Source: Paenirhodobacter ferrireducens (GTDB lineage: Bacteria; Pseudomonadota; Alphaproteobacteria; Rhodobacterales; Rhodobacteraceae). From it: a stretch of DNA of 64,000 nt. The translations under genes and the position numbers were made by a program. The notes under the pieces are model-generated. The model saw only the letters and a list, made by a program, of their open reading frames with translations, made no database searches and was not told the DNA's origin. The stretch is taken from assembly GCF_004022265.1 (NCBI RefSeq), contig NZ_SAVB01000018.1, positions 1 to 64,000 on the forward strand. Direction: 5' to 3'. This document shows, piece by piece, positions 1 to 64,000 of this stretch (the stretch's first letter is position 1; every line of letters begins with the position of its first letter).

Positions 1-63
1 CGTGCTCCGTCGTGGGGGGGCTCGGCCGGGGTGTTTTTCCCCCCCCCCCCCCCCCCCCCCCCC
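1..63. other. Low-quality contig edge: G7 and C25 homopolymers
   Basis: Seven consecutive G (14-20) and 25 consecutive C (39-63) lie at the extreme left of the window. They replace the expected C-terminal coding sequence of lolA with a glycine-coding run. This looks like a sequencing or assembly artefact at a contig end, not biology. Confidence 0.7.
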
Positions 64-605
64 ACGCCGGTCTTCAGCCCACTCAGCACCACGGCGGTCT
101 TCGCGCCGCTGTCATCGGTGATGATCCACTGCTTCAGCGCCACCGGCGCATCGGTGAACACCAGCCGGATCGTGCCGTATTCCGGATGATCGGGGTCCTG
201 CGCGACGATCGTGGTGGTGGTCGCATCGCTTTCGCGCCCGACCACCATCTTCGCCCGACCGAGGTCGACCTTCGGCGCCAGAATCAGGTTCAGCGGCGTG
301 CGGGCGAGCGGATATTGCTCGGCCGGCTGGTTCGATTTCGGATCGAAGATCGCCACCTGCCCGCCCGAAGCCATCACCAGCGTCTTGTCGGTGGCATATT
401 CGAACCGCACCCGCCCCGGCCGCTTGATGTAGAGCACGCCCTTCGCGGTGGAACCATCCGCGTTCACCTGCAGGAAATCCGCCTGCGCGGTCTCGAGCCC
501 GTTCAGATAGGTCGAGATCTGGTCGAGCGACAGCGCCCCGGCCATGGCCGGAACCGCAAGAACCAGGGCGAAGACGGGCGCGAGGGCGAAGCGAAGCAGG
601 GTCAT
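1..605 (-). CDS. lolA: Outer-membrane lipoprotein carrier protein LolA (3' end lost at window edge)
   Basis: LolA is the periplasmic chaperone that takes lipoproteins from the LolCDE transporter to the outer-membrane receptor. The ATG at 605 starts a signal peptide (MTLLRFALAPVFALVLAVPAMA) followed by a LolA-like body with YIKRPGRVRFEY near residue 60 and LARTPLNLIL near 100. About 180 normal residues can be read. The frame then enters a 25-base C tract (39-63), giving a glycine run, and stays open to base 1. Residues past about 180 are not credible and the true C-terminus is not visible. ftsK lies just upstream, but a terminator separates the two. No strong Shine-Dalgarno is seen before the ATG. 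The family assignment is firm; the 3' end is not. Confidence 0.85.
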   Translation of the reverse strand, partial: MTLLRFALAPVFALVLAVPAMAGALSLDQISTYLNGLETAQADFLQVNADGSTAKGVLYIKRPGRVRFEYATDKTLVMASGGQVAIFDPKSNQPAEQYPLARTPLNLILAPKVDLGRAKMVVGRESDATTTTIVAQDPDHPEYGTIRLVFTDAPVALKQWIITDDSGAKTAVVLSGLKTGVGGGGGGGGKNTPAEPPHDGA

Positions 606-630
606 GGCGGAAATCTAATCCAAGTGCGGC

Positions 631-666
631 AAAGAAAAAGCCCCGCCCGATCACTTCGGGCGGGGC
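631..666 (-). terminator. Intrinsic terminator after ftsK
   Basis: Perfect 11-bp stem (640-650 with 656-666) and a 5-nt loop. On the minus strand it is followed by TTTTTCTTT. It sits 23 bp past the ftsK stop and only 25 bp before the lolA start. Confidence 0.85.
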
Positions 667-688
667 GTCGCATCACGTTCGTGCCAGA

Positions 689-3600
689 TCACTGCTCGGG
701 CACGAGGATCTCGCGCTTGCCGACGTGGTTCGCCGGGCTGACGACGCCCTGCTCCTCCATCTGCTCGACCAGCCGCGCGGCCTTGTTGTAGCCGATGCCC
801 AGCTTGCGCTGGATGTAGGAGGTCGAGCACTTGCGGTCCTTGATGACGATCGCGACCGCGGTGTCGTAGAGCGCGTTCTCGGCGTCGTCGCCCGAGCCGA
901 GGCCCAAGACCGCGTCGATATCGCTCGCCACTTCCTCGTCCGGCCCCTCGAGCACGCCCGACATGTATTGCGGCGGGCCGAAGCTCTTCAGGTGGTTGAC
1001 GATCTCCTCGACCTCTTCGTCGGAAACGAAGGGCCCGTGGATACGGGTGATGCGCGAGCCGGCGCCCATGTAGAGCATGTCGCCCATGCCCAGCAGCTGT
1101 TCCGCCCCCTGCTCGCCCAGGATCGTGCGGCTGTCGATCTTCGAGGTCACCTGGAACGAGATCCGGGTCGGGAAGTTCGCCTTGATCGTGCCGGTGATGA
1201 CGTCGACCGACGGGCGCTGCGTCGCCATGATCAGGTGGATGCCCGAGGCACGCGCCATCTGTGCCAGACGCTGGATGCAGGCCTCGATCTCCTTGCCCGC
1301 GACCATCATCAGGTCGGCCATCTCGTCGACGATGACGACGATGTAGGGGAAGGGCTGGGGCTGGAATTCCTCGGTCTCGAAGACGGGCTCGCCGGTCTCC
1401 TCGTCAAAGCCGGTCTGGACGGTGCGCTTGAACATCTCGCCCTTGTCCATCGCCTCGCGGACGCGGCCGTTGTAGCCCTCGATGTTGCGCACGCCCATCT
1501 TCGACATGCGGCGATAACGCTCCTCCATCTCGCCCACGACCCATTTCAGCGCCACGACCGCCTTCTTCGGGTCGGTGACGACCGGGCTCAGCAGATGCGG
1601 GATGCCATCGTAGACGGAAAGCTCCAGCATCTTCGGGTCGATCATGATCAGCCGGCATTCCTCGGGCGACAGCTTGTAGAGAAGCGACAGGATCATCGTG
1701 TTGATCGCCACCGACTTGCCCGAACCGGTGGTGCCGGCGATCAGCAGGTGGGGCATCTTGGCGAGGTTGGCGATCACCGGCTCGCCGCCGATGTCCTTGC
1801 CGAGCGCCAGCGGCAGGCGCAGGTTGCTGTCGCCGAAATCGCGCGCGGCCAGGATCTCGCGCAGCACGACCTTCTCGCGGTGCACGTTCGGCAGTTCGAT
1901 GCCGATCACCGAGCGGCCGGGCACGGTCGAGACGCGCGCCGACAGCGCCGACATCGAGCGTGCGATGTCATCGGCCAGACCGATCACGCGCGAGGCCTTC
2001 AGCCCCGGCGCGGGTTCGAGTTCATACATGGTGACCACGGGGCCCGGGCGGACCGAGACGATCTCGCCCTTCACGCCGTAATCGTCGAGCACGTTTTCCA
2101 GCATCCGCGCGTTCTCTTCCAGCGCGTCGTCCGACAGGCTGTGGCGCTGGATCGTGGTCGGATTGGTCAGCAGGTTCAGCGGCGGCGGCTCGTAGGCCGG
2201 ATGCGCCGGCGGCTCGAAGCGCAGCTTCGGCTGGGCCTCGGCGATCGCCTGCTTCGAGGGCACATGCGCCTTGCGCGGCGGCGCCATCACCCGGCGCTCG
2301 GGCGCGGGCGGGACCACCTGCCGGTTCAGCATGATCCGCGGCGCCGAAGCCGGAACCTGCGGGATCTCCTCGTCAAGATCGGCAAAGGCGTTGCGGTCGA
2401 AATCGGTCTCGGCCCAGTCGTCGGCGTCATCCGCCTCGCGGTCGACGCGCGGCGTCTCCCAGCCGGTCGCGGCCGGGTCGACCGCCTCGCGCGGCACGGC
2501 ACGTTCGACATAGGCCGGAGCGGCGTCGGGATAGGTCGGCGCCGCATCGTGCAGCGGCGCCTCGTCGACGGCGGTTTCCCACATCGGCGGCAGCTCGGGA
2601 GCCACGACACGGGGCGCGGCCATGGTGGGCTCGGGCGAGCGCAGCACCGGCTCGTTCAGATGCGAGGCCGGCGCACTCGCCGATCCGGGCAGGAAGCGCG
2701 GGCGGGCCTGGATCGGCGGCTCCGAGCGCCGCACCGGCGCCGCGGGCACCGACGCCGCCGGGCGGGCACCACGGGCCAGACGCGCCGCGACCGCCGCCAG
2801 CACCGAGGCGGGCGTGGCAGGCACCGGTGCCGGCTGCGGCGCGTAATGCTGCGGCGCGGAATACGGTGCCGGCTCGACCTGACGCGGCGTCGCGCGCAGC
2901 TCGGGCATTGCTGCCGGCGCGGGCTCCATCGCCTCCCAGTCCTCGGGCTCGGCATGGACCATCGGCGCCACGGCGCGGGTCTTCACCGCCTGCGCGATGC
3001 GGGCGCGGATGCGGTCCTCGGAGGGGGCCTCGACGGCCGGCGCCGGCCAGCCGCGTTCGACCAGCTCGGAGTCGTACTCGAGGAGCCCGTCTTCCTGCGC
3101 GTAATCCGGTTCGGGCGCGCGGCGGATACGCGACAGCAGCGAGGACTTCGTCGCCGCGCTCATCGCCGGCTGCGCCGCTGCGGGGGCATAGCCACCCTGG
3201 CTCTGCTCCCAGGCGGCCTGCTGCGCCTCCCAGGCGGCCAGATCGGCGGCACGTTCGGCGGCCTCGGCCCTGCGCTGGCGCGCCCGTTCGGCCGCCTGCT
3301 GCGCCGCGCCCTGTGCCATCCGCACCGAGGCGGCGGCGCCGCGGCCAAAGGCATTCAGCGCCGCGTCATAGGCGGCCACCGAGCCGAGCAGCAGGAAGCG
3401 GGTGATGGTCTGGATCTCCGCCCGGTCGAAGCCCAGCACGAAGGCGCTCATCGCGATCGTCGCCAACGCCAGCACCAGCGACATCAGCTTGAGCCCGATC
3501 GAGCCCGAGACCGGCGACATGCCCAGAAGCGAGCCGGCGATCATGTCGCCGAAATGGCCGCCGAGACCGAAGGCCTGGCCCCAGTCGGCGCTCGGCACCA

Positions 3601-3985
3601 GCAGCGCGGCATAGACCGAGGCCAGCGCCACGCCGATCGGCAGGAAGACGGCACGGGTACCGAGCCGTTCCTCGCCGCGATGCAGGATGTGGCGCACGCC
3701 CCAGGCGATCAGCCCGAGCGGCAGCAGCCAGGCGCCGCGCCCGACGATGACGTAAAGCGGCGAGGCGATCCCCGCCCCGATCCGGCCGAGCCAGTTCTGC
3801 ACCGGCGCATCCGACACCGCCATCCAGCTCGGATCGTCGGGCGAATAGCTGGCAAGCAGCATCCCCACCAGAACGCCCGCAAAGACCAGAACCCCGCCCA
3901 GCAATTCCTTGCCGCGCCGTTCAAGCGCTGCCTGGGTGTTCTGGTCCAGAAGCGGGTCGCGTTGCCGTGCCTGATAGGATGCCAT
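689..3985 (-). CDS. ftsK: DNA translocase FtsK
   Basis: Septum-anchored, ATP-driven DNA pump that clears chromosome termini during division and helps dimer resolution. The protein has 1098 residues. The N-terminus has about four membrane segments (roughly residues 28-210). A long Ala/Pro/Glu-rich linker (about 215-600) follows, then the motor with Walker A GTTGSGKS at 751-758 and Walker B VIVDEMAD around 884-891. A C-terminal winged-helix gamma domain follows ([19 protein letters not shown]), which in this family reads KOPS sequences. The start ATG is 12 bp after the stop of the upstream aminotransferase gene, so the two are probably cotranscribed. A terminator follows the gene. Confidence 0.97.
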
Positions 3986-3997
3986 GCTCTACCGTCC

Positions 3998-5191
3998 TCA
4001 CGTATACAGGCAGTCGCGGAGCCGGATCAGCCCGCGCTGCGTTTCTTCTCTTGGGGCGACCAAGGCCACCCGGATATATCCCTTGCCGGGGTTTTCCCCG
4101 TTCACCTCACGCGCGAGATAGGCGCCGGGCAGAACCCGCACCCCGGTCTCGCGCCACAGCTTCAGCGCCGCTTCCTCGCCGTCGGGGACCGGCAGCCAGA
4201 GGAAGAAGCCGCCGTCGGGCAGACGGAAGCTGTTGACGCCGGCGAAGATCTCGGCGGCATCGGCGTATTTCTCGGCATAGAGCGCGCGGTTCTCGACCAC
4301 ATGCGCCTCATCCGCCCAGACCCGTTCGGACACCCGCTGGATCGGCAGCGGCAGCGGCGCACCGGAATAGGCGCGCAACCGGCGGATATGGCGGATGTTC
4401 TCGACGCCGCTCGCGACGAAGCCCGAGCGCAGGCCCGGCAGGTTCGAGCGTTTCGACAGCGAATGGAACACCGCCACCCGCTCGGGGTCGATGCCCTCGG
4501 CCGCGGCAACCTCGAGCGCGCCCGGAGGCGGCGCCTCGCGCCACAGCTCGGAATAGCATTCGTCGGCGAAGACGCGGAAATCGTGCTTCTCGGCCAGATG
4601 CAGCAGCTGCGCGAGATAGTCGCGCGGGGCCACCGCGCCTTGCGGGTTCGCGGGCGAGCACAGATAGGCGATCGTCGCGCGGTCCAGCACCTCGGCCGGC
4701 AGGCTCGCATAATCGGGCAGGAAGCCGGTCTCCTCGGTCGCGGGCACGAAGACGGGCTCGGCGCCGACCTCGACCGCCGCGACGGCATAGACCTGATAGA
4801 ACGGGTTCGGGATCAGCACGACGGGCTTCTTGCCGCGCTTCGTCTCGGGGCTCAGCGCGACGGCGGCGTTGAACAGCCCCTCGCGCGTGCCGTTGAGCGC
4901 CATGATCCGGTTTTCCGCGACCTCGACGTGAAAGCGCCGCTTCAGCCAGCCCGAGATCGCCGCCAGCAGTTCGGGCGTGCCGTCGTTCGCCGGGTATTTG
5001 CCAAATTCCGCAAGGCTTTGCGCCAGAACCTCGCCGACGAAGGCGGGCATCGGATGGCGCGGTTCGCCGATGGTGAACGCCACCGCTTCGCCGCCGGGAG
5101 CGTGCGAATCGAGAAGCGCCCGCAAACGCGGGAATGCGTATTCGGGCAGGTTCGCAAACCGCTCGGGATAATCCATCTGTGCCTCGTTCAT
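3998..5191 (-). CDS. Class I/II aminotransferase, probable succinyl-DAP aminotransferase (DapC type)
   Basis: PLP-dependent fold-type I aminotransferase of 397 residues. The Schiff-base lysine is K247 in HSLSKRSNLPGLRSGF, a context I associate with DapC, which makes N-succinyl-2-amino-6-oxopimelate to succinyl-DAP conversions in lysine and peptidoglycan precursor synthesis. Other visible features are GEPRHPMP near 42, NGTREGLFN near 100, SPANPQG near 179 and FADECYSELW near 208. dapB and dapD elsewhere in this window fit the succinylase route, but the substrate is inferred. M6 is an alternative start. It is the first gene of an operon with ftsK. Confidence 0.8.
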   Translation of the reverse strand: MNEAQMDYPERFANLPEYAFPRLRALLDSHAPGGEAVAFTIGEPRHPMPAFVGEVLAQSLAEFGKYPANDGTPELLAAISGWLKRRFHVEVAENRIMALNGTREGLFNAAVALSPETKRGKKPVVLIPNPFYQVYAVAAVEVGAEPVFVPATEETGFLPDYASLPAEVLDRATIAYLCSPANPQGAVAPRDYLAQLLHLAEKHDFRVFADECYSELWREAPPPGALEVAAAEGIDPERVAVFHSLSKRSNLPGLRSGFVASGVENIRHIRRLRAYSGAPLPLPIQRVSERVWADEAHVVENRALYAEKYADAAEIFAGVNSFRLPDGGFFLWLPVPDGEEAALKLWRETGVRVLPGAYLAREVNGENPGKGYIRVALVAPREETQRGLIRLRDCLYT

Positions 5192-5294
5192 CGGGGTCGT
5201 GTCGCCCCGTATGATTGCAGGTTACCGAAGCCGGGCGCCCGCGTCCAGAAAAAGCACGCCCGCGCCATGGCTTGCCGGGCGTGCCTGTGGCTTT

Positions 5295-6611
5295 TCAGTG
5301 CAGCGCCGCCTCGGCCGCGCTCCCCAGTCGCAGCAGGCGTTCCTCCGCCATCGGCGCGGCCATGAGCGAAATTCCGCACATCGGCTCGCCGCTCGGCAGG
5401 GTCAGCGCGCACAGCCCGAAGATGTTGCCGATCCGGGTGTTGCGCAGGGCGAGCAGATTCTCGGCGGCGAAATAGTCGGGATCTGTCTGAAGCCGGTCGG
5501 CATCGGGCGGCAGGATCGGCGCCGTCGGCACCAGAACCGCATCATAGCCCGCCGTCGCCGCGTGCCAGCGCGCGCGATGCTCGTCCAGCGCCGCCCAGCC
5601 CGCGACGTAATCGGCGGCGGACGCCCCTGCCCCGCCGCGGAAACGCTCGAGGATCGGCGGATACATCTTCCCGGGCGCCGCCTCGATCTCGGCCTGCCAC
5701 AGCCCATAGGCCTCGGGCGCGAACAAAAGCCCCGACAGCGCCATCGCCGGCGCCACCATCGGCAGCGCGCGCCGCTCGATCACCGCACCCGCGTGCCCCA
5801 GCCGCTCGACCGCCGCCTCGAACCCGCGCAGCGGCTCGGTCCGCGCGCCCTCGAGCGGCAAGCCCTCGAGCACCAAAAGCCGGGCCCCCGCAAGTGTCGC
5901 GCCGCGCAGATCCGGCGCGGTGCGCCCTTCAAGCGCCGCCAGAACCAGCGCACAATCCTCGACGCTGCGGGCGAGCGGCCCGACCGTGTCGAAACGCCGG
6001 CACAGCGGCACCACGCCCCGCGTCGACACGCGGCCATGCGTGGTCTTCAGCCCGACGATGTCGTTCCAGGCGGCCGGGATCCGCACCGAGCCGCCGGTGT
6101 CAGAGCCCACCGCCGCCGCGGCGAGCCCCAGCTTCACCGACACCGCCGCGCCCGAGCTCGATCCGCCCGGGGCGAGATGCGGGGTCACGGCATTCGGCGG
6201 CGTCGCGGTCATCGGGTTGATGCCAAGGCCGGAGAACGCCAGTTCCGTCATATGCGTCTTGCCAAGGCAGACCGTGCCCGCCAGCGTCGCCTGCGCCAGC
6301 ACCTCGGCGTCATCCTCGGGCACCCGGCCCTCGAGCAGGCGCGAGCCCGCCTCGGTCTCGGTGCCCGCGCTGTCGAACAGGTCCTTCCAGCTCAGCGCCA
6401 CACCGTCGAGCGGCCCGCGCCCAAGGCCAAGCCGCAGCCGCGCCCGCGCCGCCATCGCCTCGCCGCGCGCCCGTTCGGGCGTCAGGCGCGCATAGACGTC
6501 GGGCACCGCCGCCGCGGCCTCGAGATAGGCCTCGGCCATCTCCACCGGATCGAGCCGGCCCTCGGCCATCGCCCGCCCCTGCTCTGCCGCCGACCAGAAC
6601 CGTTCGTCCAT
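5295..6611 (-). CDS. Amidase signature family amidase
   Basis: Hydrolase of the amidase signature family, 438 residues from the ATG at 6611. The Ser-cisSer-Lys triad is visible: K76 in SWKDLFD, the GGSSSG loop at 149-154 and nucleophile S175 in DTGGSVRIPA. No gatB or gatC is nearby, and the sequence suits a stand-alone amidase better than the GatA subunit. The substrate is unknown. The frame extends upstream to 6728, but those residues overlap the divergent hydroxylase promoter region and look non-coding, so I chose MDERFWSAAEQGRAMAEG as the start. Transcription is divergent from the FAD hydroxylase gene. Confidence 0.88.
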   Translation of the reverse strand: MDERFWSAAEQGRAMAEGRLDPVEMAEAYLEAAAAVPDVYARLTPERARGEAMAARARLRLGLGRGPLDGVALSWKDLFDSAGTETEAGSRLLEGRVPEDDAEVLAQATLAGTVCLGKTHMTELAFSGLGINPMTATPPNAVTPHLAPGGSSSGAAVSVKLGLAAAAVGSDTGGSVRIPAAWNDIVGLKTTHGRVSTRGVVPLCRRFDTVGPLARSVEDCALVLAALEGRTAPDLRGATLAGARLLVLEGLPLEGARTEPLRGFEAAVERLGHAGAVIERRALPMVAPAMALSGLLFAPEAYGLWQAEIEAAPGKMYPPILERFRGGAGASAADYVAGWAALDEHRARWHAATAGYDAVLVPTAPILPPDADRLQTDPDYFAAENLLALRNTRIGNIFGLCALTLPSGEPMCGISLMAAPMAEERLLRLGSAAEAALH

Positions 6612-6721
6612 CGCGCCCTCCACTCGTTTGCGCCACGCTAGCCATTGCCTGCCCGCCGGACAATCCCACCCGGACAATCCCGCGCATGGACAATCGCGCG
6701 CGCCGCGCCATACTCCGCGCC

Positions 6722-7948
6722 ATGACACATGATTCAGACATCCTCATCGCCGGCGGCGGGCTGAACGGCCCCGCGCTCGCCCTCGCCCTCGCGCAATCGG
6801 GGCTGACCGTCACCGTCGTCGACGCCGCCCCCGCGCGGGCGCGGGCCGAGGATGACTTCGACGGCCGCGCCTATGCCCTGGCGCTTGCCTCGCAAAAGCT
6901 GCTGGCCGCCATCGGGCTCTGGCCGATGCTGGCGACGAACGCCCAGCCGATGCTCGAGGTGAAGGCCTCGGACGGGCGGCCGGGCGAAGGCGCCGCGCCG
7001 TTCTTCCTGCATTTCGACAGCCGCGAGCTTGACCAGACGCCGGTCGGCTACATGCTCGAGGACCGCTTCCTCTACCGCGCCTTCCTGCACGCGATGGAGG
7101 TCGACCCGAAGATCACCCTGCTCACCCAGACCGCAGTCACCGCGCAGGAGGTGGTGCCGGGCGGCATCAGGGTGACGCTGTCGGATGGCAGCACGCGGCT
7201 GGTGAAGCTGCTGGTCGGCGCCGACGGCCGCCGCTCGGGCGTGGCCGAGCGCGCCGGCATCACCCGCGAGGGCTGGGGCTATGGCCAGACCGCGCTGGTC
7301 GCGGCGATCGAGCACGAACTGCCCCACCAGGGCATCGCGCAGCAGTTCTTCATGCCGAACGGGCCGCTCGCCATCCTGCCGCTGCCGGGCAACCGTTCGT
7401 CGATCGTCTGGTCCGAGACGGACGCGAATGCCAAGGTGATCTCGGCGCTGTCGGACGAGGATTTCCTCGCCATCCTGCGGCCGCGCTTCGGCGATTTCCT
7501 CGGCCAGATCCGGCTGGCCGGGCCGCGCTTCAGCTATCCGCTGAACCTGACGCTGGCGAAAAGCTATGTCGCGCCGCGGGTGGCGCTCATTGGCGATGCG
7601 GCGCATGGCGTGCACCCGATCGCCGGGCAGGGGCTGAACCTTGGCCTGCGCGATGTGGCGGCCTTGGCCGAGGTGCTGGTCGAGGCGACACGCCGGGGCG
7701 AGGATCTCGGCGCCCCCGATGTGCTCGACCGCTATCAGGGCTGGCGGCGCTTCGATTCCGTCTCGCTCGCGCTTGGCATGGACACGGTGAACAAGCTCTT
7801 CTCGAACGACAACCCGATCCTGCGGGCCGGGCGCGACCTCGGGCTCGGGATCGTGCAGGCGGCGGGCCCGTTGCGGCGCGCCTTCATGCGGCAGGCGGCG
7901 GGGCTGTCTGGCCCCTTGCCGCGGCTGCTGCAGGGCCGCGCGATCTGA
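6722..7948 (+). CDS. UbiH/UbiF/VisC/COQ6 family FAD-dependent hydroxylase
   Basis: 408-residue flavoprotein monooxygenase, probably one of the ring hydroxylases of ubiquinone synthesis. The N-terminal dinucleotide fold is ILIAGGGLNGPALALAL (residues 8-24). A central GADGRRS motif follows, and the C-terminal FAD motif is GDAAHGVHPIAGQGLNLGLRD. The start MTHDSDILIAGGG is preferred over an in-frame ATG 36 bp upstream because it directly precedes the Rossmann strand. Which ring carbon it hydroxylates cannot be told from the sequence alone. A strong bidirectional terminator follows. Confidence 0.9.
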   Translation: MTHDSDILIAGGGLNGPALALALAQSGLTVTVVDAAPARARAEDDFDGRAYALALASQKLLAAIGLWPMLATNAQPMLEVKASDGRPGEGAAPFFLHFDSRELDQTPVGYMLEDRFLYRAFLHAMEVDPKITLLTQTAVTAQEVVPGGIRVTLSDGSTRLVKLLVGADGRRSGVAERAGITREGWGYGQTALVAAIEHELPHQGIAQQFFMPNGPLAILPLPGNRSSIVWSETDANAKVISALSDEDFLAILRPRFGDFLGQIRLAGPRFSYPLNLTLAKSYVAPRVALIGDAAHGVHPIAGQGLNLGLRDVAALAEVLVEATRRGEDLGAPDVLDRYQGWRRFDSVSLALGMDTVNKLFSNDNPILRAGRDLGLGIVQAAGPLRRAFMRQAAGLSGPLPRLLQGRAI

Positions 7949-7952
7949 CCGG

Positions 7953-7979
7953 AAAGGCCGCCCCTCGGGGCGGCCTTTT
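7953..7979. terminator. Bidirectional intrinsic terminator
   Basis: GC-rich 12-bp inverted repeat AAAGGCCGCCCC / GGGGCGGCCTTT followed by T's on plus and by TTTCC on minus. It serves both the hydroxylase (plus) and the Trm112-like gene (minus), whose stop codon touches its right edge. Confidence 0.85.
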
Positions 7980-8179
7980 CAGTCCAGCGGGCGGGCCTCG
8001 TCGGGCACCATGATCGGGATGCCCGCGCGGATCGGAAAGGCCAGATGCGCGGGTTTCGAGATCAGCTCCTGCCGCGCCGCATCATAGTGCAGCGGCGCCT
8101 GCGTCAGCGGGCAGACCAGTGCCTCGAGCATCCGCCGATCGAAGGCCGCACGGTCCTCTTCCTCGGGCATATCGCTCAT
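7979..8179 (-). CDS. Trm112 family small protein
   Basis: 66-residue protein of the Trm112/YcaR family. In eukaryotes and archaea Trm112 is a partner subunit for methyltransferases; the bacterial role is unclear. Visible features are the core [16 protein letters not shown] (18-33) and the C-terminal [18 protein letters not shown]. Only one of the usual metal-binding cysteines is present, so it may not bind zinc. The start overlaps the stop of the upstream LON-domain gene by 4 bp (ATGA), indicating translational coupling. Confidence 0.88.
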
Positions 8180-8820
8180 TGCTCACGCTCCTCGCAGCCG
8201 CCGTGCAGGTGGAATTCAAGCAGTGTCACCAGCGTCTCGCGCCGCGTCGTCAGGCTCGGCGCCTCGAGCAGGGCCTGCTTGTCCTCGGGCTCGAGCGGCA
8301 GGAGCATCGAGAGCGAGTTGATCAGCAGCTCGTCCTCCGCCTCCTTCAGCGTCTCCCAGTCGGTATCGAGCCCCTGCGAGTGGAAGAACCGCGCCAGAAG
8401 CTCCAGGAAGCCGTCGCGGTCGAAGCCCGGGTCATGCTCGGCCCGGCCAAGGTCGCGCTCGAAATCGCTCCAGCCGACCTCGGCGCGGAGATAGGGGCAG
8501 AACCCCTCCTGCTCGCGCAACAGCCGGAACCGCGAGATCCCCGACAGAGTGATCATGTAGCGCCCGTCCTCGGTTTCCGAGAACCCCGTCAGCCGCCCCG
8601 CACAACCGATCGCGTTCAGCTTCGCCGTCCCGTCGCGCCCCTTGCAGGGCTGGATCATCCCGATCAGCCGGTGCGGCGTCTTCAGGCAATCCTCGACCAT
8701 CTGCAGATAGCGCGGCTCGAAGATATGCAGCGGCAACCGCCCCCGGGGCAGCAACAGCGCCCCCGGCAGCGGAAACAGCGGGATCAGATCTGGCAGGTCG
8801 CAGGCTTTCATCATGCGCAT
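8176..8820 (-). CDS. LON peptidase substrate-binding domain protein
   Basis: 214-residue protein made essentially of the LON N-terminal domain ([34 protein letters not shown], residues 13-46). It has no ATPase or protease part, so it is not Lon itself. Such stand-alone proteins are common in alphaproteobacteria and their role is unknown. Start candidates are M1, M3 and M4; M4 (8811, [17 protein letters not shown]) matches the family N-terminus best, and no clear ribosome site decides. It lies in an operon with the CnoX-like gene upstream (20 bp) and the Trm112-like gene downstream (4-bp overlap). Confidence 0.88.
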
Positions 8821-8840
8821 GAGCTAGCCCGCCCGCGCGA

Positions 8841-9740
8841 TCAGGCAAATATCATCGACGAAAGCCGCCGACGCCCCTTCACCGCGATCGGATCGGTGGG
8901 CTTCAGCGCGTCGAAGATGGTGAAGAGCTGCGTCTTCGCGGCGCCCTCGTTCCACTCGCGGTCGCGGCGGAACAGCTCGAGCAACTGTTCGACCGCTGCC
9001 TCGACCTCGCCCGCGGCATGGAGCGCGGTGGCATAGTCGAAGCGCGCCTGATGATCGGCGGGGTCGGCCTCGACCTTCGCCTTCAGCGCATCGAGCGGGC
9101 CGGCCTTCGCCGCCTGCTTTGCGAGCGCAAGCTGCGCGCGCGCGGCCTCGACCGGCGCGGCGGTCGCGATCTTCGCCGGCACCGCGGCGAGGAACTGTTC
9201 CGCCTGCTCGAGATTGCCAAGCGCCAGATGGGCGCGGACCAGCCCGCCATAGGCCTCGGCGTTCTCGGCATCCTCACCGAGGATCGCGGCGAAGGTCTCG
9301 GCTGCATCGACGGCGGCGCCCTCGGTCAGCATCTCCTCGGCGGCCGCGACCGCATCCGCAAGCCCGCCGTCGCCCGCAAGCGCCGCAAGCTTGTCGACGA
9401 AGGTCTTCAGCTGCGAGGCGGGCAGCGCGCCCTGGAACCCGTCGACCGGCTGGCCCTGCCAGAAGGCATAGACGGTCGGGATCGACTGCACCCGCATCTG
9501 GCCGGCGATCATCTGGTTCTCGTCGACGTTGACCTTGACCATCACGACCTTGCCCTTGGCCGCCTCGACCGCCGCCTCGAGCGCCGGGCCAAGCTGCCGG
9601 CACGGGCCGCACCAGGGCGCCCAGAAGTCGACGATCACCGGAACGGTCATCGACTTGTCGACGACTTCCGCCATGAAGGTGGTCTCGTCGACGTCTTTCA
9701 CGAATTCGGAATGGGTGGTTTTCGCTTCGGTGCCAATCAT
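8841..9740 (-). CDS. CnoX/YbbN-like thioredoxin-TPR co-chaperone
   Basis: 299-residue protein with an N-terminal thioredoxin domain (about 15-115) carrying an intact WCGPC motif (C44, C47). A helical TPR-like region (about 125-290) follows, with repeated LAxGxxxxAEQxL patterns. This is the architecture of CnoX/YbbN, a chaperedoxin that protects substrates for GroEL and DnaK under oxidative stress. The intact CXXC suggests real redox activity, unlike E. coli CnoX. A good sigma-70 type promoter lies just upstream. It heads a three-gene operon. Confidence 0.87.
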   Translation of the reverse strand: MIGTEAKTTHSEFVKDVDETTFMAEVVDKSMTVPVIVDFWAPWCGPCRQLGPALEAAVEAAKGKVVMVKVNVDENQMIAGQMRVQSIPTVYAFWQGQPVDGFQGALPASQLKTFVDKLAALAGDGGLADAVAAAEEMLTEGAAVDAAETFAAILGEDAENAEAYGGLVRAHLALGNLEQAEQFLAAVPAKIATAAPVEAARAQLALAKQAAKAGPLDALKAKVEADPADHQARFDYATALHAAGEVEAAVEQLLELFRRDREWNEGAAKTQLFTIFDALKPTDPIAVKGRRRLSSMIFA

Positions 9741-9768
9741 GGTCGCCTCTCCCAGATCTTTTGTTCCC

Positions 9769-9797
9769 TATATGCGCGCCGGGGCGGCCCTCGCCAA
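9769..9797 (-). promoter_or_regulatory. Sigma-70 type promoter for the CnoX-like operon
   Basis: On the minus strand, TTGGCG (-35) is separated by exactly 17 bases from CATATA (-10), with GGGAGAGG close before the start codon at 9740. Pattern match only. Confidence 0.5.
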
Positions 9798-9810
9798 GGG
9801 GCGGATCGCC

Positions 9811-10599
9811 TCAGAGATCGAAAGTCGCGAAGACCGGAACGTGGTCCGACGGCTGTTCCCAGCTCCGCGCTGCGCGCAGGATCCGGCTGCCATGCGCCGC
9901 AGTCGAGATGTCGGGCGTCGCCCAGACGTGATCGAGCCGGCGCCCCTTGTCGGCCGCGTCCCAGTCCTTGGCGCGATAGCTCCACCAGGAATAGAGCTGC
10001 CCCTCGGGGATGTCCTGCCGGGTCACGTCGACCCAGTTCCCGGCATCGCGCGTCTGCGCCAGATGCTCGACCTCAACGGGCGTGTGCGAGACGATCTTCA
10101 GAAGCGCCTTGTGGCTCCAGACGTCATCCTCGCGCGGCGCGATGTTCAGATCGCCCACCAGAATCGCCTTCTCGGGCCGGTTCGCGAAGAAGTCGTCGCG
10201 CATGTGGGTCAGGAAATCGAGCTTCTGGCCGAATTTCTCGTTCTGCTCGCGGTCCGGAATATCGCCGCCCGCGGGCACATAGAAATTGTGGATCGTCACC
10301 CCGTTCTCGAGCCGACCGGCCACGTGCCGGGCATGGCCGAGCCCGGCATAATCGCCCGCCCCCGCCTCGACGAGCGGCAGCTTCGACAGGATCGCGACGC
10401 CGTTGTAGCCCTTCTGGCCGCGCGCCACCATCCACTCGTAGCCAAGCGCGCGGAAGCGCTCGAGCGGGATCTTCTCGACCGGGCTCTTGCATTCCTGCAG
10501 GCAGAGCACGTCGGGCGCCTCCTCCCGCATCAGCTTCTCGACCAGCCCCTCGCGCAGGCGGACCGAGTTGATGTTCCAGGTGGCAAGGGTGAAGGTCAT
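9811..10599 (-). CDS. xth: Exodeoxyribonuclease III
   Basis: 262-residue AP endonuclease / 3'-5' exonuclease for base-excision repair. Endonuclease-exonuclease-phosphatase motifs are visible: TWNINSVR at 7-14, metal ligand E36 in CLQECKS, a VGDLNIAP motif near the middle and SDHVPV close to the end. The start at 10599 has TGAGAGGAGAGCGCC just upstream, a good ribosome site. The upstream in-frame extension to 10689 enters a repeat region and is not coding. Confidence 0.95.
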   Translation of the reverse strand: MTFTLATWNINSVRLREGLVEKLMREEAPDVLCLQECKSPVEKIPLERFRALGYEWMVARGQKGYNGVAILSKLPLVEAGAGDYAGLGHARHVAGRLENGVTIHNFYVPAGGDIPDREQNEKFGQKLDFLTHMRDDFFANRPEKAILVGDLNIAPREDDVWSHKALLKIVSHTPVEVEHLAQTRDAGNWVDVTRQDIPEGQLYSWWSYRAKDWDAADKGRRLDHVWATPDISTAAHGSRILRAARSWEQPSDHVPVFATFDL

Positions 10600-10656
10600 G
10601 GGCGCTCTCCTCTCAGGCCGCGCAGTTTCGCCCGCGCGGACCGGAAGGGCAAGGCA

Positions 10657-10749
10657 CCCGGCCCCGGCGACAGATGAGTATTTTTCCAAGGAAAAGGCGC
10701 ATCGGCTTTTCCCTGGCCCAAAGACTCACCTTTCAACGCCGGGGCCGGG
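10657..10749. repeat. Palindromic intergenic element, variant of the dispersed repeat
   Basis: A perfect 13-bp inverted repeat (10657-10669 and 10737-10749) encloses two smaller palindromes: TTTTCC-AA-GGAAAA at 10682-10695 and GAAAAG/CTTTTC at 10691-10711. Read on the minus strand it contains CTTGGAAAAATACTCATC, related to the CTTGGTAAAAATACCTC box at 39 kb. It lies just past the stop of the aldehyde dehydrogenase gene, so it may fold at that transcript's 3' end. Confidence 0.75.
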
Positions 10750-10762
10750 GGCGACGGCGGGG

Positions 10763-12199
10763 TTACTCGACCCAGCCGCCGATCGATTTCACGTCGCAGA
10801 ACTCCTCGATGCCCCAGCGGCCGCCCTCGCGCGCCCGGCCAGAAGCCTTGACGCCGCCGAAGGGGGCGCCGGCGCCGCGGCTCTTGCCGTTCGCGACGAC
10901 CATGCCCGCATCGAGCGCGCGCAGCAGCCGGTTGGTGCGGGCGGGGTCCTGCGTCTGCAGGTAGTTCGTCAGCCCGTAGGGGGTGTCATTGGCGATCGCC
11001 ACCGCCTCTTCCTCGGTGTCGAAGGGCATGATCGACAGCACCGGGCCGAAGATCTCCTCGCGCATGATCGTCATCTCGGGCGTGCAATCGGCGAAGATCG
11101 TCGGGCGCACGTAATAGCCCTTGTTCAGCCCCTCGGGCCGGCCAAGGCCGCCCGCGATCAGCCGCGCACCTTCCTTGATGCCGCTCTCGATCAGGCCCTG
11201 GATTTTCTCGAACTGGCTCTTGTTGATCACCGGACCGAGGTGACGGCCGGGCTCGCGCGGGTTGCCGGTCTGGGTCTCGGCCGCGGTCTGTGCCGCGATT
11301 TCCAGCGCCTTTTCGTAATAGCTGCGCTCGACCAGCATCCGGCTCGGCGCGTTGCACGACTGCCCGGTGTTCTCGAACATGTGGCGCACGCCGCGCTTCA
11401 CCGCCTTCTCGTCGCAATCGGCAAAGACCAGGTTCGCGCCCTTGCCGCCCAGCTCCAGCACCACGCGCTTCAGCGTCTCGGCCGCGGCGATGGAAATCGC
11501 CTTGCCGGCCCGCGTCGAGCCGGTGAAGGAGATCATCTGGATATCGGGATGGGTCGAGAGCTGCGAGCCAACGCCCACACCGTCACCGTTCACCAGGTTG
11601 AACACGCCCGCCGGCACGCCCGCGTCATGGATGAACTCGGCAAAGAGCAGCGAGCTGAGCGGCGCCTCCTCCGAGGGTTTCAGCACCATGGTGCAGCCCG
11701 CGATCAGCGCCGGGATCACCTTCAGCGTGACCTGGTTCATCGGCCAGTTCCACGGCGTGATCAGGCCGACGACGCCGATCGCCTCATAGGCGATCATCGC
11801 GCCCGGGGTGCCGTCGCCGAGCGGATGGACCCACTCGAAGTCCTTCGCCGCCTTGATGAAGTTCTCGATGTGCCAGGTGCCGGCGCCGGCCTGCTCGGAG
11901 CGCGCGAAGTCGATCGGCGCCCCCATCTCGAGGCTCATCGCCTCGGCCATCTCCTCGTAGCGCTCCTTGTAGATCGCAAGGATCTTCTCGACATAGGCGA
12001 GGCGTTCCTCGGGCGCGGTGGCGCGCCAGGCGGGCAGCGCCGCCTTCGCCGCGGCGACGGCGGCCTCGGTGTCGGCGCGATCGCCGAGCGAGATCACCGC
12101 GCAGGGCTCTTCGGTCGACGGGTCGATCACCGCATAGTCGCGCGCCGCGGCCGGGGCGGTCCAGCGCCCGTTGATGTAGAAATCGCGTTTTTCGATCAT
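10763..12199 (-). CDS. NAD(P)-dependent aldehyde dehydrogenase
   Basis: 478-residue aldehyde dehydrogenase superfamily enzyme. Catalytic motifs are VVLELGGKGANLVF (general-base glutamate), FENTGQSCNAPSRM (nucleophilic cysteine) and EEIFGPVLSI near the C-terminus, with GLITPWNWP for cofactor binding. The start MIEKRDFYINGRW has AGGAGGTTTCC immediately before it. The substrate cannot be deduced and no pathway partners adjoin it. It is divergent from the peroxiredoxin gene with 230 bp between starts. Confidence 0.92.
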   Translation of the reverse strand: MIEKRDFYINGRWTAPAAARDYAVIDPSTEEPCAVISLGDRADTEAAVAAAKAALPAWRATAPEERLAYVEKILAIYKERYEEMAEAMSLEMGAPIDFARSEQAGAGTWHIENFIKAAKDFEWVHPLGDGTPGAMIAYEAIGVVGLITPWNWPMNQVTLKVIPALIAGCTMVLKPSEEAPLSSLLFAEFIHDAGVPAGVFNLVNGDGVGVGSQLSTHPDIQMISFTGSTRAGKAISIAAAETLKRVVLELGGKGANLVFADCDEKAVKRGVRHMFENTGQSCNAPSRMLVERSYYEKALEIAAQTAAETQTGNPREPGRHLGPVINKSQFEKIQGLIESGIKEGARLIAGGLGRPEGLNKGYYVRPTIFADCTPEMTIMREEIFGPVLSIMPFDTEEEAVAIANDTPYGLTNYLQTQDPARTNRLLRALDAGMVVANGKSRGAGAPFGGVKASGRAREGGRWGIEEFCDVKSIGGWVE

Positions 12200-12429
12200 G
12201 GAAACCTCCTGTTGGCGCGCAGGGTGGCACCCGCGCGCGGCAAGGGCAAGCCGGCGCTTCGCGCAGCGGCTGCGCAAATCGGCAAGCCCGGCGGATGCAG
12301 AAGAACGTTCCACCGACGCGATTGCGGGTGGCATTTCCTCCCATTCTGCAGCGAATTCACCGCGGGGGGATGAAACTTCGTTCCGCCTGTCTTAAGTTTC
12401 CGCCCGAAACGTCAACCAGGGAGACCAAC

Positions 12430-13083
12430 ATGGCTCTGCGCATCAACGACATCGCCCCCGACTTCACCGCCGACACCACCGAGGGCAAGATCAGCTTCCA
12501 CGACTGGATCGGCGACAGCTACGCCATCCTGTTCTCGCACCCGAAGGATTTCACCCCGGTCTGCACCACCGAGTTCGGCGCCGTCGCGCAGCTCGCCGAC
12601 GAATGGGCGAAGCGCAACACCAAGGTGATGGGCGTCTCGGTCGACACCGTCGAGGAGCACAAGAAGTGGAAGGCCGACATCTCCGCCTATGCCGGCGCGC
12701 CGGCAACCTTCCCGATCATCGACGACACCTCGCTGACCGTGTCGAAGCTCTATGACATGCTGCCGGCCGAGGCCTATCTGCCCGACGGACGCACCCCGGC
12801 GCATACCTCGACCGTGCGCACCGTCTTCATCATCGGGCCCGACAAGAAGATCCGCCTGATGATGATCTATCCGATGTCGGTCGGCCGCAACTTCGCCGAG
12901 GTGCTGCGTGCCCTCGACGCGATCCAGGCGACCGACGGCGCGCCCTTCGCCACCCCCGCGAACTGGGTGCCGGGCCAGGACGTGATCCTCGCGCTCTCGG
13001 TCTCGACCGAGGACGGCAAGGCGAAGTTCGGCGACGTCGACGTCAAGCTGCCCTACCTGCGCTTCGTCAAGAAGCCGGAATAA
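12430..13083 (+). CDS. 1-Cys peroxiredoxin (Prx6 family)
   Basis: 217-residue thiol peroxidase that reduces hydrogen peroxide and organic hydroperoxides. The peroxidatic cysteine is C45 in HPKDFTPVCTTEF. The long C-terminal half (RLMMIYPMSVGRNFAEVLRALDAIQ and beyond) is typical of the Prx6 subgroup. Only one cysteine is visible in the protein, so an external reductant is needed. A GGGAG ribosome site precedes the ATG. It is followed at 23 bp by a strong terminator. Confidence 0.94.
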   Translation: MALRINDIAPDFTADTTEGKISFHDWIGDSYAILFSHPKDFTPVCTTEFGAVAQLADEWAKRNTKVMGVSVDTVEEHKKWKADISAYAGAPATFPIIDDTSLTVSKLYDMLPAEAYLPDGRTPAHTSTVRTVFIIGPDKKIRLMMIYPMSVGRNFAEVLRALDAIQATDGAPFATPANWVPGQDVILALSVSTEDGKAKFGDVDVKLPYLRFVKKPE

Positions 13084-13103
13084 GGCGCCGGATCCGACCG
13101 ATC

Positions 13104-13135
13104 GCAAGGCCCCGCCTCCATGCGGGGCCTTTTGC
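13104..13135 (+). terminator. Terminator after the peroxiredoxin gene
   Basis: Stem AAGGCCCCGC / GCGGGGCCTT (13106-13115 and 13122-13131) with a 6-nt loop, followed by TTTTG. The symmetric flanks may also act for the convergent glycosyltransferase gene. Confidence 0.85.
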
Positions 13136-13150
13136 GTCCCGGGCGTTCCG

Positions 13151-14050
13151 TCACCGGGCGGCAGGGTAGCGCGTCACCCGGTCCTCGGGGCCGAGTTGCG
13201 CCGCCCCATCCGGGCCGAGCCACTGATCGACGCCGCGCTCGGCGCGCAGCAGGCCGAGCGCGCGGGTGCGTTCCTTCACTGCGCGGCTGCCCGCCCGCGT
13301 CTCCGGGGTGGCATAGCCGCGCTCGTGATGCAGGTGCAACGCCACGGTCGAGAACCGGATCCGCCAGGCGGTCAGCCCGAGCCGGTTCAGCCGCAGCCCG
13401 AACTCGACGTCGAGCCCGCCATAGCCCATCTCCTCGTTGAACCCGTTCACCGCCAGCGCCTCGCTGCGCAGGCAAGAAGCGGAATGGCCGTTCCAGGTCG
13501 GGCTTGCCCCGGACAGCCGGTCCATCAGCCAGCCCAGCCGGCCGTGGCCGATCACCTTCACCATCCGCCGCGCCGGCGCCCCATGCGCCATCAGCCAGTG
13601 CGGGGTGAAGCAGGCCTGGCTCGCCACCGAGGCCTCGTCGATCGCCGCCGAGGTTTCGGGCGTCTGCTTGAAATAGCTGCCCGACAGGAAATGCCCCGGC
13701 CGCGCCTGGCGGATATGGGTGTCGACGAAATCATTGCGCACGACGCAATCGCCATCGGTGACGATGATCCGCTCGCCCGCGGCCAGCGCCAGCGCCTTGT
13801 TCAGGATCCGGCACTTGCCGAAGCCCGCGTCCGGCTGCCAGACATGGGTCACCGGCACCGGGCTGCGCGCCGCCATCCGCGCCACCAGCTCGGCCGTTTC
13901 GGAGCGCGAGCCGTCATCGGCGATCAGCAGTTCGAAATCACGCCGGTTCTGCGCGAAGAAGCCCCAGAACACCTTTTCCAGCGCCCAGGGCCAGTTGTAG
14001 GTGGAGATCAGGACCGAGGCGGTCACCTTGGGGCTCATCTTCTCGCTCAT
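13151..14050 (-). CDS. Family 2 glycosyltransferase
   Basis: 299-residue GT-A fold transferase. The N-terminal nucleotide-sugar domain starts ASVLISTYNWPWALEKV (11-27), has LLIADDGS at 41-48 and a DXD metal site in TDGDCVV (98-104). GYGGLDVEFGLRLNRLG in the last third resembles the acceptor-side motif of the glyco_tranf_7C group. No membrane segment is seen, so it is probably cytoplasmic or peripheral. SD GGAG precedes ATG 14050, which is 3 bp from the stop of the preceding gene. Part of a four-gene surface-glycan-like island; donor and acceptor are unknown. Confidence 0.85.
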   Translation of the reverse strand: MSEKMSPKVTASVLISTYNWPWALEKVFWGFFAQNRRDFELLIADDGSRSETAELVARMAARSPVPVTHVWQPDAGFGKCRILNKALALAAGERIIVTDGDCVVRNDFVDTHIRQARPGHFLSGSYFKQTPETSAAIDEASVASQACFTPHWLMAHGAPARRMVKVIGHGRLGWLMDRLSGASPTWNGHSASCLRSEALAVNGFNEEMGYGGLDVEFGLRLNRLGLTAWRIRFSTVALHLHHERGYATPETRAGSRAVKERTRALGLLRAERGVDQWLGPDGAAQLGPEDRVTRYPAAR

Positions 14051-14053
14051 GTC

Positions 14054-14923
14054 TCATTCTCCGTCCGCCGGAAATCCATAGTGCGCGATCATCGCCGCGA
14101 TCGCCGCGTCATTGCCGCCCTCGTGCATGTTCAGGCTGCGCAGGTTGCTGTCCTGGCTGCCCGGCCATTCGATCTGCTTGTGGCCCAGTCCCAGCAGATG
14201 CGGCCGGCTGCCGCGCAGCCGGTGCATCCACCACAGCCAGACGTCATCGGCGCGCGGACACAGCGCCATGAACAGATCGCGGCGGGTCACCTCGGGGTGG
14301 AAGGCGCGCGGATCATAGAGCACCCCCATCACTCCGGTCGGAAACACCTGCGGCCCGGTGACGGCACGCTCGGGGGCACTGATCCAGTCGCGATAGCCGA
14401 GCGGCATCCCATCCGGCCCGCACCGCACCAGATGCGCCCGGTGGCACACCACCGCATGCCCCGATGCATGCGCCGCCACCAACTCCTCAAACCAGCTTGG
14501 CCAATAGTAGATGTCGTCATCCGCCGTGACCACGATGCTGTCTGGAAAGGCCTCGAGCGTCGGGATGATTTTCTTGAAGGACAGGATGTCATCACAGCCG
14601 CGAATCTCGAGACCGAAGCGCGCGAGGTCACGCACCTCCGGCGGCAGCCGGTCAAGATCGGCATGGGCGATCCAGAGCACCGTCACATCCGGCCGGACAG
14701 TCTGGAACAGCAGCGACAGGAGGGTCTGCGCCAGCCCCTCGAAGCGGGCCGGATAGCTGGTCACCGACAGCACGATGTGACGCGGCAGCCCATGCGGCCG
14801 CGCGGGCCAGGCACTCCCCTGCGTGACACGGCCCGCCAGATCGCGGCGTGCCGCGGCAAGCCGCCTGGCCTTCTTGAACATGCGGACCCTGTGCGAAAGG
14901 CCCGGAAAGAGGTTCAGCCGCAA
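14054..14923 (-). CDS. Putative GT-A type glycosyltransferase
   Basis: 289-residue protein. A basic N-terminus (1-45) leads into HIVLSVTSYPARFEGLAQTL. A DXD-like acidic site VTADDDIYYW is at 132-141, and WLWWMHRLRG lies in the C-terminal third. These suggest a nucleotide-sugar-dependent transferase, but I do not recognise a named family. The start is TTG at 14923, chosen because AGGAG sits 6 bases upstream; an ATG at 14881 is the alternative. It forms an operon with the GT2 gene 3 bp downstream. Confidence 0.7.
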   Translation of the reverse strand: MRLNLFPGLSHRVRMFKKARRLAAARRDLAGRVTQGSAWPARPHGLPRHIVLSVTSYPARFEGLAQTLLSLLFQTVRPDVTVLWIAHADLDRLPPEVRDLARFGLEIRGCDDILSFKKIIPTLEAFPDSIVVTADDDIYYWPSWFEELVAAHASGHAVVCHRAHLVRCGPDGMPLGYRDWISAPERAVTGPQVFPTGVMGVLYDPRAFHPEVTRRDLFMALCPRADDVWLWWMHRLRGSRPHLLGLGHKQIEWPGSQDSNLRSLNMHEGGNDAAIAAMIAHYGFPADGE

Positions 14924-14986
14924 GATCCGCTCCTAAGGTTGCCCCCCGGCACTTAGCATTCCGCCCCCGGTCATGCCAGCGCGGGC

Positions 14987-15015
14987 TTCCGGCCGGGCAG
15001 TGCCCGCCGCCGGAA
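14987..15015. other. Hairpin between divergent glycan genes
   Basis: TTCCGGC / GCCGGAA arms enclose CGGGC-AGT-GCCCG, with a two-base bulge. It lies in the 186-bp divergent intergenic region that must hold promoters for both arms of the glycosyltransferase island. Its function is unknown. Confidence 0.4.
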
Positions 15016-15109
15016 AGGTGACGCAAAAAGGATGCATGCCATCAGCAATTCCTTTAAAGCCGAAGCATCCCGCCCCCCCTGAGGCAGGCGCCATTTCAAC
15101 GAGGAAGCC

Positions 15110-15997
15110 GTGACGTCCGACCGCCCCCTGCATCGCAAAGCGATCAAGCTCGCCTTCCAGATTTTTGCCGGGCGCGCTCACGCTCATGCGCAAGGGACCT
15201 GGCCGCATCTGCAGCTGCAACGTGACGACACCGGGGCGGGCGGCATCCTTTATCGCGGCCGCCGCGTCGCCGGGCTCCTGCCCGCGAAGCTGCCGCAGAA
15301 CCTTGCGGAAATCACCATCATCGGCTCCGGCCCCTCGCTTGCGACCCAGGATGTCACCCGGCTCGCGCCTCACAGCGCGATCCTTCTCAATGGCGCGATG
15401 ACCCTCGCCGAGCGCCTGCCGCCGCTGGCGATCGCCATCGAGGATGAACGTTTCGTCTGGCGTCACCGAGAGATGATCCGCCACGCCCCGGCCGATTGCC
15501 TGTGGCTGCTCTCGCCCTCGGTGATCCGCGCACTCCTCGAGAACGATCCGGCCGCGCTGGCCGAGCGCCGCGTGGTACTGATCGACAGCCTGCTGAAACC
15601 CACCCATGCCGCACGCCGGCGGGTGGACGACCCGGTGATCGCCGGCTTCGTGCAGCGCGGCGCGGGCGGGGCGGGGTTGTCGCTCGATCCCGGACGCGGG
15701 GTGATGCCCGCAGGCACCGTCGCCTTCACTGCGATGCAATTCGCCCTTGCTGCGCGGCCCGGCCGGATCGGACTTGCCGGGATTGATCTCGCGAATGCGG
15801 CAATGCCACGCTTTTACGAAAACGCCGGCAACAGCGCGGCCTCGGGGATCGTGACGGGACTCGACCGGATTTTGAAGAACTTCGCCGTGGCACGCGACCT
15901 CGCGGCGACGCAGGGTATCGAGCTTGCCTGCTATTCCCCGGTCTCCGCCCTGCTGAAGATCGGCTACCCCCATTCCGACCGCCTCGAACACCGCTGA
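15110..15997 (+). CDS. Unknown protein with GSGPSL motif, DUF115/MptE-like
   Basis: 295-residue protein starting at GTG 15110, with GAGGA 6 bases upstream. The fold appears Rossmann-like. EITIIGSGPSL (68-78) and HSAILLNGAMTL resemble the start of DUF115 proteins, which occur with surface-glycan and flagellin-glycosylation genes. IGLAGIDLANAAMPRFYE near 220 resembles a second conserved block. It is neither a known glycosyltransferase nor clearly a kinase, and I cannot name a function. The GT8 gene follows after 12 bp and both sit opposite two further transferase genes, so a role in glycan assembly is inferred. Confidence 0.65.
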   Translation: MTSDRPLHRKAIKLAFQIFAGRAHAHAQGTWPHLQLQRDDTGAGGILYRGRRVAGLLPAKLPQNLAEITIIGSGPSLATQDVTRLAPHSAILLNGAMTLAERLPPLAIAIEDERFVWRHREMIRHAPADCLWLLSPSVIRALLENDPAALAERRVVLIDSLLKPTHAARRRVDDPVIAGFVQRGAGGAGLSLDPGRGVMPAGTVAFTAMQFALAARPGRIGLAGIDLANAAMPRFYENAGNSAASGIVTGLDRILKNFAVARDLAATQGIELACYSPVSALLKIGYPHSDRLEHR

Positions 15998-16009
15998 CCG
16001 GAGCCCGTC

Positions 16010-16915
16010 GTGCCCGCACCTGTTTCTCCGCCGCCAGAACCCCGCATCGTCTACGTCACCGATGCCGGGCTGCTGAAACCCACGCTTGTTTCGCTTTGGA
16101 GCCTGCTGGAACACCTCTCCACGTCTGCCGAAGTGCAGGTCTGGGGGGATGGGCTGAGCACGGACGAATGGGAGGCCGTGCATCGCGTCGCAAAGGTCAA
16201 CCCGCGGGTGACACTGGTGACGCGCGCCCTCTCGGCCGAGATGTTTGCGGGCGCACGAAGCCCGGCAGCACATATTTCCGCCGCGGCGATGGGGCGTCTT
16301 TTCATTCCGCGACACCTGTCTGGCCGTGTGCTCTACATCGACGGCGACACGCTGATTTGCGGCGATGTTTCGCCACTGTTCGCCACCGAATTTGGCGGGG
16401 GCCGGATCGCCGGGGTGCGGGACTACCTGATCTCCAAATGGATAGCTCTCGGGCAGGGCGACACCCCCAGTCACATTGCGCGGATCACAGATATCCGCCG
16501 CAATGCTCCCCCCGAAGGGTATATCAACTCCGGTATCCTGCTGCTGGACTGCGACTCCATCCGCGAAGCGCCCGGCCTGCTGGCGCGCCTCGAGGACGTC
16601 GCCGCCGCCTCGGCCGCCCGCTGGGGCGACCAAGATCACCTGAACTTCCTGTTCGCCGGCTGCATCCACCACCTGAACCCCGCCTGGAACGCGTCGTGGA
16701 GCCGCACGGGCGACCAGCGGCGCTTCATCAGGGCCCTCGGCGGCACGCCCGAAGAGCTGGCGCCAAGACCCGCCGCCATCATGCATTTCCACGGCCCGAA
16801 GAAGCCGTGGAAGGCCCCGCGGTTCGACCTGTGGTCGCGGCGCGCCCGCGCGGTCTGGCACTATCGCCGGGAACTGCGCCGCTTTCGCAGCCTGTTCCCC
16901 GACCTCGTCCCATGA
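16010..16915 (+). CDS. Family 8 glycosyltransferase
   Basis: 301-residue retaining GT-A transferase of the LgtC/GT8 type. The N-terminus is RIVYVTDAGLLKPTLVSLWSLL (12-33). The DXD site is VLYIDGDTLICGD (107-119, DGD at 111-113). YINSGILLLDCD is near 177, and the C-terminal nucleotide-binding motif is MHFHGPKKPW. Family members build LPS outer core or capsule with UDP-sugars. The start is GTG with CGGAG upstream. It is the second gene of the plus-strand arm and ends in a bidirectional terminator. Confidence 0.88.
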   Translation: MPAPVSPPPEPRIVYVTDAGLLKPTLVSLWSLLEHLSTSAEVQVWGDGLSTDEWEAVHRVAKVNPRVTLVTRALSAEMFAGARSPAAHISAAAMGRLFIPRHLSGRVLYIDGDTLICGDVSPLFATEFGGGRIAGVRDYLISKWIALGQGDTPSHIARITDIRRNAPPEGYINSGILLLDCDSIREAPGLLARLEDVAAASAARWGDQDHLNFLFAGCIHHLNPAWNASWSRTGDQRRFIRALGGTPEELAPRPAAIMHFHGPKKPWKAPRFDLWSRRARAVWHYRRELRRFRSLFPDLVP

Positions 16916-16916
16916 A

Positions 16917-16947
16917 AAAGCCCCGGCTGCACGCAGCCGGGGCTTTC
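16917..16947. terminator. Bidirectional terminator between GT8 gene and pnp
   Basis: Perfect 13-bp stem AAAGCCCCGGCTG / CAGCCGGGGCTTT with a 4-nt loop. T tracts on both strands let it stop the GT8 transcript and the convergent pnp transcript. Confidence 0.9.
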
Positions 16948-16973
16948 AATATCACGACGAAGAAAGGGACCGA

Positions 16974-19115
<2,142 letters not shown>

Positions 19116-19347
19116 TCAGCGTATCCTGTCTGGGAAACTCCGGACCCTCCGGGCCTCCCGTTTGCATGGCGGCCCCATTGCCGCCGCCCCCTGATCCTTT
19201 GCATGTGCCCGGGGGCTCTGGGCGTCACGTCGCAGATGGCCCGGGCCATACAGGAAAACAAGGGTTTTGGAAAGCGGCGAGTTGGGGCGTGACAATCAGG
19301 GGCCACGGCCGGGGAGGCCGTGCCGCACGCCGCACCGCGGTTCGGTC

Positions 19348-19737
19348 TCACCCCCAGATCGCAGGCAAAACGAGATCCCGCGTCAGCGGCGCCAACTCGA
19401 GCTGGCCCTGCGCGCCGGGCTGCAGCCAGCGGATCTCTTCGATCTCGGCGCGAGGTTCGAGGTCACCGGTAATGCGCAGGCAGAACATGTCCGCCGTCAC
19501 GATACATCCCGGCTCGTTCGCGGCGGGCGCGGAGAACCGGCCGAGATACTCCGCCGCCTCCGGGCGGATATCCAGTCCGAGCTCCTCAAACAGCTCACGA
19601 CGCAGCGCCACGAGAGGCGTTTCGTCGCCGTCGATCTTTCCGCCGGGCTGCATGAAGGCCGAGGCTCCGCGTTTGCACACAAGCAGGGTTGCCCCGTCTT
19701 CTCGAAGCAGCGCGGCGGCGGCGATGCGGATCTCCAT
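19348..19737 (-). CDS. Nudix hydrolase (MutT-like)
   Basis: 129-residue Nudix domain protein with a complete Nudix box from G33 to about G54 (GKIDGDETPLVALRRELFEELG). It hydrolyses a nucleoside diphosphate linked to another moiety. RRE-x2-FEE is intact, so it should be active. The substrate is unknown; oxidised dNTPs are one possibility given the MutT-like size. ATG at 19737 has CGAGGAGACACTCTT before it, a strong ribosome site. It sits between rpsO and pnp, with the rpsO terminator just upstream. Confidence 0.9.
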   Translation of the reverse strand: MEIRIAAAALLREDGATLLVCKRGASAFMQPGGKIDGDETPLVALRRELFEELGLDIRPEAAEYLGRFSAPAANEPGCIVTADMFCLRITGDLEPRAEIEEIRWLQPGAQGQLELAPLTRDLVLPAIWG

Positions 19738-19820
19738 AAGAGTGTCTCCTCGTGGTTCGTGCTTTCGGCCGTCATATAACCGCCCCCCCGGCCTGGCCAA
19801 CGGCCCTGCCCGCGCCGGAG

Positions 19821-19854
19821 AAAACCAAAACGCCCGCCTCTTGCGAGGCGGGCG
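19821..19854 (-). terminator. Terminator after rpsO
   Basis: Perfect 10-bp stem CGCCCGCCTC / GAGGCGGGCG (19831-19840 and 19845-19854) with a TTGC loop. On the minus strand it is followed by TTTTGGTTTT. It separates rpsO from the Nudix and pnp genes. Confidence 0.88.
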
Positions 19855-19877
19855 TCCGGTTTTCCGATCGGAAGAAA

Positions 19878-20147
19878 TTAGCGGCGCAGGCCGAGACGCG
19901 CGATCAGCGCGGCGTAACGGCTTTCGTCTTTCTTCTTCAGGTAGTCGAGCAGTTTGCGGCGCTGAGCCACCATCATCAGAAGGCCACGACGCGAGTGGTT
20001 GTCCTTCTTGTGCTCTTTGAAGTGCTCGGTCAGGTTGGCGATCCGCTTCGACAGCAGCGCAACCTGGACTTCGGGGGAACCGGTATCGCCTTCTTTGGTG
20101 GCGAATTCCTTCATCAGGCGGTTCTTGTCTTCGACGGTGATCGACAT
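19878..20147 (-). CDS. rpsO: 30S ribosomal protein S15
   Basis: 89-residue S15, of the usual length, which binds 16S rRNA helices early in 30S assembly. It shows the conserved [54 protein letters not shown] 20147 is preceded by CAGGAGATCCCG. A promoter candidate lies about 105 bp upstream, with a folded leader between them, which fits autoregulation known for S15 in other bacteria. It is followed by its own terminator. Confidence 0.98.
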
Positions 20148-20211
20148 CGGGATCTCCTGTGTCAAAAGGGTGATGGCGCAAGCCGGGATGTCGTCCAGCA
20201 AGGCCCGTGGA

Positions 20212-20248
20212 GGCATCCGTTCCCGGACCGAGGACCGGAGGCGGATGC
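20212..20248 (-). promoter_or_regulatory. Possible structured rpsO leader
   Basis: Arms GGCATCCG (20212-20219) and CGGATGC (20242-20248) enclose a second CCGG-based hairpin in the leader between the candidate promoter and rpsO. S15 autoregulates through leader RNA structures in several bacteria. That this is such a site is inference from position and folding potential. Confidence 0.4.
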
Positions 20249-20251
20249 GCG

Positions 20252-20280
20252 CCTATAGGCGAGAATCGTCCCAAAAGGAA
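20252..20280 (-). promoter_or_regulatory. Candidate rpsO promoter
   Basis: Minus strand TTCCTT, 17 bases, then TATAGG. The -10 is good and the -35 weak. It lies about 105 bp upstream of the rpsO start. Confidence 0.4.
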
Positions 20281-20300
20281 GGGCAAAACCCGGCGCCGGA

Positions 20301-20672
20301 TCAGAAATGAGCGAACTCGGCCGGGGTGAGCAGCAACACGTCCCGCGGCGCCAGGCTGCCGGCCTCCAGCACCTCTGCAAGCCGCGTGCCGTTCAGCACC
20401 ACCCAGGCCGCGCCCATGGTGTCGGACGGCTCGATGCTCAGCCGCGGCGCAGCGCCCGCCTCCGGGTCGTAGACGACGACGATCTGGTCCTCCCAGGCAT
20501 CGTAATCGGCGATCGTGGCCGGGGCCTGCGGGTCGATCCAGGCGCCCAGCGCGAAAAGCACGCCGCCAGTGCCGTCAGGGCTGCCGCCTTCCGCCCCGGC
20601 CATCAGCCCGTCCGCCCCCGCGTCACCATCCGCGCCATCCGCCGGCCGCCGTGCTCCGCCCACTGTCCTCAC
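20301..20672 (-). CDS. Small protein resembling the C-terminal end of RTX-type calcium-binding proteins (possible remnant)
   Basis: 123 residues from a GTG at 20672. The N-terminal third (DGADGDAGADGLMAGAEGG) looks like decayed glycine/aspartate nonapeptide repeats. The rest, IADYDAWEDQIVVVYDPEAG then VVLNGTRLAEV and LAPRDVLLLTPAEF, resembles the terminal domain that follows RTX repeats in many Rhodobacteraceae secreted proteins. It is far shorter than such proteins. A 19-codon frame starting at ATG 20731 ends at the GTGA overlap with this start, so a frameshifted or decayed gene is possible. No clear ribosome site is seen. Confidence 0.45.
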   Translation of the reverse strand: MRTVGGARRPADGADGDAGADGLMAGAEGGSPDGTGGVLFALGAWIDPQAPATIADYDAWEDQIVVVYDPEAGAAPRLSIEPSDTMGAAWVVLNGTRLAEVLEAGSLAPRDVLLLTPAEFAHF

Positions 20673-20760
20673 TGTCGCCCCCTCGCATAAGCCTGCTGCA
20701 CGGGCCTGCCCCGCGGTGCCGTCAGCATAGGCGCGAAATCCCTGACCGAAGGTGAACGGT

Positions 20761-21282
20761 TCAGCGCAGCCAGCGCTCGGGCTGGCGGTCGTAGCCGATA
20801 TAGAGCGGGTGCTTCGGGGCGCCGGCCTTGGTCAGGCCGAGGTGCCACAGCTCGCGCCCGGTCGCGCGCAACAGCCGCTCGACCGCCGCGCCGCGATCGA
20901 GATGCGCGCCATGCGCGCCCCAGGCACAGACGATCTTCGCCCCCGCGCCCGTGGCCCAGTCGACGCTCGCGCGGATCGCCGCGTCATTCTCCGGCCCGAC
21001 CGGATCGGGCTGCGCGCGCATCTCCTTCGGATCGGTGGCGCGCCAGGCGAAGATGTTCGTCACCCGGAAGGCGCCGAAGCCCAGCGTCCGCGCCCGCCGT
21101 TCGCAGCGCTCGACGGTGGGGTCGTTCTGCACCTCGGTCGCGGTCGAGGGGTTCAGCATCACGAAAAGCGCGCGCGGCCGGGTCTCGTCCCAGACCCGGG
21201 TGAGCAGATAGCGGTAGTGCTCGCAATCGGAATAGACCGCGACCGAGGGGGCATCGCCCTTGATGTGGCTGCGGGTGATCAT
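20761..21282 (-). CDS. DUF1643 domain-containing protein
   Basis: 173 residues. The DUF1643 core is clear: [48 protein letters not shown] (39-86), then [10 protein letters not shown] and the C-terminal [14 protein letters not shown]. The biochemical function of the family is not known. The start overlaps the truB stop by 4 bp (ATGA), so it is translated with truB. Confidence 0.9.
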
Positions 21283-22193
21283 GACCCGGCGGTGTTGAAG
21301 ACGCGCGCGGGGTGCAGCTCGCCCCCCATGTAGCGCCCGACCGCCACCGCACGCCCCTCGAAGCTCGCCCAGGCCTCCTCGCCGAATTCGACGTCGCGAG
21401 CGATCACCTGCCCCGGGTTGCCATGCGACAGCCGCACCGCGCCCTCGGCCGTCGCCCGCACCTCGGGCAGATCGGCCAACCCGTATTCGAGCGGCAGCAG
21501 ATGGTTTTCAAGCTCCGGCGTGCGCGCAAGCCGGTCGATCTCGTCAAGGCTCAGCCCCTCTTCGGCACGGAACGGGCCGGCCCAGTCGCGGCGCAGCCAC
21601 AGCACATGGCCCAGACAGCCAAGCGCCCGGCCCAGATCGCGCGCGATCGAGCGGACATAACCGCCCTTGCCGCAGACCATCTCAAGTTCGACGGTATCGC
21701 GGTCGGGTCGGGCGACGAAATCGAGGCTCTCGACCCAGAGCGGACGGGCGGCCAGATCCATCACCTCGCCTTCGCGCGCCAGATCATAGGCGCGCTCGCC
21801 CTCGACCTTCACCGCGGAAAACTGCGGCGGCACCTGCTCGATATCGCCGCGAAACGCCTTCAAGGCCTCCTCGATCTCGACATCGGTGGGACGCAGCTCC
21901 GAGGTCTCGATCACCTTGCCCTCGGCATCGTCGGTGGTGGTGGCGGCGCCCAGCCGGACCTGGAAGCGATAGGATTTCAGCGCATCGGTGACATAGGGCA
22001 CGGTCTTCGTCGCCTCGCCCAGCGCGACGGCCAGCACCCCGGTCGCCGCCGGATCGAGCGTGCCCGCATGCCCCGCCTTCTTCGCGTCGAACGCCCAGCG
22101 CACCTTGCCCACGACCGAGGTCGAGGTCACCCCCGCCGGCTTGTCGATCACGACCCAGCCCGAGATGTCGCGTCCCTTCTTGCGGCCCATCAT
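21279..22193 (-). CDS. truB: tRNA pseudouridine-55 synthase TruB
   Basis: 304-residue enzyme that isomerises U55 in the T-loop of tRNAs. Catalytic D47 lies in [12 protein letters not shown], with [12 protein letters not shown] at the N-terminus and [13 protein letters not shown] in the middle. The first two codons are both ATG. The truB - rpsO - pnp order of many bacteria is kept here, with extra genes inserted. It is followed by DUF1643 with a 4-bp overlap. Confidence 0.97.
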
Positions 22194-22241
22194 GCCCTCC
22201 GTCTCAGAAGGCCCGCCTGCTAACGCGAAGCGGGACCCGGG

Positions 22242-22997
22242 TCAATCTTGCCCGTCGACGGGCGCCACCACGCCGACGATCGGCCCCATCGGCAGGCCGA
22301 GATCGGCGCGCCCCTCGGCCGGCACGATCAGCCGCGAGATCGAGCCGTCGAGATAGAGCGCATCGCGCGCGCCCAGCACGTCGCGGAAGAAGCGGGCGAA
22401 GCGGTGGAAGGTGACGGGGCGGTCCGAGATCACGAACCAGGCCCGGTCGCCCTCGGCCGAGACGCCGACGCCGTTGCGGATATTGGTGCTGTCGCTGTCG
22501 GGCAGGAAGCGCGGATGCAGCGCCCCGTCGATCACCAGCATCGGCCCCGACTGGGTGGCAAAGCGGCACGCCGGCGGCGCCGCGGCAAAGGCGCGGCTCT
22601 CGATCACCCGCAGCCGCTCGCCGATGCAAAAGACGCCATTCGGCAGCAGGCCGAAATTCCCCGGCCCCTCGGCGGTGACGATCGGACGAAGCTCGACGCC
22701 GCTCTCGATGAAAAGCCCCACCGGCTGCCGGTCGGGCGCATACATGCCGGCGTTCATCGCGAAGACCAGCCGCTCGCTCGGGGCAAGCTGCGCCCGCAAC
22801 CGCTCGGGAGTGCCGATGAGCGCGCCGGTTCCGTCCTTCAGCCACAGCCGGATGTCATCGCCCGCCCGCGCCTCGCAGACCGAGAAGGGGATGCCCTCGA
22901 ACTCCTGCGTCCGGCACGGATCCGCGGCCAGCGCGACGCGCGGCACAATGAGCGCCAGCGCGGCGAACAGGCTAGCCCAGATCGTCTTCGTCTTCAT
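22242..22997 (-). CDS. Secreted phosphodiester glycosidase family protein
   Basis: 251 residues with an N-terminal signal peptide (MKTKTIWASLFAALALIVPRVALA). The NAGPA/phosphodiester glycosidase domain shows FAMNAGMYAPDRQPVGLFIESG, PNGVFCIG, ATQSGPMLVIDG and the strand DALYLDGSISRL. It acts on phosphodiester-linked sugars in the family; the bacterial substrate is unknown. The start at 22997 lies 26 bp inside the rbfA 3' end, so the two are likely cotranscribed. Four cysteines could form disulfides in the periplasm. Confidence 0.85.
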   Translation of the reverse strand: MKTKTIWASLFAALALIVPRVALAADPCRTQEFEGIPFSVCEARAGDDIRLWLKDGTGALIGTPERLRAQLAPSERLVFAMNAGMYAPDRQPVGLFIESGVELRPIVTAEGPGNFGLLPNGVFCIGERLRVIESRAFAAAPPACRFATQSGPMLVIDGALHPRFLPDSDSTNIRNGVGVSAEGDRAWFVISDRPVTFHRFARFFRDVLGARDALYLDGSISRLIVPAEGRADLGLPMGPIVGVVAPVDGQD

Positions 22998-23412
22998 CGT
23001 CGTCGCGCTGCGCAATGTCGCGCTGCACCGTCTCGTCAGAGAACATCCGCCGCGTCTCGTCCAGCCGGTCGAAGGTCTCGTCCAGCCGGAAGCGCAGGTC
23101 GGGCGCATATTTCAGCGTCATCGCCTTGGCGACATGGTGGCGCAGCTCGCCGGTGTGGCGGCGCAGTGCCGCGAGCATCGCCTCGGCGGTCTCGCCGCCC
23201 AGCGTGCCGCCCAGCGGCGCGACATAGACCGTCGCCACCTTCAGGTCGGCCGAGGGCCGCACCTCGCCCACGGTGATCGAGATCTTGTTGAGATCGGGAT
23301 CGTGCACCTCGCCACGGATCAGCACGTCCGACAGGGTGCGCCGGATCAGCTCGCCGACGCGGAGCTGACGTTGCGAAGGGCCATCGCCCGAGGAAAAACG
23401 GTTCTTTGCCAT
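22972..23412 (-). CDS. rbfA: Ribosome-binding factor A
   Basis: 146-residue 30S maturation and cold-adaptation factor. The KH-like fold shows SQRQLRVGELIRRTLSDVLIRGEVHDP (13-39) and APDLRFRLDETFDRLDETRRMF. An acidic tail (DDDEDEDDLG) ends the protein. The start MAKNRFSSGDGPSQRQ fits the family; the frame upstream of 23412 is non-coding. It is divergent from dapB with 104 bp between starts. Confidence 0.94.
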   Translation of the reverse strand: MAKNRFSSGDGPSQRQLRVGELIRRTLSDVLIRGEVHDPDLNKISITVGEVRPSADLKVATVYVAPLGGTLGGETAEAMLAALRRHTGELRHHVAKAMTLKYAPDLRFRLDETFDRLDETRRMFSDETVQRDIAQRDDDEDEDDLG

Positions 23413-23516
23413 GACCCGCACATAGTGCCTTGTGCGCGCCCCCGCAACAAGGACTGTCGCGAGCCTTTGCCAAGCCCGCCGCAACGGGCTAGAACGCGGC
23501 AAAACAGGAGGGTTTC

Positions 23517-24326
23517 ATGAGCGATCTGCCGGGTATCGTCGTCACCGGGGTCTCGGGCCGGATGGGCCGGATGCTGACCGAGGTCATCACCGCCTCCGGC
23601 AAGGCCCGCCTCGCCGGCGCGGTCGAGCGCAGCGGCCACGCCTGGATCGGACGCGATCTCGGCACCTGCCTCGGCACCGCGCCGATGGGTGTCACCGTCA
23701 CCGACGACCCGCTGACCGCCTTTGCCGGCGCCAAGGCGGTGATCGACTTCACCGCCCCCGCCGCCACCCTCGCCTTTTCGAAGATCGCCGCTCAGGCGCG
23801 CTGTGTGCATGTGATCGGCACCACCGGCTTCGAGAAGGAGCAGATCGAGGCGCTCGCCCCGGCCGCCCGCCACTGCACGCAGATCCGTGCCGGCAACATG
23901 AGCCTCGGCGTCAACCTGCTCACCGTGCTGACCCGCAAGGTGGCCGAGGCGCTTGATGCTGAGTGGGACGTCGAGATCGTCGAGGCGCATCACAACCGCA
24001 AGGTCGACGCGCCCTCGGGCACGGCGCTGATGCTGGGCGAGGCGGCGGCCGCGGGCCGCGGCATCTCGCTCGAGGAGAACCGCGAATCGGGGCGCGACGG
24101 CATCACCGGCGCGCGCAAGCCCGGCGCGATCGGCTTTTCCTCGATCCGCGGCGGCGACATCGTCGGCGAGCATGACGTGATCTTCGCGACGGCGGGCGAG
24201 CGGATCGTGCTGCGCCACATCGCCACCGACCGCGCGATCTTCGCCCGTGGCGCGCTCAAGGCCGCGCTCTGGGGCCTCGACCGCAAGCCCGGCCAGTATG
24301 ACATGATGGACGTGCTCGGGCTGTAA
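23517..24326 (+). CDS. dapB: 4-hydroxy-tetrahydrodipicolinate reductase
   Basis: 269-residue NAD(P)H-dependent reductase in diaminopimelate/lysine synthesis. It has the Rossmann motif [13 protein letters not shown] (8-20), the FTAPAAT loop, IGTTGF and the catalytic region [26 protein letters not shown] lies 6 bp before the ATG. It is monocistronic in appearance, and a dispersed repeat with GC hairpins follows its stop. Confidence 0.97.
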
Positions 24327-24339
24327 GCCGCCCGCGCCA

Positions 24340-24398
24340 TTCATCTTGCCCCAAATACCTCGGGGGGCCGAGGCCTTGCCTCGGCGGGGCAGCGCCCC
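24340..24398 (+). repeat. Dispersed box-hairpin repeat, copy 1
   Basis: The box TTCATCTTGCCCCAAATACC begins at 24340. It is followed by hairpin CCGAGGC-CTT-GCCTCGG (24368-24384) and hairpin GGGGC-AGC-GCCCC (24386-24398). It is located between the convergent ends of dapB and the DUF1674 gene and is likely transcribed in both 3' regions. Confidence 0.8.
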
Positions 24399-24419
24399 AC
24401 CGACGCTGCCGCCATCGGC

Positions 24420-24599
24420 TCAGAAGTCGATGGCGAGCCCCTTCTTCTCCCAATCGCCATAGCGCACCGGCTCTGCCCCCTCGCGGCCGCCGAGCTCGGG
24501 GGGCAGGCCCAGCCCCTTGTCGGCCTTGCGCCGTTCCTCCGCCTCGGCCAGCGCGCGCAGCGCGGCGGCGGGCAGTTCCTTCTTCGGCTCTTCGCTCAT
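24420..24599 (-). CDS. DUF1674 protein, SDHAF4-like succinate dehydrogenase assembly factor
   Basis: 59-residue protein. The C-terminal signature RYGDWEKKGLAIDF (46-59) defines DUF1674, the family of mitochondrial SDHAF4 (Sdh8), which binds flavinated SdhA before complex II assembly. The N-terminal half is charged and helical (LPAAALRALAEAEERRKADK). ATG 24599 has AACGGAGGTCGCG upstream. It is divergent from rsmB by 84 bp. The identity is firm; the bacterial role is inferred from the eukaryotic homologue. No sdh genes are in the window. Confidence 0.9.
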   Translation of the reverse strand: MSEEPKKELPAAALRALAEAEERRKADKGLGLPPELGGREGAEPVRYGDWEKKGLAIDF

Positions 24600-24683
24600 C
24601 GCGACCTCCGTTTCCTTGTCAGGGCACGGCGCTTGTTATAGGCCGCCCCTCGACACGGAACAAGAAAGCTCAGGAGGGCAGCC

Positions 24684-25946
24684 ATGGCCGGCATCGACCT
24701 TGCGCGCCGCGCGGCCGCGGCGCTGATCGCCGGGGTGACCGAGGCGCACGAGACACTTGCCGAACAGGCGGGCGTGCTCGAGGGCCTCGCGCCGCCCGAC
24801 CGCGCCCGGGCGCAGCGGCTTGCCATCGCCACGCTGCGCGCCCTGCCGCGCGCCGATGCGATGCTGAAGCCGCACCTGCGCAAGGCGCCCCCCGCCGATC
24901 TGCGCGCGCTGCTGCGGCTTGCCACGGTCGAGCTGTGCACCGGTGGCGAGGCGCATGGCGTGGTCAGCGCCGCGGTCGAGCTGACCCATGCCGGCGGCCG
25001 GCGGACCGAGGGGTACGCGGGCCTCGTCAACGCGGTGCTGCGCAAGGTCGCAGCCGAGACCGACCGCTGGGCGCGCCTGCCCGAGCCCGCCCTGCCGGGC
25101 TGGCTGCGCGGCCGGCTGATGTCGGCCTGGGGCAAGGTTGCGGTGCAGCACATGGAGACCGCGCAGCGGGCCGGCGCGCCGGTCGATCTGAGCGTCAAGG
25201 CGGATGCCGAGGGCTGGGCCGGGCGGCTCGGTGCGACGCTGCTGCCCACCGGCTCGCTGCGGCTTGCCCCCGGCGCGCAGATCTCGGAGCTTCCGGGCTA
25301 TGCCGAGGGCGCCTGGTGGGTGCAGGACGCGGCGGCGGCGATGGCGGCGAAGGTGCTCGCCCCTGCCCCCGGCGCGCGGGTCCTTGACCTCTGCGCCGCA
25401 CCCGGCGGCAAGACGCTGCAACTCGCGGCCATGGGGGCCGAGGTCACTGCGCTCGACATCTCGCCCGCGCGGATGGAGCGGGTGCGCGAGAACCTCGCGC
25501 GCTGCGGCCTGACGGCCGAGACCGTCACCGCCGACGCGCTCGAGTGGCAGCCCGCCGCCCCCTTCGACGCCGTGCTTCTGGATGCCCCCTGCTCGGCCAC
25601 CGGCACGATCCGGCGCCACCCCGACCTGCCCTTCGTCAAGGATGCGGCCGGGATCAAGCCGCTCTTCGCGCTGCAGACCGCGCTGCTCGAGCGCGCGCTC
25701 GAGCTCGTCGCGCCGGGCGGGGTGCTGGTCTTCTGCACCTGCTCGCTGCTGCCCGAAGAGGGCGAGGCGCAGCTTGCCGGCCTGTGTGAGCGTCACCCCG
25801 AGCTCAGCGTCGAGGCGCCCGACCTGCCCGGCATCGAGCCCGCCTGGCGCGCGGACAGCGGCGCGCTGCGGCTGCGGCCCGACTTCTGGCCCGAGCGTGG
25901 CGGCATGGACGGCTTCTTCATCGCCCGCCTGCGCCGGCCCGCCTGA
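24684..25946 (+). CDS. rsmB: RsmB-type 16S rRNA m5C methyltransferase
   Basis: 420 residues: an N-terminal NusB-like helical domain (about 1-140) and a C-terminal SAM-dependent RNA m5C methyltransferase. Motifs are LDLCAAPGGKTLQLAAMGAEVTALD for SAM, LLDAPCSATGTIRRHPD and FCTCSLLPEEGE. Both catalytic cysteines are present. C967 of 16S rRNA is the usual target, though alphaproteobacterial homologues are sometimes named only RsmB/NOP. CAGGAGGG precedes the ATG. It is first in a conserved run with the heparinase-like gene and purH. Confidence 0.93.
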   Translation: MAGIDLARRAAAALIAGVTEAHETLAEQAGVLEGLAPPDRARAQRLAIATLRALPRADAMLKPHLRKAPPADLRALLRLATVELCTGGEAHGVVSAAVELTHAGGRRTEGYAGLVNAVLRKVAAETDRWARLPEPALPGWLRGRLMSAWGKVAVQHMETAQRAGAPVDLSVKADAEGWAGRLGATLLPTGSLRLAPGAQISELPGYAEGAWWVQDAAAAMAAKVLAPAPGARVLDLCAAPGGKTLQLAAMGAEVTALDISPARMERVRENLARCGLTAETVTADALEWQPAAPFDAVLLDAPCSATGTIRRHPDLPFVKDAAGIKPLFALQTALLERALELVAPGGVLVFCTCSLLPEEGEAQLAGLCERHPELSVEAPDLPGIEPAWRADSGALRLRPDFWPERGGMDGFFIARLRRPA

Positions 25947-26035
25947 GCCCGGAAAACGCCGATGACAGCCGCCGCCCCCCGCACTATGGTGCGCGCGACT
26001 TCGACAGGCAGAGACGGGCTGGCGCCGCGACGACC

Positions 26036-27796
26036 ATGACGGGCACGAGACAGGGCACGGGCAGCAACGGGATGCGCGGACGGTGGGCAGGCACGCTCGA
26101 CCGGCTGGCCGTGCTGCGCGCCGCCCGCGCGCGCCCGGCGACGGGCTTTGCCAGCCACCCCGAACCGCGCACCATCGGCTCCTTCGCCCGCGGCCGGCAG
26201 CTGATTGCCGGCAACTTCCTGTTCGCAGGCTACCTGATCGAGGGGCCGGGGCTGAAGATCTGGGATCTGCCGATGCCGGATCCCTCCTTCGAGGAAGAGC
26301 TGCAGGGCTGCACCTGGCTCGACGACCTGGCCGCCGTCGGCGACCGCGCCGCGCGCGAGCGGGCGCAGGACTGGGTCTTCGACTGGATCGCGCGCTATGG
26401 CGCGGGCAAGGGCCCGGGCTGGACGCCGGAGCTGACCGGGCGGCGGCTGATCCGGATGATCAACCACGCGCTCCTGATCCTGAACGGCCGCGACCGCGCC
26501 GCCTCGGAACTCTTCTTCCGCGCGCTCTCGCAGCAGACGCTGTTCCTCGCGCGGCGCTGGCACTCGGCCGCGCCCGGCCTGCCGCGGTTCGAGGCGCTGA
26601 CAGGGCTGATCTATGCCGGGCTCGCGCTGAGCGGGATGGATCGCCTTGCCGGCCCCGCGGAAGAGGCGCTGGCGCGCGACTGCGCCAGCCAGATCGACGC
26701 CACGGGCGGCATCGCCACCCGCAACCCCGAGGAGCTGCTCGAGGTCTTCACCCTGCTGATCTGGGCCGCCGATGCGCTGACTGCCGCTGGCCGCACCCCG
26801 GCCGAGGCGCATCTCGCCGCCATCGCCCGCATCGCCCCCACCCTGCGCGCGCTGCGCCATGCCGATGGCGGGCTTGCCCGCTTCCATGGCGGCGGCCGCG
26901 GTGCCGAGGGGCGGCTTGATACCGCGCTTGGCGCCTCGGGCGCGCGGACGCCGGCGCGGCCGGGCCTGGCCATGGGCTTTGCGCGGCTCCACGCCGGGCG
27001 CACCACGCTCATCCTCGATGCCGCCGCCCCGCCGCAGGGCGAGGCCTCGGCCAATGCCCATGCCTCGACGCTGGCCTTCGAGCTGACCTCGGGGCGCCGG
27101 CCGCTGATCGTCAACTGCGGCTCGGGCCGGCTGTTCGGGCCGGAATGGGCGCGCGCCGGCCGCGCCACCGACAGCCATTCGACGCTGGCGATCGAGGGCT
27201 ATTCCTCGTCGCGGCTCGGCCCCGAGCGCCGCTTCGGCACCGCCACCCGCACCCGGCTTGACGAGACCCCGCGCGAGGTCTGGATGCGCCCCGAAAGCGA
27301 CCCCACCCGCCATGCGCTCTTCGGCCATGACGGCTATGTGCCGACGCACGGGCTGACCCATGTGCGCGAGCTGGAACTGAGCCCCGACGGCCGCACCCTG
27401 CGCGGCGAGGACACGCTGGGCGCGATGACCACGGCCGACCGCAAGCGCTTCGACACCGTGTTCGAGCGCGAGGGGATGCGCGGCATCGCCTTTCAGGTCC
27501 GCTTCCATCTGCACCCCGATGTCGATGCCGCGCTCGACATGGGCGGATGGGCGGTGTCGATGGCGCTGAAATCGGGCGAGATCTGGGTGTTCCGCTTCGA
27601 CGCGCCCGTCGATCTCAGCCTCGCGCCCTCGGTCTATCTCGAAAAGGGCCGGCTGCGGCCGCGCGCCACCCAGCAGATCGTGCTTTCCGGCCGCCTCTAT
27701 GACCATGCCGTCCAAATCGGCTGGACCTTGGCCAAGGCACAGGATACCCCCGCCGCCATCCGTGACACCGTTGCCGATGCGCCAATCGACCTCTGA
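26036..27796 (+). CDS. Heparinase II/III family protein
   Basis: 586 residues. It has an alpha/alpha barrel-like N-terminal half (about 60-320) and a beta-rich heparinase II/III C-terminal half containing STLAIEGYSSSRLG, LRGEDTLGAMT and FQVRFHLHPDVDA. It is probably a polysaccharide lyase or related enzyme. No signal peptide is evident, so its substrate and location are unclear. In Rhodobacteraceae this gene commonly lies between rsmB and purH, as here. Confidence 0.87.
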   Translation: MTGTRQGTGSNGMRGRWAGTLDRLAVLRAARARPATGFASHPEPRTIGSFARGRQLIAGNFLFAGYLIEGPGLKIWDLPMPDPSFEEELQGCTWLDDLAAVGDRAARERAQDWVFDWIARYGAGKGPGWTPELTGRRLIRMINHALLILNGRDRAASELFFRALSQQTLFLARRWHSAAPGLPRFEALTGLIYAGLALSGMDRLAGPAEEALARDCASQIDATGGIATRNPEELLEVFTLLIWAADALTAAGRTPAEAHLAAIARIAPTLRALRHADGGLARFHGGGRGAEGRLDTALGASGARTPARPGLAMGFARLHAGRTTLILDAAAPPQGEASANAHASTLAFELTSGRRPLIVNCGSGRLFGPEWARAGRATDSHSTLAIEGYSSSRLGPERRFGTATRTRLDETPREVWMRPESDPTRHALFGHDGYVPTHGLTHVRELELSPDGRTLRGEDTLGAMTTADRKRFDTVFEREGMRGIAFQVRFHLHPDVDAALDMGGWAVSMALKSGEIWVFRFDAPVDLSLAPSVYLEKGRLRPRATQQIVLSGRLYDHAVQIGWTLAKAQDTPAAIRDTVADAPIDL

Positions 27797-27814
27797 GCAT
27801 AAGGACTGCCAGCC

Positions 27815-29401
27815 GTGACCAGAAACGTCCCCCTCACCCGCGCCCTGATCTCCGTCTCCGACAAGACCGGGCTGATCGACTTTGCCCGCGCGCTTGCCGC
27901 CCGTGGCGTCGAGCTGCTGTCGACCGGCGGCACCGCCAAGGCGCTGCGCGAGGCCGGGCTGAGCGTGCGCGACGTGGCCGAGGTGACGGGCTTCCCCGAG
28001 ATGATGGACGGCCGGGTGAAGACGCTGCACCCGAAGGTGCACGGCGGCCTGCTCGCGCTGCGCGACAACGAGGAACACCTCGCCGCGATGGCTGCCCATG
28101 ACATCGAGGCGATCGACCTGCTCGTCGTCAACCTCTACCCGTTCGAGGAAACCGTCGCCAAGGGCGCCGATTACGAGACCTGCATCGAGAACATCGACAT
28201 CGGCGGGCCGGCGATGATCCGTGCCGCCTCGAAGAACCACGCCTTCGTCGCCACCGTGGTCGACGTGCAGGATTACGCGGCGGTGCTGAAGGAGCTGGAC
28301 GCGCAGGACGGCGCCACCAGCTACGAGTTCCGCCAGAACCTCGCGCAGATCGCCTATGCCCGCACCGCGGCCTATGACGCGGCGGTCAGCACCTGGATGG
28401 CGGGCGCGATCCACGAGGACACGCCGCGCCGGCGCGCCTTCGCCGGCACCCTCGCCCAGACCCTGCGCTATGGCGAGAACCCGCATCAGAAGGCGGCCTT
28501 CTACCTCGACGGCACGAACCGCCCGGGCGTCGCCACGGCGCAGCAGTTGCAGGGCAAGGAACTGTCCTACAACAACATCAACGACACCGACGCGGCCTTC
28601 GAACTCGTTGCCGAATTCGGCACCGAGACCCCGGCCTGCGCGATCATCAAGCACGCCAACCCCTGTGGCGTCGCCACCGGCACCAGCCTGCTCGACGCCT
28701 ACAAGCGCGCCTTCGACTGCGACCGCACCTCGGCCTTCGGCGGCATCATCGCGCTGAACCAGACGCTCGACGCGGAAACCGCCGAGGCGATCACCGAGGT
28801 CTTCTCGGAAGTCATCATCGCCCCCGCCGTCGACGAGGCGGCAAAGGAAGTGGTGGCGAAGAAGAAGAACGTGCGGCTGCTGGTCACCGGCGCGCTGCCC
28901 GACCCGAAAGCCGAGATCACCACCTATCGTCAGGTGGCCGGCGGCTTCCTCGTGCAGGGCAAGGACAACGGCGACATCACCCTCGACGACCTGAAGGTGG
29001 TGACCGAGCGCGCCCCGTCGGACGAAGAGCTGAAGGATCTGCTCTTCGCCTGGAAGGTCGCCAAGCACGTCAAGTCGAACGCCATCGTCTATGCCAAGGC
29101 CGGCCAGACCGTCGGCGTCGGCGCCGGCCAGATGAGCCGCGTCGACAGCGCGATGATCGCCGCGAAGAAGGCCGAGCGGATGGCGAAGGCCGTGGGCCTT
29201 GCCGAAAGCCCGGCGAAGGGCGCGGCCGTCGCCTCGGACGCCTTCTTCCCCTTCGCCGACGGCCTGCTCGAGGCGGTCGAGGCGGGCGCCACCTGCGTGA
29301 TCCAGCCCGGCGGCTCGATGCGCGACCAGGAAGTGATCGACGCGGCGAACGAACGTGGCCTGGCCATGGTGTTCACCGGCATGCGGCACTTCCGCCACTG
29401 A
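27815..29401 (+). CDS. purH: Bifunctional AICAR formyltransferase / IMP cyclohydrolase
   Basis: 528 residues. It catalyses the last two steps of IMP synthesis. The N-terminal cyclohydrolase has [30 protein letters not shown] and NLYPFEETV. The C-terminal transformylase has the KHANPCG motif. The start is GTG at 27815 with AAGGACTG upstream. It lies 18 bp after the heparinase stop and is followed by a terminator-like hairpin. Confidence 0.97.
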
Positions 29402-29410
29402 CACGACCCC

Positions 29411-29437
29411 GGCCCGTGCCCTGCGGCGCGGGCCTTT
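29411..29437 (+). terminator. Terminator-like hairpin after purH
   Basis: GGCCCGTGCC-CTGC-GGCGCGGGCC, ten base pairs with one G-U, followed by TTTCC. The T run is short, so read-through into lspA is possible. Confidence 0.6.
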
Positions 29438-29461
29438 CCGACAGCGAAGACAGGAGCGCGG

Positions 29462-29944
29462 ATGCGGCTGACAGCCTGGATTGCGGCGGCGGTGCTGATC
29501 GTCGACCAGATCTCGAAATACGTGGTCGTGCACCTGATGGGGCTCGACCGGGTGGGGGCGATCGAGGTGTTGCCGCCCTGGCTCAACTTCCGCATGGCCT
29601 GGAACCAGGGCGTGAACTTCGGCCTCTTCGCGGGCGAGGATGCGCTCACCCGCTGGGGGCTGATCGTGCTGGCGCTGGTCATCGTCGTCTGGGTCTGGCG
29701 CTGGATCGCGCGCGACGGCGCGGCGGGGCGCGGGCTGCGGGTGTCGGCGGGGCTGCTGATCGGCGGCGCGCTCGGCAATGTGATCGACCGGCTCCTCTAT
29801 GGCGCGGTGGCCGATTTCCTGAACATGTCGCTGCCCTTCTGGCGGAACCCCTTCTCCTTCAACGTCGCCGATATCGCGATCTTCGTCGGCGCGGTGGGGC
29901 TTGTCTTCCTGTCGGGCGAGACGGGCGCGAAACGCCGCCGCTGA
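29462..29944 (+). CDS. lspA: Lipoprotein signal peptidase (signal peptidase II)
   Basis: 160-residue inner-membrane aspartyl protease that cuts prolipoproteins before the lipidated cysteine. There are four membrane segments. Conserved blocks are VDQISKYVV (14-22), [12 protein letters not shown] (45-56) and [18 protein letters not shown], with catalytic D118 and D137 (FNVADIAI). ACAGGAGCGCGG precedes the ATG. The next gene encodes a lipoprotein, a probable substrate. Confidence 0.97.
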
Positions 29945-30013
29945 CGCGGATCAGGGCGTGACGGACGCAAGGCGATAGGCTAAGACGGGATCGAAACGGT
30001 GAGGGAGAGCTTC

Positions 30014-30559
30014 ATGCACGGGTCTTTCGGCAAGATCGGGATCGCGCTCGCGATTGCCCTGCTGGCGGCCGGCTGTTCCTCGAACCGCACGCCAGAGCTG
30101 ATGCACCTGCGTTCGGCGACCAACGGGCCGGACGAGTTCGGCATCCTGCCGACGAAACCGCTGCAGATGCCCAACAGCCTGACCGAGCTGCCGGTGCCGA
30201 CCCCGGGCGGCAGCAACATCACCGACCCGACCCCCAACGCCGATGCCATCGCCGCGCTTGGCGGCAAGCCGCCGGTTGCCGGCAAGGGCGTGCCCGCAGG
30301 TGATGGCGCGCTGGTCGCGCGGGCGGGCCGCTACGGCACCGATGCCGGTATCCGTCAGGAACTGGCCGCGGCCGATTACGACTATCGCAAGAAGAACGAC
30401 GGCCGCCTGCTCGAGCGGATGCTCAGCGTCAACGTCTATTACAAGGCCTACCGGCCGATGGCGCTGAACCAAGAAGCCGAGATCGAACGCTGGCGCAAGC
30501 TCGGCCTGACCACGCCGGCGGCCCCGCCTTCGGGCGCAGCGCAGCAAGCGCTGCCGTAA
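30014..30559 (+). CDS. DUF3035 lipoprotein
   Basis: 181 residues. A lipobox LLAAGC ends the signal peptide, so it is lipidated and sits in a cell membrane facing the periplasm. The mature part is Pro/Gly rich and includes RTPELMHLRSATNGPDEFGILPTKPLQMP, the DUF3035 signature. ATG 30014 with GAGGGAGAG upstream is preferred to an in-frame GTG at 29999. The function is unknown; the gene is regularly found between lspA and the M16 pair in this family. Confidence 0.87.
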   Translation: MHGSFGKIGIALAIALLAAGCSSNRTPELMHLRSATNGPDEFGILPTKPLQMPNSLTELPVPTPGGSNITDPTPNADAIAALGGKPPVAGKGVPAGDGALVARAGRYGTDAGIRQELAAADYDYRKKNDGRLLERMLSVNVYYKAYRPMALNQEAEIERWRKLGLTTPAAPPSGAAQQALP

Positions 30560-30596
30560 CACCCGTTCAACTCCGCGTTTTTCGGCGCATCGGCGG

Positions 30597-30624
30597 TTGC
30601 CTCGTGCGGCGGGCGACGTAAAGT
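30597..30624 (+). promoter_or_regulatory. Candidate promoter for the M16 operon
   Basis: TTGCCT, 16 bases, TAAAGT, 25 bp upstream of the M16 start codon at 30649. Pattern match only. Confidence 0.35.
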
Positions 30625-30648
30625 TCGCCCGTCATCAACGAGGAGCCC

Positions 30649-32046
30649 ATGCGCGCATCGATCGCCACCGCTTTCGCGGCCTTCGCCGTCTTCCAGGCCT
30701 CCGCCCTTGCGGCCGAGGCCGGCCCTGTCAGCCATTTCACCCTGCCCAATGGCCTCGAAGCCGTGGTGATCGAGGATCACCGCGCCCCGGTCGTAGTGCA
30801 GATGGTCTGGTACAAGGCGGGCTCCGCCGACGAGCAGCGCGGCCGCTCGGGCATCGCGCATTACCTCGAACACCTGATGTTCAAGGGCACCGACACGATG
30901 GCGGCCGGCGAGCTGTCGAAGACGGTGGCGGCGAATGGCGGCTCCGACAACGCCTTCACCTCCTATGACTACACCGCCTATTTCCAGCGCATCGCCGCCG
31001 ACCGTCTGCCGCTGGTGATGAAAATGGAAGCCGACCGGATGCGGCATCTGAAGATCTCGCCCGACGACTGGCAGACCGAGCGCGACGTGATTCTCGCCGA
31101 GCGCGCGCAGCGCACCGACAGCGATCCGGGCGCGCTCTTCGGCGAGCAGTCGCGCGCCGCGCAATTCCTCAACAGCCCCTATGGCACGCCGGTGATCGGC
31201 TGGCGTCAGGAGATGGAGCAGCTCACCCGCGACGATGCGCTCGCCTGGTATCGCCGCTTCTACGCGCCGAATAACGCCGTTCTGGTGGTGGCGGGTGATG
31301 TCACGCCGGACGAGGTGAAGACCCTCGCCACGGACTATTACGGCCCCCTTGCGCCCTCTGACGACATCCCGCCGCGCCTGCGCCCGCAGGAGCCGCCGCA
31401 GCTGGCCGCGCGCCGGCTCACCTTCACCGACGACCGCGTGGCGCAGCCCTATCTGAGCCGCTCCTATCTCGCGACCGAGCGCAACCCGGGCGACCAGAAG
31501 AAGGCCGCAACACTGACGCTGCTGGCCGAGATCCTCGGCGGCAACCCGCAGACCTCGGTGCTGTCGCGCAAGCTGGTCTTCGACAAGGGCGACGCGATCT
31601 ATGCCTCGGCCTTCTACGACGGCATGTCGATCGACAAGACCACCTTCTCGATCGCACTGATGCCGGCGCAGGACGTGTCCCTGCCCGAGGCCGAGACGGC
31701 GCTCGACGCGGCGCTGAGCGAGTTCCTGACCGAAGGCATCGATCCGGCGCAGTTCGAACGCATCCGCACCCAGATCCGCGCCGCACAGATCTATCAGCAG
31801 GACGACGCGCAGGGGCTGGCCCAGCAATACGGCGAGGCGCTGGCCTCGGGCTTCAGCATCGCGGACGTGCAAAGCTGGCCCGACGTGCTGATGTCGGTCA
31901 CCGCCGATGACGTGATGGCTGCGGCGCGCGAGGTGCTGACCCCCGCCGATTCGGTGACGGGCTATATCGAGCGGCCGAAGGACGCACCGCCCCCCGCCCC
32001 CGATGCCCCCGTCTCGCTGCCCGCCACCCAGGAGGTGACGCAATGA
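30649..32046 (+). CDS. M16 family zinc metallopeptidase (active subunit)
   Basis: 465 residues with a signal peptide (MRASIATAFAAFAVFQASALAAEAG), so periplasmic. The inverted zinc motif HYLEH (H71, E74, H75) is intact, and the M16 fold with an R-Y-type C-terminal region follows. It ends in a proline-rich tail. The next gene overlaps by 4 bp and encodes an M16 protein without the zinc motif. The pair probably forms a heterodimer like other bacterial M16B pairs. The substrate is unknown. Confidence 0.92.
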   Translation: MRASIATAFAAFAVFQASALAAEAGPVSHFTLPNGLEAVVIEDHRAPVVVQMVWYKAGSADEQRGRSGIAHYLEHLMFKGTDTMAAGELSKTVAANGGSDNAFTSYDYTAYFQRIAADRLPLVMKMEADRMRHLKISPDDWQTERDVILAERAQRTDSDPGALFGEQSRAAQFLNSPYGTPVIGWRQEMEQLTRDDALAWYRRFYAPNNAVLVVAGDVTPDEVKTLATDYYGPLAPSDDIPPRLRPQEPPQLAARRLTFTDDRVAQPYLSRSYLATERNPGDQKKAATLTLLAEILGGNPQTSVLSRKLVFDKGDAIYASAFYDGMSIDKTTFSIALMPAQDVSLPEAETALDAALSEFLTEGIDPAQFERIRTQIRAAQIYQQDDAQGLAQQYGEALASGFSIADVQSWPDVLMSVTADDVMAAAREVLTPADSVTGYIERPKDAPPPAPDAPVSLPATQEVTQ

Positions 32047-33368
32047 TCCGCGTGGTTCTCTCCACCCCGCTGCGCCTGGCCGCGCTGACCCTTGCGGCGC
32101 TTCTCTTCTCGGTGCCGGCACAGGCGCTCGACATCGAGGAAGTGACCTCGCCCGGCGGCATCAAGGCCTGGCTCGTCGAGGCCCACGACATCCCCTTCAC
32201 CGCGCTCGAGATCCGCTTCCGCGGCGGTGCCTCGCTCGATGCCGAGGGCAAGCGCGGCGCGATCAACCTGATGACAGCGACGCTCGAGGAAGGATCGGCC
32301 GATCTCGACAGCCAGGGCTTTGCCGCGGCACAGGAGGCGCTGGCGGCGAAATTCGGCTTCGACGTCGATGACGACACGCTGTCGGTCTCGGCCCGGATGC
32401 TGAGCGAGAATCGCGACAAGGCGGTGGAACTCTTGCGCGGCGCGCTGACCGACCCGCATTTCGATCAGGCCTCGGTCGACCGGGTGCGCGGCCAGGTGCT
32501 CTCGATCCTCGCCTCGGATGCGAAGGACCCGAACGCCATTGCGGGCACAACCTTCCGCAAGCTCGCCTGGGGCAATCACCCCTACGGCAGCTCGCTCAAC
32601 GGCACGGAAGACAGCGTCAAGGCGCTGACCCGCGAGGACCTGTTCGACGCCAAGGCGCGGGTGATGGCGAAGGACCGGCTGGTCGTCGCCGCGGTCGGCG
32701 ACATCACCCCCGAGGCGCTTGGCCAGATGCTTGACCGGCTGCTGGGCGACCTGCCCGCGACCGGCGCACCGATGCCCCCCAAGGCCGAGCTGAAGCTGAC
32801 CGGCGGCACCACCACCGTCGACTGGGACAGCCCGCAATCGGTGGTGATGTTCGGCCAGAAGGGGCTCGCCATGGACGACCCCGACTTCTTCCCGGCCTAT
32901 GTGCTGAACCAGATCCTCGGCGCCGGCGGCTTCTCCTCGCGGCTGATGGACGAGGTGCGCGAGAAGCGTGGCCTGACCTATGGCATCTACACCTATCTGG
33001 TGCCGAAGGACCTGTCGGAGACCTGGCAGGGCAGCTTCGCCTCGGCCAATGACAAGGTCGCCGAGGCGGTGACGCTGGTGAAACAGGAATGGGCGAAGGC
33101 CGCGACCGGCACGGTCAGCGACAAGGAGCTCGAGGACGCCAAGACCTACCTGACCGGCGCCTATCCGCTGCGCTTCGACGGCAATGCGAACATCGCCGAC
33201 ATCCTGGCGGGGATGCAGCTGAACCACATGCCGATCGACTACATCGCCACCCGCAACGACAAGGTGAACGCGGTGACGAAGGACGACATCGCCCGCGTGG
33301 CGAAGCGGATGCTCGACGCCGATGCGCTGCGCTTCGTGGTGGTGGGCAAGCCCGTCGGCCTGAACTGA
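32043..33368 (+). CDS. M16 family protein, catalytically inactive partner
   Basis: 441 residues with a signal peptide (cleavage near LLFSVPAQA). It has the M16 fold (FRGGASLDAEGKRGAINLMTATLEEGS in place of the HXXEH region), so no zinc site. The C-terminal half has GGFSSRLMDEVREKRGLTYGIYTYL, a typical R/Y substrate-binding segment. This fits a non-catalytic subunit that completes the active site of its neighbour. The start overlaps the active subunit's stop (ATGA), indicating coupled translation. Confidence 0.92.
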   Translation: MIRVVLSTPLRLAALTLAALLFSVPAQALDIEEVTSPGGIKAWLVEAHDIPFTALEIRFRGGASLDAEGKRGAINLMTATLEEGSADLDSQGFAAAQEALAAKFGFDVDDDTLSVSARMLSENRDKAVELLRGALTDPHFDQASVDRVRGQVLSILASDAKDPNAIAGTTFRKLAWGNHPYGSSLNGTEDSVKALTREDLFDAKARVMAKDRLVVAAVGDITPEALGQMLDRLLGDLPATGAPMPPKAELKLTGGTTTVDWDSPQSVVMFGQKGLAMDDPDFFPAYVLNQILGAGGFSSRLMDEVREKRGLTYGIYTYLVPKDLSETWQGSFASANDKVAEAVTLVKQEWAKAATGTVSDKELEDAKTYLTGAYPLRFDGNANIADILAGMQLNHMPIDYIATRNDKVNAVTKDDIARVAKRMLDADALRFVVVGKPVGLN

Positions 33369-33432
33369 GCCCCGATCCGGGGCGCGCCCGAATCAATTGG
33401 GCTCGCCCCGGGGCTGTGCTATCCCTTGTGGA

Positions 33433-35331
33433 ATGAACGCACAGCCCCCCCAGATCAGCCTCGAACGCCCGGTCATCCGGCAGCTTGACGATGCCGCGGC
33501 GAACCGGATCGCCGCCGGCGAGGTGGTCGAACGCCCCGCCTCGGCGGTGAAGGAGCTGGTCGAGAACGCGCTCGACGCCGGGGCGCGGCGCGTCGACATC
33601 GCCTATGCCGACGGCGGCAAGACCCTGATCCGCATCACCGACGACGGCTGCGGCATGACCGCCGAGGACCTGCCTTTGGCGATGAGCCGGCACGCCACCT
33701 CGAAGATCGACGGCTCGGACCTTCTGAACATCCACACCTTCGGCTTCCGCGGCGAGGCGCTGCCCTCGCTCGGCGCCGTCGGCCGGCTCACCATCACCTC
33801 GCGCGCCGAGGGGTTCGAGGCGGCGGCGATCACCGTCGCGGGCGGGCAGATCGGCGCGGTCAGGCCCGCGGCGCTGAACCGCGGCACGGTGGTCGAGCTG
33901 CGCGACCTGTTCTTCGCCACCCCGGCGCGGCTCAAGTTCATGCGCACCGACCGCGCCGAGGCCGGCGCCATCGCCGATGCGGTGAAGCGGCTGGCGATGG
34001 CCGAACCCTATGTCAGCTTCACCCTGCGCGACGTCTCGGGCGGCGGCGAGGGGCGCGAGATCTTCCGCGCCGATGCCGAACAGGGCGAGCTCTTCGGCGC
34101 GCTGGCCGGCCGGCTTGGCCGGGTGCTCGGTCGCGCCTTCAGCGACAATGCCCTGCCGCTCGACGCCGAGCGCGAGGGCATCCGCCTGACCGGCTATGCG
34201 GCCCTGCCGACCTATTCGCGCGGCGCCGCGGTCGAGCAGTTCCTGTTCGTGAACGGCCGCCCGGTGCGCGACAAGATGCTTCTGGGCGCGCTGCGGGCAG
34301 CCTACATGGACGTGCTCAGCCGCGACCGCCACCCGGCGGCGGTGCTGTTCCTCGGCTGCGATCCCGAGCGGGTCGACGTCAACGTGCATCCGGCGAAGGC
34401 CGAGGTGCGCTTCCGCGAATCGGGCATCCCGCGCGGACTGATCGTCACCGCGATCCGCCACGCCCTGGCCGAGGCCGGGCATCGCGCCTCCTCGACCGTC
34501 GCCACCGCGACTCTCGGCGCGATGCGGCCCGAACCCGCCCAGATGCCGCCGCGGATCTATCAGATGGACCGGCCGAGCCTTGGCGCGATGCGCACGAGTT
34601 ACGCCGCGCAGATGCCACTGATGCCCGAGCCGGGCCTTGCCGAGGCCCCGGCCCCCTTCGCTGCCCCCGCCTGGCCGCCCGAACCCGTCCTCTACGACGC
34701 GCCAAGCGCGCGCGCCGAAGTGCCGCCCGCGCAGGACGAGGGCCTGACCCATGCCCCCCTCGGCGCCGCCCGCGCCCAGGTGCACGAGAATTACATCATC
34801 GCCCAGACCGAGCGCGGCATCGTCATCGTCGATCAGCACGCGGCGCATGAACGGCTGGTCTACGAGCGGTTGAAACGGCAGATGGCCGAGAAGGGTGTCG
34901 CCGCGCAGGCGCTGCTGATCCCCGAGATCGTCGAGTTCTCACCCGCCGACGCGGCGCGGCTGCTGGAGGCCGCCGACGACCTCACCCGTCTTGGCCTGAC
35001 GATCGAGCCCTTCGGCGGCGCGGCAATCGCGGTGCGCGAGACCCCGGCGATTCTGGGCGAGATCAACGCCGAGGCACTGCTGCGCGACGTGCTCGACGAG
35101 CTTTCGGACCTTGGCGACAGCGAGCTGGTGCTGGCGAAGATCGACGCGGTGCTGTCGCGCATGGCCTGCCACGGTTCGATCCGCTCGGGCCGGCGGATGC
35201 GGGTGGACGAGATGAACGCGCTGCTGCGTGAGATGGAGGCGACGCCGCTGTCCGGGCAGTGCAACCACGGCCGGCCGACCTATGTCGAGCTGAAGCTGAG
35301 CGACATCGAACGGCTGTTCGGACGGACATGA
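33433..35331 (+). CDS. mutL: DNA mismatch repair protein MutL
   Basis: 632 residues. The N-terminal GHKL ATPase has ELVENALDAGA, RITDDGCGM and TFGFRGEALPSLGAV. After a Pro-rich linker (about 355-445) the C-terminal domain carries the endonuclease motif DQHA-x2-E-x4-E (VDQHAAHERLVYERL) and CNHGRPT near the end. This is therefore a nicking-type MutL, as in MutH-less bacteria. The start MNAQPPQISLERPVIRQLDD is chosen over upstream in-frame codons. The rmuC start overlaps the stop. Confidence 0.96.
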   Translation: MNAQPPQISLERPVIRQLDDAAANRIAAGEVVERPASAVKELVENALDAGARRVDIAYADGGKTLIRITDDGCGMTAEDLPLAMSRHATSKIDGSDLLNIHTFGFRGEALPSLGAVGRLTITSRAEGFEAAAITVAGGQIGAVRPAALNRGTVVELRDLFFATPARLKFMRTDRAEAGAIADAVKRLAMAEPYVSFTLRDVSGGGEGREIFRADAEQGELFGALAGRLGRVLGRAFSDNALPLDAEREGIRLTGYAALPTYSRGAAVEQFLFVNGRPVRDKMLLGALRAAYMDVLSRDRHPAAVLFLGCDPERVDVNVHPAKAEVRFRESGIPRGLIVTAIRHALAEAGHRASSTVATATLGAMRPEPAQMPPRIYQMDRPSLGAMRTSYAAQMPLMPEPGLAEAPAPFAAPAWPPEPVLYDAPSARAEVPPAQDEGLTHAPLGAARAQVHENYIIAQTERGIVIVDQHAAHERLVYERLKRQMAEKGVAAQALLIPEIVEFSPADAARLLEAADDLTRLGLTIEPFGGAAIAVRETPAILGEINAEALLRDVLDELSDLGDSELVLAKIDAVLSRMACHGSIRSGRRMRVDEMNALLREMEATPLSGQCNHGRPTYVELKLSDIERLFGRT

Positions 35332-36473
35332 CGACGCTTCCCGCCCTGAACGATCCGCTGGTCCTGGCCGGGCTTGGCGGTGCGGCGCTGGTCGTCGTAC
35401 TGCTGCTCTTGGTGCTGCGCGCCGCCGGCCGCTCGGCCCGCGCGCTCGATCCGCTGGTGGCGCAGCTCACCGCGCTTGGCGGCCGGGTGCAGGCGCTCTC
35501 GGACGGGCAGCACCAGCTTGCCGGCGGGCTGCATCACGTCTCCGAGGCGCAGGCGGCAAGCCAGGCGCGGGTGCTGCAGCTGATGGAGGCGCGGCTCGCC
35601 GAGGTGAACCGGGCGATGACCGAAAGCCTGCATGGCACCGCCACCCGCACCGCGCGCTCGCTCGGCGACCTGCAGCAACGCCTTGTCGCGATCGACAAGG
35701 CACAGGCGAATATCGAGAAGCTGTCGGGCGATGTGCTGGGCCTGCAGGACATCCTGTCGAACAAGCAGACCCGCGGCGCCTTCGGCGAGATCCAGCTCCA
35801 CGACATCGTGCTGAAGGCGCTGCCCGCCGACAGCTACACGATGCAGGCGACGCTGTCGAACGGGCGGCGGGCGGATTGCCTCATCCACATGCCGAACCCG
35901 CCCGGGCCGATCGTGATCGACAGCAAGTTCCCGCTCGAAGCCTACGAGGCGCTGCGCCGCGCGAAAAGCCAAAGCGCCCTGATCGAGGCACAGCGGATGA
36001 TGCGCATCGCCGTGCGCGCCCATATCCGCGCGATCTCGGAGCGCTACATCGTGCAGGGCGAGACCGCCGACAGCGCGCTGATGTTCCTGCCCTCCGAGGC
36101 GGTCTATGCCGAGCTGCACGCGAATTTCCCAGAACTGGTGCGCGAGGGCTTTGCGGCGAAGGTCTGGATCGTCTCGCCCACCACCTGCATGGCGACGCTG
36201 CACACCATGCGCGCGGTGCTGAAGGATGCGCGGATGCGCGAGCAGGCCGGCGCGATCCGACAGGAGCTGGCCGCGCTCTACGCCGACATCGACCGGCTCG
36301 GCCAGCGCGTGGGCAACCTCGACCGCCATTTCTCGCAGGCCGCGAAGGACATCGAGGAGATCCGGATCTCCGCCGACAAGGCCGGAAAACGCGCGCATCG
36401 GCTCGACAATTTCGACTTCGAGGAGCTTGCCCCCGGCGCTGATGTGACGCGCCCCCCGGGGCTGCTGCCCTGA
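35328..36473 (+). CDS. rmuC: RmuC family DNA recombination protein
   Basis: 381 residues. One N-terminal membrane segment (about 10-30) is followed by a coiled coil (about 45-130). The RmuC nuclease-like domain then has NKQTRGAFGEIQLHDIV, DSKFPLEAYEAL and FLPSEAVYAELH. It limits recombination between inverted repeats in E. coli; the mechanism is unclear. The ATG overlaps the mutL stop (ATGA), linking it to mismatch repair. Confidence 0.93.
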   Translation: MTTLPALNDPLVLAGLGGAALVVVLLLLVLRAAGRSARALDPLVAQLTALGGRVQALSDGQHQLAGGLHHVSEAQAASQARVLQLMEARLAEVNRAMTESLHGTATRTARSLGDLQQRLVAIDKAQANIEKLSGDVLGLQDILSNKQTRGAFGEIQLHDIVLKALPADSYTMQATLSNGRRADCLIHMPNPPGPIVIDSKFPLEAYEALRRAKSQSALIEAQRMMRIAVRAHIRAISERYIVQGETADSALMFLPSEAVYAELHANFPELVREGFAAKVWIVSPTTCMATLHTMRAVLKDARMREQAGAIRQELAALYADIDRLGQRVGNLDRHFSQAAKDIEEIRISADKAGKRAHRLDNFDFEELAPGADVTRPPGLLP

Positions 36474-36533
36474 CAGATGCGCCTTGCGCCCGCCGCCGTC
36501 TGGGGCGACACTGCAAGACCACAGGAGGTCTCC

Positions 36534-36881
36534 ATGCAGCTGCCGATCAGCCCGTCCAAAGTCGCCCATGTCATCATTCGCGCCCGCAAGTTCGACGCCG
36601 ACATTCCCGGCTCGGGCCAGGGCCGCGAGCTGCGCGCCTTCATCGCGTCGCTGAACGAGGATGAGCAGGCGGCGCTGACCGCGATCATGTGGATCGGCCG
36701 CGAGACCTTCGACGCGAGCGAATTCGACGAGGCCTGGCGGACCGCCCGGGAAGAGGCGAGCGCACCGACCGAGGATTACCTGCTCGGCGTGCCGATGCTG
36801 GCCGATTACCTCGAAGACGGCCTGAACGCGCTCGATATCAGCCTCGAGGAAGCCGAGGACGGCATCGACCCCTCCGTCTGA
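36534..36881 (+). CDS. DUF3775 domain-containing protein
   Basis: 115-residue acidic, helical protein with the DUF3775 pattern: VAHVIIRARKFDADIPG (10-26), LNEDEQAALTAIMWIGRETF and LLGVPMLADYLEDGLNALDIS. The function is unknown. ATG 36534 has CAGGAGGTCTCC before it. It is 60 bp after rmuC and is followed by an inverted pair of dispersed repeats. Confidence 0.88.
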   Translation: MQLPISPSKVAHVIIRARKFDADIPGSGQGRELRAFIASLNEDEQAALTAIMWIGRETFDASEFDEAWRTAREEASAPTEDYLLGVPMLADYLEDGLNALDISLEEAEDGIDPSV

Positions 36882-36890
36882 ACGCGGATC

Positions 36891-37014
36891 GAGGGGCGCT
36901 GCCCCTCTTCGCCTGCGGCGAATTCACCCCGAGGTATTTGCGGCAAGATGAAAGACCATTTTTTTCATCTTGCCACAAATACCTCACGGGGGTGCGGGGG
37001 TGTGAAACCCCCGC
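36891..37014. repeat. Dispersed repeat copies 2 and 3, inverted pair
   Basis: Copy 2, on the minus strand, has hairpin GGGGC-AGC-GCCCC (36891-36907 with flanks) and the box at 36927-36954. Copy 3, on the plus strand, has the box at about 36963-36991 and hairpin GCGGGGG-TGTGAAA-CCCCCGC (36994-37014). The two boxes form arms of about 23 nt with one mismatch and a loop of about 10 nt including TTTTTTT, so any transcript here can fold into a long hairpin. It lies between convergent DUF3775 and response-regulator genes and may serve as a terminator for both. Confidence 0.85.
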
Positions 37015-37023
37015 CCTCATCGC

Positions 37024-37710
37024 TTACGCCACCAGCCGGTAGCCACCCGATTCCGTCACCAGAAGGCGCGCATTCTGCGGATCGGGCTCAATCTTCTGCC
37101 GCAGCCGGTAGATGTGGGTTTCAAGCGTGTGGGTGGTGACCCCGGCGTTATAGCCCCAGACCTCGTGCAGCAGCACATCGCGCGGCACCACGCCATCGGT
37201 GGCGCGGTAGAGGAACTTGAGGATGTTGGTTTCCTTCTCGGTCAGCCGGATCTTGCGGTCCTTGGCGTCGACCAGCATCTTCATCGCCGGCTTGAACGTA
37301 TACGGCCCAAGCTGGAACACAGCGTCTTCCGACTGCTCATGCGTGCGCAGCTGCGCGCGCAGACGCGCCAGAAGCACCGGGAACTTGAACGGCTTCGTCA
37401 CGTAGTCGTTGGCGCCACTGTCGAGGCCAAGGATGGTATCGGCATCGGTGTCATGCCCGGTCAGCATCACGATCGGGCATTTCACCCCCTGCTTGCGCAG
37501 TTTCTTGCACAGCTCGCGCCCGTCGGTGTCGGGCAGGCCGACATCCAGCACCACGAGATCATAGAGCGCTTCCTTCGCCTTCTCCACCGCCTCGGCGCCC
37601 GAGCCCGCCTCGTACACCTCGAAATCCTCGGTGGCGACCAGCTGTTCGGCCAGCGCCTCGCGCAGATCGGTATCGTCGTCCACCAGAAGGATCTTTTTCA
37701 GTCCAGCCAT
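37024..37710 (-). CDS. OmpR-family response regulator, probable CenR
   Basis: 228 residues. The receiver domain (6-120) has the acidic pocket DDD near 11-13, phospho-acceptor D in VVLDVGLPDTDG near 56 and K in VTKPFKFP near 107. A winged-helix DNA-binding domain follows (130-228), ending THTLETHIYRLRQKIEPDPQNARLLVTESGGYRLVA. The sequence closely matches my memory of CenR, an essential cell-envelope regulator of alphaproteobacteria. That name is inference, and no partner kinase is adjacent. ATG 37710 has GGAGGCCCGAACAAG upstream. The upstream in-frame TTG at 37755 is less likely. Confidence 0.9.
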   Translation of the reverse strand: MAGLKKILLVDDDTDLREALAEQLVATEDFEVYEAGSGAEAVEKAKEALYDLVVLDVGLPDTDGRELCKKLRKQGVKCPIVMLTGHDTDADTILGLDSGANDYVTKPFKFPVLLARLRAQLRTHEQSEDAVFQLGPYTFKPAMKMLVDAKDRKIRLTEKETNILKFLYRATDGVVPRDVLLHEVWGYNAGVTTHTLETHIYRLRQKIEPDPQNARLLVTESGGYRLVA

Positions 37711-37867
37711 CTTGTTCGGGCCTCCGTTTCTGTCGGTGTCCTGCGTTCGGTGCAAAGCTGATACCCGATCACGCGCACGGCAAGGGGCGTGAAATCTTTC
37801 TCACGCGCTCGTGTCGCAGCACCGCGCCATGTTTCAATTTGTTTCAGGCATCGCTATCTCTTGGGCC

Positions 37868-38944
37868 ATGATGACGCCCTTCTCCCTTGGCCCGACGGCC
37901 GCCGAACGCCTGAACCGTGCCCGCGCCGACCTGCGCATGGGCCTGCCCGTGGTGCTGTCGGGGCAGCTTGCCGTGGCGATCGAGACACTGAGCCCCGAGC
38001 GGCTGGCGGCGCTTGCCACCCTCGGCCCGCTCACTCTCGCGATCACCTCCTGGCGCGCCGAGACGCTGAAGGCCCGCGTCTATGACAATGACCTCGCCCG
38101 GATCGTGGTGCCCAAGGACGCCGATCTTGCCTGGCTGCGGGCGATCGCCGATCCGGCCGACGACCTGCGCATGCCGATGAAGGGCCCGCTCGCCAGCCGG
38201 CGCGAGGGCGACGCCACCCTTGCCCGCGCTGCGATCGCGCTGGCGAAAACCTCGCAGCTGCTGCCCGCGGCGCTGCTCGCCCCCCTTCCCGATCCGGCAC
38301 CCGAGGGGCTGACCACGCTCGACGCCACCGAAGTGCTGCGCGAGATCTCGGCCGCCGCGGTGCTCGCCCCGGTCTCGGCCGCCCGCGTGCCGATGCGCGC
38401 CGCGGAAAAAGGCCGGCTCCACATCTTCCGCCCCGACGACGGCGGCGAGGAGCATTACGCCGTCGAAATCGGCTCGCCCGACCGGTCCGAGCCGGTGCTC
38501 GCCCGGCTGCATTCGGCCTGCTTCACCGGCGACGTCCTCGGCTCGCTGAAATGCGACTGCGGGCCCCAGCTTGACGCCGCGCTGACGCAGATGGGGCACG
38601 AGGGGGCGGGGATCCTGCTCTACCTCAATCAGGAGGGGCGCGGCATCGGCCTGGCCAACAAGATGCGTGCCTATGACCTGCAGGATCAGGGCTTCGACAC
38701 CGTCGAGGCGAACCACCGCCTCGGGTTCGAGGATGACGAGCGCGACTTCCGCATCGGCGCGGCGCTGCTGAAGAAGCTCGGCTTCTCCAAGGTGCGGCTG
38801 CTGACCAACAACCCGGCCAAGGTGCGGATGCTCGAGGCGAACGGCATCGAGGTGGTCGAGCGGGTGCCGCTGAAGGTCGGGCTCAGTCGCCACAACGCCG
38901 CCTATCTGGCAACGAAGGCGGCGAAGTCGGGCCACATCCTGTAA
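37868..38944 (+). CDS. ribA: GTP cyclohydrolase II with N-terminal extension
   Basis: 358 residues. The C-terminal about 200 form GTP cyclohydrolase II, the first step of riboflavin synthesis. The zinc cysteines are in [42 protein letters not shown] lies in the catalytic region and [16 protein letters not shown] follows. The first about 150 residues match neither RibA nor an obviously intact RibB (DHBP synthase) active site. ATG 37868 and ATG 37871 are equal candidates. It is transcribed divergently from the response regulator. Confidence 0.92.
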
Positions 38945-39021
38945 GCGCGCCGCGGCGGGCTGATCCGCCTCGCGCTCCCCCTCCGCCCGGGCGCCGAGAT
39001 CGTGATTCCCGATCTCGCCTG

Positions 39022-39067
39022 CTTTCATCTTGGTAAAAATACCTCGGGGTCCGGGGCAGCGCCCCGG
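39022..39067 (+). repeat. Dispersed box-hairpin repeat, copy 4
   Basis: The box TTTCATCTTGGTAAAAATAC begins at about 39023. It is followed by CCGGGGC-AGC-GCCCCGG (39051-39067). It lies between convergent ribA and the YggS-family gene. Confidence 0.8.
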
Positions 39068-39100
39068 AACCTCCGCCCCGCCCGCGACACGGCCTGAGGC

Positions 39101-39766
39101 TCAGCCCGCCCGTGGCCCATAATCCCGCGCGCCGAAGATCGCCGAGCCGACGCGCACATGCGTTGCCCCGGCGGCGATCGCCGCCTCGAAATCGGAACTC
39201 ATCCCCATCGACAGCCCGGTCAGCCCGTTGCGCGCCGCCATCGCGGCGAGCGCGGCGAAATGCGGCGCCGGGTCCTCGCCCTCGGGCGGGATGCACATCA
39301 GCCCGACGACCGGCAGATCCATGCCCCGCGCCTCGGCCACGAAGGCATCGACGCCCTCGGGCAGCACCCCCGCCTTCTGCGGCTCACTTCCGGTGTTCAC
39401 CTGGATGAAAAGCTCGGGGCTCGCGCCCCGCGCCTGCGCCAGATGAGCCAGCTTCGTCGCCAGCGACGGCCGGTCGAGGGTGTGGATCGCCTCGAAAAGC
39501 TCGACCGCGATCTTTGCCTTGTTGCTCTGCAACGGGCCGATCATGTGCACCGCAACGCCCGGAAAACCCGCGCGCCAGGCCGGCCACTTGCCCTGCGCTT
39601 CCTGCACGTAATTCTCGCCGAAAAGCCGGTGGCCGGCGCGCAGCACCGCCTCGACCCGTTCGGCCGGCTGCACCTTCGACACCGCGATCAGCTGCACCGA
39701 ACCGGCAGCCCGGCCCGCAGCCGCCTCTGCCGCGGCGACGCGGCGGGTGATTTCCTCAAGTCCCAT
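39101..39766 (-). CDS. YggS/PROSC family PLP homeostasis protein
   Basis: 221-residue PLP-binding barrel protein without racemase activity, involved in vitamin B6 and amino-acid homeostasis. The PLP lysine lies in LIAVSKVQPAE near 35. Other family blocks are GENYVQEAQGKW, HMIGPLQSNKAK (usually HFIGHLQxNK), GLMCIPP, LSMGMSSDFEAAI and VRVGSAIFG. ATG 39766 is chosen because CGATGGAGGATGCC stands right before it; an ATG 12 bp upstream is the alternative. Confidence 0.93.
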   Translation of the reverse strand: MGLEEITRRVAAAEAAAGRAAGSVQLIAVSKVQPAERVEAVLRAGHRLFGENYVQEAQGKWPAWRAGFPGVAVHMIGPLQSNKAKIAVELFEAIHTLDRPSLATKLAHLAQARGASPELFIQVNTGSEPQKAGVLPEGVDAFVAEARGMDLPVVGLMCIPPEGEDPAPHFAALAAMAARNGLTGLSMGMSSDFEAAIAAGATHVRVGSAIFGARDYGPRAG

Positions 39767-39804
39767 GGCATCCTCCATCGCGCCCCAGAAACCACGCGAT
39801 GGCG

Positions 39805-39840
39805 CAAAAGAAAAGAGCGGGCCCAAGGCCCGCTCTTTCC
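39805..39840 (-). terminator. Porin gene terminator
   Basis: Stem GAGCGGGCC / GGCCCGCTC (39815-39823 and 39827-39835) with a CAA loop, followed on the minus strand by TTTTCTTTT. It begins 19 bp past the porin stop. Confidence 0.9.
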
Positions 39841-39858
39841 CGATCAGGTTCTGAAGAA

Positions 39859-40866
39859 TCAGAACTTGAACTTCACGCCGAGGTCGGCGGTGACGTTCGA
39901 GCCGTCCAGATCCGAGTCCGAGATGCCGCCGGCGACCGAGGCACCACCGCCCAGATCGTAGGAAGCACCGAGGCCCCACCAGGTCGCGCTGTCGGTGCCG
40001 GTGTCGGCAACGGCGTCGTCGATGAACTCGACCTTCTGCACGTAGCCCATGACGGTGGTGGCGCCGAAGACCGACGACACGCCGAGGCCGTAGGCCTGGT
40101 CAACCGGGTTGCCGTCGTCGCCGGCCGCGTAGTAGGCCTTCACCGAGGTGTCGCCGAAGGTCGCGACGCCGGCCAGCTCGAGCTGGGTGGCTTTGTCGTG
40201 GCCGTACTTGGTCACACCGCTCTTGAAGTCGAGGACTTCATAGCCCAGACCCACGGTGTAGTTCTGGAAGGTGTAGGCCGCGGCGATCGCGTATTCCTGA
40301 TCCGAGTCGTTGGCGATGTTATAGGCGTTCGAACCGGTCGCTTCCTTGCCGTCCGACAGCGACGCGGCGACCGAGAAGGCGCCAGCCGAGTAGGTGTACA
40401 GCAGGACCGGGTTGTTCGCCGAGGTGGTGGCGCCCGAGTCACCGGTCAGGTAGGGGATGTCGTTTTCGAGCAGGCCCTGGCCGTTCAGCTTGGCGAAGCC
40501 GGTGTAGTCGCCTTCACCCGCGGTCAGGTCTTCGTAGCCGACTTCCGGCAGGTCGCCGAACAGGGCTTCCGGAGCCGAGACGACGTCGCCCATTTCGATC
40601 TTGCCGAAGGCGCCCGAGATGTAGACCGAACCGGCCGAACCGTTTTCAGCAGCGCCCGACTCGTGAGCCTTGAACGAGCCACCGAATTCGAGGCCGCCAT
40701 CGGTCTGACCCGAGAGCGTGAACACCACGCGGGCGCGGCTCGAGAAGTTCCAGTCGTCGCCGTTGTAGACGACGCCCATGCGGCCGTCGCCCGAGAGCGA
40801 CACTTCAGCAGCGGCGAAGCCGGCCGAGAAGACCAGGGCGGTCGTCGCGAAGAGAACCTTTTTCAT
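39859..40866 (-). CDS. Outer-membrane porin (Rhodobacter type)
   Basis: 335 residues with a signal peptide (MKKVLFATTALVFSAGFAAA). The mature protein is a 16-strand general porin: it starts EVSLSGDGRMGVVYNGDDWNFSSRARVVFTLSG and ends with a beta-strand and terminal phenylalanine (DLGVKFKF). FGKIEMGDV and NDIPYLTGD match Rhodobacter porins as I recall them, including the acidic constriction loop. Codon choice is biased to C/G third positions as in highly expressed genes. GAGGG lies upstream of the start. Confidence 0.95.
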   Translation of the reverse strand: MKKVLFATTALVFSAGFAAAEVSLSGDGRMGVVYNGDDWNFSSRARVVFTLSGQTDGGLEFGGSFKAHESGAAENGSAGSVYISGAFGKIEMGDVVSAPEALFGDLPEVGYEDLTAGEGDYTGFAKLNGQGLLENDIPYLTGDSGATTSANNPVLLYTYSAGAFSVAASLSDGKEATGSNAYNIANDSDQEYAIAAAYTFQNYTVGLGYEVLDFKSGVTKYGHDKATQLELAGVATFGDTSVKAYYAAGDDGNPVDQAYGLGVSSVFGATTVMGYVQKVEFIDDAVADTGTDSATWWGLGASYDLGGGASVAGGISDSDLDGSNVTADLGVKFKF

Positions 40867-41195
40867 CGTTTTCCCTCATTGTCTCTAAGGTAAACCCCAA
40901 CTCAGGGAAATCCGAATTGGGTATGGCTGCTTTTTCCCTCCCGCCGCCCCTCATTGCAATGAAAACGACTGGCGCCGGGGCATTGCCGCGGGGCGTGGTG
41001 CACTCTTGCCACAGTCCGGCCAACCCCTTGCGCGCGGAGGCCCGCACACGCCCCGCACACGCCCACGTGAAAGCGGCAAGCCGCCGGAAGCGCGGCGCAA
41101 GGGCGCCTCCTGCCGGGAAAATCCTTGTCGCCCCGCGGGGCTTGGGCTAGAGACGGTCAAGGCCAACAGCTCGAAGCTCACGGGGACTGCATCCG
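40867..41195. other. 329-bp intergenic region between divergent porin and DUF3576 genes
   Basis: No coding frame is convincing. The left part is the leader of the strongly expressed porin gene, with a purine-rich ribosome site, but I find no clear -35/-10 pair. The right part carries a promoter candidate for DUF3576. The inverted sequences CCCAACTCAGGGAAATCCGAATTGGG (partly self-complementary) and CATTGCAATG are visible near the porin side. Confidence 0.5.
41125..41153 (+). promoter_or_regulatory. Candidate promoter of the DUF3576-leuS operon
   Basis: TTGTCG, 17 bases containing a CCCCGCGGGG palindrome, then TAGAGA, 42 bp upstream of the ATG at 41196. Confidence 0.45.
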
Positions 41196-41744
41196 ATGAA
41201 AATCCGACACATCCTGCGCGCCGGGACCATTGCAGGTGTCACCCTCACGCTCGTGGGCTGCGGCGGCATTTCCAGCGGCAATCTTTTCGGCGGCGGCTCG
41301 AAAAAGGCGGCGCAGACCGAAGCCACCGGGCCGATGCCGGACCCGACCCAGGTCTCGCATTTGAGCGGCACCAACAACGACTGGGAATATCGCCAGAAAT
41401 CCTCGACGGTGTGGGATCTGTTCTCGAACAGCGACGACCCGAACGTGAAGCTCGAGGTCAACAAGTACATCTGGAATGCGACGCTCGACGTGCTCGATTT
41501 CCTGCCGATCCAGACCGTCGACCCGTTCTCGGGGCTGATCGTCACCGGCTATGGCACGCCCCCGGGCGGCGGCCGCGCCTATCGCGCCACGGTGCACATC
41601 ACCGATCCGGCGCTTGACGCGCGCAGCCTCAAGGTCTCGCTCGAAAGCAAGGGCGGCGCGGTCTCGCCCGATACCGTGCGCGCCGTCGAGGATGCGATTC
41701 TCACCCGCGCCCGGCAGCTGCGGATCGCCGATTCGAAGCTCTGA
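41196..41744 (+). CDS. DUF3576 lipoprotein
   Basis: 182 residues. The signal peptide ends in lipobox LTLVGC, so it is a membrane-anchored lipoprotein. The DUF3576 body has NKYIWNATLDVLDFLPIQTVDPFSGLIVTGYGTPPGG (89-125). It lies directly upstream of leuS, the usual context in alphaproteobacteria. The function is unknown; an envelope role is inferred from the neighbouring lptE. Confidence 0.9.
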   Translation: MKIRHILRAGTIAGVTLTLVGCGGISSGNLFGGGSKKAAQTEATGPMPDPTQVSHLSGTNNDWEYRQKSSTVWDLFSNSDDPNVKLEVNKYIWNATLDVLDFLPIQTVDPFSGLIVTGYGTPPGGGRAYRATVHITDPALDARSLKVSLESKGGAVSPDTVRAVEDAILTRARQLRIADSKL

Positions 41745-41850
41745 GCCCGGCCGGGCGGGGAATTTTGCCCCCGCCCGCCGGCTCGTCTCTGGACCTCGTG
41801 CCCTGCCACGGTGTAGCAAGCGCCTCGCAGACTTCGTTTGAGGGGCCGAG

Positions 41851-44418
41851 ATGACGCGCTACGCACCCGCCGAGACCGAGAAGAAATGGCAAGCCGCCTG
41901 GGATGACGCCGGCGTCTTCACCGCGAAACGCGACCCGGCCAGACCGAAATATTACGTGCTCGAGATGTTCCCCTATCCGTCGGGGCGCATCCACATGGGC
42001 CATGTGCGCAACTACACGATGGGCGACGTCGTGGCGCGCTACAAGATGAGCTGCGGCTATTCCGTGCTGCACCCGATGGGCTGGGACGCCTTCGGGATGC
42101 CGGCCGAGAACGCGGCGATGGAGCGCGGCGGCCACCCGAAGGACTGGACCTACGGCAATATCGCCGACATGCGCGGGCAGATGAAACCGCTCGGCCTGTC
42201 GATCGACTGGAGCCGCGAATTCGCCACCTGCGACCCCGAATATTACGGCCAGCAGCAGGCGATGTTCATCGACATGCTCGAGGCGGGCCTTGTCTATCGC
42301 AAGAACGCGGTGGTGAACTGGGACCCGGTCGACATGACGGTTCTGGCGAACGAGCAGGTGATCGACGGCAAGGGCTGGCGCTCGGGCGCGGCGGTCGAGC
42401 GCAAGGAACTCACCCAGTGGTTCTTCCGGATCTCGGATTTCGCCGGCGAGCTGCTCGATGCGCTCGACGGTCTCGAGCACTGGCCCGAGAAGGTGCGCCT
42501 GATGCAGGCGAACTGGATCGGCCGCTCGCGCGGGCTGCAATTCGCCTTCTCGACGATCGACGCGCCCGAGGGCTTCGACCGCATCGAGTGCTATACCACC
42601 CGCCCCGACACGCTGATGGGGGCAAGTTTCTGCGCGATCTCGCCCGACCATCCGCTGGCCAAGCATCTCGAGCGGCACAACCCCGAGATGGCGAAGTTCA
42701 TCGCCGAGGCGCGCCGCGGCGGCACCACCGAGGAAGCGATCGAGACCGGCGAGAAGCTGGGCATCGACACCGGCATCCGGGTGCGCCACCCGCTGGACGA
42801 GGCCTGGGAACTGCCGGTCTGGATCGCGAACTTCATCCTGATGGATTACGGCACCGGCGCGATCTTCGGTTGCCCGGCGCATGACGCGCGCGACTTCGAA
42901 TTCGCCACCAAATACGGCCTGCCGATCCATTCGGTGTTCCGCCCGGTGGCCGACGAGGCGGCCGAGGCCGATCTGCCGCCCACCGAGGAATTCGTTCCGC
43001 TGAAATCGGAAAAGGTGCGCTATATCCGCGGCTTCTCGGGCGAAGAGGTGCAGACCGGCGAGGACGCCGTCGCCGCCGCGATTGCCTTCTGCGAGGCGAA
43101 CGGCATCGGCCGCGGCGTGACCAACTACCGCCTGCGCGACTGGGGCCTGAGCCGCCAGCGCTATTGGGGCTGCCCGATTCCGGTGGTGCATTGCCCCGAT
43201 TGCGGCGTGGTGCCCGAGAAAAAGGAAAACCTGCCGGTCCGCCTGCCCGACGACGTCACCTTCGACAAGCCCGGCAACCCGCTCGACCGCCACCCGACCT
43301 GGCGCGACTGCGCCTGCCCGAAATGCGGCGGCAAGGCCCGGCGCGAGACCGACACGATGGACACCTTCGTCGATTCGTCGTGGTATTACGCGCGCTTCAC
43401 CAACCCGCATGCGACGACGCCGACGGTGGCCGAGGACGCCGATTACTGGATGAACGTCGACCAGTATATCGGCGGCATCGAGCACGCGATTCTGCATCTG
43501 CTCTATTCGCGCTTCTTCGCCCGGGCGATGCACCGCACCGGCCACCTGCCGGCGAAGGCGATCGAGCCGTTCAGCGCGCTGTTCACCCAGGGCATGGTGA
43601 CGCACGAGATCTACATGACCCGCGATTCGGCGGGCCGCCCGGTCTATCACCTGCCCGAGGACATCGACCGCGAAGCGGGCACGGTGAAGGCCACCGGCGA
43701 GAAGCTCGAGATCATCCCCTCGGCGAAGATGTCGAAATCGAAGAAGAACGTCGTCGACCCGATGAACATCATCGCCTCCTTCGGCGCCGACACCGCGCGT
43801 TTCTTCGTGATGTCGGACAGCCCGCCCGAGCGCGACGTGGAATGGACCGCGGCCGGTGCCGAGGCGACGTCGAAGTTCCTCGCACGCGTCTGGCGCATCG
43901 CCGACGAGATCGCACAGGGCACGGGCGGTGACGGCGGGGCCGAGGACGAGGCGTTGCTCAAGGCCGTGCACAAGGCGATCGACGAGGTCACCCGCTCGAT
44001 CGACGGCTTCGCCTTCAACAAGGCGGTGGCGGCGATCTATGGCCTGACCAACACGCTGTCGAAATCGGCCGCCTCGAACGGCGCGAAGCGCGACGCGATG
44101 AAGCTGATGGCGCAGATCATGGCGCCGATGGTGCCGCATCTGGCCGAGGACGTCTGGTCGATGCTGGGCGGCGCGGGCTTTGTCGTGCAGGCCGGCTGGC
44201 CGAAGGCCGATCCGGCGCTGCTGGCCGAGGACAGCGTGACCCTGCCCATTCAGATCAACGGCAAACGCCGCGGCGAGATCACCGTGCCCAAGGACATGCC
44301 GAAGGACGAGGTTGAAAAGCGCGTGCTGGCGGACGAGACTGTGCTCAAGGTGCTGGCCGGCGGCCAGCCGAAGAAGCTCATCGTCGTGCCGGGGCGCATC
44401 GTCAATGTCGTCATCTGA
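41851..44418 (+). CDS. leuS: Leucyl-tRNA synthetase
   Basis: 855-residue class Ia synthetase that charges tRNA-Leu. HMGH is at 48-51 and KMSKS at 626-630. The CP1 editing domain (about 225-420) with [12 protein letters not shown] is present. A zinc-type insert ([17 protein letters not shown], later CACPKCGG) is visible. It is followed by lptE, which begins 14 bp inside the leuS 3' end. Confidence 0.98.
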
Positions 44419-44896
44419 TCGCAGAACCTTCCTGCTTCTTGCTGCCGCGGCCCTTGCGGGCTGCGGCTTCACCCCGGCCTATGGCCCGCAGGGCGGCGGC
44501 ACCAGACTGCTTGGTGCGGTGCAGACTGATTCGCCCGCCACCCGCGACGATTTCGCCCTGACCCGGCGGCTGAGCGAACGGCTCGGCCCGCTGGAAACCG
44601 CACATTACCGGCTTGCCTACACGGTCACGACCGAGGCGCTCGGCCAGGCGATCACACCCTCGAACGCGACCACGCGCTATTCGCTCGCCGGCAAGGTCGA
44701 TTACACGCTGCACGACATCGGCACCGATGCTGTGCTGCTGACCGGCAAGGTTGCCTCCTTCACCTCCTGGTCGGCGACCGGCACGGTGGTGGCGACCGAT
44801 GCCGCCGAGGAGGACGCGCACCGCCGGCTGATGTCGATGCTTGCCGACCAGATCGTCACCCGGCTGCTCGCGCAGGCGGGCTCGCTGCCGCAATGA
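44405..44896 (+). CDS. lptE: LPS-assembly lipoprotein LptE
   Basis: 163 residues. [20 protein letters not shown] gives a signal peptide with a lipobox. The body is short and beta/alpha like LptE, which plugs LptD and delivers LPS to the outer leaflet. [10 protein letters not shown] right after the lipid cysteine is typical of alphaproteobacterial LptE, and the context leuS - lptE - holA is classical. It overlaps leuS by 14 bp and holA by 4 bp. Confidence 0.9.
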
Positions 44897-45915
44897 AGCT
44901 CGCGGGCGTCGCCGCGGTCCGCTTTTTCGCGAAGCCCGATCCGGCGCGCACGGGGCTGCTGATCTACGGCGCCGACGCGATGCGCGTGGCGCTGCGCCGG
45001 CAGGAGGTGATCGCCGCCCTCGTCGGCCCCGAGGGCGAGGCCGAGATGCGCCTCACCCGGATCCCCGCCGCCGAACTGCGCAAGGACGGCGCGGCGCTGA
45101 TCGACGCGGTGAAGGCGGTGGGCTTCTTCCCCGGCCCGCGCGTCGTCTTCGTCGAGGATGCGACCGACACCCTTGCCCCCACCGTCTCGGCCGCGCTCAA
45201 GGACTGGCGCGAGGGCGATGCGCAGATCATCGTCACCGCGGGATCGCTCACCGCGAAATCGGCTCTGCGCAAGCTCTTCGAGCCGCATCCGAATGCCGTC
45301 GCCATCGGCATCTACGACGATCCCCCGACCCGCGAGGAGATCGAGGAGATCCTGCACCGCGCCGGGCTGCGCCACATCGACCAGGCGGCGATGACCGACC
45401 TTCTGGCGCTGGCCAAGGCGCTCGATCCCGGCGACTTCCGCCAGACCGTCGAGAAGATCGCGCTCTACAAATACGGCGATTCGGCGCCGCTGACTCCGGC
45501 CGAGATCGCCGCCTGCGCCCCCGCCACGGTCGAGGCCGAGGTCGACGACGTGCTGAACATCGTCGCCGAGGGCCGGCCGCAGGAGCTTGGCCCGATGATG
45601 CGCCGGATCGAGGGGCAGGGCGTGCTGCCGGTGACGCTGGCGATCATGGCGCTGCGCCATTTCCGCACCCTGCACGCCGCGGCCTCGGACCCGGGCGGGC
45701 CCGGCGCCGGCATCGGCCGGGTGCGCCCGCCGGTCTTCGGCCCGCGCCGCGACCGGATGCAGGCGCAGGCCAGCCGCTGGGGCATGTTCCGCCTCGAGGA
45801 GGCGCTGAAGCTGCTGATCGAGACCGATCTCACCCTGCGCTCGGCCTCGAAGGCGCCGCAGATGGCGGTGATGGAACGCGCGCTGTTGCGCCTGTCGATG
45901 CTGGCGCGGCACTGA
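44893..45915 (+). CDS. holA: DNA polymerase III delta subunit
   Basis: 340-residue clamp-loader wrench that opens the beta clamp. The N-terminal AAA+-like domain has LLIYGADAMRVALRRQEVI, VVFVEDATDTL and IIVTAGSLTAKSALRKLFE. The C-terminal collar region has LALAKALDPGDFRQTVEKIALY. No functional Walker A is seen, as normal for delta. It starts ATGA with lptE and ends TGATG with the flavoprotein gene. Confidence 0.93.
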   Translation: MKLAGVAAVRFFAKPDPARTGLLIYGADAMRVALRRQEVIAALVGPEGEAEMRLTRIPAAELRKDGAALIDAVKAVGFFPGPRVVFVEDATDTLAPTVSAALKDWREGDAQIIVTAGSLTAKSALRKLFEPHPNAVAIGIYDDPPTREEIEEILHRAGLRHIDQAAMTDLLALAKALDPGDFRQTVEKIALYKYGDSAPLTPAEIAACAPATVEAEVDDVLNIVAEGRPQELGPMMRRIEGQGVLPVTLAIMALRHFRTLHAAASDPGGPGAGIGRVRPPVFGPRRDRMQAQASRWGMFRLEEALKLLIETDLTLRSASKAPQMAVMERALLRLSMLARH

Positions 45916-47087
45916 TGGCGCGGGCGCTGGTCATCGGTGGCGGGCCGGCCGGGCTGATGGCCGCGGAGGAGCTCGCGCGCGCCGGCCATTCGGTGCTGCT
46001 GGCCGAGGCGAAGCCGACGCTCGCGCGCAAGTTCCTGATGGCAGGGAAGTCGGGTCTGAACCTGACCAGAGACGAGCCGCTTGACCGGTTCCTGACCGCC
46101 TATTCGCCCGACTGGGTGCGGCCGCTGATCGCCGATTTCGGCCCGGCGGCGGTGACGGCCTTTGCCCGCGGGCTGGGGATCGCGCTGTTCACCGGCACCA
46201 CCGGGCGGGTGTTCCCGACCGGGATGAAGGCCTCGCCGATGCTGCGCGCCTGGATCGCGCGGCTGACCGGCATGGGGGTCGAGATCCGCACCCGCTGGCA
46301 CTGGCAGGGCTTCGACGGAGACGCCTTCGTCTTCGACACGCCCGAGGGCAGGGCTACGCTGCGCCCCGAGGTCACGGTTCTGGCGCTTGGCGGGGCAAGC
46401 TGGCCCCGGCTTGGCTCGGATGCCGCCTGGGTGCCCTGGCTGGCCGCACGCGGGGTCGAGATCTCCCCCTTCCGCCCGGCGAACATGGGGCTGATGGTCG
46501 CCTGGTCGGTGCATATGGTGCCCTTCCTCGGCCAGCCGGTGAAGGGCGCGGCGCTGGTCATCCCCGGCGCCCGCTCGCGCGGCGAATTCGTGCTGTCGGC
46601 CCGCGGCATCGAGGGCGGCGGGGTCTATGCCATCGCCGCCGCGGTGCGCGAGGGGGCGCCGCTGACGCTCGACCTCGTGCCCGATGGCGATGCCGAGACG
46701 CTCGCCCGCCGCATCGCCCATGTCAGCCCAAAGGAAAGCGCGTCGAACCGACTGCGCAAGGCGCTGCGGCTTGACCCGGTGAAACTCGCGCTGCTGAACG
46801 AATGGGGCCGGCCGCTGCCCTCGGACCCGATCGCGCTCGCACAGCGGGTGAAGGCGCTGCCGGTGCGGCACGCGGGGCCCCGGCCACTGGCCGAGGCGAT
46901 CTCGTCCGCCGGCGGCATCACCCGCGGGGCGCTTGGCGAAGGGCTGGAGCTGACTGCCCTGCCCGGCGTCTTCGCCGCGGGCGAGATGCTCGACTGGGAG
47001 GCACCAACCGGGGGCTATCTGCTCACCGGCTGCCTTGCCACCGGGCGGGTCGCCGGGCGCGCGGCGGCACGGCGGCTGGGGCGTTAA
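45915..47087 (+). CDS. HI0933/TIGR03862-family flavoprotein
   Basis: 390-residue FAD protein. The N-terminal dinucleotide fold is ALVIGGGPAGLMAAEELARAGH, then FLMAGKSGLNLTRDE and TGTTGRVFPTGMKASPMLRAW. VLALGGASWPRLGSD and the C-terminal AGEMLDWEAPTGGYLLTGCLATGRVAG match the BaiN/HI0933 group. The reaction is unknown. Its ATG overlaps the holA stop by one base (TGATG). Its stop overlaps the convergent dipeptidase stop by 4 bp inside a palindrome. Confidence 0.9.
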   Translation: MARALVIGGGPAGLMAAEELARAGHSVLLAEAKPTLARKFLMAGKSGLNLTRDEPLDRFLTAYSPDWVRPLIADFGPAAVTAFARGLGIALFTGTTGRVFPTGMKASPMLRAWIARLTGMGVEIRTRWHWQGFDGDAFVFDTPEGRATLRPEVTVLALGGASWPRLGSDAAWVPWLAARGVEISPFRPANMGLMVAWSVHMVPFLGQPVKGAALVIPGARSRGEFVLSARGIEGGGVYAIAAAVREGAPLTLDLVPDGDAETLARRIAHVSPKESASNRLRKALRLDPVKLALLNEWGRPLPSDPIALAQRVKALPVRHAGPRPLAEAISSAGGITRGALGEGLELTALPGVFAAGEMLDWEAPTGGYLLTGCLATGRVAGRAAARRLGR

Positions 47088-47094
47088 ACGCCCC
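47078..47094. other. Palindrome holding two convergent stop codons
   Basis: GGGGCGTT-A-AACGCCCC is a perfect 17-bp inverted repeat. Its centre TTAA provides TAA stops for both the plus-strand flavoprotein and the minus-strand dipeptidase. Both mRNAs end in the same hairpin; there is no T run. Confidence 0.7.
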
Positions 47095-48136
47095 AGGTCC
47101 GTTCGAGCACCGCCAGCCAGTTGCGGAAGGCAAGCTTCTCGACCAGCGCCGCGCCGAAGCCATGGTCGCGCAGCGCCGCCAGCAGCCGCGGCAGCCCCGC
47201 GACATCGCCCAGATCCGCCGGCACCGTCGCCCCGTCGAAATCGGAGCCGAGCCCGACCCGGTCCTCGCCCAGAATGCCGATCAGATGATCGAGATGGCGC
47301 AACACCGGATCCCAGCCGGTGAAGGTCTCGCCCACGCCATCGGGGCGCAGGAAGCCCACGGCATAGTTCAGCCCGACCATGCCGTCGCTGTCACGGATCA
47401 CCGCAAGCTGGCGGTCGGTCAGGTTGCGGCTGTGCGGCGACACCGCATGGGCGTTCGAATGGGTGGCAACAAGCGGCGCATCGGACATCGCCGCGATATC
47501 GTCGAAGCCCTTCTCGTTCAGATGGCTGAGGTCGAGCATGATCTTCAGCGCATTGCATTCGCGCACCAGCCGCTTGCCCGCCTCGGTCAGGCCGTCGCCG
47601 GTATCGGGCGAGGACGGATAGGCAAAGGGCACGCCATGGCCGAAAGCCGTGGGCCGCGACCAGACCGGACCGAGCGAGCGCAGCCCCGCCGCGTGCCAGA
47701 CATGCAGCGCATCGAGGTCGGGCAGGATCGCCTCGGCCCCCTCCATGTGCAGCACCGCGGCGATCTTGCCCGCCGCCATCGCGGCGCGGATCTCGGCCAC
47801 GCTGCGACAGATTGCAAGCGTGCCAGTGCGCTCCATCCACAGCAGATGCCCGATCTCGGCCACCGCGACCTCGAGCGCGTCGGTGTAAGGCACAGGCTCT
47901 GGCAGCGGCACGGCATAGGGCGGGTTGCGCAGCATCGCGTCGAAATCGGGGGCATCATGCGGCACGGGCGAGGGCACGTAGACCGCGAAGAAGCCGCCCG
48001 CAAACCCGCCTGCGCGCATCCGCGGCAGATCGAGATGCCCCTCGCCCGTGCCCTCGAGCCACAGCGCCGCGCGCCGCGCGGGCTCGCGCAGCAGGCGCAT
48101 CAGAAAATCGTTGTGCCCGTCAAAAACCGGAATCAT
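47084..48136 (-). CDS. M19 family membrane-type dipeptidase
   Basis: 350-residue zinc dipeptidase fold. Metal-binding motifs are DGHNDFL at the N-terminus, HMEGAEAI near 132, HSNAHAVSPHSRNLTD near 225 and GLGSDFDG near 285. It hydrolyses dipeptides, including D-containing ones in some members. No signal peptide is present, so it is cytoplasmic. It is followed at 11 bp upstream on the same strand by the GST gene, so an operon is likely. Confidence 0.93.
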   Translation of the reverse strand: MIPVFDGHNDFLMRLLREPARRAALWLEGTGEGHLDLPRMRAGGFAGGFFAVYVPSPVPHDAPDFDAMLRNPPYAVPLPEPVPYTDALEVAVAEIGHLLWMERTGTLAICRSVAEIRAAMAAGKIAAVLHMEGAEAILPDLDALHVWHAAGLRSLGPVWSRPTAFGHGVPFAYPSSPDTGDGLTEAGKRLVRECNALKIMLDLSHLNEKGFDDIAAMSDAPLVATHSNAHAVSPHSRNLTDRQLAVIRDSDGMVGLNYAVGFLRPDGVGETFTGWDPVLRHLDHLIGILGEDRVGLGSDFDGATVPADLGDVAGLPRLLAALRDHGFGAALVEKLAFRNWLAVLERTWGV

Positions 48137-48147
48137 CGCCCTCTCCG

Positions 48148-48747
48148 TCAGTCCTGAGCCTCATGCGCCGCGGCCCGCCCCCAGGCCGGCCGCGCCCTCA
48201 TCCGTGCCAGATACCCCGTCAGGCGATGCTCGACGATCGGAAACTTCGCGCTCAGCGCCCAGGTCAGGCAATGGGTCAGGATCAGGTCGGGCACCGTCAT
48301 CGCGTCGCCCATGACGAAATCGCCCTCGCCCATGCGGCTGACCAGCACCCGCTGCGAGTGCTCGAACTCCCATCGCAGGGTGTTGCGGATGCCCGACAGG
48401 CGCAACTCCTCGGGCAGGATGTAGCTGTGCCGCGCCGCCATCCACAGCGCCGCATCGAATTCATCAAGCAGGAACTGCGTCAGCCCGTCCTGCCGCGCCC
48501 GCGGCAAGGTGCCGGCCTTGTGGGTCAAGGCGCCGTGGCGGTCGGCGAGATACTGGATGATCGCCGTCGTGTCCGACACCGGCGTGCCGTCGACGATCAG
48601 CACCGTGCCCTTGCCGGCGGGCGCGATCTCGGCCACGCCGTCGGGCTGCGGATGGGCCTTCACATGGTCGTAGGGCTGGCCGAGCTCCTCGAGCATCCAC
48701 AGCACCCGCATCACGCGTGAGCCCGCGGTTCCGATCACCGTATACAT
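48148..48747 (-). CDS. Glutathione S-transferase family protein
   Basis: 199 residues. The thioredoxin-like N-domain has MYTVIGTAGSRVMRVLWMLEELGQPYD and PVSDTTAIIQYLADRHG (the glutathione-binding SxTAI turn at about 62-66). A helical C-domain with GDAMTVPDLILTHCLTWA follows. ATG 48747 has a G-rich ribosome site (GGGGGGC). The upstream frame to 48894 is non-coding and overlaps the divergent MFS promoter region. The substrate is unknown. Confidence 0.92.
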   Translation of the reverse strand: MYTVIGTAGSRVMRVLWMLEELGQPYDHVKAHPQPDGVAEIAPAGKGTVLIVDGTPVSDTTAIIQYLADRHGALTHKAGTLPRARQDGLTQFLLDEFDAALWMAARHSYILPEELRLSGIRNTLRWEFEHSQRVLVSRMGEGDFVMGDAMTVPDLILTHCLTWALSAKFPIVEHRLTGYLARMRARPAWGRAAAHEAQD

Positions 48748-48896
48748 GTCGCCCCCCTTTCGCGCGCATTGGGCCATGCGACGCGGGCAGGTGCAAGCGG
48801 CATTGTCTCCCGCACAATCGCCCCGTTGACGCAGGCGCGCGGGCATGGCGAAAGTGATCCTCCGCGCGCCGGAAGATGCGCGCAGGGAGACCACAC

Positions 48897-50132
48897 ATGA
48901 CCAAGGCCCGCCTCCTCACCCCCGTGCTGATCGGGGGCTGCATCATCCTGATGCTGAACTTCGCCGTTCGCGCCTCGTTCGGCGTGTTCCAGATTCCGAT
49001 CGCGGCAGAGTTCAACTGGCCGCGGTCCGAGTTCAGCCTGGCGATCGCGATCCAGAACCTTGCCTGGGGCATCGGCCAGCCGATCTTCGGCGCGCTGGCG
49101 GAGCGCTTCGGCGATCGTCGCGCGATCGTCGTGGGGGCCCTGATGTATGCCGCGGGGCTGGTGCTGTCGGCCTTCTCGGTCGCGCCCTGGCAACACGACC
49201 TGCTCGAGATCCTGGTGGGCTTCGGCATCGCCGGCACCGGCTTTGGCGTGATCCTTGCCGTCGTCGGCCGCGCGAGTTCCGACGAGAACCGCTCGCTCGC
49301 GCTTGGCATCGCGACGGCGGCGGGCTCGGCCGGGCAGGTGTTCGGCGCGCCGGTGGCCGAGGCGCTGCTGGCCGTGCTGCCGTGGCAGGGCGTGTTCGTG
49401 ATCTTCGCCGTGGTGATCCTCGCCAGCCTCTTTGCCCTGCCGATGCTGCGCGCCCAGCCGCGCGTGAGCCGCGCCGAGCTCGAGGAAAGCATGGGCAAGG
49501 TGCTGGTGCGCGCCTTCCGCGACCCGTCCTACACGCTGATCTTCCTCGGCTTCTTCAGCTGCGGCTATCAGCTGGCCTTCATCACCGCGCATTTCCCCGC
49601 GATGGTGACCGAGATGTGCGGCGCGGTGCCGCCCGACAGCATGCTGGCCGGGCTCGGGATTTCCTCGCAATCGGCGCTTGGCGCGGTGGCGATCTCGGTG
49701 ATCGGGCTCGCCAATATCGTGGGCTCGATCTATGCCGGCTGGGCGGGCAAGCGCTGGTCGAAGAAATACCTGCTTGCGGGCATCTACACGCTGCGCACCA
49801 TCGCCGCGGCGGTGTTCATCCTGGTGCCGATGACGCCCGCCTCGGTGCTGATCTTCTCGCTCGTCATGGGCGCGCTGTGGCTGGCCACGGTGCCGCTGAC
49901 CTCGGGGCTTGTCGCCTATATCTATGGGCTGCGCTACATGGGCACGCTCTATGGCTTCGTCTTCCTCAGCCATCAGATCGGCGCCTTCCTCGGCGTCTGG
50001 CTGGGCGGCAAGCTCTATGACCTCTACGGCAACTACACCATGGTGTGGTGGGTCGGCGTGGGGGTCGGGGCCTTCTCGGCGCTCGTCCACCTGCCGGTGC
50101 GCGAACGGCCGATGGCGGCTCAGCCCGCCTGA
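48897..50132 (+). CDS. Major facilitator superfamily transporter
   Basis: 411 residues with 12 hydrophobic segments. The loop-2 motif is GALAERFGDRRAIVVGA (about 63-79), and a large central loop (190-210) divides the halves. GFGIAGTGFGVILAVVGRASSDENRSLALGIATAAGSAGQV is the most conserved stretch. The substrate is unknown; an organic anion or monocarboxylate is possible. GGGAG precedes the ATG. Its 3' end overlaps the convergent SDR gene by 13 bp. Confidence 0.9.
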   Translation: MTKARLLTPVLIGGCIILMLNFAVRASFGVFQIPIAAEFNWPRSEFSLAIAIQNLAWGIGQPIFGALAERFGDRRAIVVGALMYAAGLVLSAFSVAPWQHDLLEILVGFGIAGTGFGVILAVVGRASSDENRSLALGIATAAGSAGQVFGAPVAEALLAVLPWQGVFVIFAVVILASLFALPMLRAQPRVSRAELEESMGKVLVRAFRDPSYTLIFLGFFSCGYQLAFITAHFPAMVTEMCGAVPPDSMLAGLGISSQSALGAVAISVIGLANIVGSIYAGWAGKRWSKKYLLAGIYTLRTIAAAVFILVPMTPASVLIFSLVMGALWLATVPLTSGLVAYIYGLRYMGTLYGFVFLSHQIGAFLGVWLGGKLYDLYGNYTMVWWVGVGVGAFSALVHLPVRERPMAAQPA

Positions 50133-50962
50133 AGCAGCGCCGCGAGCCCCGCGCGATAGTCGGGGTAGCGCAGCCGCACGCCCAGCTCGGTCTTGATCCG
50201 GTCGTTCCGCACCCGCTTGTTCTCGGCATAGAAGCTGCGCGCCATCGGGCTGAGGTCTGCCGCGTCGAAGGGCACGCCCGGCGGCTCGGGCAGGCCCAGA
50301 AGCGCCGCGGCATGGCTCAGCACATCCTCTGGCGGGGCCGGGTCGTCGTCGCAGACGTTATAGACCCGCCCCGGGTTCGGCCGCGCGATCGAGGCGGCCA
50401 GCACCTGCGCGATGTCGTCCACATGGATGCGCGAGAACACCTGCCCCGGCTTCAGGATCCGCCGCGCCGTGCCCTCGCGCACCTTCTCGAAGGGGCCGCG
50501 GCCGGGGCCGTAGATGCCGGCGAGGCGGAAGATGTGCAGCGGCAATCCCGGGATCGCGGCCCAGGCCCGTTCCGCCGCCACCCGCATCTCGCCGCGCGTC
50601 GTCGCCGGCGTCAGGGGCGTGTCCTCGTCGACCCAGCCGCCGGCATGGTCGCCATAGACCCCCACGGTCGACAGATACCCCGCCCAGTCGAGCTGCCCGG
50701 CCGCGGCAGCGATCTGCGCGCCGCAGGCCGTCAGCACCGGATCGCCCGCGGCATCGGGGGCGACCGAGCTCAGCAGATGGGTGACCCCCGCCAGCGGGAG
50801 CGGTCCGCCGGTCCAGACCTGCACCTCGACCCCGGTCGCGCGCAGGGCTGCCGCCTTGTCCGCGCTGCGCGTGGTGGCGACGATGCGCCAGCCCCGCGGC
50901 AGCAGCACCCGCGCCAGTGCCTGCGCCGAATAGCCGTGGCCCACCGACAGCAGCACGCTCAC
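50120..50962 (-). CDS. NAD(P)-dependent epimerase/SDR family protein (YeeZ-like)
   Basis: 280-residue Rossmann protein from GTG 50962. The nucleotide site is GHGYSAQALARVLL (7-20). LSTVGVYGDHAGGWVDED supplies the serine and tyrosine region, RLAGIYGPGRGPFEKVREG follows, and the C-terminal YNVCDDDPAPPEDVL is typical of extended SDRs. The function is unknown. The GTG overlaps the stop of the SelT/W/H-like gene by 4 bp, so the two are coupled. Confidence 0.87.
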   Translation of the reverse strand: MSVLLSVGHGYSAQALARVLLPRGWRIVATTRSADKAAALRATGVEVQVWTGGPLPLAGVTHLLSSVAPDAAGDPVLTACGAQIAAAAGQLDWAGYLSTVGVYGDHAGGWVDEDTPLTPATTRGEMRVAAERAWAAIPGLPLHIFRLAGIYGPGRGPFEKVREGTARRILKPGQVFSRIHVDDIAQVLAASIARPNPGRVYNVCDDDPAPPEDVLSHAAALLGLPEPPGVPFDAADLSPMARSFYAENKRVRNDRIKTELGVRLRYPDYRAGLAALLQAG

Positions 50963-51252
50963 GCGCCGCTCCGGTCGATATGGCCGAGGTCGCGGCCCGG
51001 TTCGATGATGTCGCGGATGCGGGCCTTGAGCACCTTCGCCTCGGGGAAGCCGCCGTCGCGCTTGCGCTCCCAGACGAGAGTCTCGCCCACCCGCACCTCG
51101 TAGACGCCGCCATGGCCGGGGATCAGCGCCACCTCGCCCAGCTCCTCGCCAAAGGTCGAGAGCAGTTCCTGCGCCATCCAGCCAGCGCGCAGCAGCCAGT
51201 TGCAGCCGGTGCAATAGGTGATCGTGATGCGGGGTTTCTGAGCCTGTTCCAT
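50959..51252 (-). CDS. SelT/SelW/SelH family (Rdx) thioredoxin-fold protein, Cys form
   Basis: 97 residues. The redox motif is CTGC (14-17) in ITYCTGCNWLLRAGWMAQELLSTF; eukaryotic homologues have CXXU. The middle shows LIPGHGGVYEVRVGETLVWERK and GGFPEAKVLKARIRDIIEPG, typical of the Rdx family. A role in cellular redox chemistry is inferred. It is divergent from ade by 75 bp and coupled to the SDR gene. Confidence 0.92.
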   Translation of the reverse strand: MEQAQKPRITITYCTGCNWLLRAGWMAQELLSTFGEELGEVALIPGHGGVYEVRVGETLVWERKRDGGFPEAKVLKARIRDIIEPGRDLGHIDRSGA

Positions 51253-51327
51253 CCCCAAGATGTAGCGCGCGCCCCCTGTCATCACAACATCACTTGCACG
51301 GGCCCGGCACTGGTGGCACCCTGAGAC

Positions 51328-53130
51328 ATGGAACAGATGAACACCTTGAAAACATGGCCCGAGGCCGCGCCGCGTCTGATCGCCGTCGCTGCGGGCCGGT
51401 CGCCCGCCGATACCGTGATCCGGCAGGGCAAATGGGTCAACGTCCAGTCGCGCGAGGTGCTGGACGGCTATGATATCGCCATCGCCGAGGGCCGCTTTGC
51501 CGCCATCGCGCCGGATCTGTCGGACGCGATCGGCCCCGACACCCAGGTGATCGAGGCGAACGGGCGCTTCATGCTGCCCGGGCTGATCGACGGCCACATG
51601 CACATCGAATCCGGCATGCTGACCCCCGCGGAATTCGCCGCCGCCGTCATCCCGCACGGCACCACGACGATGTTCACCGACCCGCACGAGATCGCCAACG
51701 TGCTGGGCCTTGCCGGCGTGCGGATGATGCATGACGAGGCGCTGATGCAGCCCGTCAGCATCTTCACCCAGATGCCCTCCTGCGCCCCCTCGGCGCCGGG
51801 GCTCGAGACCACCGGCTTCGAGATCTCGGCCGAGGATGTGACCGAGGCGATGACCTGGCCCGGGATCATCGGGCTCGGCGAGATGATGAACTTCCCCGGC
51901 GTGATCGCCGGCGATCCGAAGATGCTGGCCGAGATCGCGGCGACGCAAGATGCACGCAAGACCGTCGGCGGCCATTACGCCAGCCCCGACAAGGGCGCGC
52001 CCTTCCGTGCCTATCTGGCCGGCGGGCCGGCCGACGACCACGAGGGCACGCGCGAGGAGGACGCCATCGCGCGGGTCAGGAACGGCATGCGCTCGATGAT
52101 GCGGCTCGGCTCGGCGTGGTATGACGTCAAGACGCAGATCACCGCGGTCACCGAAAAGGGCCTCGATCCGCGCAACTTCATCCTGTGCACCGACGATTGC
52201 CACTCCGGCACGCTGGTGGACGAGGGCCACATGAACCGCGTCTATCGCCATGCGGTTGCCTGCGGCTGCCCGCCGCTGGTGGCGTTGCAGATGTGCACGG
52301 TCAACACCGCGACGCATTTCGGGCTGGAGCGCGAGCTCGGCTCGATCGCGCCCGGGCGGCGGGCGGACGTGATCCTGTCCTCGGATCTCGTCACCCTGCC
52401 GGTCGAGACGGTGATCGCCCGCGGCCGGATCGTTGCCGAGAATGGCCGGCTGCTGGCCGAGTGCCCGCATTACGACTGGCCCGAAAGCGCACGCCAGACC
52501 GTGCATCTGGGCAAGCACCTGACCGCCGCCGATTTCGCCATCGCCGCGCCCGAGGGGGCGAATACCGTCACCGCCAAGGTGATCGGCGTGGTCGAGAACC
52601 AGGCACCGACGAAGGCGCTGACCGCCGAGCTCGCCGTGGCCGACGGCCTCGCCCAGCCCGACGCGGCGAAGGACATCGCCCAGATCGCGCTGGTCGAACG
52701 GCACCGCGGCACCGGCGGCGTGGTGAACGGCTTCGTCTCGGGCTTCGGCTACACCGGCCGGATGGCGATCGGCTCGACCGTCGCGCATGACAGCCACCAC
52801 ATGATCGTCGTCGGCACCGACCGCGACAGCATGGCCGCCGCGGCGAACCGGCTGGGCGAGATGGGCGGCGGCATCACGGTGTGGAAGGACGGCGCCGAGA
52901 TCGCCGCCGTGCCACTGCCGATCGCCGGGCTGATGTCGGACGATCCGGCGGCCGAGGTCGCCGCCCGCGCCAGCCGCATGGTCGCCGCGATGGCCGAGTG
53001 CGGCTGCACCCTGAACAACGCCTACATGCAGCATTCGCTGCTCGCGCTCGTCGTCATCCCCGAGATCCGGATCTCGGATCTCGGCCTTGTCGACGTGACG
53101 CGCTTTGAACTGACGGATCTTTTCGAATGA
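51328..53130 (+). CDS. ade: Adenine deaminase
   Basis: 600-residue amidohydrolase that converts adenine to hypoxanthine and ammonia. HMHIESGMLTP carries the first metal ligands. Others are GTTTMFTDPHEIANVLG, the lower-barrel CTDDCHSGTLVDEGHM and the C-terminal domain with SVAHDSHHMIVVG-like STVAHDSHHMIVVGTD, all typical of Ade. No clear ribosome site is seen before ATG 51328; ATG 51337 is in frame. The stop overlaps the amn start by 4 bp. Confidence 0.95.
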   Translation: MEQMNTLKTWPEAAPRLIAVAAGRSPADTVIRQGKWVNVQSREVLDGYDIAIAEGRFAAIAPDLSDAIGPDTQVIEANGRFMLPGLIDGHMHIESGMLTPAEFAAAVIPHGTTTMFTDPHEIANVLGLAGVRMMHDEALMQPVSIFTQMPSCAPSAPGLETTGFEISAEDVTEAMTWPGIIGLGEMMNFPGVIAGDPKMLAEIAATQDARKTVGGHYASPDKGAPFRAYLAGGPADDHEGTREEDAIARVRNGMRSMMRLGSAWYDVKTQITAVTEKGLDPRNFILCTDDCHSGTLVDEGHMNRVYRHAVACGCPPLVALQMCTVNTATHFGLERELGSIAPGRRADVILSSDLVTLPVETVIARGRIVAENGRLLAECPHYDWPESARQTVHLGKHLTAADFAIAAPEGANTVTAKVIGVVENQAPTKALTAELAVADGLAQPDAAKDIAQIALVERHRGTGGVVNGFVSGFGYTGRMAIGSTVAHDSHHMIVVGTDRDSMAAAANRLGEMGGGITVWKDGAEIAAVPLPIAGLMSDDPAAEVAARASRMVAAMAECGCTLNNAYMQHSLLALVVIPEIRISDLGLVDVTRFELTDLFE

Positions 53131-54602
53131 ACGAACCGCTGACCATCCTGACGCCGCATTCTCCCGCGCCCGAACTGTTCACCGATGCAAAGGCTGCAGT
53201 GGCGCGGCTGGAACAGCTTTACGCCGAGGCGACGGAATTCCTGCTGACGAAATTCAACGAGGTGCTGGAAAGCGGCCGCGCGATGGCGCGGTTTCGCGCC
53301 TTCTACCCCGAGGTGCGGCTGACCGTCTCCTCGCATCTCAAGGCCGATGCCCGGCTCAGCTTCGGCCATGTGCCGCTGCCGGGCACCTATGTCGCGACGA
53401 TCACCCGGCCGGATCTGTTCCGCAACTATCTGACGCAGCAGATCGGGCTTCTGATCCGCAACCACGGCGTGCCGGTGCAGATCGGCCCCTCGGCCACGCC
53501 GATCCCGGTGCATTTCGCCGTCGCCGCGCAGCCCGGCGTGACCGTGCCGCAGGAAGGCGTGCTCGCCTTCTCGCTGCGCGACGTCTTCGACGTGCCCGAC
53601 CTCGCCACGATGAACGATGACATCGTGAACGGCACCGCCGGGCGGAACCCGGACGGCTCGGGTCATCTTGCGCCCTTCACCGCGCAGCGCGTCGATTATT
53701 CGCTCGCGCGGCTCAGCCATTACACCGCGACCGCGGCCGAGCATTTCCAGAACCACGTGCTGTTCACCAACTACCAGTTCTACGTCGAGGAATTCGAGAA
53801 GGTGGCGCGGGCGAAGCTTGCCGATCCGGCCGAGGGCTACACGAGCTTCGTCGCCCCCGGCAATGCCGAGATCACCACCCCCGACGGGGTGATCCCGCCG
53901 CTTGCCAAGCTGCCGCAGATGCCGACCTATCACCTCAAGCGCCCCGACGGGAACGGCGTCACGCTGGTGAACATCGGCGTCGGCCCCTCGAACGCGAAGA
54001 CCGCGACCGACCATATCGCGGTGCTGCGCCCGCATGTCTGGATGATGGTCGGCCATTGCGCCGGGCTGCGCAATTCGCAGTCTCTGGGCGATTTCGTGCT
54101 GGCGCATGCCTACCTGCGCGAGGATGGGGTACTTGACGACGACCTGCCGGTCTGGGTGCCGATCCCGGCGCTCGCCGAGGTGCAGGTGGCGCTGCAGGAG
54201 GCGGTGGCCGAGGTCACCAAGCTCGAGGGATACGAGCTGAAGCGGATCATGCGCACCGGCACCGTCGCCACCATCGCGAACCGCAACTGGGAGCTGCGCG
54301 ACCAGTCCGGCCCGGTGCACCGGCTGAGCCAGTCGCGCGCCGTCGGGCTCGACATGGAATCGGCGACGATCGCGGCAAACGGCTTCCGCTTCCGCGTGCC
54401 CTATGGCACGCTTCTGTGCGTTTCGGACAAGCCGCTGCACGGCGAGCTGAAGCTGCCCGGCATGGCGACCGAATTCTATCGCACCCAGGTGGCCAATCAC
54501 CTGCTGATCGGTGTGCGCGCGATGGAGAAGCTGCGTGACATGCCGCTTGAGCGCATCCATAGCCGAAAGTTGCGCAGCTTCGAGGAAACGGCCTTCCTCT
54601 GA
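53127..54602 (+). CDS. amn: AMP nucleosidase
   Basis: 491 residues. It cleaves AMP to adenine and ribose 5-phosphate. The N-terminal domain (about 20-170) is specific to Amn. The C-terminal phosphorylase-like domain has VTLVNIGVGPSNAKTATDHIAVLRPHVWMMVGHCAGLR, SRAVGLDMESATIAANG (catalytic acidic region) and LCVSDKPLHGELK. It is translationally coupled to ade (ATGA), so the two enzymes act in series on AMP. Confidence 0.95.
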   Translation: MNEPLTILTPHSPAPELFTDAKAAVARLEQLYAEATEFLLTKFNEVLESGRAMARFRAFYPEVRLTVSSHLKADARLSFGHVPLPGTYVATITRPDLFRNYLTQQIGLLIRNHGVPVQIGPSATPIPVHFAVAAQPGVTVPQEGVLAFSLRDVFDVPDLATMNDDIVNGTAGRNPDGSGHLAPFTAQRVDYSLARLSHYTATAAEHFQNHVLFTNYQFYVEEFEKVARAKLADPAEGYTSFVAPGNAEITTPDGVIPPLAKLPQMPTYHLKRPDGNGVTLVNIGVGPSNAKTATDHIAVLRPHVWMMVGHCAGLRNSQSLGDFVLAHAYLREDGVLDDDLPVWVPIPALAEVQVALQEAVAEVTKLEGYELKRIMRTGTVATIANRNWELRDQSGPVHRLSQSRAVGLDMESATIAANGFRFRVPYGTLLCVSDKPLHGELKLPGMATEFYRTQVANHLLIGVRAMEKLRDMPLERIHSRKLRSFEETAFL

Positions 54603-54636
54603 CGCGTGGAAATCCGCCCAGCAGTGCCGAAATCGC

Positions 54637-54666
54637 TTGCCATGCTGAAAAAAACCGTGTGTTAGA
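54637..54666 (+). promoter_or_regulatory. Candidate promoter for the HU gene
   Basis: TTGCCA, 18 bases with an A7 tract, then GTTAGA. The leader to ATG 54735 contains two small inverted repeats, CCGCG-TCA-CGCGG and CCCCG-GATCA-CGGGG. Confidence 0.45.
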
Positions 54667-54734
54667 GGGCGCACGAAGCCGCGTCACGCGGAAGCTGATG
54701 ACCCCGGATCACGGGGCACATGAGAGGAAGATTC

Positions 54735-55022
54735 ATGTCGAAACCGATGACCAAGACCCAGCTCGTGGCGGCTGTTGCCGAAGCAATGGGCTCGGACAAG
54801 AAGACCGCCTCGGCCGCGCTCGACGCCGTTGCCGCGATCGTGACCAAGGAAGTCGCTGAAGGCGGCGCCGTCACCCTGCCGGGCATCGGCAAGGTTTCCT
54901 GCAAGGCTCGTCCGGAGCGTCAGGTGCGCAACCCGGCCACCGGCGAAACGATCACCAAGCCGGCCGACAAGCAGGTCAAGGTTACCGTTGCGAAGGTCCT
55001 GAAGGACAGCGTCAACGGCTGA
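54735..55022 (+). CDS. hup: HU family DNA-binding protein
   Basis: 95-residue HU/IHF-fold nucleoid protein. TKTQLVAAVAEAMGSDKKTASAALDAV gives the helical body. GAVTLPGIGKVSCKARPERQVRNPATGETITKP gives the DNA-gripping beta arm with RNPATGE and P at the tip. GAGAGGAAG precedes ATG 54735. The gene has its own promoter and terminator, and codon usage is that of a highly expressed gene. Confidence 0.96.
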   Translation: MSKPMTKTQLVAAVAEAMGSDKKTASAALDAVAAIVTKEVAEGGAVTLPGIGKVSCKARPERQVRNPATGETITKPADKQVKVTVAKVLKDSVNG

Positions 55023-55061
55023 TCATCCGCCGCCCCTTGCGGGGCGCGCCAGGATCGGACA

Positions 55062-55097
55062 GGGTCGCCCTTCGAGCAATCGGGGCGGCCTTTTTCT
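55062..55097 (+). terminator. Terminator after the HU gene
   Basis: GGTCGCCC and GGGCGGCC pair with one G-U across an 11-nt loop, followed by TTTTTCTTT. Confidence 0.8.
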
Positions 55098-55124
55098 TTG
55101 TCCTCCCCCAGGCAGGAGAACAGG

Positions 55125-55991
55125 ATGGATCTGCGCGCAATCGGCATGGGGCTGGCCTTTGCCCTGATGTGGTCCTCGGCCTTCACCTCGGCACGGATGA
55201 TTGTCGCCGAGGCGCCGCCGCTTTTCGCGCTGGCTCTGCGCTTCCTGTTCTCGGGGCTGATCGGCACCGGTATCGCGCTGGCGCTTGGCCAGAGCCTGCG
55301 GCTGAGCCGGGCACAATGGCGCGCAGCGCTGATCTTCGGACTATGCCAGAACGCGCTTTACCTCGGGCTGAACTTCGTCGCGATGCAATGGGTGCAGGCC
55401 TCGGTCGCCTCGATCATCGCCTCGACCATGCCGCTGATGGTGGCCTTCCTCGGCTGGGCGGTGTTTCGCGACCGGGTGCGACCGCTCGGCCTTGCGGGGC
55501 TGATCGCGGGCGTCATCGGCGTCGCGATCATCATGGGGGCGCGGCTGTCGGGCGGGGTCGATCCGGTCGGCATGGCGCTGTGCTTCGGCGGCGCGCTGGC
55601 GCTCTCGATTGCCACGCTCACCGTGCGCGGCGCCTCGGGGGGCGGCAATGTGATGATGATCGTCGGGTTGCAGATGTTCGTCGGCGCCGCGGTGCTGGCG
55701 GTCGTCTCGGCGGCCACCGAGGACTGGACGGCGGTCCACATGAGCCCGCGGCTGATCGGCGCCTTTACCTATACCGTGCTGATCCCCGGCGTTCTGGCGA
55801 CCTGGATCTGGTTCAAGCTGGTCGGCCGGATCGGCGCGGTCAAGGCCGCCACCTTCCACTTCCTCAACCCGTTCTTCGGCGTCGCCATTGCCGCCGCGGT
55901 GCTGGGCGAGCGGCTTGGCGCGCTCGACCTGCTCGGCGTTGCGGTGATCGCCGGCGGCATCCTCGCCGTCCAGCTCTCGAAACAGGGCTAG
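55125..55991 (+). CDS. EamA/DMT-family transporter
   Basis: 288 residues with ten hydrophobic segments in two EamA repeats (about 5-135 and 150-285). WSSAFTSARMIVAEAPPLFALALRF opens the first, and TVLIPGVLATWIWFKLVGRIGAVKAATFHFLNPFFGV marks the second. It probably exports a metabolite. The start MDLRAIGMGLAF is chosen from AGGAGAACAGG just before it. The stop TAG lies in a CTAG shared with the convergent DUF4202 gene. Confidence 0.92.
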   Translation: MDLRAIGMGLAFALMWSSAFTSARMIVAEAPPLFALALRFLFSGLIGTGIALALGQSLRLSRAQWRAALIFGLCQNALYLGLNFVAMQWVQASVASIIASTMPLMVAFLGWAVFRDRVRPLGLAGLIAGVIGVAIIMGARLSGGVDPVGMALCFGGALALSIATLTVRGASGGGNVMMIVGLQMFVGAAVLAVVSAATEDWTAVHMSPRLIGAFTYTVLIPGVLATWIWFKLVGRIGAVKAATFHFLNPFFGVAIAAAVLGERLGALDLLGVAVIAGGILAVQLSKQG

Positions 55992-56551
55992 TCGCGGAAG
56001 GCGGCGGCGAAGGGCTCGGGCAGGTCGAACTCGGCAAGCGCCCGGACGCGCCCCCCGGCCGACATCTTGCGCGCCGTCTTCTCGACGATCTTCTGCAGCG
56101 CCTCGGGCGCCTGAGTCGGCGCGAAGGGCGCGAAATAGTGGCGCAGGAAGACGAAGCAGATCACGTCTTCCAGCGCCTGCACCTCGGCGTCGCGCTTGAT
56201 CCCCTCCTTGCGCAGCATCCGCCCGGCCTGCGCGATCGCCTCCTCGTCATAGCCCGCCGCGCGCATGATCTCGCCCACGCGCCCGGCATGGCGGCGGCCC
56301 TGCTCGCGGCGCCAGTCCAGATAGCCCGTGCGCCCTTCGGGATAGTCCTTGCGCGGCAGGAGCCAGCGCTCGACATGCTGGCCGCGGGCGGCGATCTGCA
56401 AGGGCTCCGAGGCCTCGGGAACCAGCCGCGCCAGTTCCGCCGACATCCGCCGGCCATAGAGCAGCGCCGCGGGTTCTCCATCCTCGCGCGTCGGATCGGC
56501 GGCATTGGCGACATCGAGCGCGGCAAGCGCGCGGACAAGGGGCGTGGTCAT
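55988..56551 (-). CDS. DUF4202 domain-containing protein
   Basis: 187 residues. Characteristic blocks are YGRRMSAELARLVPEASEPLQIAARGQHVERWLLPRKDYPEGRTGYLDWRREQGRRHAGRVGEIM (about 33-97) and EDVICFVFLRHYF. The His-containing pattern suggests an HD-like metal fold, but the function is unknown. It is divergent from the NnrU gene (72 bp between starts) and overlaps the EamA stop by 4 bp. Confidence 0.9.
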   Translation of the reverse strand: MTTPLVRALAALDVANAADPTREDGEPAALLYGRRMSAELARLVPEASEPLQIAARGQHVERWLLPRKDYPEGRTGYLDWRREQGRRHAGRVGEIMRAAGYDEEAIAQAGRMLRKEGIKRDAEVQALEDVICFVFLRHYFAPFAPTQAPEALQKIVEKTARKMSAGGRVRALAEFDLPEPFAAAFRD

Positions 56552-56623
56552 GGGCAGCTCGGCTGATTGCGGTTTCGCCAGCTTTGCATCATTTCTGGGG
56601 GCGGTCCAAGAGGAGGCGGCACG

Positions 56624-57310
56624 ATGGCAGGCTGGGGCGAATTTCTTCTGGCAGGCGGGCTGTTCATGGCCTCGCATCTGGTGCCGGCGAATGCGCGGCT
56701 GAAAACGGCCCTGGTTGCGCGGCTTGGTCGGCGGGGATGGGTCTGGGCCTTCAGCCTGACCTCGACGGCACTGCTGTTCTGGCTGATCTTCGCCGCCGGG
56801 CATGCACCCGCTGTGGTGCTGTGGATGCAGCAGGACTGGATGCGCTGGCTCGCCAATCTGGTGATGCCGGTGGCGATCGTGCTGGTCGCCTTCGGCATCG
56901 GCGCGCCCAATCCCTTCGCCTTCGAGGGACGCGCCACGGGCTTCGATCCCGATCATCCCGGCATCGCCGGACTGGTGCGCCAGCCGCTGCTGTGGGCACT
57001 GGTGCTGTGGTCTTCCGTGCACCTGCTGGTGAACGGCGACCTCGCGCATGTGATCCTGTTCGGCGCCTTCCTGATCTTCTCGGCGACTGGCATGCGGGCG
57101 ATGGAGGGGCGCAAGCGCAGGGCCTGGGGCGCGGCCGACTTCGCGCGGCTCGCGGCCCGCACCTCGTCGGTGCCGTTTCAGGCGCTGCTCAGCGGCCGCT
57201 GGCGCCCGGCGCATGGACCCTCGCTCGTCCGGCTCGGCCTGGGCCTTCTCGCCTGGGTCACGCTATGGCACCTGCACGCGCCGGTGATCGGCGTCACGCC
57301 CCTGCCCTGA
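56624..57310 (+). CDS. NnrU family membrane protein
   Basis: 228 residues with about six membrane helices. WGEFLLAGGLFMASHLVPAN and GLVRQPLLWALVLWSSVHLLVNGDLAHVILFG give the conserved histidines (SSVHL, NGDLAH) of the NnrU/isoprenylcysteine-methyltransferase-like fold. NnrU was named in R. sphaeroides for its link to nitric-oxide reductase expression. No denitrification genes are visible here, so the role is uncertain. GAGGCGGC precedes ATG 56624. Confidence 0.88.
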   Translation: MAGWGEFLLAGGLFMASHLVPANARLKTALVARLGRRGWVWAFSLTSTALLFWLIFAAGHAPAVVLWMQQDWMRWLANLVMPVAIVLVAFGIGAPNPFAFEGRATGFDPDHPGIAGLVRQPLLWALVLWSSVHLLVNGDLAHVILFGAFLIFSATGMRAMEGRKRRAWGAADFARLAARTSSVPFQALLSGRWRPAHGPSLVRLGLGLLAWVTLWHLHAPVIGVTPLP

Positions 57311-57319
57311 CGGCCGCGC

Positions 57320-58585
57320 TCAGCGCAGCCGTTCGAGCAGCGAGAGCGAGGCATAGCCATCGGGCGCCAGCCCGTTCGCGCGCTGGTAGGCCTCGATCGC
57401 GGCGATGCTGTTCGCGCCGATCATGCCGTCGGTGCCCTGGGTGTCATAGCCAAGCGCGGTGAGCCGCGTCTGCAGCTCGCTGCGCTCGGCCTGGGTCAGC
57501 GAGCGGGCGTCGCGCGGCCAGGGATGGACGAAGGGCCCCGCCCCCTTCAGCCGGTCGGACAGATGCCCGACCCCGATCACATAGGCATCGGCGTTGTTGT
57601 AACGCGAGATCGCAGTGAAATTGCCGAAGATCATCAGGGCCGGACCGCCCGCCCCGGCGGGCAGCAGGATCGAGGCCGGGCCGTAATTCGGCACCGTGCC
57701 GCCGTTCACCCCCCGCACGCCAAGCGCCGCCCAGTCAGAGGGCGACTTCTTCGTCTTCTTGCCGGCGAGGTTGTAGTTGAACCCCTGCGGCAGGCGCACC
57801 TCGACCCCCCAGGGCTGGCCCTTCGACCAGCCCGAGCGCGCCAGATAGGCCGCGGTCGAGGCGAGCGCATCGGCCGGGTTGTCCGACCAGATGTCGCGCT
57901 TGCCGTCGCCGGTGAAATCGACCGCGAAGGACAGGTAGGAGGAGGGGATGAACTGCGTGTGCCCCATCGCGCCCGCCCAGGACCCGGTCATGTGCCGCGC
58001 ATCGGTGTCGCCCGCCTGGATGATCTTCAGCGCGTCGATGAACTGTTGCGCGAAGAAGTTGCCGCGGCGGCCGTCATAGGCGAGCGTCGCCAGCGCCGGC
58101 ACGATCAGCACCTTGCCGCGGTTGTTGCCGAAGTTCGACTCCATGCCCCAAACTGCGACGACGACCTCCTTCTCGACGCCATAGCGCGCCTCGATCTGGT
58201 TCAGCAGCGCCGCATGCTCGCGCAGCGCCGCGCGGCCGTTCTCGATCCGGGTGTCGGAGACCGCGCTGTCGAGATATTGCCAGATCGTCTTGGTGAACTC
58301 GGCCTGATTGCGGTCGCGCTCGATCACCTTCGGGTTGTAGCGGATGCCCCGGGTGGCATTGGCCCAGGTCGTCTCGCTGATCCCCGAGGCCAGCGCGCGC
58401 GGCTTGAAGGTGACGAGCCAGTTCTCGAAGCCGCGCTGCACGGCCGGGTCGACGGTGGGAATCTCTTCGATCATCTGGCTCTCTCCGCGCTTCGGCTGCT
58501 CGGCCCGGCCGATCGGGCCGGCGCAGGCCGAAAGCCCGGCAAGGGCGACGAGGGACAGGGTGGCAATCTTTACGACACGGATCAT
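57320..58585 (-). CDS. Lytic murein transglycosylase, MltB family, with peptidoglycan-binding domain
   Basis: 421-residue lipoprotein (signal peptide with lipobox LAGLSAC) anchored in the membrane. The SLT_2 catalytic domain (about 45-345) has the general-acid glutamate in VWGMESNFGNNRG and GAMGHTQFIPSSYLSFAVDFTGDGKRDIW. The C-terminus carries a PG_binding_1 domain (LTQAERSELQTRLTALGYDTQGTDGMIGANSIAAIEAYQRANGL). It cleaves glycan strands to 1,6-anhydroMurNAc. Its target strands and timing are unknown. Confidence 0.94.
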   Translation of the reverse strand: MIRVVKIATLSLVALAGLSACAGPIGRAEQPKRGESQMIEEIPTVDPAVQRGFENWLVTFKPRALASGISETTWANATRGIRYNPKVIERDRNQAEFTKTIWQYLDSAVSDTRIENGRAALREHAALLNQIEARYGVEKEVVVAVWGMESNFGNNRGKVLIVPALATLAYDGRRGNFFAQQFIDALKIIQAGDTDARHMTGSWAGAMGHTQFIPSSYLSFAVDFTGDGKRDIWSDNPADALASTAAYLARSGWSKGQPWGVEVRLPQGFNYNLAGKKTKKSPSDWAALGVRGVNGGTVPNYGPASILLPAGAGGPALMIFGNFTAISRYNNADAYVIGVGHLSDRLKGAGPFVHPWPRDARSLTQAERSELQTRLTALGYDTQGTDGMIGANSIAAIEAYQRANGLAPDGYASLSLLERLR

Positions 58586-58665
58586 GGGCTCTGCTCGCTG
58601 TTTGTTGTTACGAAACAGTGTAGCAGGCCGGCGCCCGGTCGCAATCCGCCTTGGCGGGCGATCGC

Positions 58666-59034
58666 TCAGCCGCGCTCGCCCCGGTCCTCGCCGTAGAAGG
58701 GCGTCATCTGCGCCACGATCACCGAGTTTTCGGCCAGCGCGCGGTCCATCAGCGCGCGTTCCTCGTCGTCGATCTCGTGGCCGAGTTTCTCCCGCTCGGC
58801 CAGCGTGCCATAGCCGGTGACGTCAAGCGGCGCGAGATCGGCCTGTTTCAGGATCGCCACGGTCTCGCGCACCGCCTCGGCCTCGTCGACGCCCGAGGCA
58901 TAGATCACCAGCCCCGCCCCGGTCGCGCCCTTCGGCAGGCCGTCGTTCTCGTGCCGGCCGACCTCGACCAGCAGGGTATAGACCTGCTGCGGCCGTTTCG
59001 CCTTGGCGGGCTTGTCCTCGGGGGTCTCGGTCAT
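58666..59034 (-). CDS. Small acidic protein of unknown function next to dapD
   Basis: 122 residues, acidic, rich in Glu/Asp/Lys at both ends. The middle (QQVYTLLVEVGRHENDGLPKGATGAGLVIYASGVDEAEAVRETVAILKQADLAPLDVTGYG) looks like a ferredoxin-like alpha/beta fold. No signal peptide, cysteine cluster or catalytic motif is visible. It is 50 bp downstream of dapD on the same strand with GGAG before the ATG. I recall similar genes beside dapD in relatives, but no function. Confidence 0.75.
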   Translation of the reverse strand: MTETPEDKPAKAKRPQQVYTLLVEVGRHENDGLPKGATGAGLVIYASGVDEAEAVRETVAILKQADLAPLDVTGYGTLAEREKLGHEIDDEERALMDRALAENSVIVAQMTPFYGEDRGERG

Positions 59035-59084
59035 GGCGGGGCTCCGGAAAAGGGGGGCAGGCCGCTGGCCCGCCCCGGTCGCGC

Positions 59085-59912
59085 TCAGTCGCGCAGCAGC
59101 TCGTTGATGCCGGTCTTCGACCGGGTCTGCGCGTCGACACGCTTCACGATCACTGCGCAATAGAGGTTCACGCCGTTCTTCGACGGCAGCGAGCCCGAGA
59201 CGACAACCGAATAGGGCGGCACTTCGCCATACATGATCTCGCCGGTCTCGCGGTCGACGATCTTCGTCGACTTGCCGATGAACACCCCCATGCCGAGAAC
59301 CGAGCCCTCACGCACGATCACGCCCTCGACCACCTCGGAGCGGGCGCCGATGAAGCAGTTGTCCTCGATGATCGTCGGGCCGGCCTGCATCGGTTCCAGC
59401 ACGCCGCCGATGCCGACGCCGCCCGACAGGTGCACGTTCTTGCCGATCTGCGCGCAGGAACCGACCGTCGCCCAGGTGTCGACCATCGTGTTCTCGTCGA
59501 CATAGGCGCCGAGGTTGACGAAGGACGGCATCAGCACCACGCCCTTGCCGATGAAGGCCGAGCGGCGCACGATGCAGTTCGGCACGGCGCGGAACCCGGC
59601 CTGGGTCCATTCCGGCTCGCCCCAGCCGGCGAACTTGCTGTCGACCTTGTCCCACCAGCTCGAGCCCTGCGGCCCGCCCGACTGCATCGCCATGTCCTTC
59701 AGCCGGAAGCCGAGCAGCACCGCCTTCTTCGCCCACTGGTTCACCTGCCAGCTGCCATCGGCCATCTTCTCGGCGACGCGCAGCTTGCCGGTGTCGAGCG
59801 CGGCAAGTGTCTCCTCGATCGCGTCCCGCACCGCGCCCTTGCTGGCGGGGGTGATGGTGTCGCGGGTTTCCCAGGCAACTTCGATGGCGGCTTCGAGCGA
59901 GGATGTGGACAT
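59085..59912 (-). CDS. dapD: Tetrahydrodipicolinate N-succinyltransferase
   Basis: 275-residue left-handed beta-helix acyltransferase of the succinylase DAP pathway. The helical N-domain (1-90) is followed by hexapeptide repeats (about 100-235), with [40 protein letters not shown] and [33 protein letters not shown] precedes the ATG. The enzyme's product would be a DapC substrate, supporting the assignment of the aminotransferase at 4-5 kb. Confidence 0.97.
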
Positions 59913-60003
59913 GGGCGTCCTCCGGATCTTGCGGTTTCAGGTGGCTTCTGCTTGCCTCTCCCTATAGTTGGAAGCAGCCGCAGGCGCAACGAGCAGGACC
60001 GCC

Positions 60004-60828
60004 ATGACAGAAGAGCACAGCAGCCATACGTTCCGCGATTCGATCGAGGACGCAAGGGCCTCGCACCGCATCCCGGACACGCCGCAAAGCCGCTCTCCCG
60101 CCTATCGCCTCGCCTTCATCGACGAAGAATTCATGATGCGCCCAGAACTGCGCCCGGTGCGGCTGCAACTTGAACTGCTGAAGCCGCAGATGGTGCTCGA
60201 CGAGCGCGGCATCGAGAGCACGGTGGTGATGTTCGGCGGCGCCCGCATCCCCGCGCCCGAGAAGAAAGAGACGGCCAAGACCCCGGCTCTTGCGGAACTG
60301 TCGCATTTCTACGAGGAGGCGCGCCGCTTCGCCCGCGCGGTGACCGAACGCTCGCTCGAGACCTATGGCCGCCAGCTGGTCGTGTGCACCGGCGGCGGGC
60401 CGGGCGTGATGGAGGCCGGCAACCTCGGCGCGCACGAGGCCGGCGGCCAGTCGATCGGGCTCAATATCATGCTGCCGCACGAGCAGGCACCAAATGCCTG
60501 GGTGACGCCGGATCTCAGCTTCAACTTCCACTATTTCGCCATCCGCAAGATGCATTTCCTGATGCGCGCGCGCGCGGTCTGTGTCTTCCCGGGCGGCTTC
60601 GGCACGCTCGACGAGATGTTCGAGGCGCTGACCCTGATCCAGACGCGACGGATGCGGCGGATCCCGTTCATCCTGTTCGGCACCGAGTTCTGGAAGAGCG
60701 TGGTGAACTGGACCATGCTGGCCGAGGCCGGCACGATCTCGCCGCAGGATCTCGAGCTGATCTCCTTCGTCGAGACCGCAGCAGATGCGCTCGCAATCAT
60801 TGACGGCTGGGATTACGGCTGTGAGTAA
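60004..60828 (+). CDS. LOG family protein (TIGR00730-like)
   Basis: 274 residues. Hallmarks are VVCTGGGPGVMEAGNLGA (near 128) and FPGGFGTLDEMFEALTLIQ (near 199). They mark a lysine-decarboxylase-like Rossmann fold that in LOG proteins hydrolyses nucleoside 5'-monophosphates to base and ribose phosphate. The N-terminal 75-residue extension puts it in the longer LOG subgroup. The substrate here is unproven. It ends 1 bp before the preferred start of the next gene. Confidence 0.9.
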   Translation: MTEEHSSHTFRDSIEDARASHRIPDTPQSRSPAYRLAFIDEEFMMRPELRPVRLQLELLKPQMVLDERGIESTVVMFGGARIPAPEKKETAKTPALAELSHFYEEARRFARAVTERSLETYGRQLVVCTGGGPGVMEAGNLGAHEAGGQSIGLNIMLPHEQAPNAWVTPDLSFNFHYFAIRKMHFLMRARAVCVFPGGFGTLDEMFEALTLIQTRRMRRIPFILFGTEFWKSVVNWTMLAEAGTISPQDLELISFVETAADALAIIDGWDYGCE

Positions 60829-60829
60829 C

Positions 60830-62395
60830 ATGGACACGGCGCGCGCGCGCTCTTTGGCACTGGCGATGCTGATCGCCTTCGCGGCGGTGGCGGTGGCGGG
60901 CGTGCTGCTGCGGCCACTGATCCCGATCGACGAGACGCGCTATATCGACGTCGCCTGGGAGATGCGGGTGACCGGCGATTTCCTGGTGCCGCACAAGAAC
61001 TTCGAGATCTACACTGACAAGCCGCCGATGCTGTTCTGGCTGATGAACCTGGTGTGGTTCCTCACCGGCCATGTCAGCGACATCGGCGCGCGGCTGGTCG
61101 GGCCGGCCTTCGGGCTGGCAGCGGTCTGGGGCAGCTGGCGGCTTGGCGCGCGACTGTGGGACGAGACGACGGGCGCGATCGCCGCCGCGGTGCTGGCCGG
61201 AACCAGCTTCTTCGCGATCTACGGCGGCGCGGTGATGTTCGACACGATGCTCGCCGCGGCGACGGTCGGCGGTCTGCTGGCGCTGGTCAGCGCAACCTCG
61301 GCGCCGGGGGTGAACCGGCGGGCCTGGGCGGGCTTTGGCCTGGCGCTGGCCTTCGGGGTGCTGGCGAAGGGGCCGGTGATCCTGCTGCATCTCGGACCGG
61401 CGCTGCTGACGGTGCCGCTCTGGGCGAATTCCATCCGCCGGCCGAGCGGCGGTGAGATTGCGCGCGGCGCGGCGCTTGCCCTTGTGATCGCGCTGGCGAT
61501 CGTCGGGCTCTGGGTGGTGCCGGCGGCGATTCTGGGCGGGCCGGAATACCGGCACATGATCTTGTGGGAACAGACCGCGGGCCGCACCGTGCAATCCTTT
61601 GCCCATGCCCGGCCGTGGTACTGGCTGCTGGCGCTGACGCCGCTGCTGCTCTTCCCCTGGGTCTGGACGCCCTCGCTGTGGCGCGGGCTGCGGCGGCTGT
61701 CGCTGTCGGATCGCGCGCTGCGGCTGTGCCTGATCCAGGCCGGGGCGGGGCTCGTGCTGTTCTCGCTCGTCTCGGGCAAGCAGGTGCATTACCTGATCCC
61801 GGAACTTCCGGCCGTGGCGCTGATCTTCGCCCGCGCGCTGATCGCGGGCGGGCGTGGCGAGGTGCGCGGACTTGGCGCGCTGCCGGCGGCGCTGCTGGTA
61901 CTGCTGGCGGGCGGGGCGGCCCTCGCCGCAGCGCTCGGCAAGGGCGATGCGACGACGGTCGCGATGCTGCAACCGCTCGCCCCGGTCGCGGGCTTTGCGG
62001 TCTTGTGCCTGATCCTTGCGCTGGCCGCACTGGTGCTGCCGCGCGTCGCGGGGCTGGCCACGCTGGGGCTTGGCTTCGTGCTGGCGCTTCTGGGGCTGAT
62101 CGGCACCACCGGGCTCGCGCCGGCCTATGACACCACCCCGATCGCGCAGATCCTTGCGGCGCATCAGGACCAGGGCATGGCGGTGGTCACCGACCGCTAC
62201 AACGCCGAATTCGGCTTCGAGGGGCGGCTGACGAAACCCGTCGATGTGCTGGAGCCGGAACAGGCCGAGGCCTGGCTGAGCACGCACCCGGGCGGCATGC
62301 TGGCGAGTGAGTGCAAGGCGGTGACGCGGCCGGGCGAACCCGAGTACCGCATCCACTTCTACGGCGCCGACTGGTGCCTGTGGCAGGGCCGCTGA
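60830..62395 (+). CDS. GT39/ArnT-like membrane glycosyltransferase
   Basis: 521 residues with about 11-12 membrane segments. The first periplasmic loop has PIDETRYIDVAWEMRVTGDFLVPHKNFEIYTDKPPMLFW, the acidic catalytic site and KPP typical of the ArnT/PMT (GT39) superfamily. It would use a polyprenyl-phosphate sugar to modify lipid A or a surface polymer; the true donor is unknown. A C-terminal soluble domain of about 90 residues follows. ATG 60830 and GTG 60821 are both possible starts, the latter overlapping the LOG stop. Confidence 0.87.
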   Translation: MDTARARSLALAMLIAFAAVAVAGVLLRPLIPIDETRYIDVAWEMRVTGDFLVPHKNFEIYTDKPPMLFWLMNLVWFLTGHVSDIGARLVGPAFGLAAVWGSWRLGARLWDETTGAIAAAVLAGTSFFAIYGGAVMFDTMLAAATVGGLLALVSATSAPGVNRRAWAGFGLALAFGVLAKGPVILLHLGPALLTVPLWANSIRRPSGGEIARGAALALVIALAIVGLWVVPAAILGGPEYRHMILWEQTAGRTVQSFAHARPWYWLLALTPLLLFPWVWTPSLWRGLRRLSLSDRALRLCLIQAGAGLVLFSLVSGKQVHYLIPELPAVALIFARALIAGGRGEVRGLGALPAALLVLLAGGAALAAALGKGDATTVAMLQPLAPVAGFAVLCLILALAALVLPRVAGLATLGLGFVLALLGLIGTTGLAPAYDTTPIAQILAAHQDQGMAVVTDRYNAEFGFEGRLTKPVDVLEPEQAEAWLSTHPGGMLASECKAVTRPGEPEYRIHFYGADWCLWQGR

Positions 62396-62419
62396 GAACG
62401 TCCTGAAACGATCGCGATC

Positions 62420-62441
62420 CCGGCCGCCCCTGCGCGGCCGG
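62420..62441. other. Hairpin between convergent GT39-like and rlmN genes
   Basis: CCGGCCGC and GCGGCCGG pair across a 6-nt loop, between the two stop codons. There is no T run, so it is a weak terminator candidate. Confidence 0.4.
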
Positions 62442-62450
62442 ACGCGGGGC

Positions 62451-63632
62451 TTACAGCCCCGCCTCGGCGGCGATCTGCGCCTTCGACTTGCGCGCCCGCT
62501 CGGTCGCCGATTTCAGCTGACCGCAGGCGGCCATGATGTCCTCGCCGCGCGGGGTGCGGATCGGGCTGGCATAGCCCGCCTTGTAGATGATGTCGGCGAA
62601 GGCCTCGATCCGGTCCCAGTCGCTGCGCTGATAGGGCGCACCGGGCCATTCGTTGAACGGGATCAGGTTGATCTTCGCCGGGATGCCGCGGATCAGCTTG
62701 ACCAGCCGGCGCGCGTCGTCGTCGGTGTCGTTCACATCCTTCAGCATCACGTATTCAAACGTGATCCGCTCGCTGTTCGACAGCCGCGGGTATTCGCGCA
62801 GCGTGTTCAGCAGCGTCTCGATGTTCCAGCGCTTGTTGATCGGCACCAGCTTGTCGCGCACCTCGTCGGTGGTGGCGTGGAAGCTGACCGCCAGCAGACA
62901 GCCGATTTCCTCGGCGGCGCGGGCGATCTCGGGCACCACGCCCGAGGTCGAGAGCGTGATCCGCCGGCGGCTGAGAGAGATCCCCTCGCCGTCCATCACC
63001 ACCGACATCGCATCGCGCACGTTGTCGAAGTTGTAAAGCGGCTCGCCCATGCCCATCAGCACGACGTTCGACACCAGCCGCACGTCGTTCTTCGGTTCGC
63101 CCGGCTCGGGCCATTCGCCGAGGTCGTCGCGCGCCACCAGAACCTGGCCGACGATCTCGCCCGCGGTCAGGTTGCGCACCAGCTTCTGCGTGCCGGTGTG
63201 GCAGAAGGTGCAGGTCAGCGTGCAGCCCACCTGCGAGCTGATGCACAGCGTGCCGCGGCTTTCCTCGGGGATGTAGACCATCTCCACCTCGTGCCCGCCG
63301 GCGATGCGCAGCAGATACTTGCGGGTGCCGTCGAGCGAGACCTGCCGGGTCACCACCTCGGGCAGGCCGATCTCGAACTTCTCGTCGAGCAGCGCGCGGT
63401 AGTCCTTGGCAAGGTTCGTCATCTGCGCGAAGTCGCGCACGCCCCAGTGATAGACCCACTGCCAGATCTGGCCGACGCGCATCTTCGCCTGCTTCTCGGG
63501 CGTGCCGGCCTCGATCAGCGCGGCGCGCAGCTGCTCGCGGGTGAGCCCCACGAGGTTCACCTTGCCGCCTTCGGGCAGCTTGCGCGGAATGGTCAGCACG
63601 TCTTGAGTGATCGGTGCGGAGGGCGTGGTCAT
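62451..63632 (-). CDS. rlmN: 23S rRNA (adenine2503-C2)-methyltransferase
   Basis: 393-residue radical-SAM enzyme that methylates A2503 of 23S rRNA and A37 of some tRNAs. The CX3CX2C cluster is C137, C141, C144 ([12 protein letters not shown]). The methylated cysteine sits in [11 protein letters not shown] near the C-terminus. [15 protein letters not shown] and the [17 protein letters not shown] block confirm RlmN, not Cfr. An upstream TATATG on the minus strand may be a -10 element. Confidence 0.97.
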
Positions 63633-63695
63633 GGCAATGTCCCGGCAATGAAGCGCTTCATATAGGGGATTCGCGCCCGAAACGGTAGTGCAAAT

Positions 63696-63720
63696 GCAAA
63701 AGCCCCGGCACTGCCGGGGC
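63696..63720 (-). terminator. Terminator after the IalB-family gene
   Basis: GCCCCGGC-ACT-GCCGGGGC (63702-63720), followed on the minus strand by TTTTGC. Confidence 0.8.
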
Positions 63721-63746
63721 CTGCGTCGCGCAATGGGGCGCCTAGC

Positions 63747-64000
63747 TTACTTGCAGCGCTTGGCGGCCTCGTCCATCGCGGCGGTGAAGCCCATCAGCGA
63801 GAACTTGTCGCTGGTCTGCGTGCCGCGCGCCGAATGCGCGGTGATCGTCACGTCGGCACCGCCCTTCAGCGCCGCGATGATCTTCGCATCCTGATCGGCC
63901 GAGCCCGCCCAGGCGCCCTCGCCATCGGTGAAGAGCTGGAATTTCTGGCCGTTGTTCACCACCATGTCGGCGGTCGAGCCCGGGGCGAAAGGATAGCCAC
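63747..64000 (-). CDS. Invasion-associated locus B (IalB) family protein, 5' end beyond window
   Basis: Only the last 84 residues are visible. GYPFAPGSTADMVVNNGQKFQLFTDGEGAWAGSADQDAKIIAALKGGADVTITAHSARGTQTSDKFSLMGFTAAMDEAAKRC is the conserved C-terminal half of the IalB domain. These proteins are periplasmic or secreted in alphaproteobacteria and their exact role is unclear. The frame is open to the window edge. A terminator follows. Confidence 0.9.
   Translation of the reverse strand, partial: GYPFAPGSTADMVVNNGQKFQLFTDGEGAWAGSADQDAKIIAALKGGADVTITAHSARGTQTSDKFSLMGFTAAMDEAAKRCK

Follow-up and report, generated by a model that had tools for sequence, protein, structure and literature searches.

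Intercistronic stabilising hairpins, such as those of the puf operon of Rhodobacter capsulatus, are GC hairpins located behind a gene, where they are thought to stop 3'-to-5' decay. The CGTC-tagged REPs of Alphaproteobacteria have stems of 8–9 bp that start with A/T pairs, loops of 4–5 nt and a CCA tail, as described in PMC3733652. The element considered here is a short gene-end element present in more than 100 copies in the genome, with lineage-specific spellings across Rhodobacteraceae. It is illustrated by a long stem-loop located in a window (the whole stretch of 64,000 nucleotides that was analysed). This stem-loop consists of two copies of the unit lying tail to tail, which may well form a REP/REPIN-like hairpin at mRNA 3' ends that has no RAYT and that would protect or delimit these ends.

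The stem-loop is located between two converging genes, as proposed in an earlier sequence-only reading and established here by domain matches and strands: a DUF3775 gene on the plus strand (36534–36881; PF12616, 107 bits), the 3' end of which bears the left unit, and an OmpR-type response regulator gene on the minus strand (37024–37710; Response_reg PF00072 and Trans_reg_C PF00486), the 3' end of which bears the right unit. The regulator was named CenR-like in that reading, a putative name examined here through its domains and orthologous loci. The left unit begins with a GC hairpin, GAGGGGCGC-TGCCCCTC (36891–36907, plus strand), which is apparent from the sequence and the fold and occupies the same position in other copies, followed by a second hairpin, TTCGCC-TGC-GGCGAA (36908–36922, plus strand), supported by sequence, fold and many copies. 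A C-run adjoins the left box (36927–36930, plus strand); it is CCCC here and CCCCC in most copies, as judged from the copy alignment and the comparison with the close relative G011. The left 23-bp box, GAGGTATTT-GC-GGCAAGATGAAA (36931–36953, plus strand), and the right 23-bp box (36963–36985), which reads GAGGTATTT-GT-GGCAAGATGAAA on the minus strand, were both identified from the sequence, genome-wide matches and the copy alignment, and they enclose a 9-nt loop, GACCATTTT (36954–36962), read directly from the sequence. A G-run (36988–36992), corresponding to the C-run of the minus-strand unit, is visible in the sequence and the copy alignment and would lengthen the stem in most box pairs. The GC hairpin of the right unit, GCGGGGG...CCCCCGC (36994–37014, minus strand; sequence and fold), is retained here in several congeneric species. 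The head-to-head boxes and long stem-loop noticed earlier are real: the 23-nt arms pair at 22 of 23 positions (96%, one mismatch), and the 144-nt region from 36880 to 37023 folds as RNA at -85.6 kcal/mol, whereas 200 dinucleotide shuffles of it give -48.8 (sd 4.1; z -8.9). The window contains four box copies, and the shuffles none. The other two are single unit boxes on the minus strand, one between convergent genes (24339–24361; box matches, gene calls, copy alignment) and one between the convergent genes for GTP cyclohydrolase II and an alanine-racemase-N (YggS-like) protein (39023–39045; box matches, gene calls, domains, alignment), and each stands behind a gene end, as at the DUF3775 site.

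The complete unit comprises one or two GC hairpins followed by the C-run and, after it, a box in two parts, GAGGTATTT-NN-GGCAAG(nn)GAAA, usually 37–52 nt past a stop codon. The box had previously been taken as the repeat itself; it does recur, but it is merely the outer part of this larger unit. With up to three mismatches, it matches 128 times in the 4.07-Mb genome, and the reversed pattern does not match at all. The alignment comprises 102 copies, from 108 in the fetched loci and the window, six weaker ones having been dropped; about 28 of the 128 genome matches lie outside it, and the figures that follow hold among the matches listed. Across the aligned copies the box is nearly uniform: positions 9–10 (counted from 0) are free, positions 17–18 are of few types (AT, GA, GC, AA) and the remainder are almost invariant. 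The C-run almost always lies directly before the box, with a C in 84–97 of the 102 copies across its five positions, and further upstream nearly all the copies listed have one GC hairpin or two, for example GGGGGCGCTGCCCCC. Many copies are faced by another box that has diverged more (GGGATATTT..CAATTGGAAG or GGAGTATTT..), and the dialects GAGGTATTT, GGGATATTT and GGAGTATTT are found side by side in one genome. At L013 (1488–1523), L026 (minus strand) and L058 (near 1473), CTCCGGCG replaces the C-run, and the CCTCC of this variant is able to pair with the GGAGG of the box. At L020, L019 and similar loci, some box pairs loop around a GC hairpin flanked by GAAA and TTTC, in a terminator-like arrangement.

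Gene contexts come from a gene caller that uses codon usage and was trained on the window. The 88 sites divide into 36 convergent, 42 codirectional and 2 divergent ones and 8 of other kinds, of which 5 were called inside genes and 3 are at contig ends, against a window background, for intergenic gaps of at least 40 nt, of 6 convergent, 24 codirectional and 11 divergent. As for REPs, placement is extragenic and downstream of genes (80 of the 88 sites lie between two called genes) and dimers are common. The box begins at a median of 46 nt past the stop codon of the same-direction gene (n=61). Of the single codirectional units, 20 read in the direction of the genes and 13 in the opposite one. The intergenic gap is shorter than 130 nt at 18 of the 42 codirectional sites, and single units account for 17 of the 18. 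The further inverted pairs expected elsewhere in the genome do exist, at 20 of the 88 sites by a strict pattern and, when the partner criterion is relaxed, for 48 of 91 copies. These "paired boxes" are mostly two gene-end units that meet, rather than one paired mobile element. The inverted boxes of L026/L027 (G000:C49:157215-157403) lie about 143 nt apart, much wider than the usual pairs, and possibly represent a small compound insertion. Units are also carried on plasmids: between an ABC transporter gene and the convergent purU in Sagittula sp. P11, between two xanthine dehydrogenase subunit genes in Ruegeria sp. AD91A, and between gap and fba, inside the cbb operon, in Cereibacter azotoformans and the model organism Cereibacter (Rhodobacter) sphaeroides.

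The location at convergent gene ends and the stable hairpin formed by the paired boxes would suit an ordinary bidirectional intrinsic terminator, repeated by chance; some copies adjoin T-tailed hairpins, and hairpins with short T-runs take the place of the unit in relatives. However, no T-tract or U-tract directly follows the stem, which continues as ACGGGGG on the plus strand and GGGGTGAA on the minus strand, and a terminator scan of 36000–38000 returned no site. The sequence is also conserved beyond the needs of a stem. A plain terminator is improbable because single units occur in tight codirectional gaps, including that of the Cereibacter cbb operon, where efficient termination would silence the downstream genes. 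T-tailed terminators showed no scarcity beside the box, being found in 11 of 36 convergent gaps with a box and in 2 of 8 without, a control far too small to judge whether the two exclude each other. A search of 36400–37500 against Rfam gave no match above the gathering threshold; there were 18 sub-threshold matches, and the ones that overlie the stem were largely to microRNA models of eukaryotes, which is usual for a long stem.

Neisseria and Haemophilus reuse signals for DNA uptake (USS/DUS) in their terminators, and a signal of this type was also considered, given that gene-end inverted pairs and between-species dialects resemble the DUS/USS hairpins described in PMC1852404. This explanation is very improbable: there are 128 matches here, against at least 1,000 copies for a USS as defined in that paper, only 5 of the 88 sites were called inside genes, whereas many USS lie in genes, and the position is fixed about 46 nt past stop codons.

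Sequence conservation was assessed against G011, the flanks of which have about 95% DNA identity, for a set of 103 copies with up to two mismatches. The same place is occupied in G011 for 91 of the 103, and for the other 12 the G011 stretches compared contain no partner, although these copies may still be present in G011. In the 91 copies, the 21 box positions show 56 changes in 1911 sites (2.9%), a lower bound for the box, since copies were picked by the box pattern and its conservation is biased upwards; the comparison for the NN spacer, with 43 changes in 182 sites (23.6%), is unaffected by this. The C-run shows 2 changes in 455 sites, fourfold sites 1861 in 16995 (11.0%) and other intergenic bases 880 in 10063. 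The box is under purifying selection, evolving about four times more slowly than fourfold sites, and the NN spacer is not. Single boxes are conserved as well as paired ones, so pairing alone leaves the conserved sequence unexplained. The NN spacer had changed in 31 of all 91 copies (p 0.002 against fourfold sites), 19 of 48 paired copies (p 0.002) and 12 of 43 singles (p 0.16). We do not claim it as a hypermutable cleavage or recombination dinucleotide, as the excess does not hold for singles by themselves and loci at which NN has changed carry more changes in their flanks too (9.3 against 4.8 per copy).

At four orthologous convergent sites, each with 17–18 genomes of the genus having the gene, the spacer varies between a unit pair, a single unit, a classical terminator and hardly any sequence at all. 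Six of the 16 genomes in which the site between the DUF3775 and regulator genes was located have a pair (G000, which contains the window, G011, G012, G010, G015 and G009); the right unit stands alone in G008 and G004, and G006, G007, G002 and G017 lack the box and have hairpins with short T-runs instead. The spelling before TATTT varies between species (GAGG, GGGA, GGCG, GGAG), as do the inner halves, and both arms change together. Arms were closer to complementary to their own partners than to arms from other species at the three sites compared, with 21.3 against 17.4 of 23 positions at the first (n=6, permutation p 0.018), 20.4 against 18.3 at the second (n=8, p 0.006) and 19.1 against 17.8 at the third (n=8, p 0.002). 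This test covers the genomes with a located gene end (2 of 18 lacked one for DUF3775, 3 of 17 for panC and 1 of 18 for algH) and in-register pairs, and it leaves out one gshA contig end and the whole gshA site, which has only two pairs; at panC, G014, G001 and G013 were scored as left unit only despite a visible partner. At the algH site, G009 and G010 have the same loop and differ at two GAGG/GGGA positions, and the other arm has changed to match. Such co-variation supports a paired structure, although template switching between quasi-palindromic arms could give the same result without function.

The bipartite motif, with its spacer fixed in length but unconstrained, the conservation of single copies and the genome-specific dialects that retain the architecture might instead reflect a recognition site in DNA (or RNA), at which a putative protein would read GAGGTATTT and GGCAAGxxGAAA over the 2-bp spacer, as a road-block between gene ends or a nucleoid site, for example, to which the hairpins would be secondary. 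We consider this rather doubtful: the co-variation of paired arms, together with the GC hairpins beside them, speaks for RNA structure, the presence of three dialects in one genome means that a single reader must be tolerant, and no candidate protein has been identified.

The regulator side of this site has a further feature in relatives. The Rfam sRNA SorX (RF02784) was found just behind the regulator gene in all five of the named relatives tested (L098, L108, L127, L150 and L164, of 80 loci), with scores of 75–86 bits for a cut-off of 46.6; the corresponding site here, 36986–37023, 3' of the OmpR-type regulator gene, has the repeat pair where these relatives carry SorX. A scan of L091, L092 and L096 at a looser threshold gave one SorX match (L092), below the cut-off, and a text motif for the SorX region was present in 44 of the 80 loci, an undercount, as it misses three of the five Rfam-positive loci. 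This genome has no SorX match above the cut-off; the best, of 38.4 bits, is elsewhere, at L334 (1470–1551; G000:C57:21538-21599), where SorY also scores 50.4 bits, both below gathering. This stretch has a CCTCCCTGTTGGACT motif and a T-tailed hairpin, and probably encodes a related sRNA.

A selfish REP/MITE-like repeat that piles up behind genes because it is harmless there, its pairing and dialects reflecting copying rather than host function, is unlikely, but it has several observations on its side. Placement is REP-like, dimers are formed and the families are lineage-specific; the whole module is present or absent between species at the four orthologous sites, and in the box-less G006 and G007 the convergent stop codons of the algH and gshA sites are only a few bases apart. 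The proposal of a paired-inverted mobile element is supported for placement, only 2 of the 88 sites being divergent, but not for recent mobility, given the number of copies shared with G011. A box that evolves so much more slowly than fourfold sites, next to a spacer that does not, is also hard to square with decaying neutral copies. The mover predicted, a RAYT, was not found: the PF01797 (Y1_Tnp) profile has no match in this genome, with control matches in 5 of 14 genomes, and occurs in 6 of 61 family genomes, the box-rich G023, G033 and G035 being without it. An association of the repeat with a RAYT was rejected on this absence and rarity; loss of RAYTs is possible, as PMC3733652 notes, which keeps absence by itself from being conclusive. 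There is no conserved GTAG tag at the palindrome end in the 102 aligned copies. The units also do not show the combination of CGTC/TGTC/CCTC tag, 8–9-bp stem starting with A/T pairs, 4–5-nt loop and CCA tail that defines CGTC-tagged REPs in that paper: unit hairpins such as GGGGGC-GCT-GCCCCC have no A/T at their base and precede the C-run and box, although a CCTC is present at the edge of the box.

A role at mRNA 3' ends is favoured because the arms co-vary, GC hairpins accompany the box and units are exchanged with terminators. The element would then act in the RNA, as a structure at the 3' end. Transcription termination, probably Rho-dependent, or read-through would precede trimming, and 3'-to-5' trimming would halt at the hairpin or hairpins, leaving a stable, defined mRNA end. 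For convergent genes, one long stem could serve both mRNAs and hinder read-through; inside operons, a single unit could set different stabilities for the flanking cistrons. There is room for a sequence-specific reader, because single boxes are conserved. A broader and speculative possibility, to which we attach little weight, is a family-wide system of 3'-end signalling, in which a lineage-spelled bipartite 9+2+12-bp box following GC hairpins would be read by a co-evolving dedicated factor setting mRNA ends, and the 2-bp spacer, chiefly that of pairs, would be rewritten no more slowly than neutral sites change, by template switching or copy-to-copy conversion, such that arms and dialects change together.

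The generic core CCCCNGRRGTATTT was found in 91 of 149 family genomes, with the reversed control in 14 of 149. Much of the genus and some genomes of the family carry the original box pattern in abundance; in other families of the class it is near the control level. No earlier description of the repeat was found in the literature searched, in which subscription journals are thinly covered. Its spellings shift rapidly and its architecture stays, providing a natural experiment on the definition of mRNA 3' ends in Rhodobacteraceae, and it also bears on how RAYT-free REP-like repeats persist.

Like REP/BIME elements and REPINs, this is a short repeat at gene ends that avoids divergent promoters and falls into lineage-specific families, and its inverted dimers form one large stem-loop. 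REPs and REPINs have a GTAG tag and a RAYT, whereas the repeat has neither in this genome; the REP core is a short imperfect hairpin, and the core here is an unpaired box beside a GC hairpin. Unlike those of REPs and REPINs, its copies are fixed between close species. It shares with the CGTC-tagged REPs, as described in PMC3733652, an alphaproteobacterial host, the lack of a dedicated transposase, head-to-head dimers and gene-end placement, but differs in its GC-only hairpins, C-run and 23-bp box. In the USS/DUS terminators of Neisseria and Pasteurellaceae, as presented in PMC1852404, an inverted genome-wide word likewise forms hairpins between convergent genes and varies by lineage; the repeat has about ten-fold fewer copies, almost none in genes, and no T-tail. 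The puf hairpins, too, are GC hairpins that lie behind a gene, in a bacterium of the same family, but hairpins of the puf type are locus-specific, whereas this element is repeated in more than 100 places.
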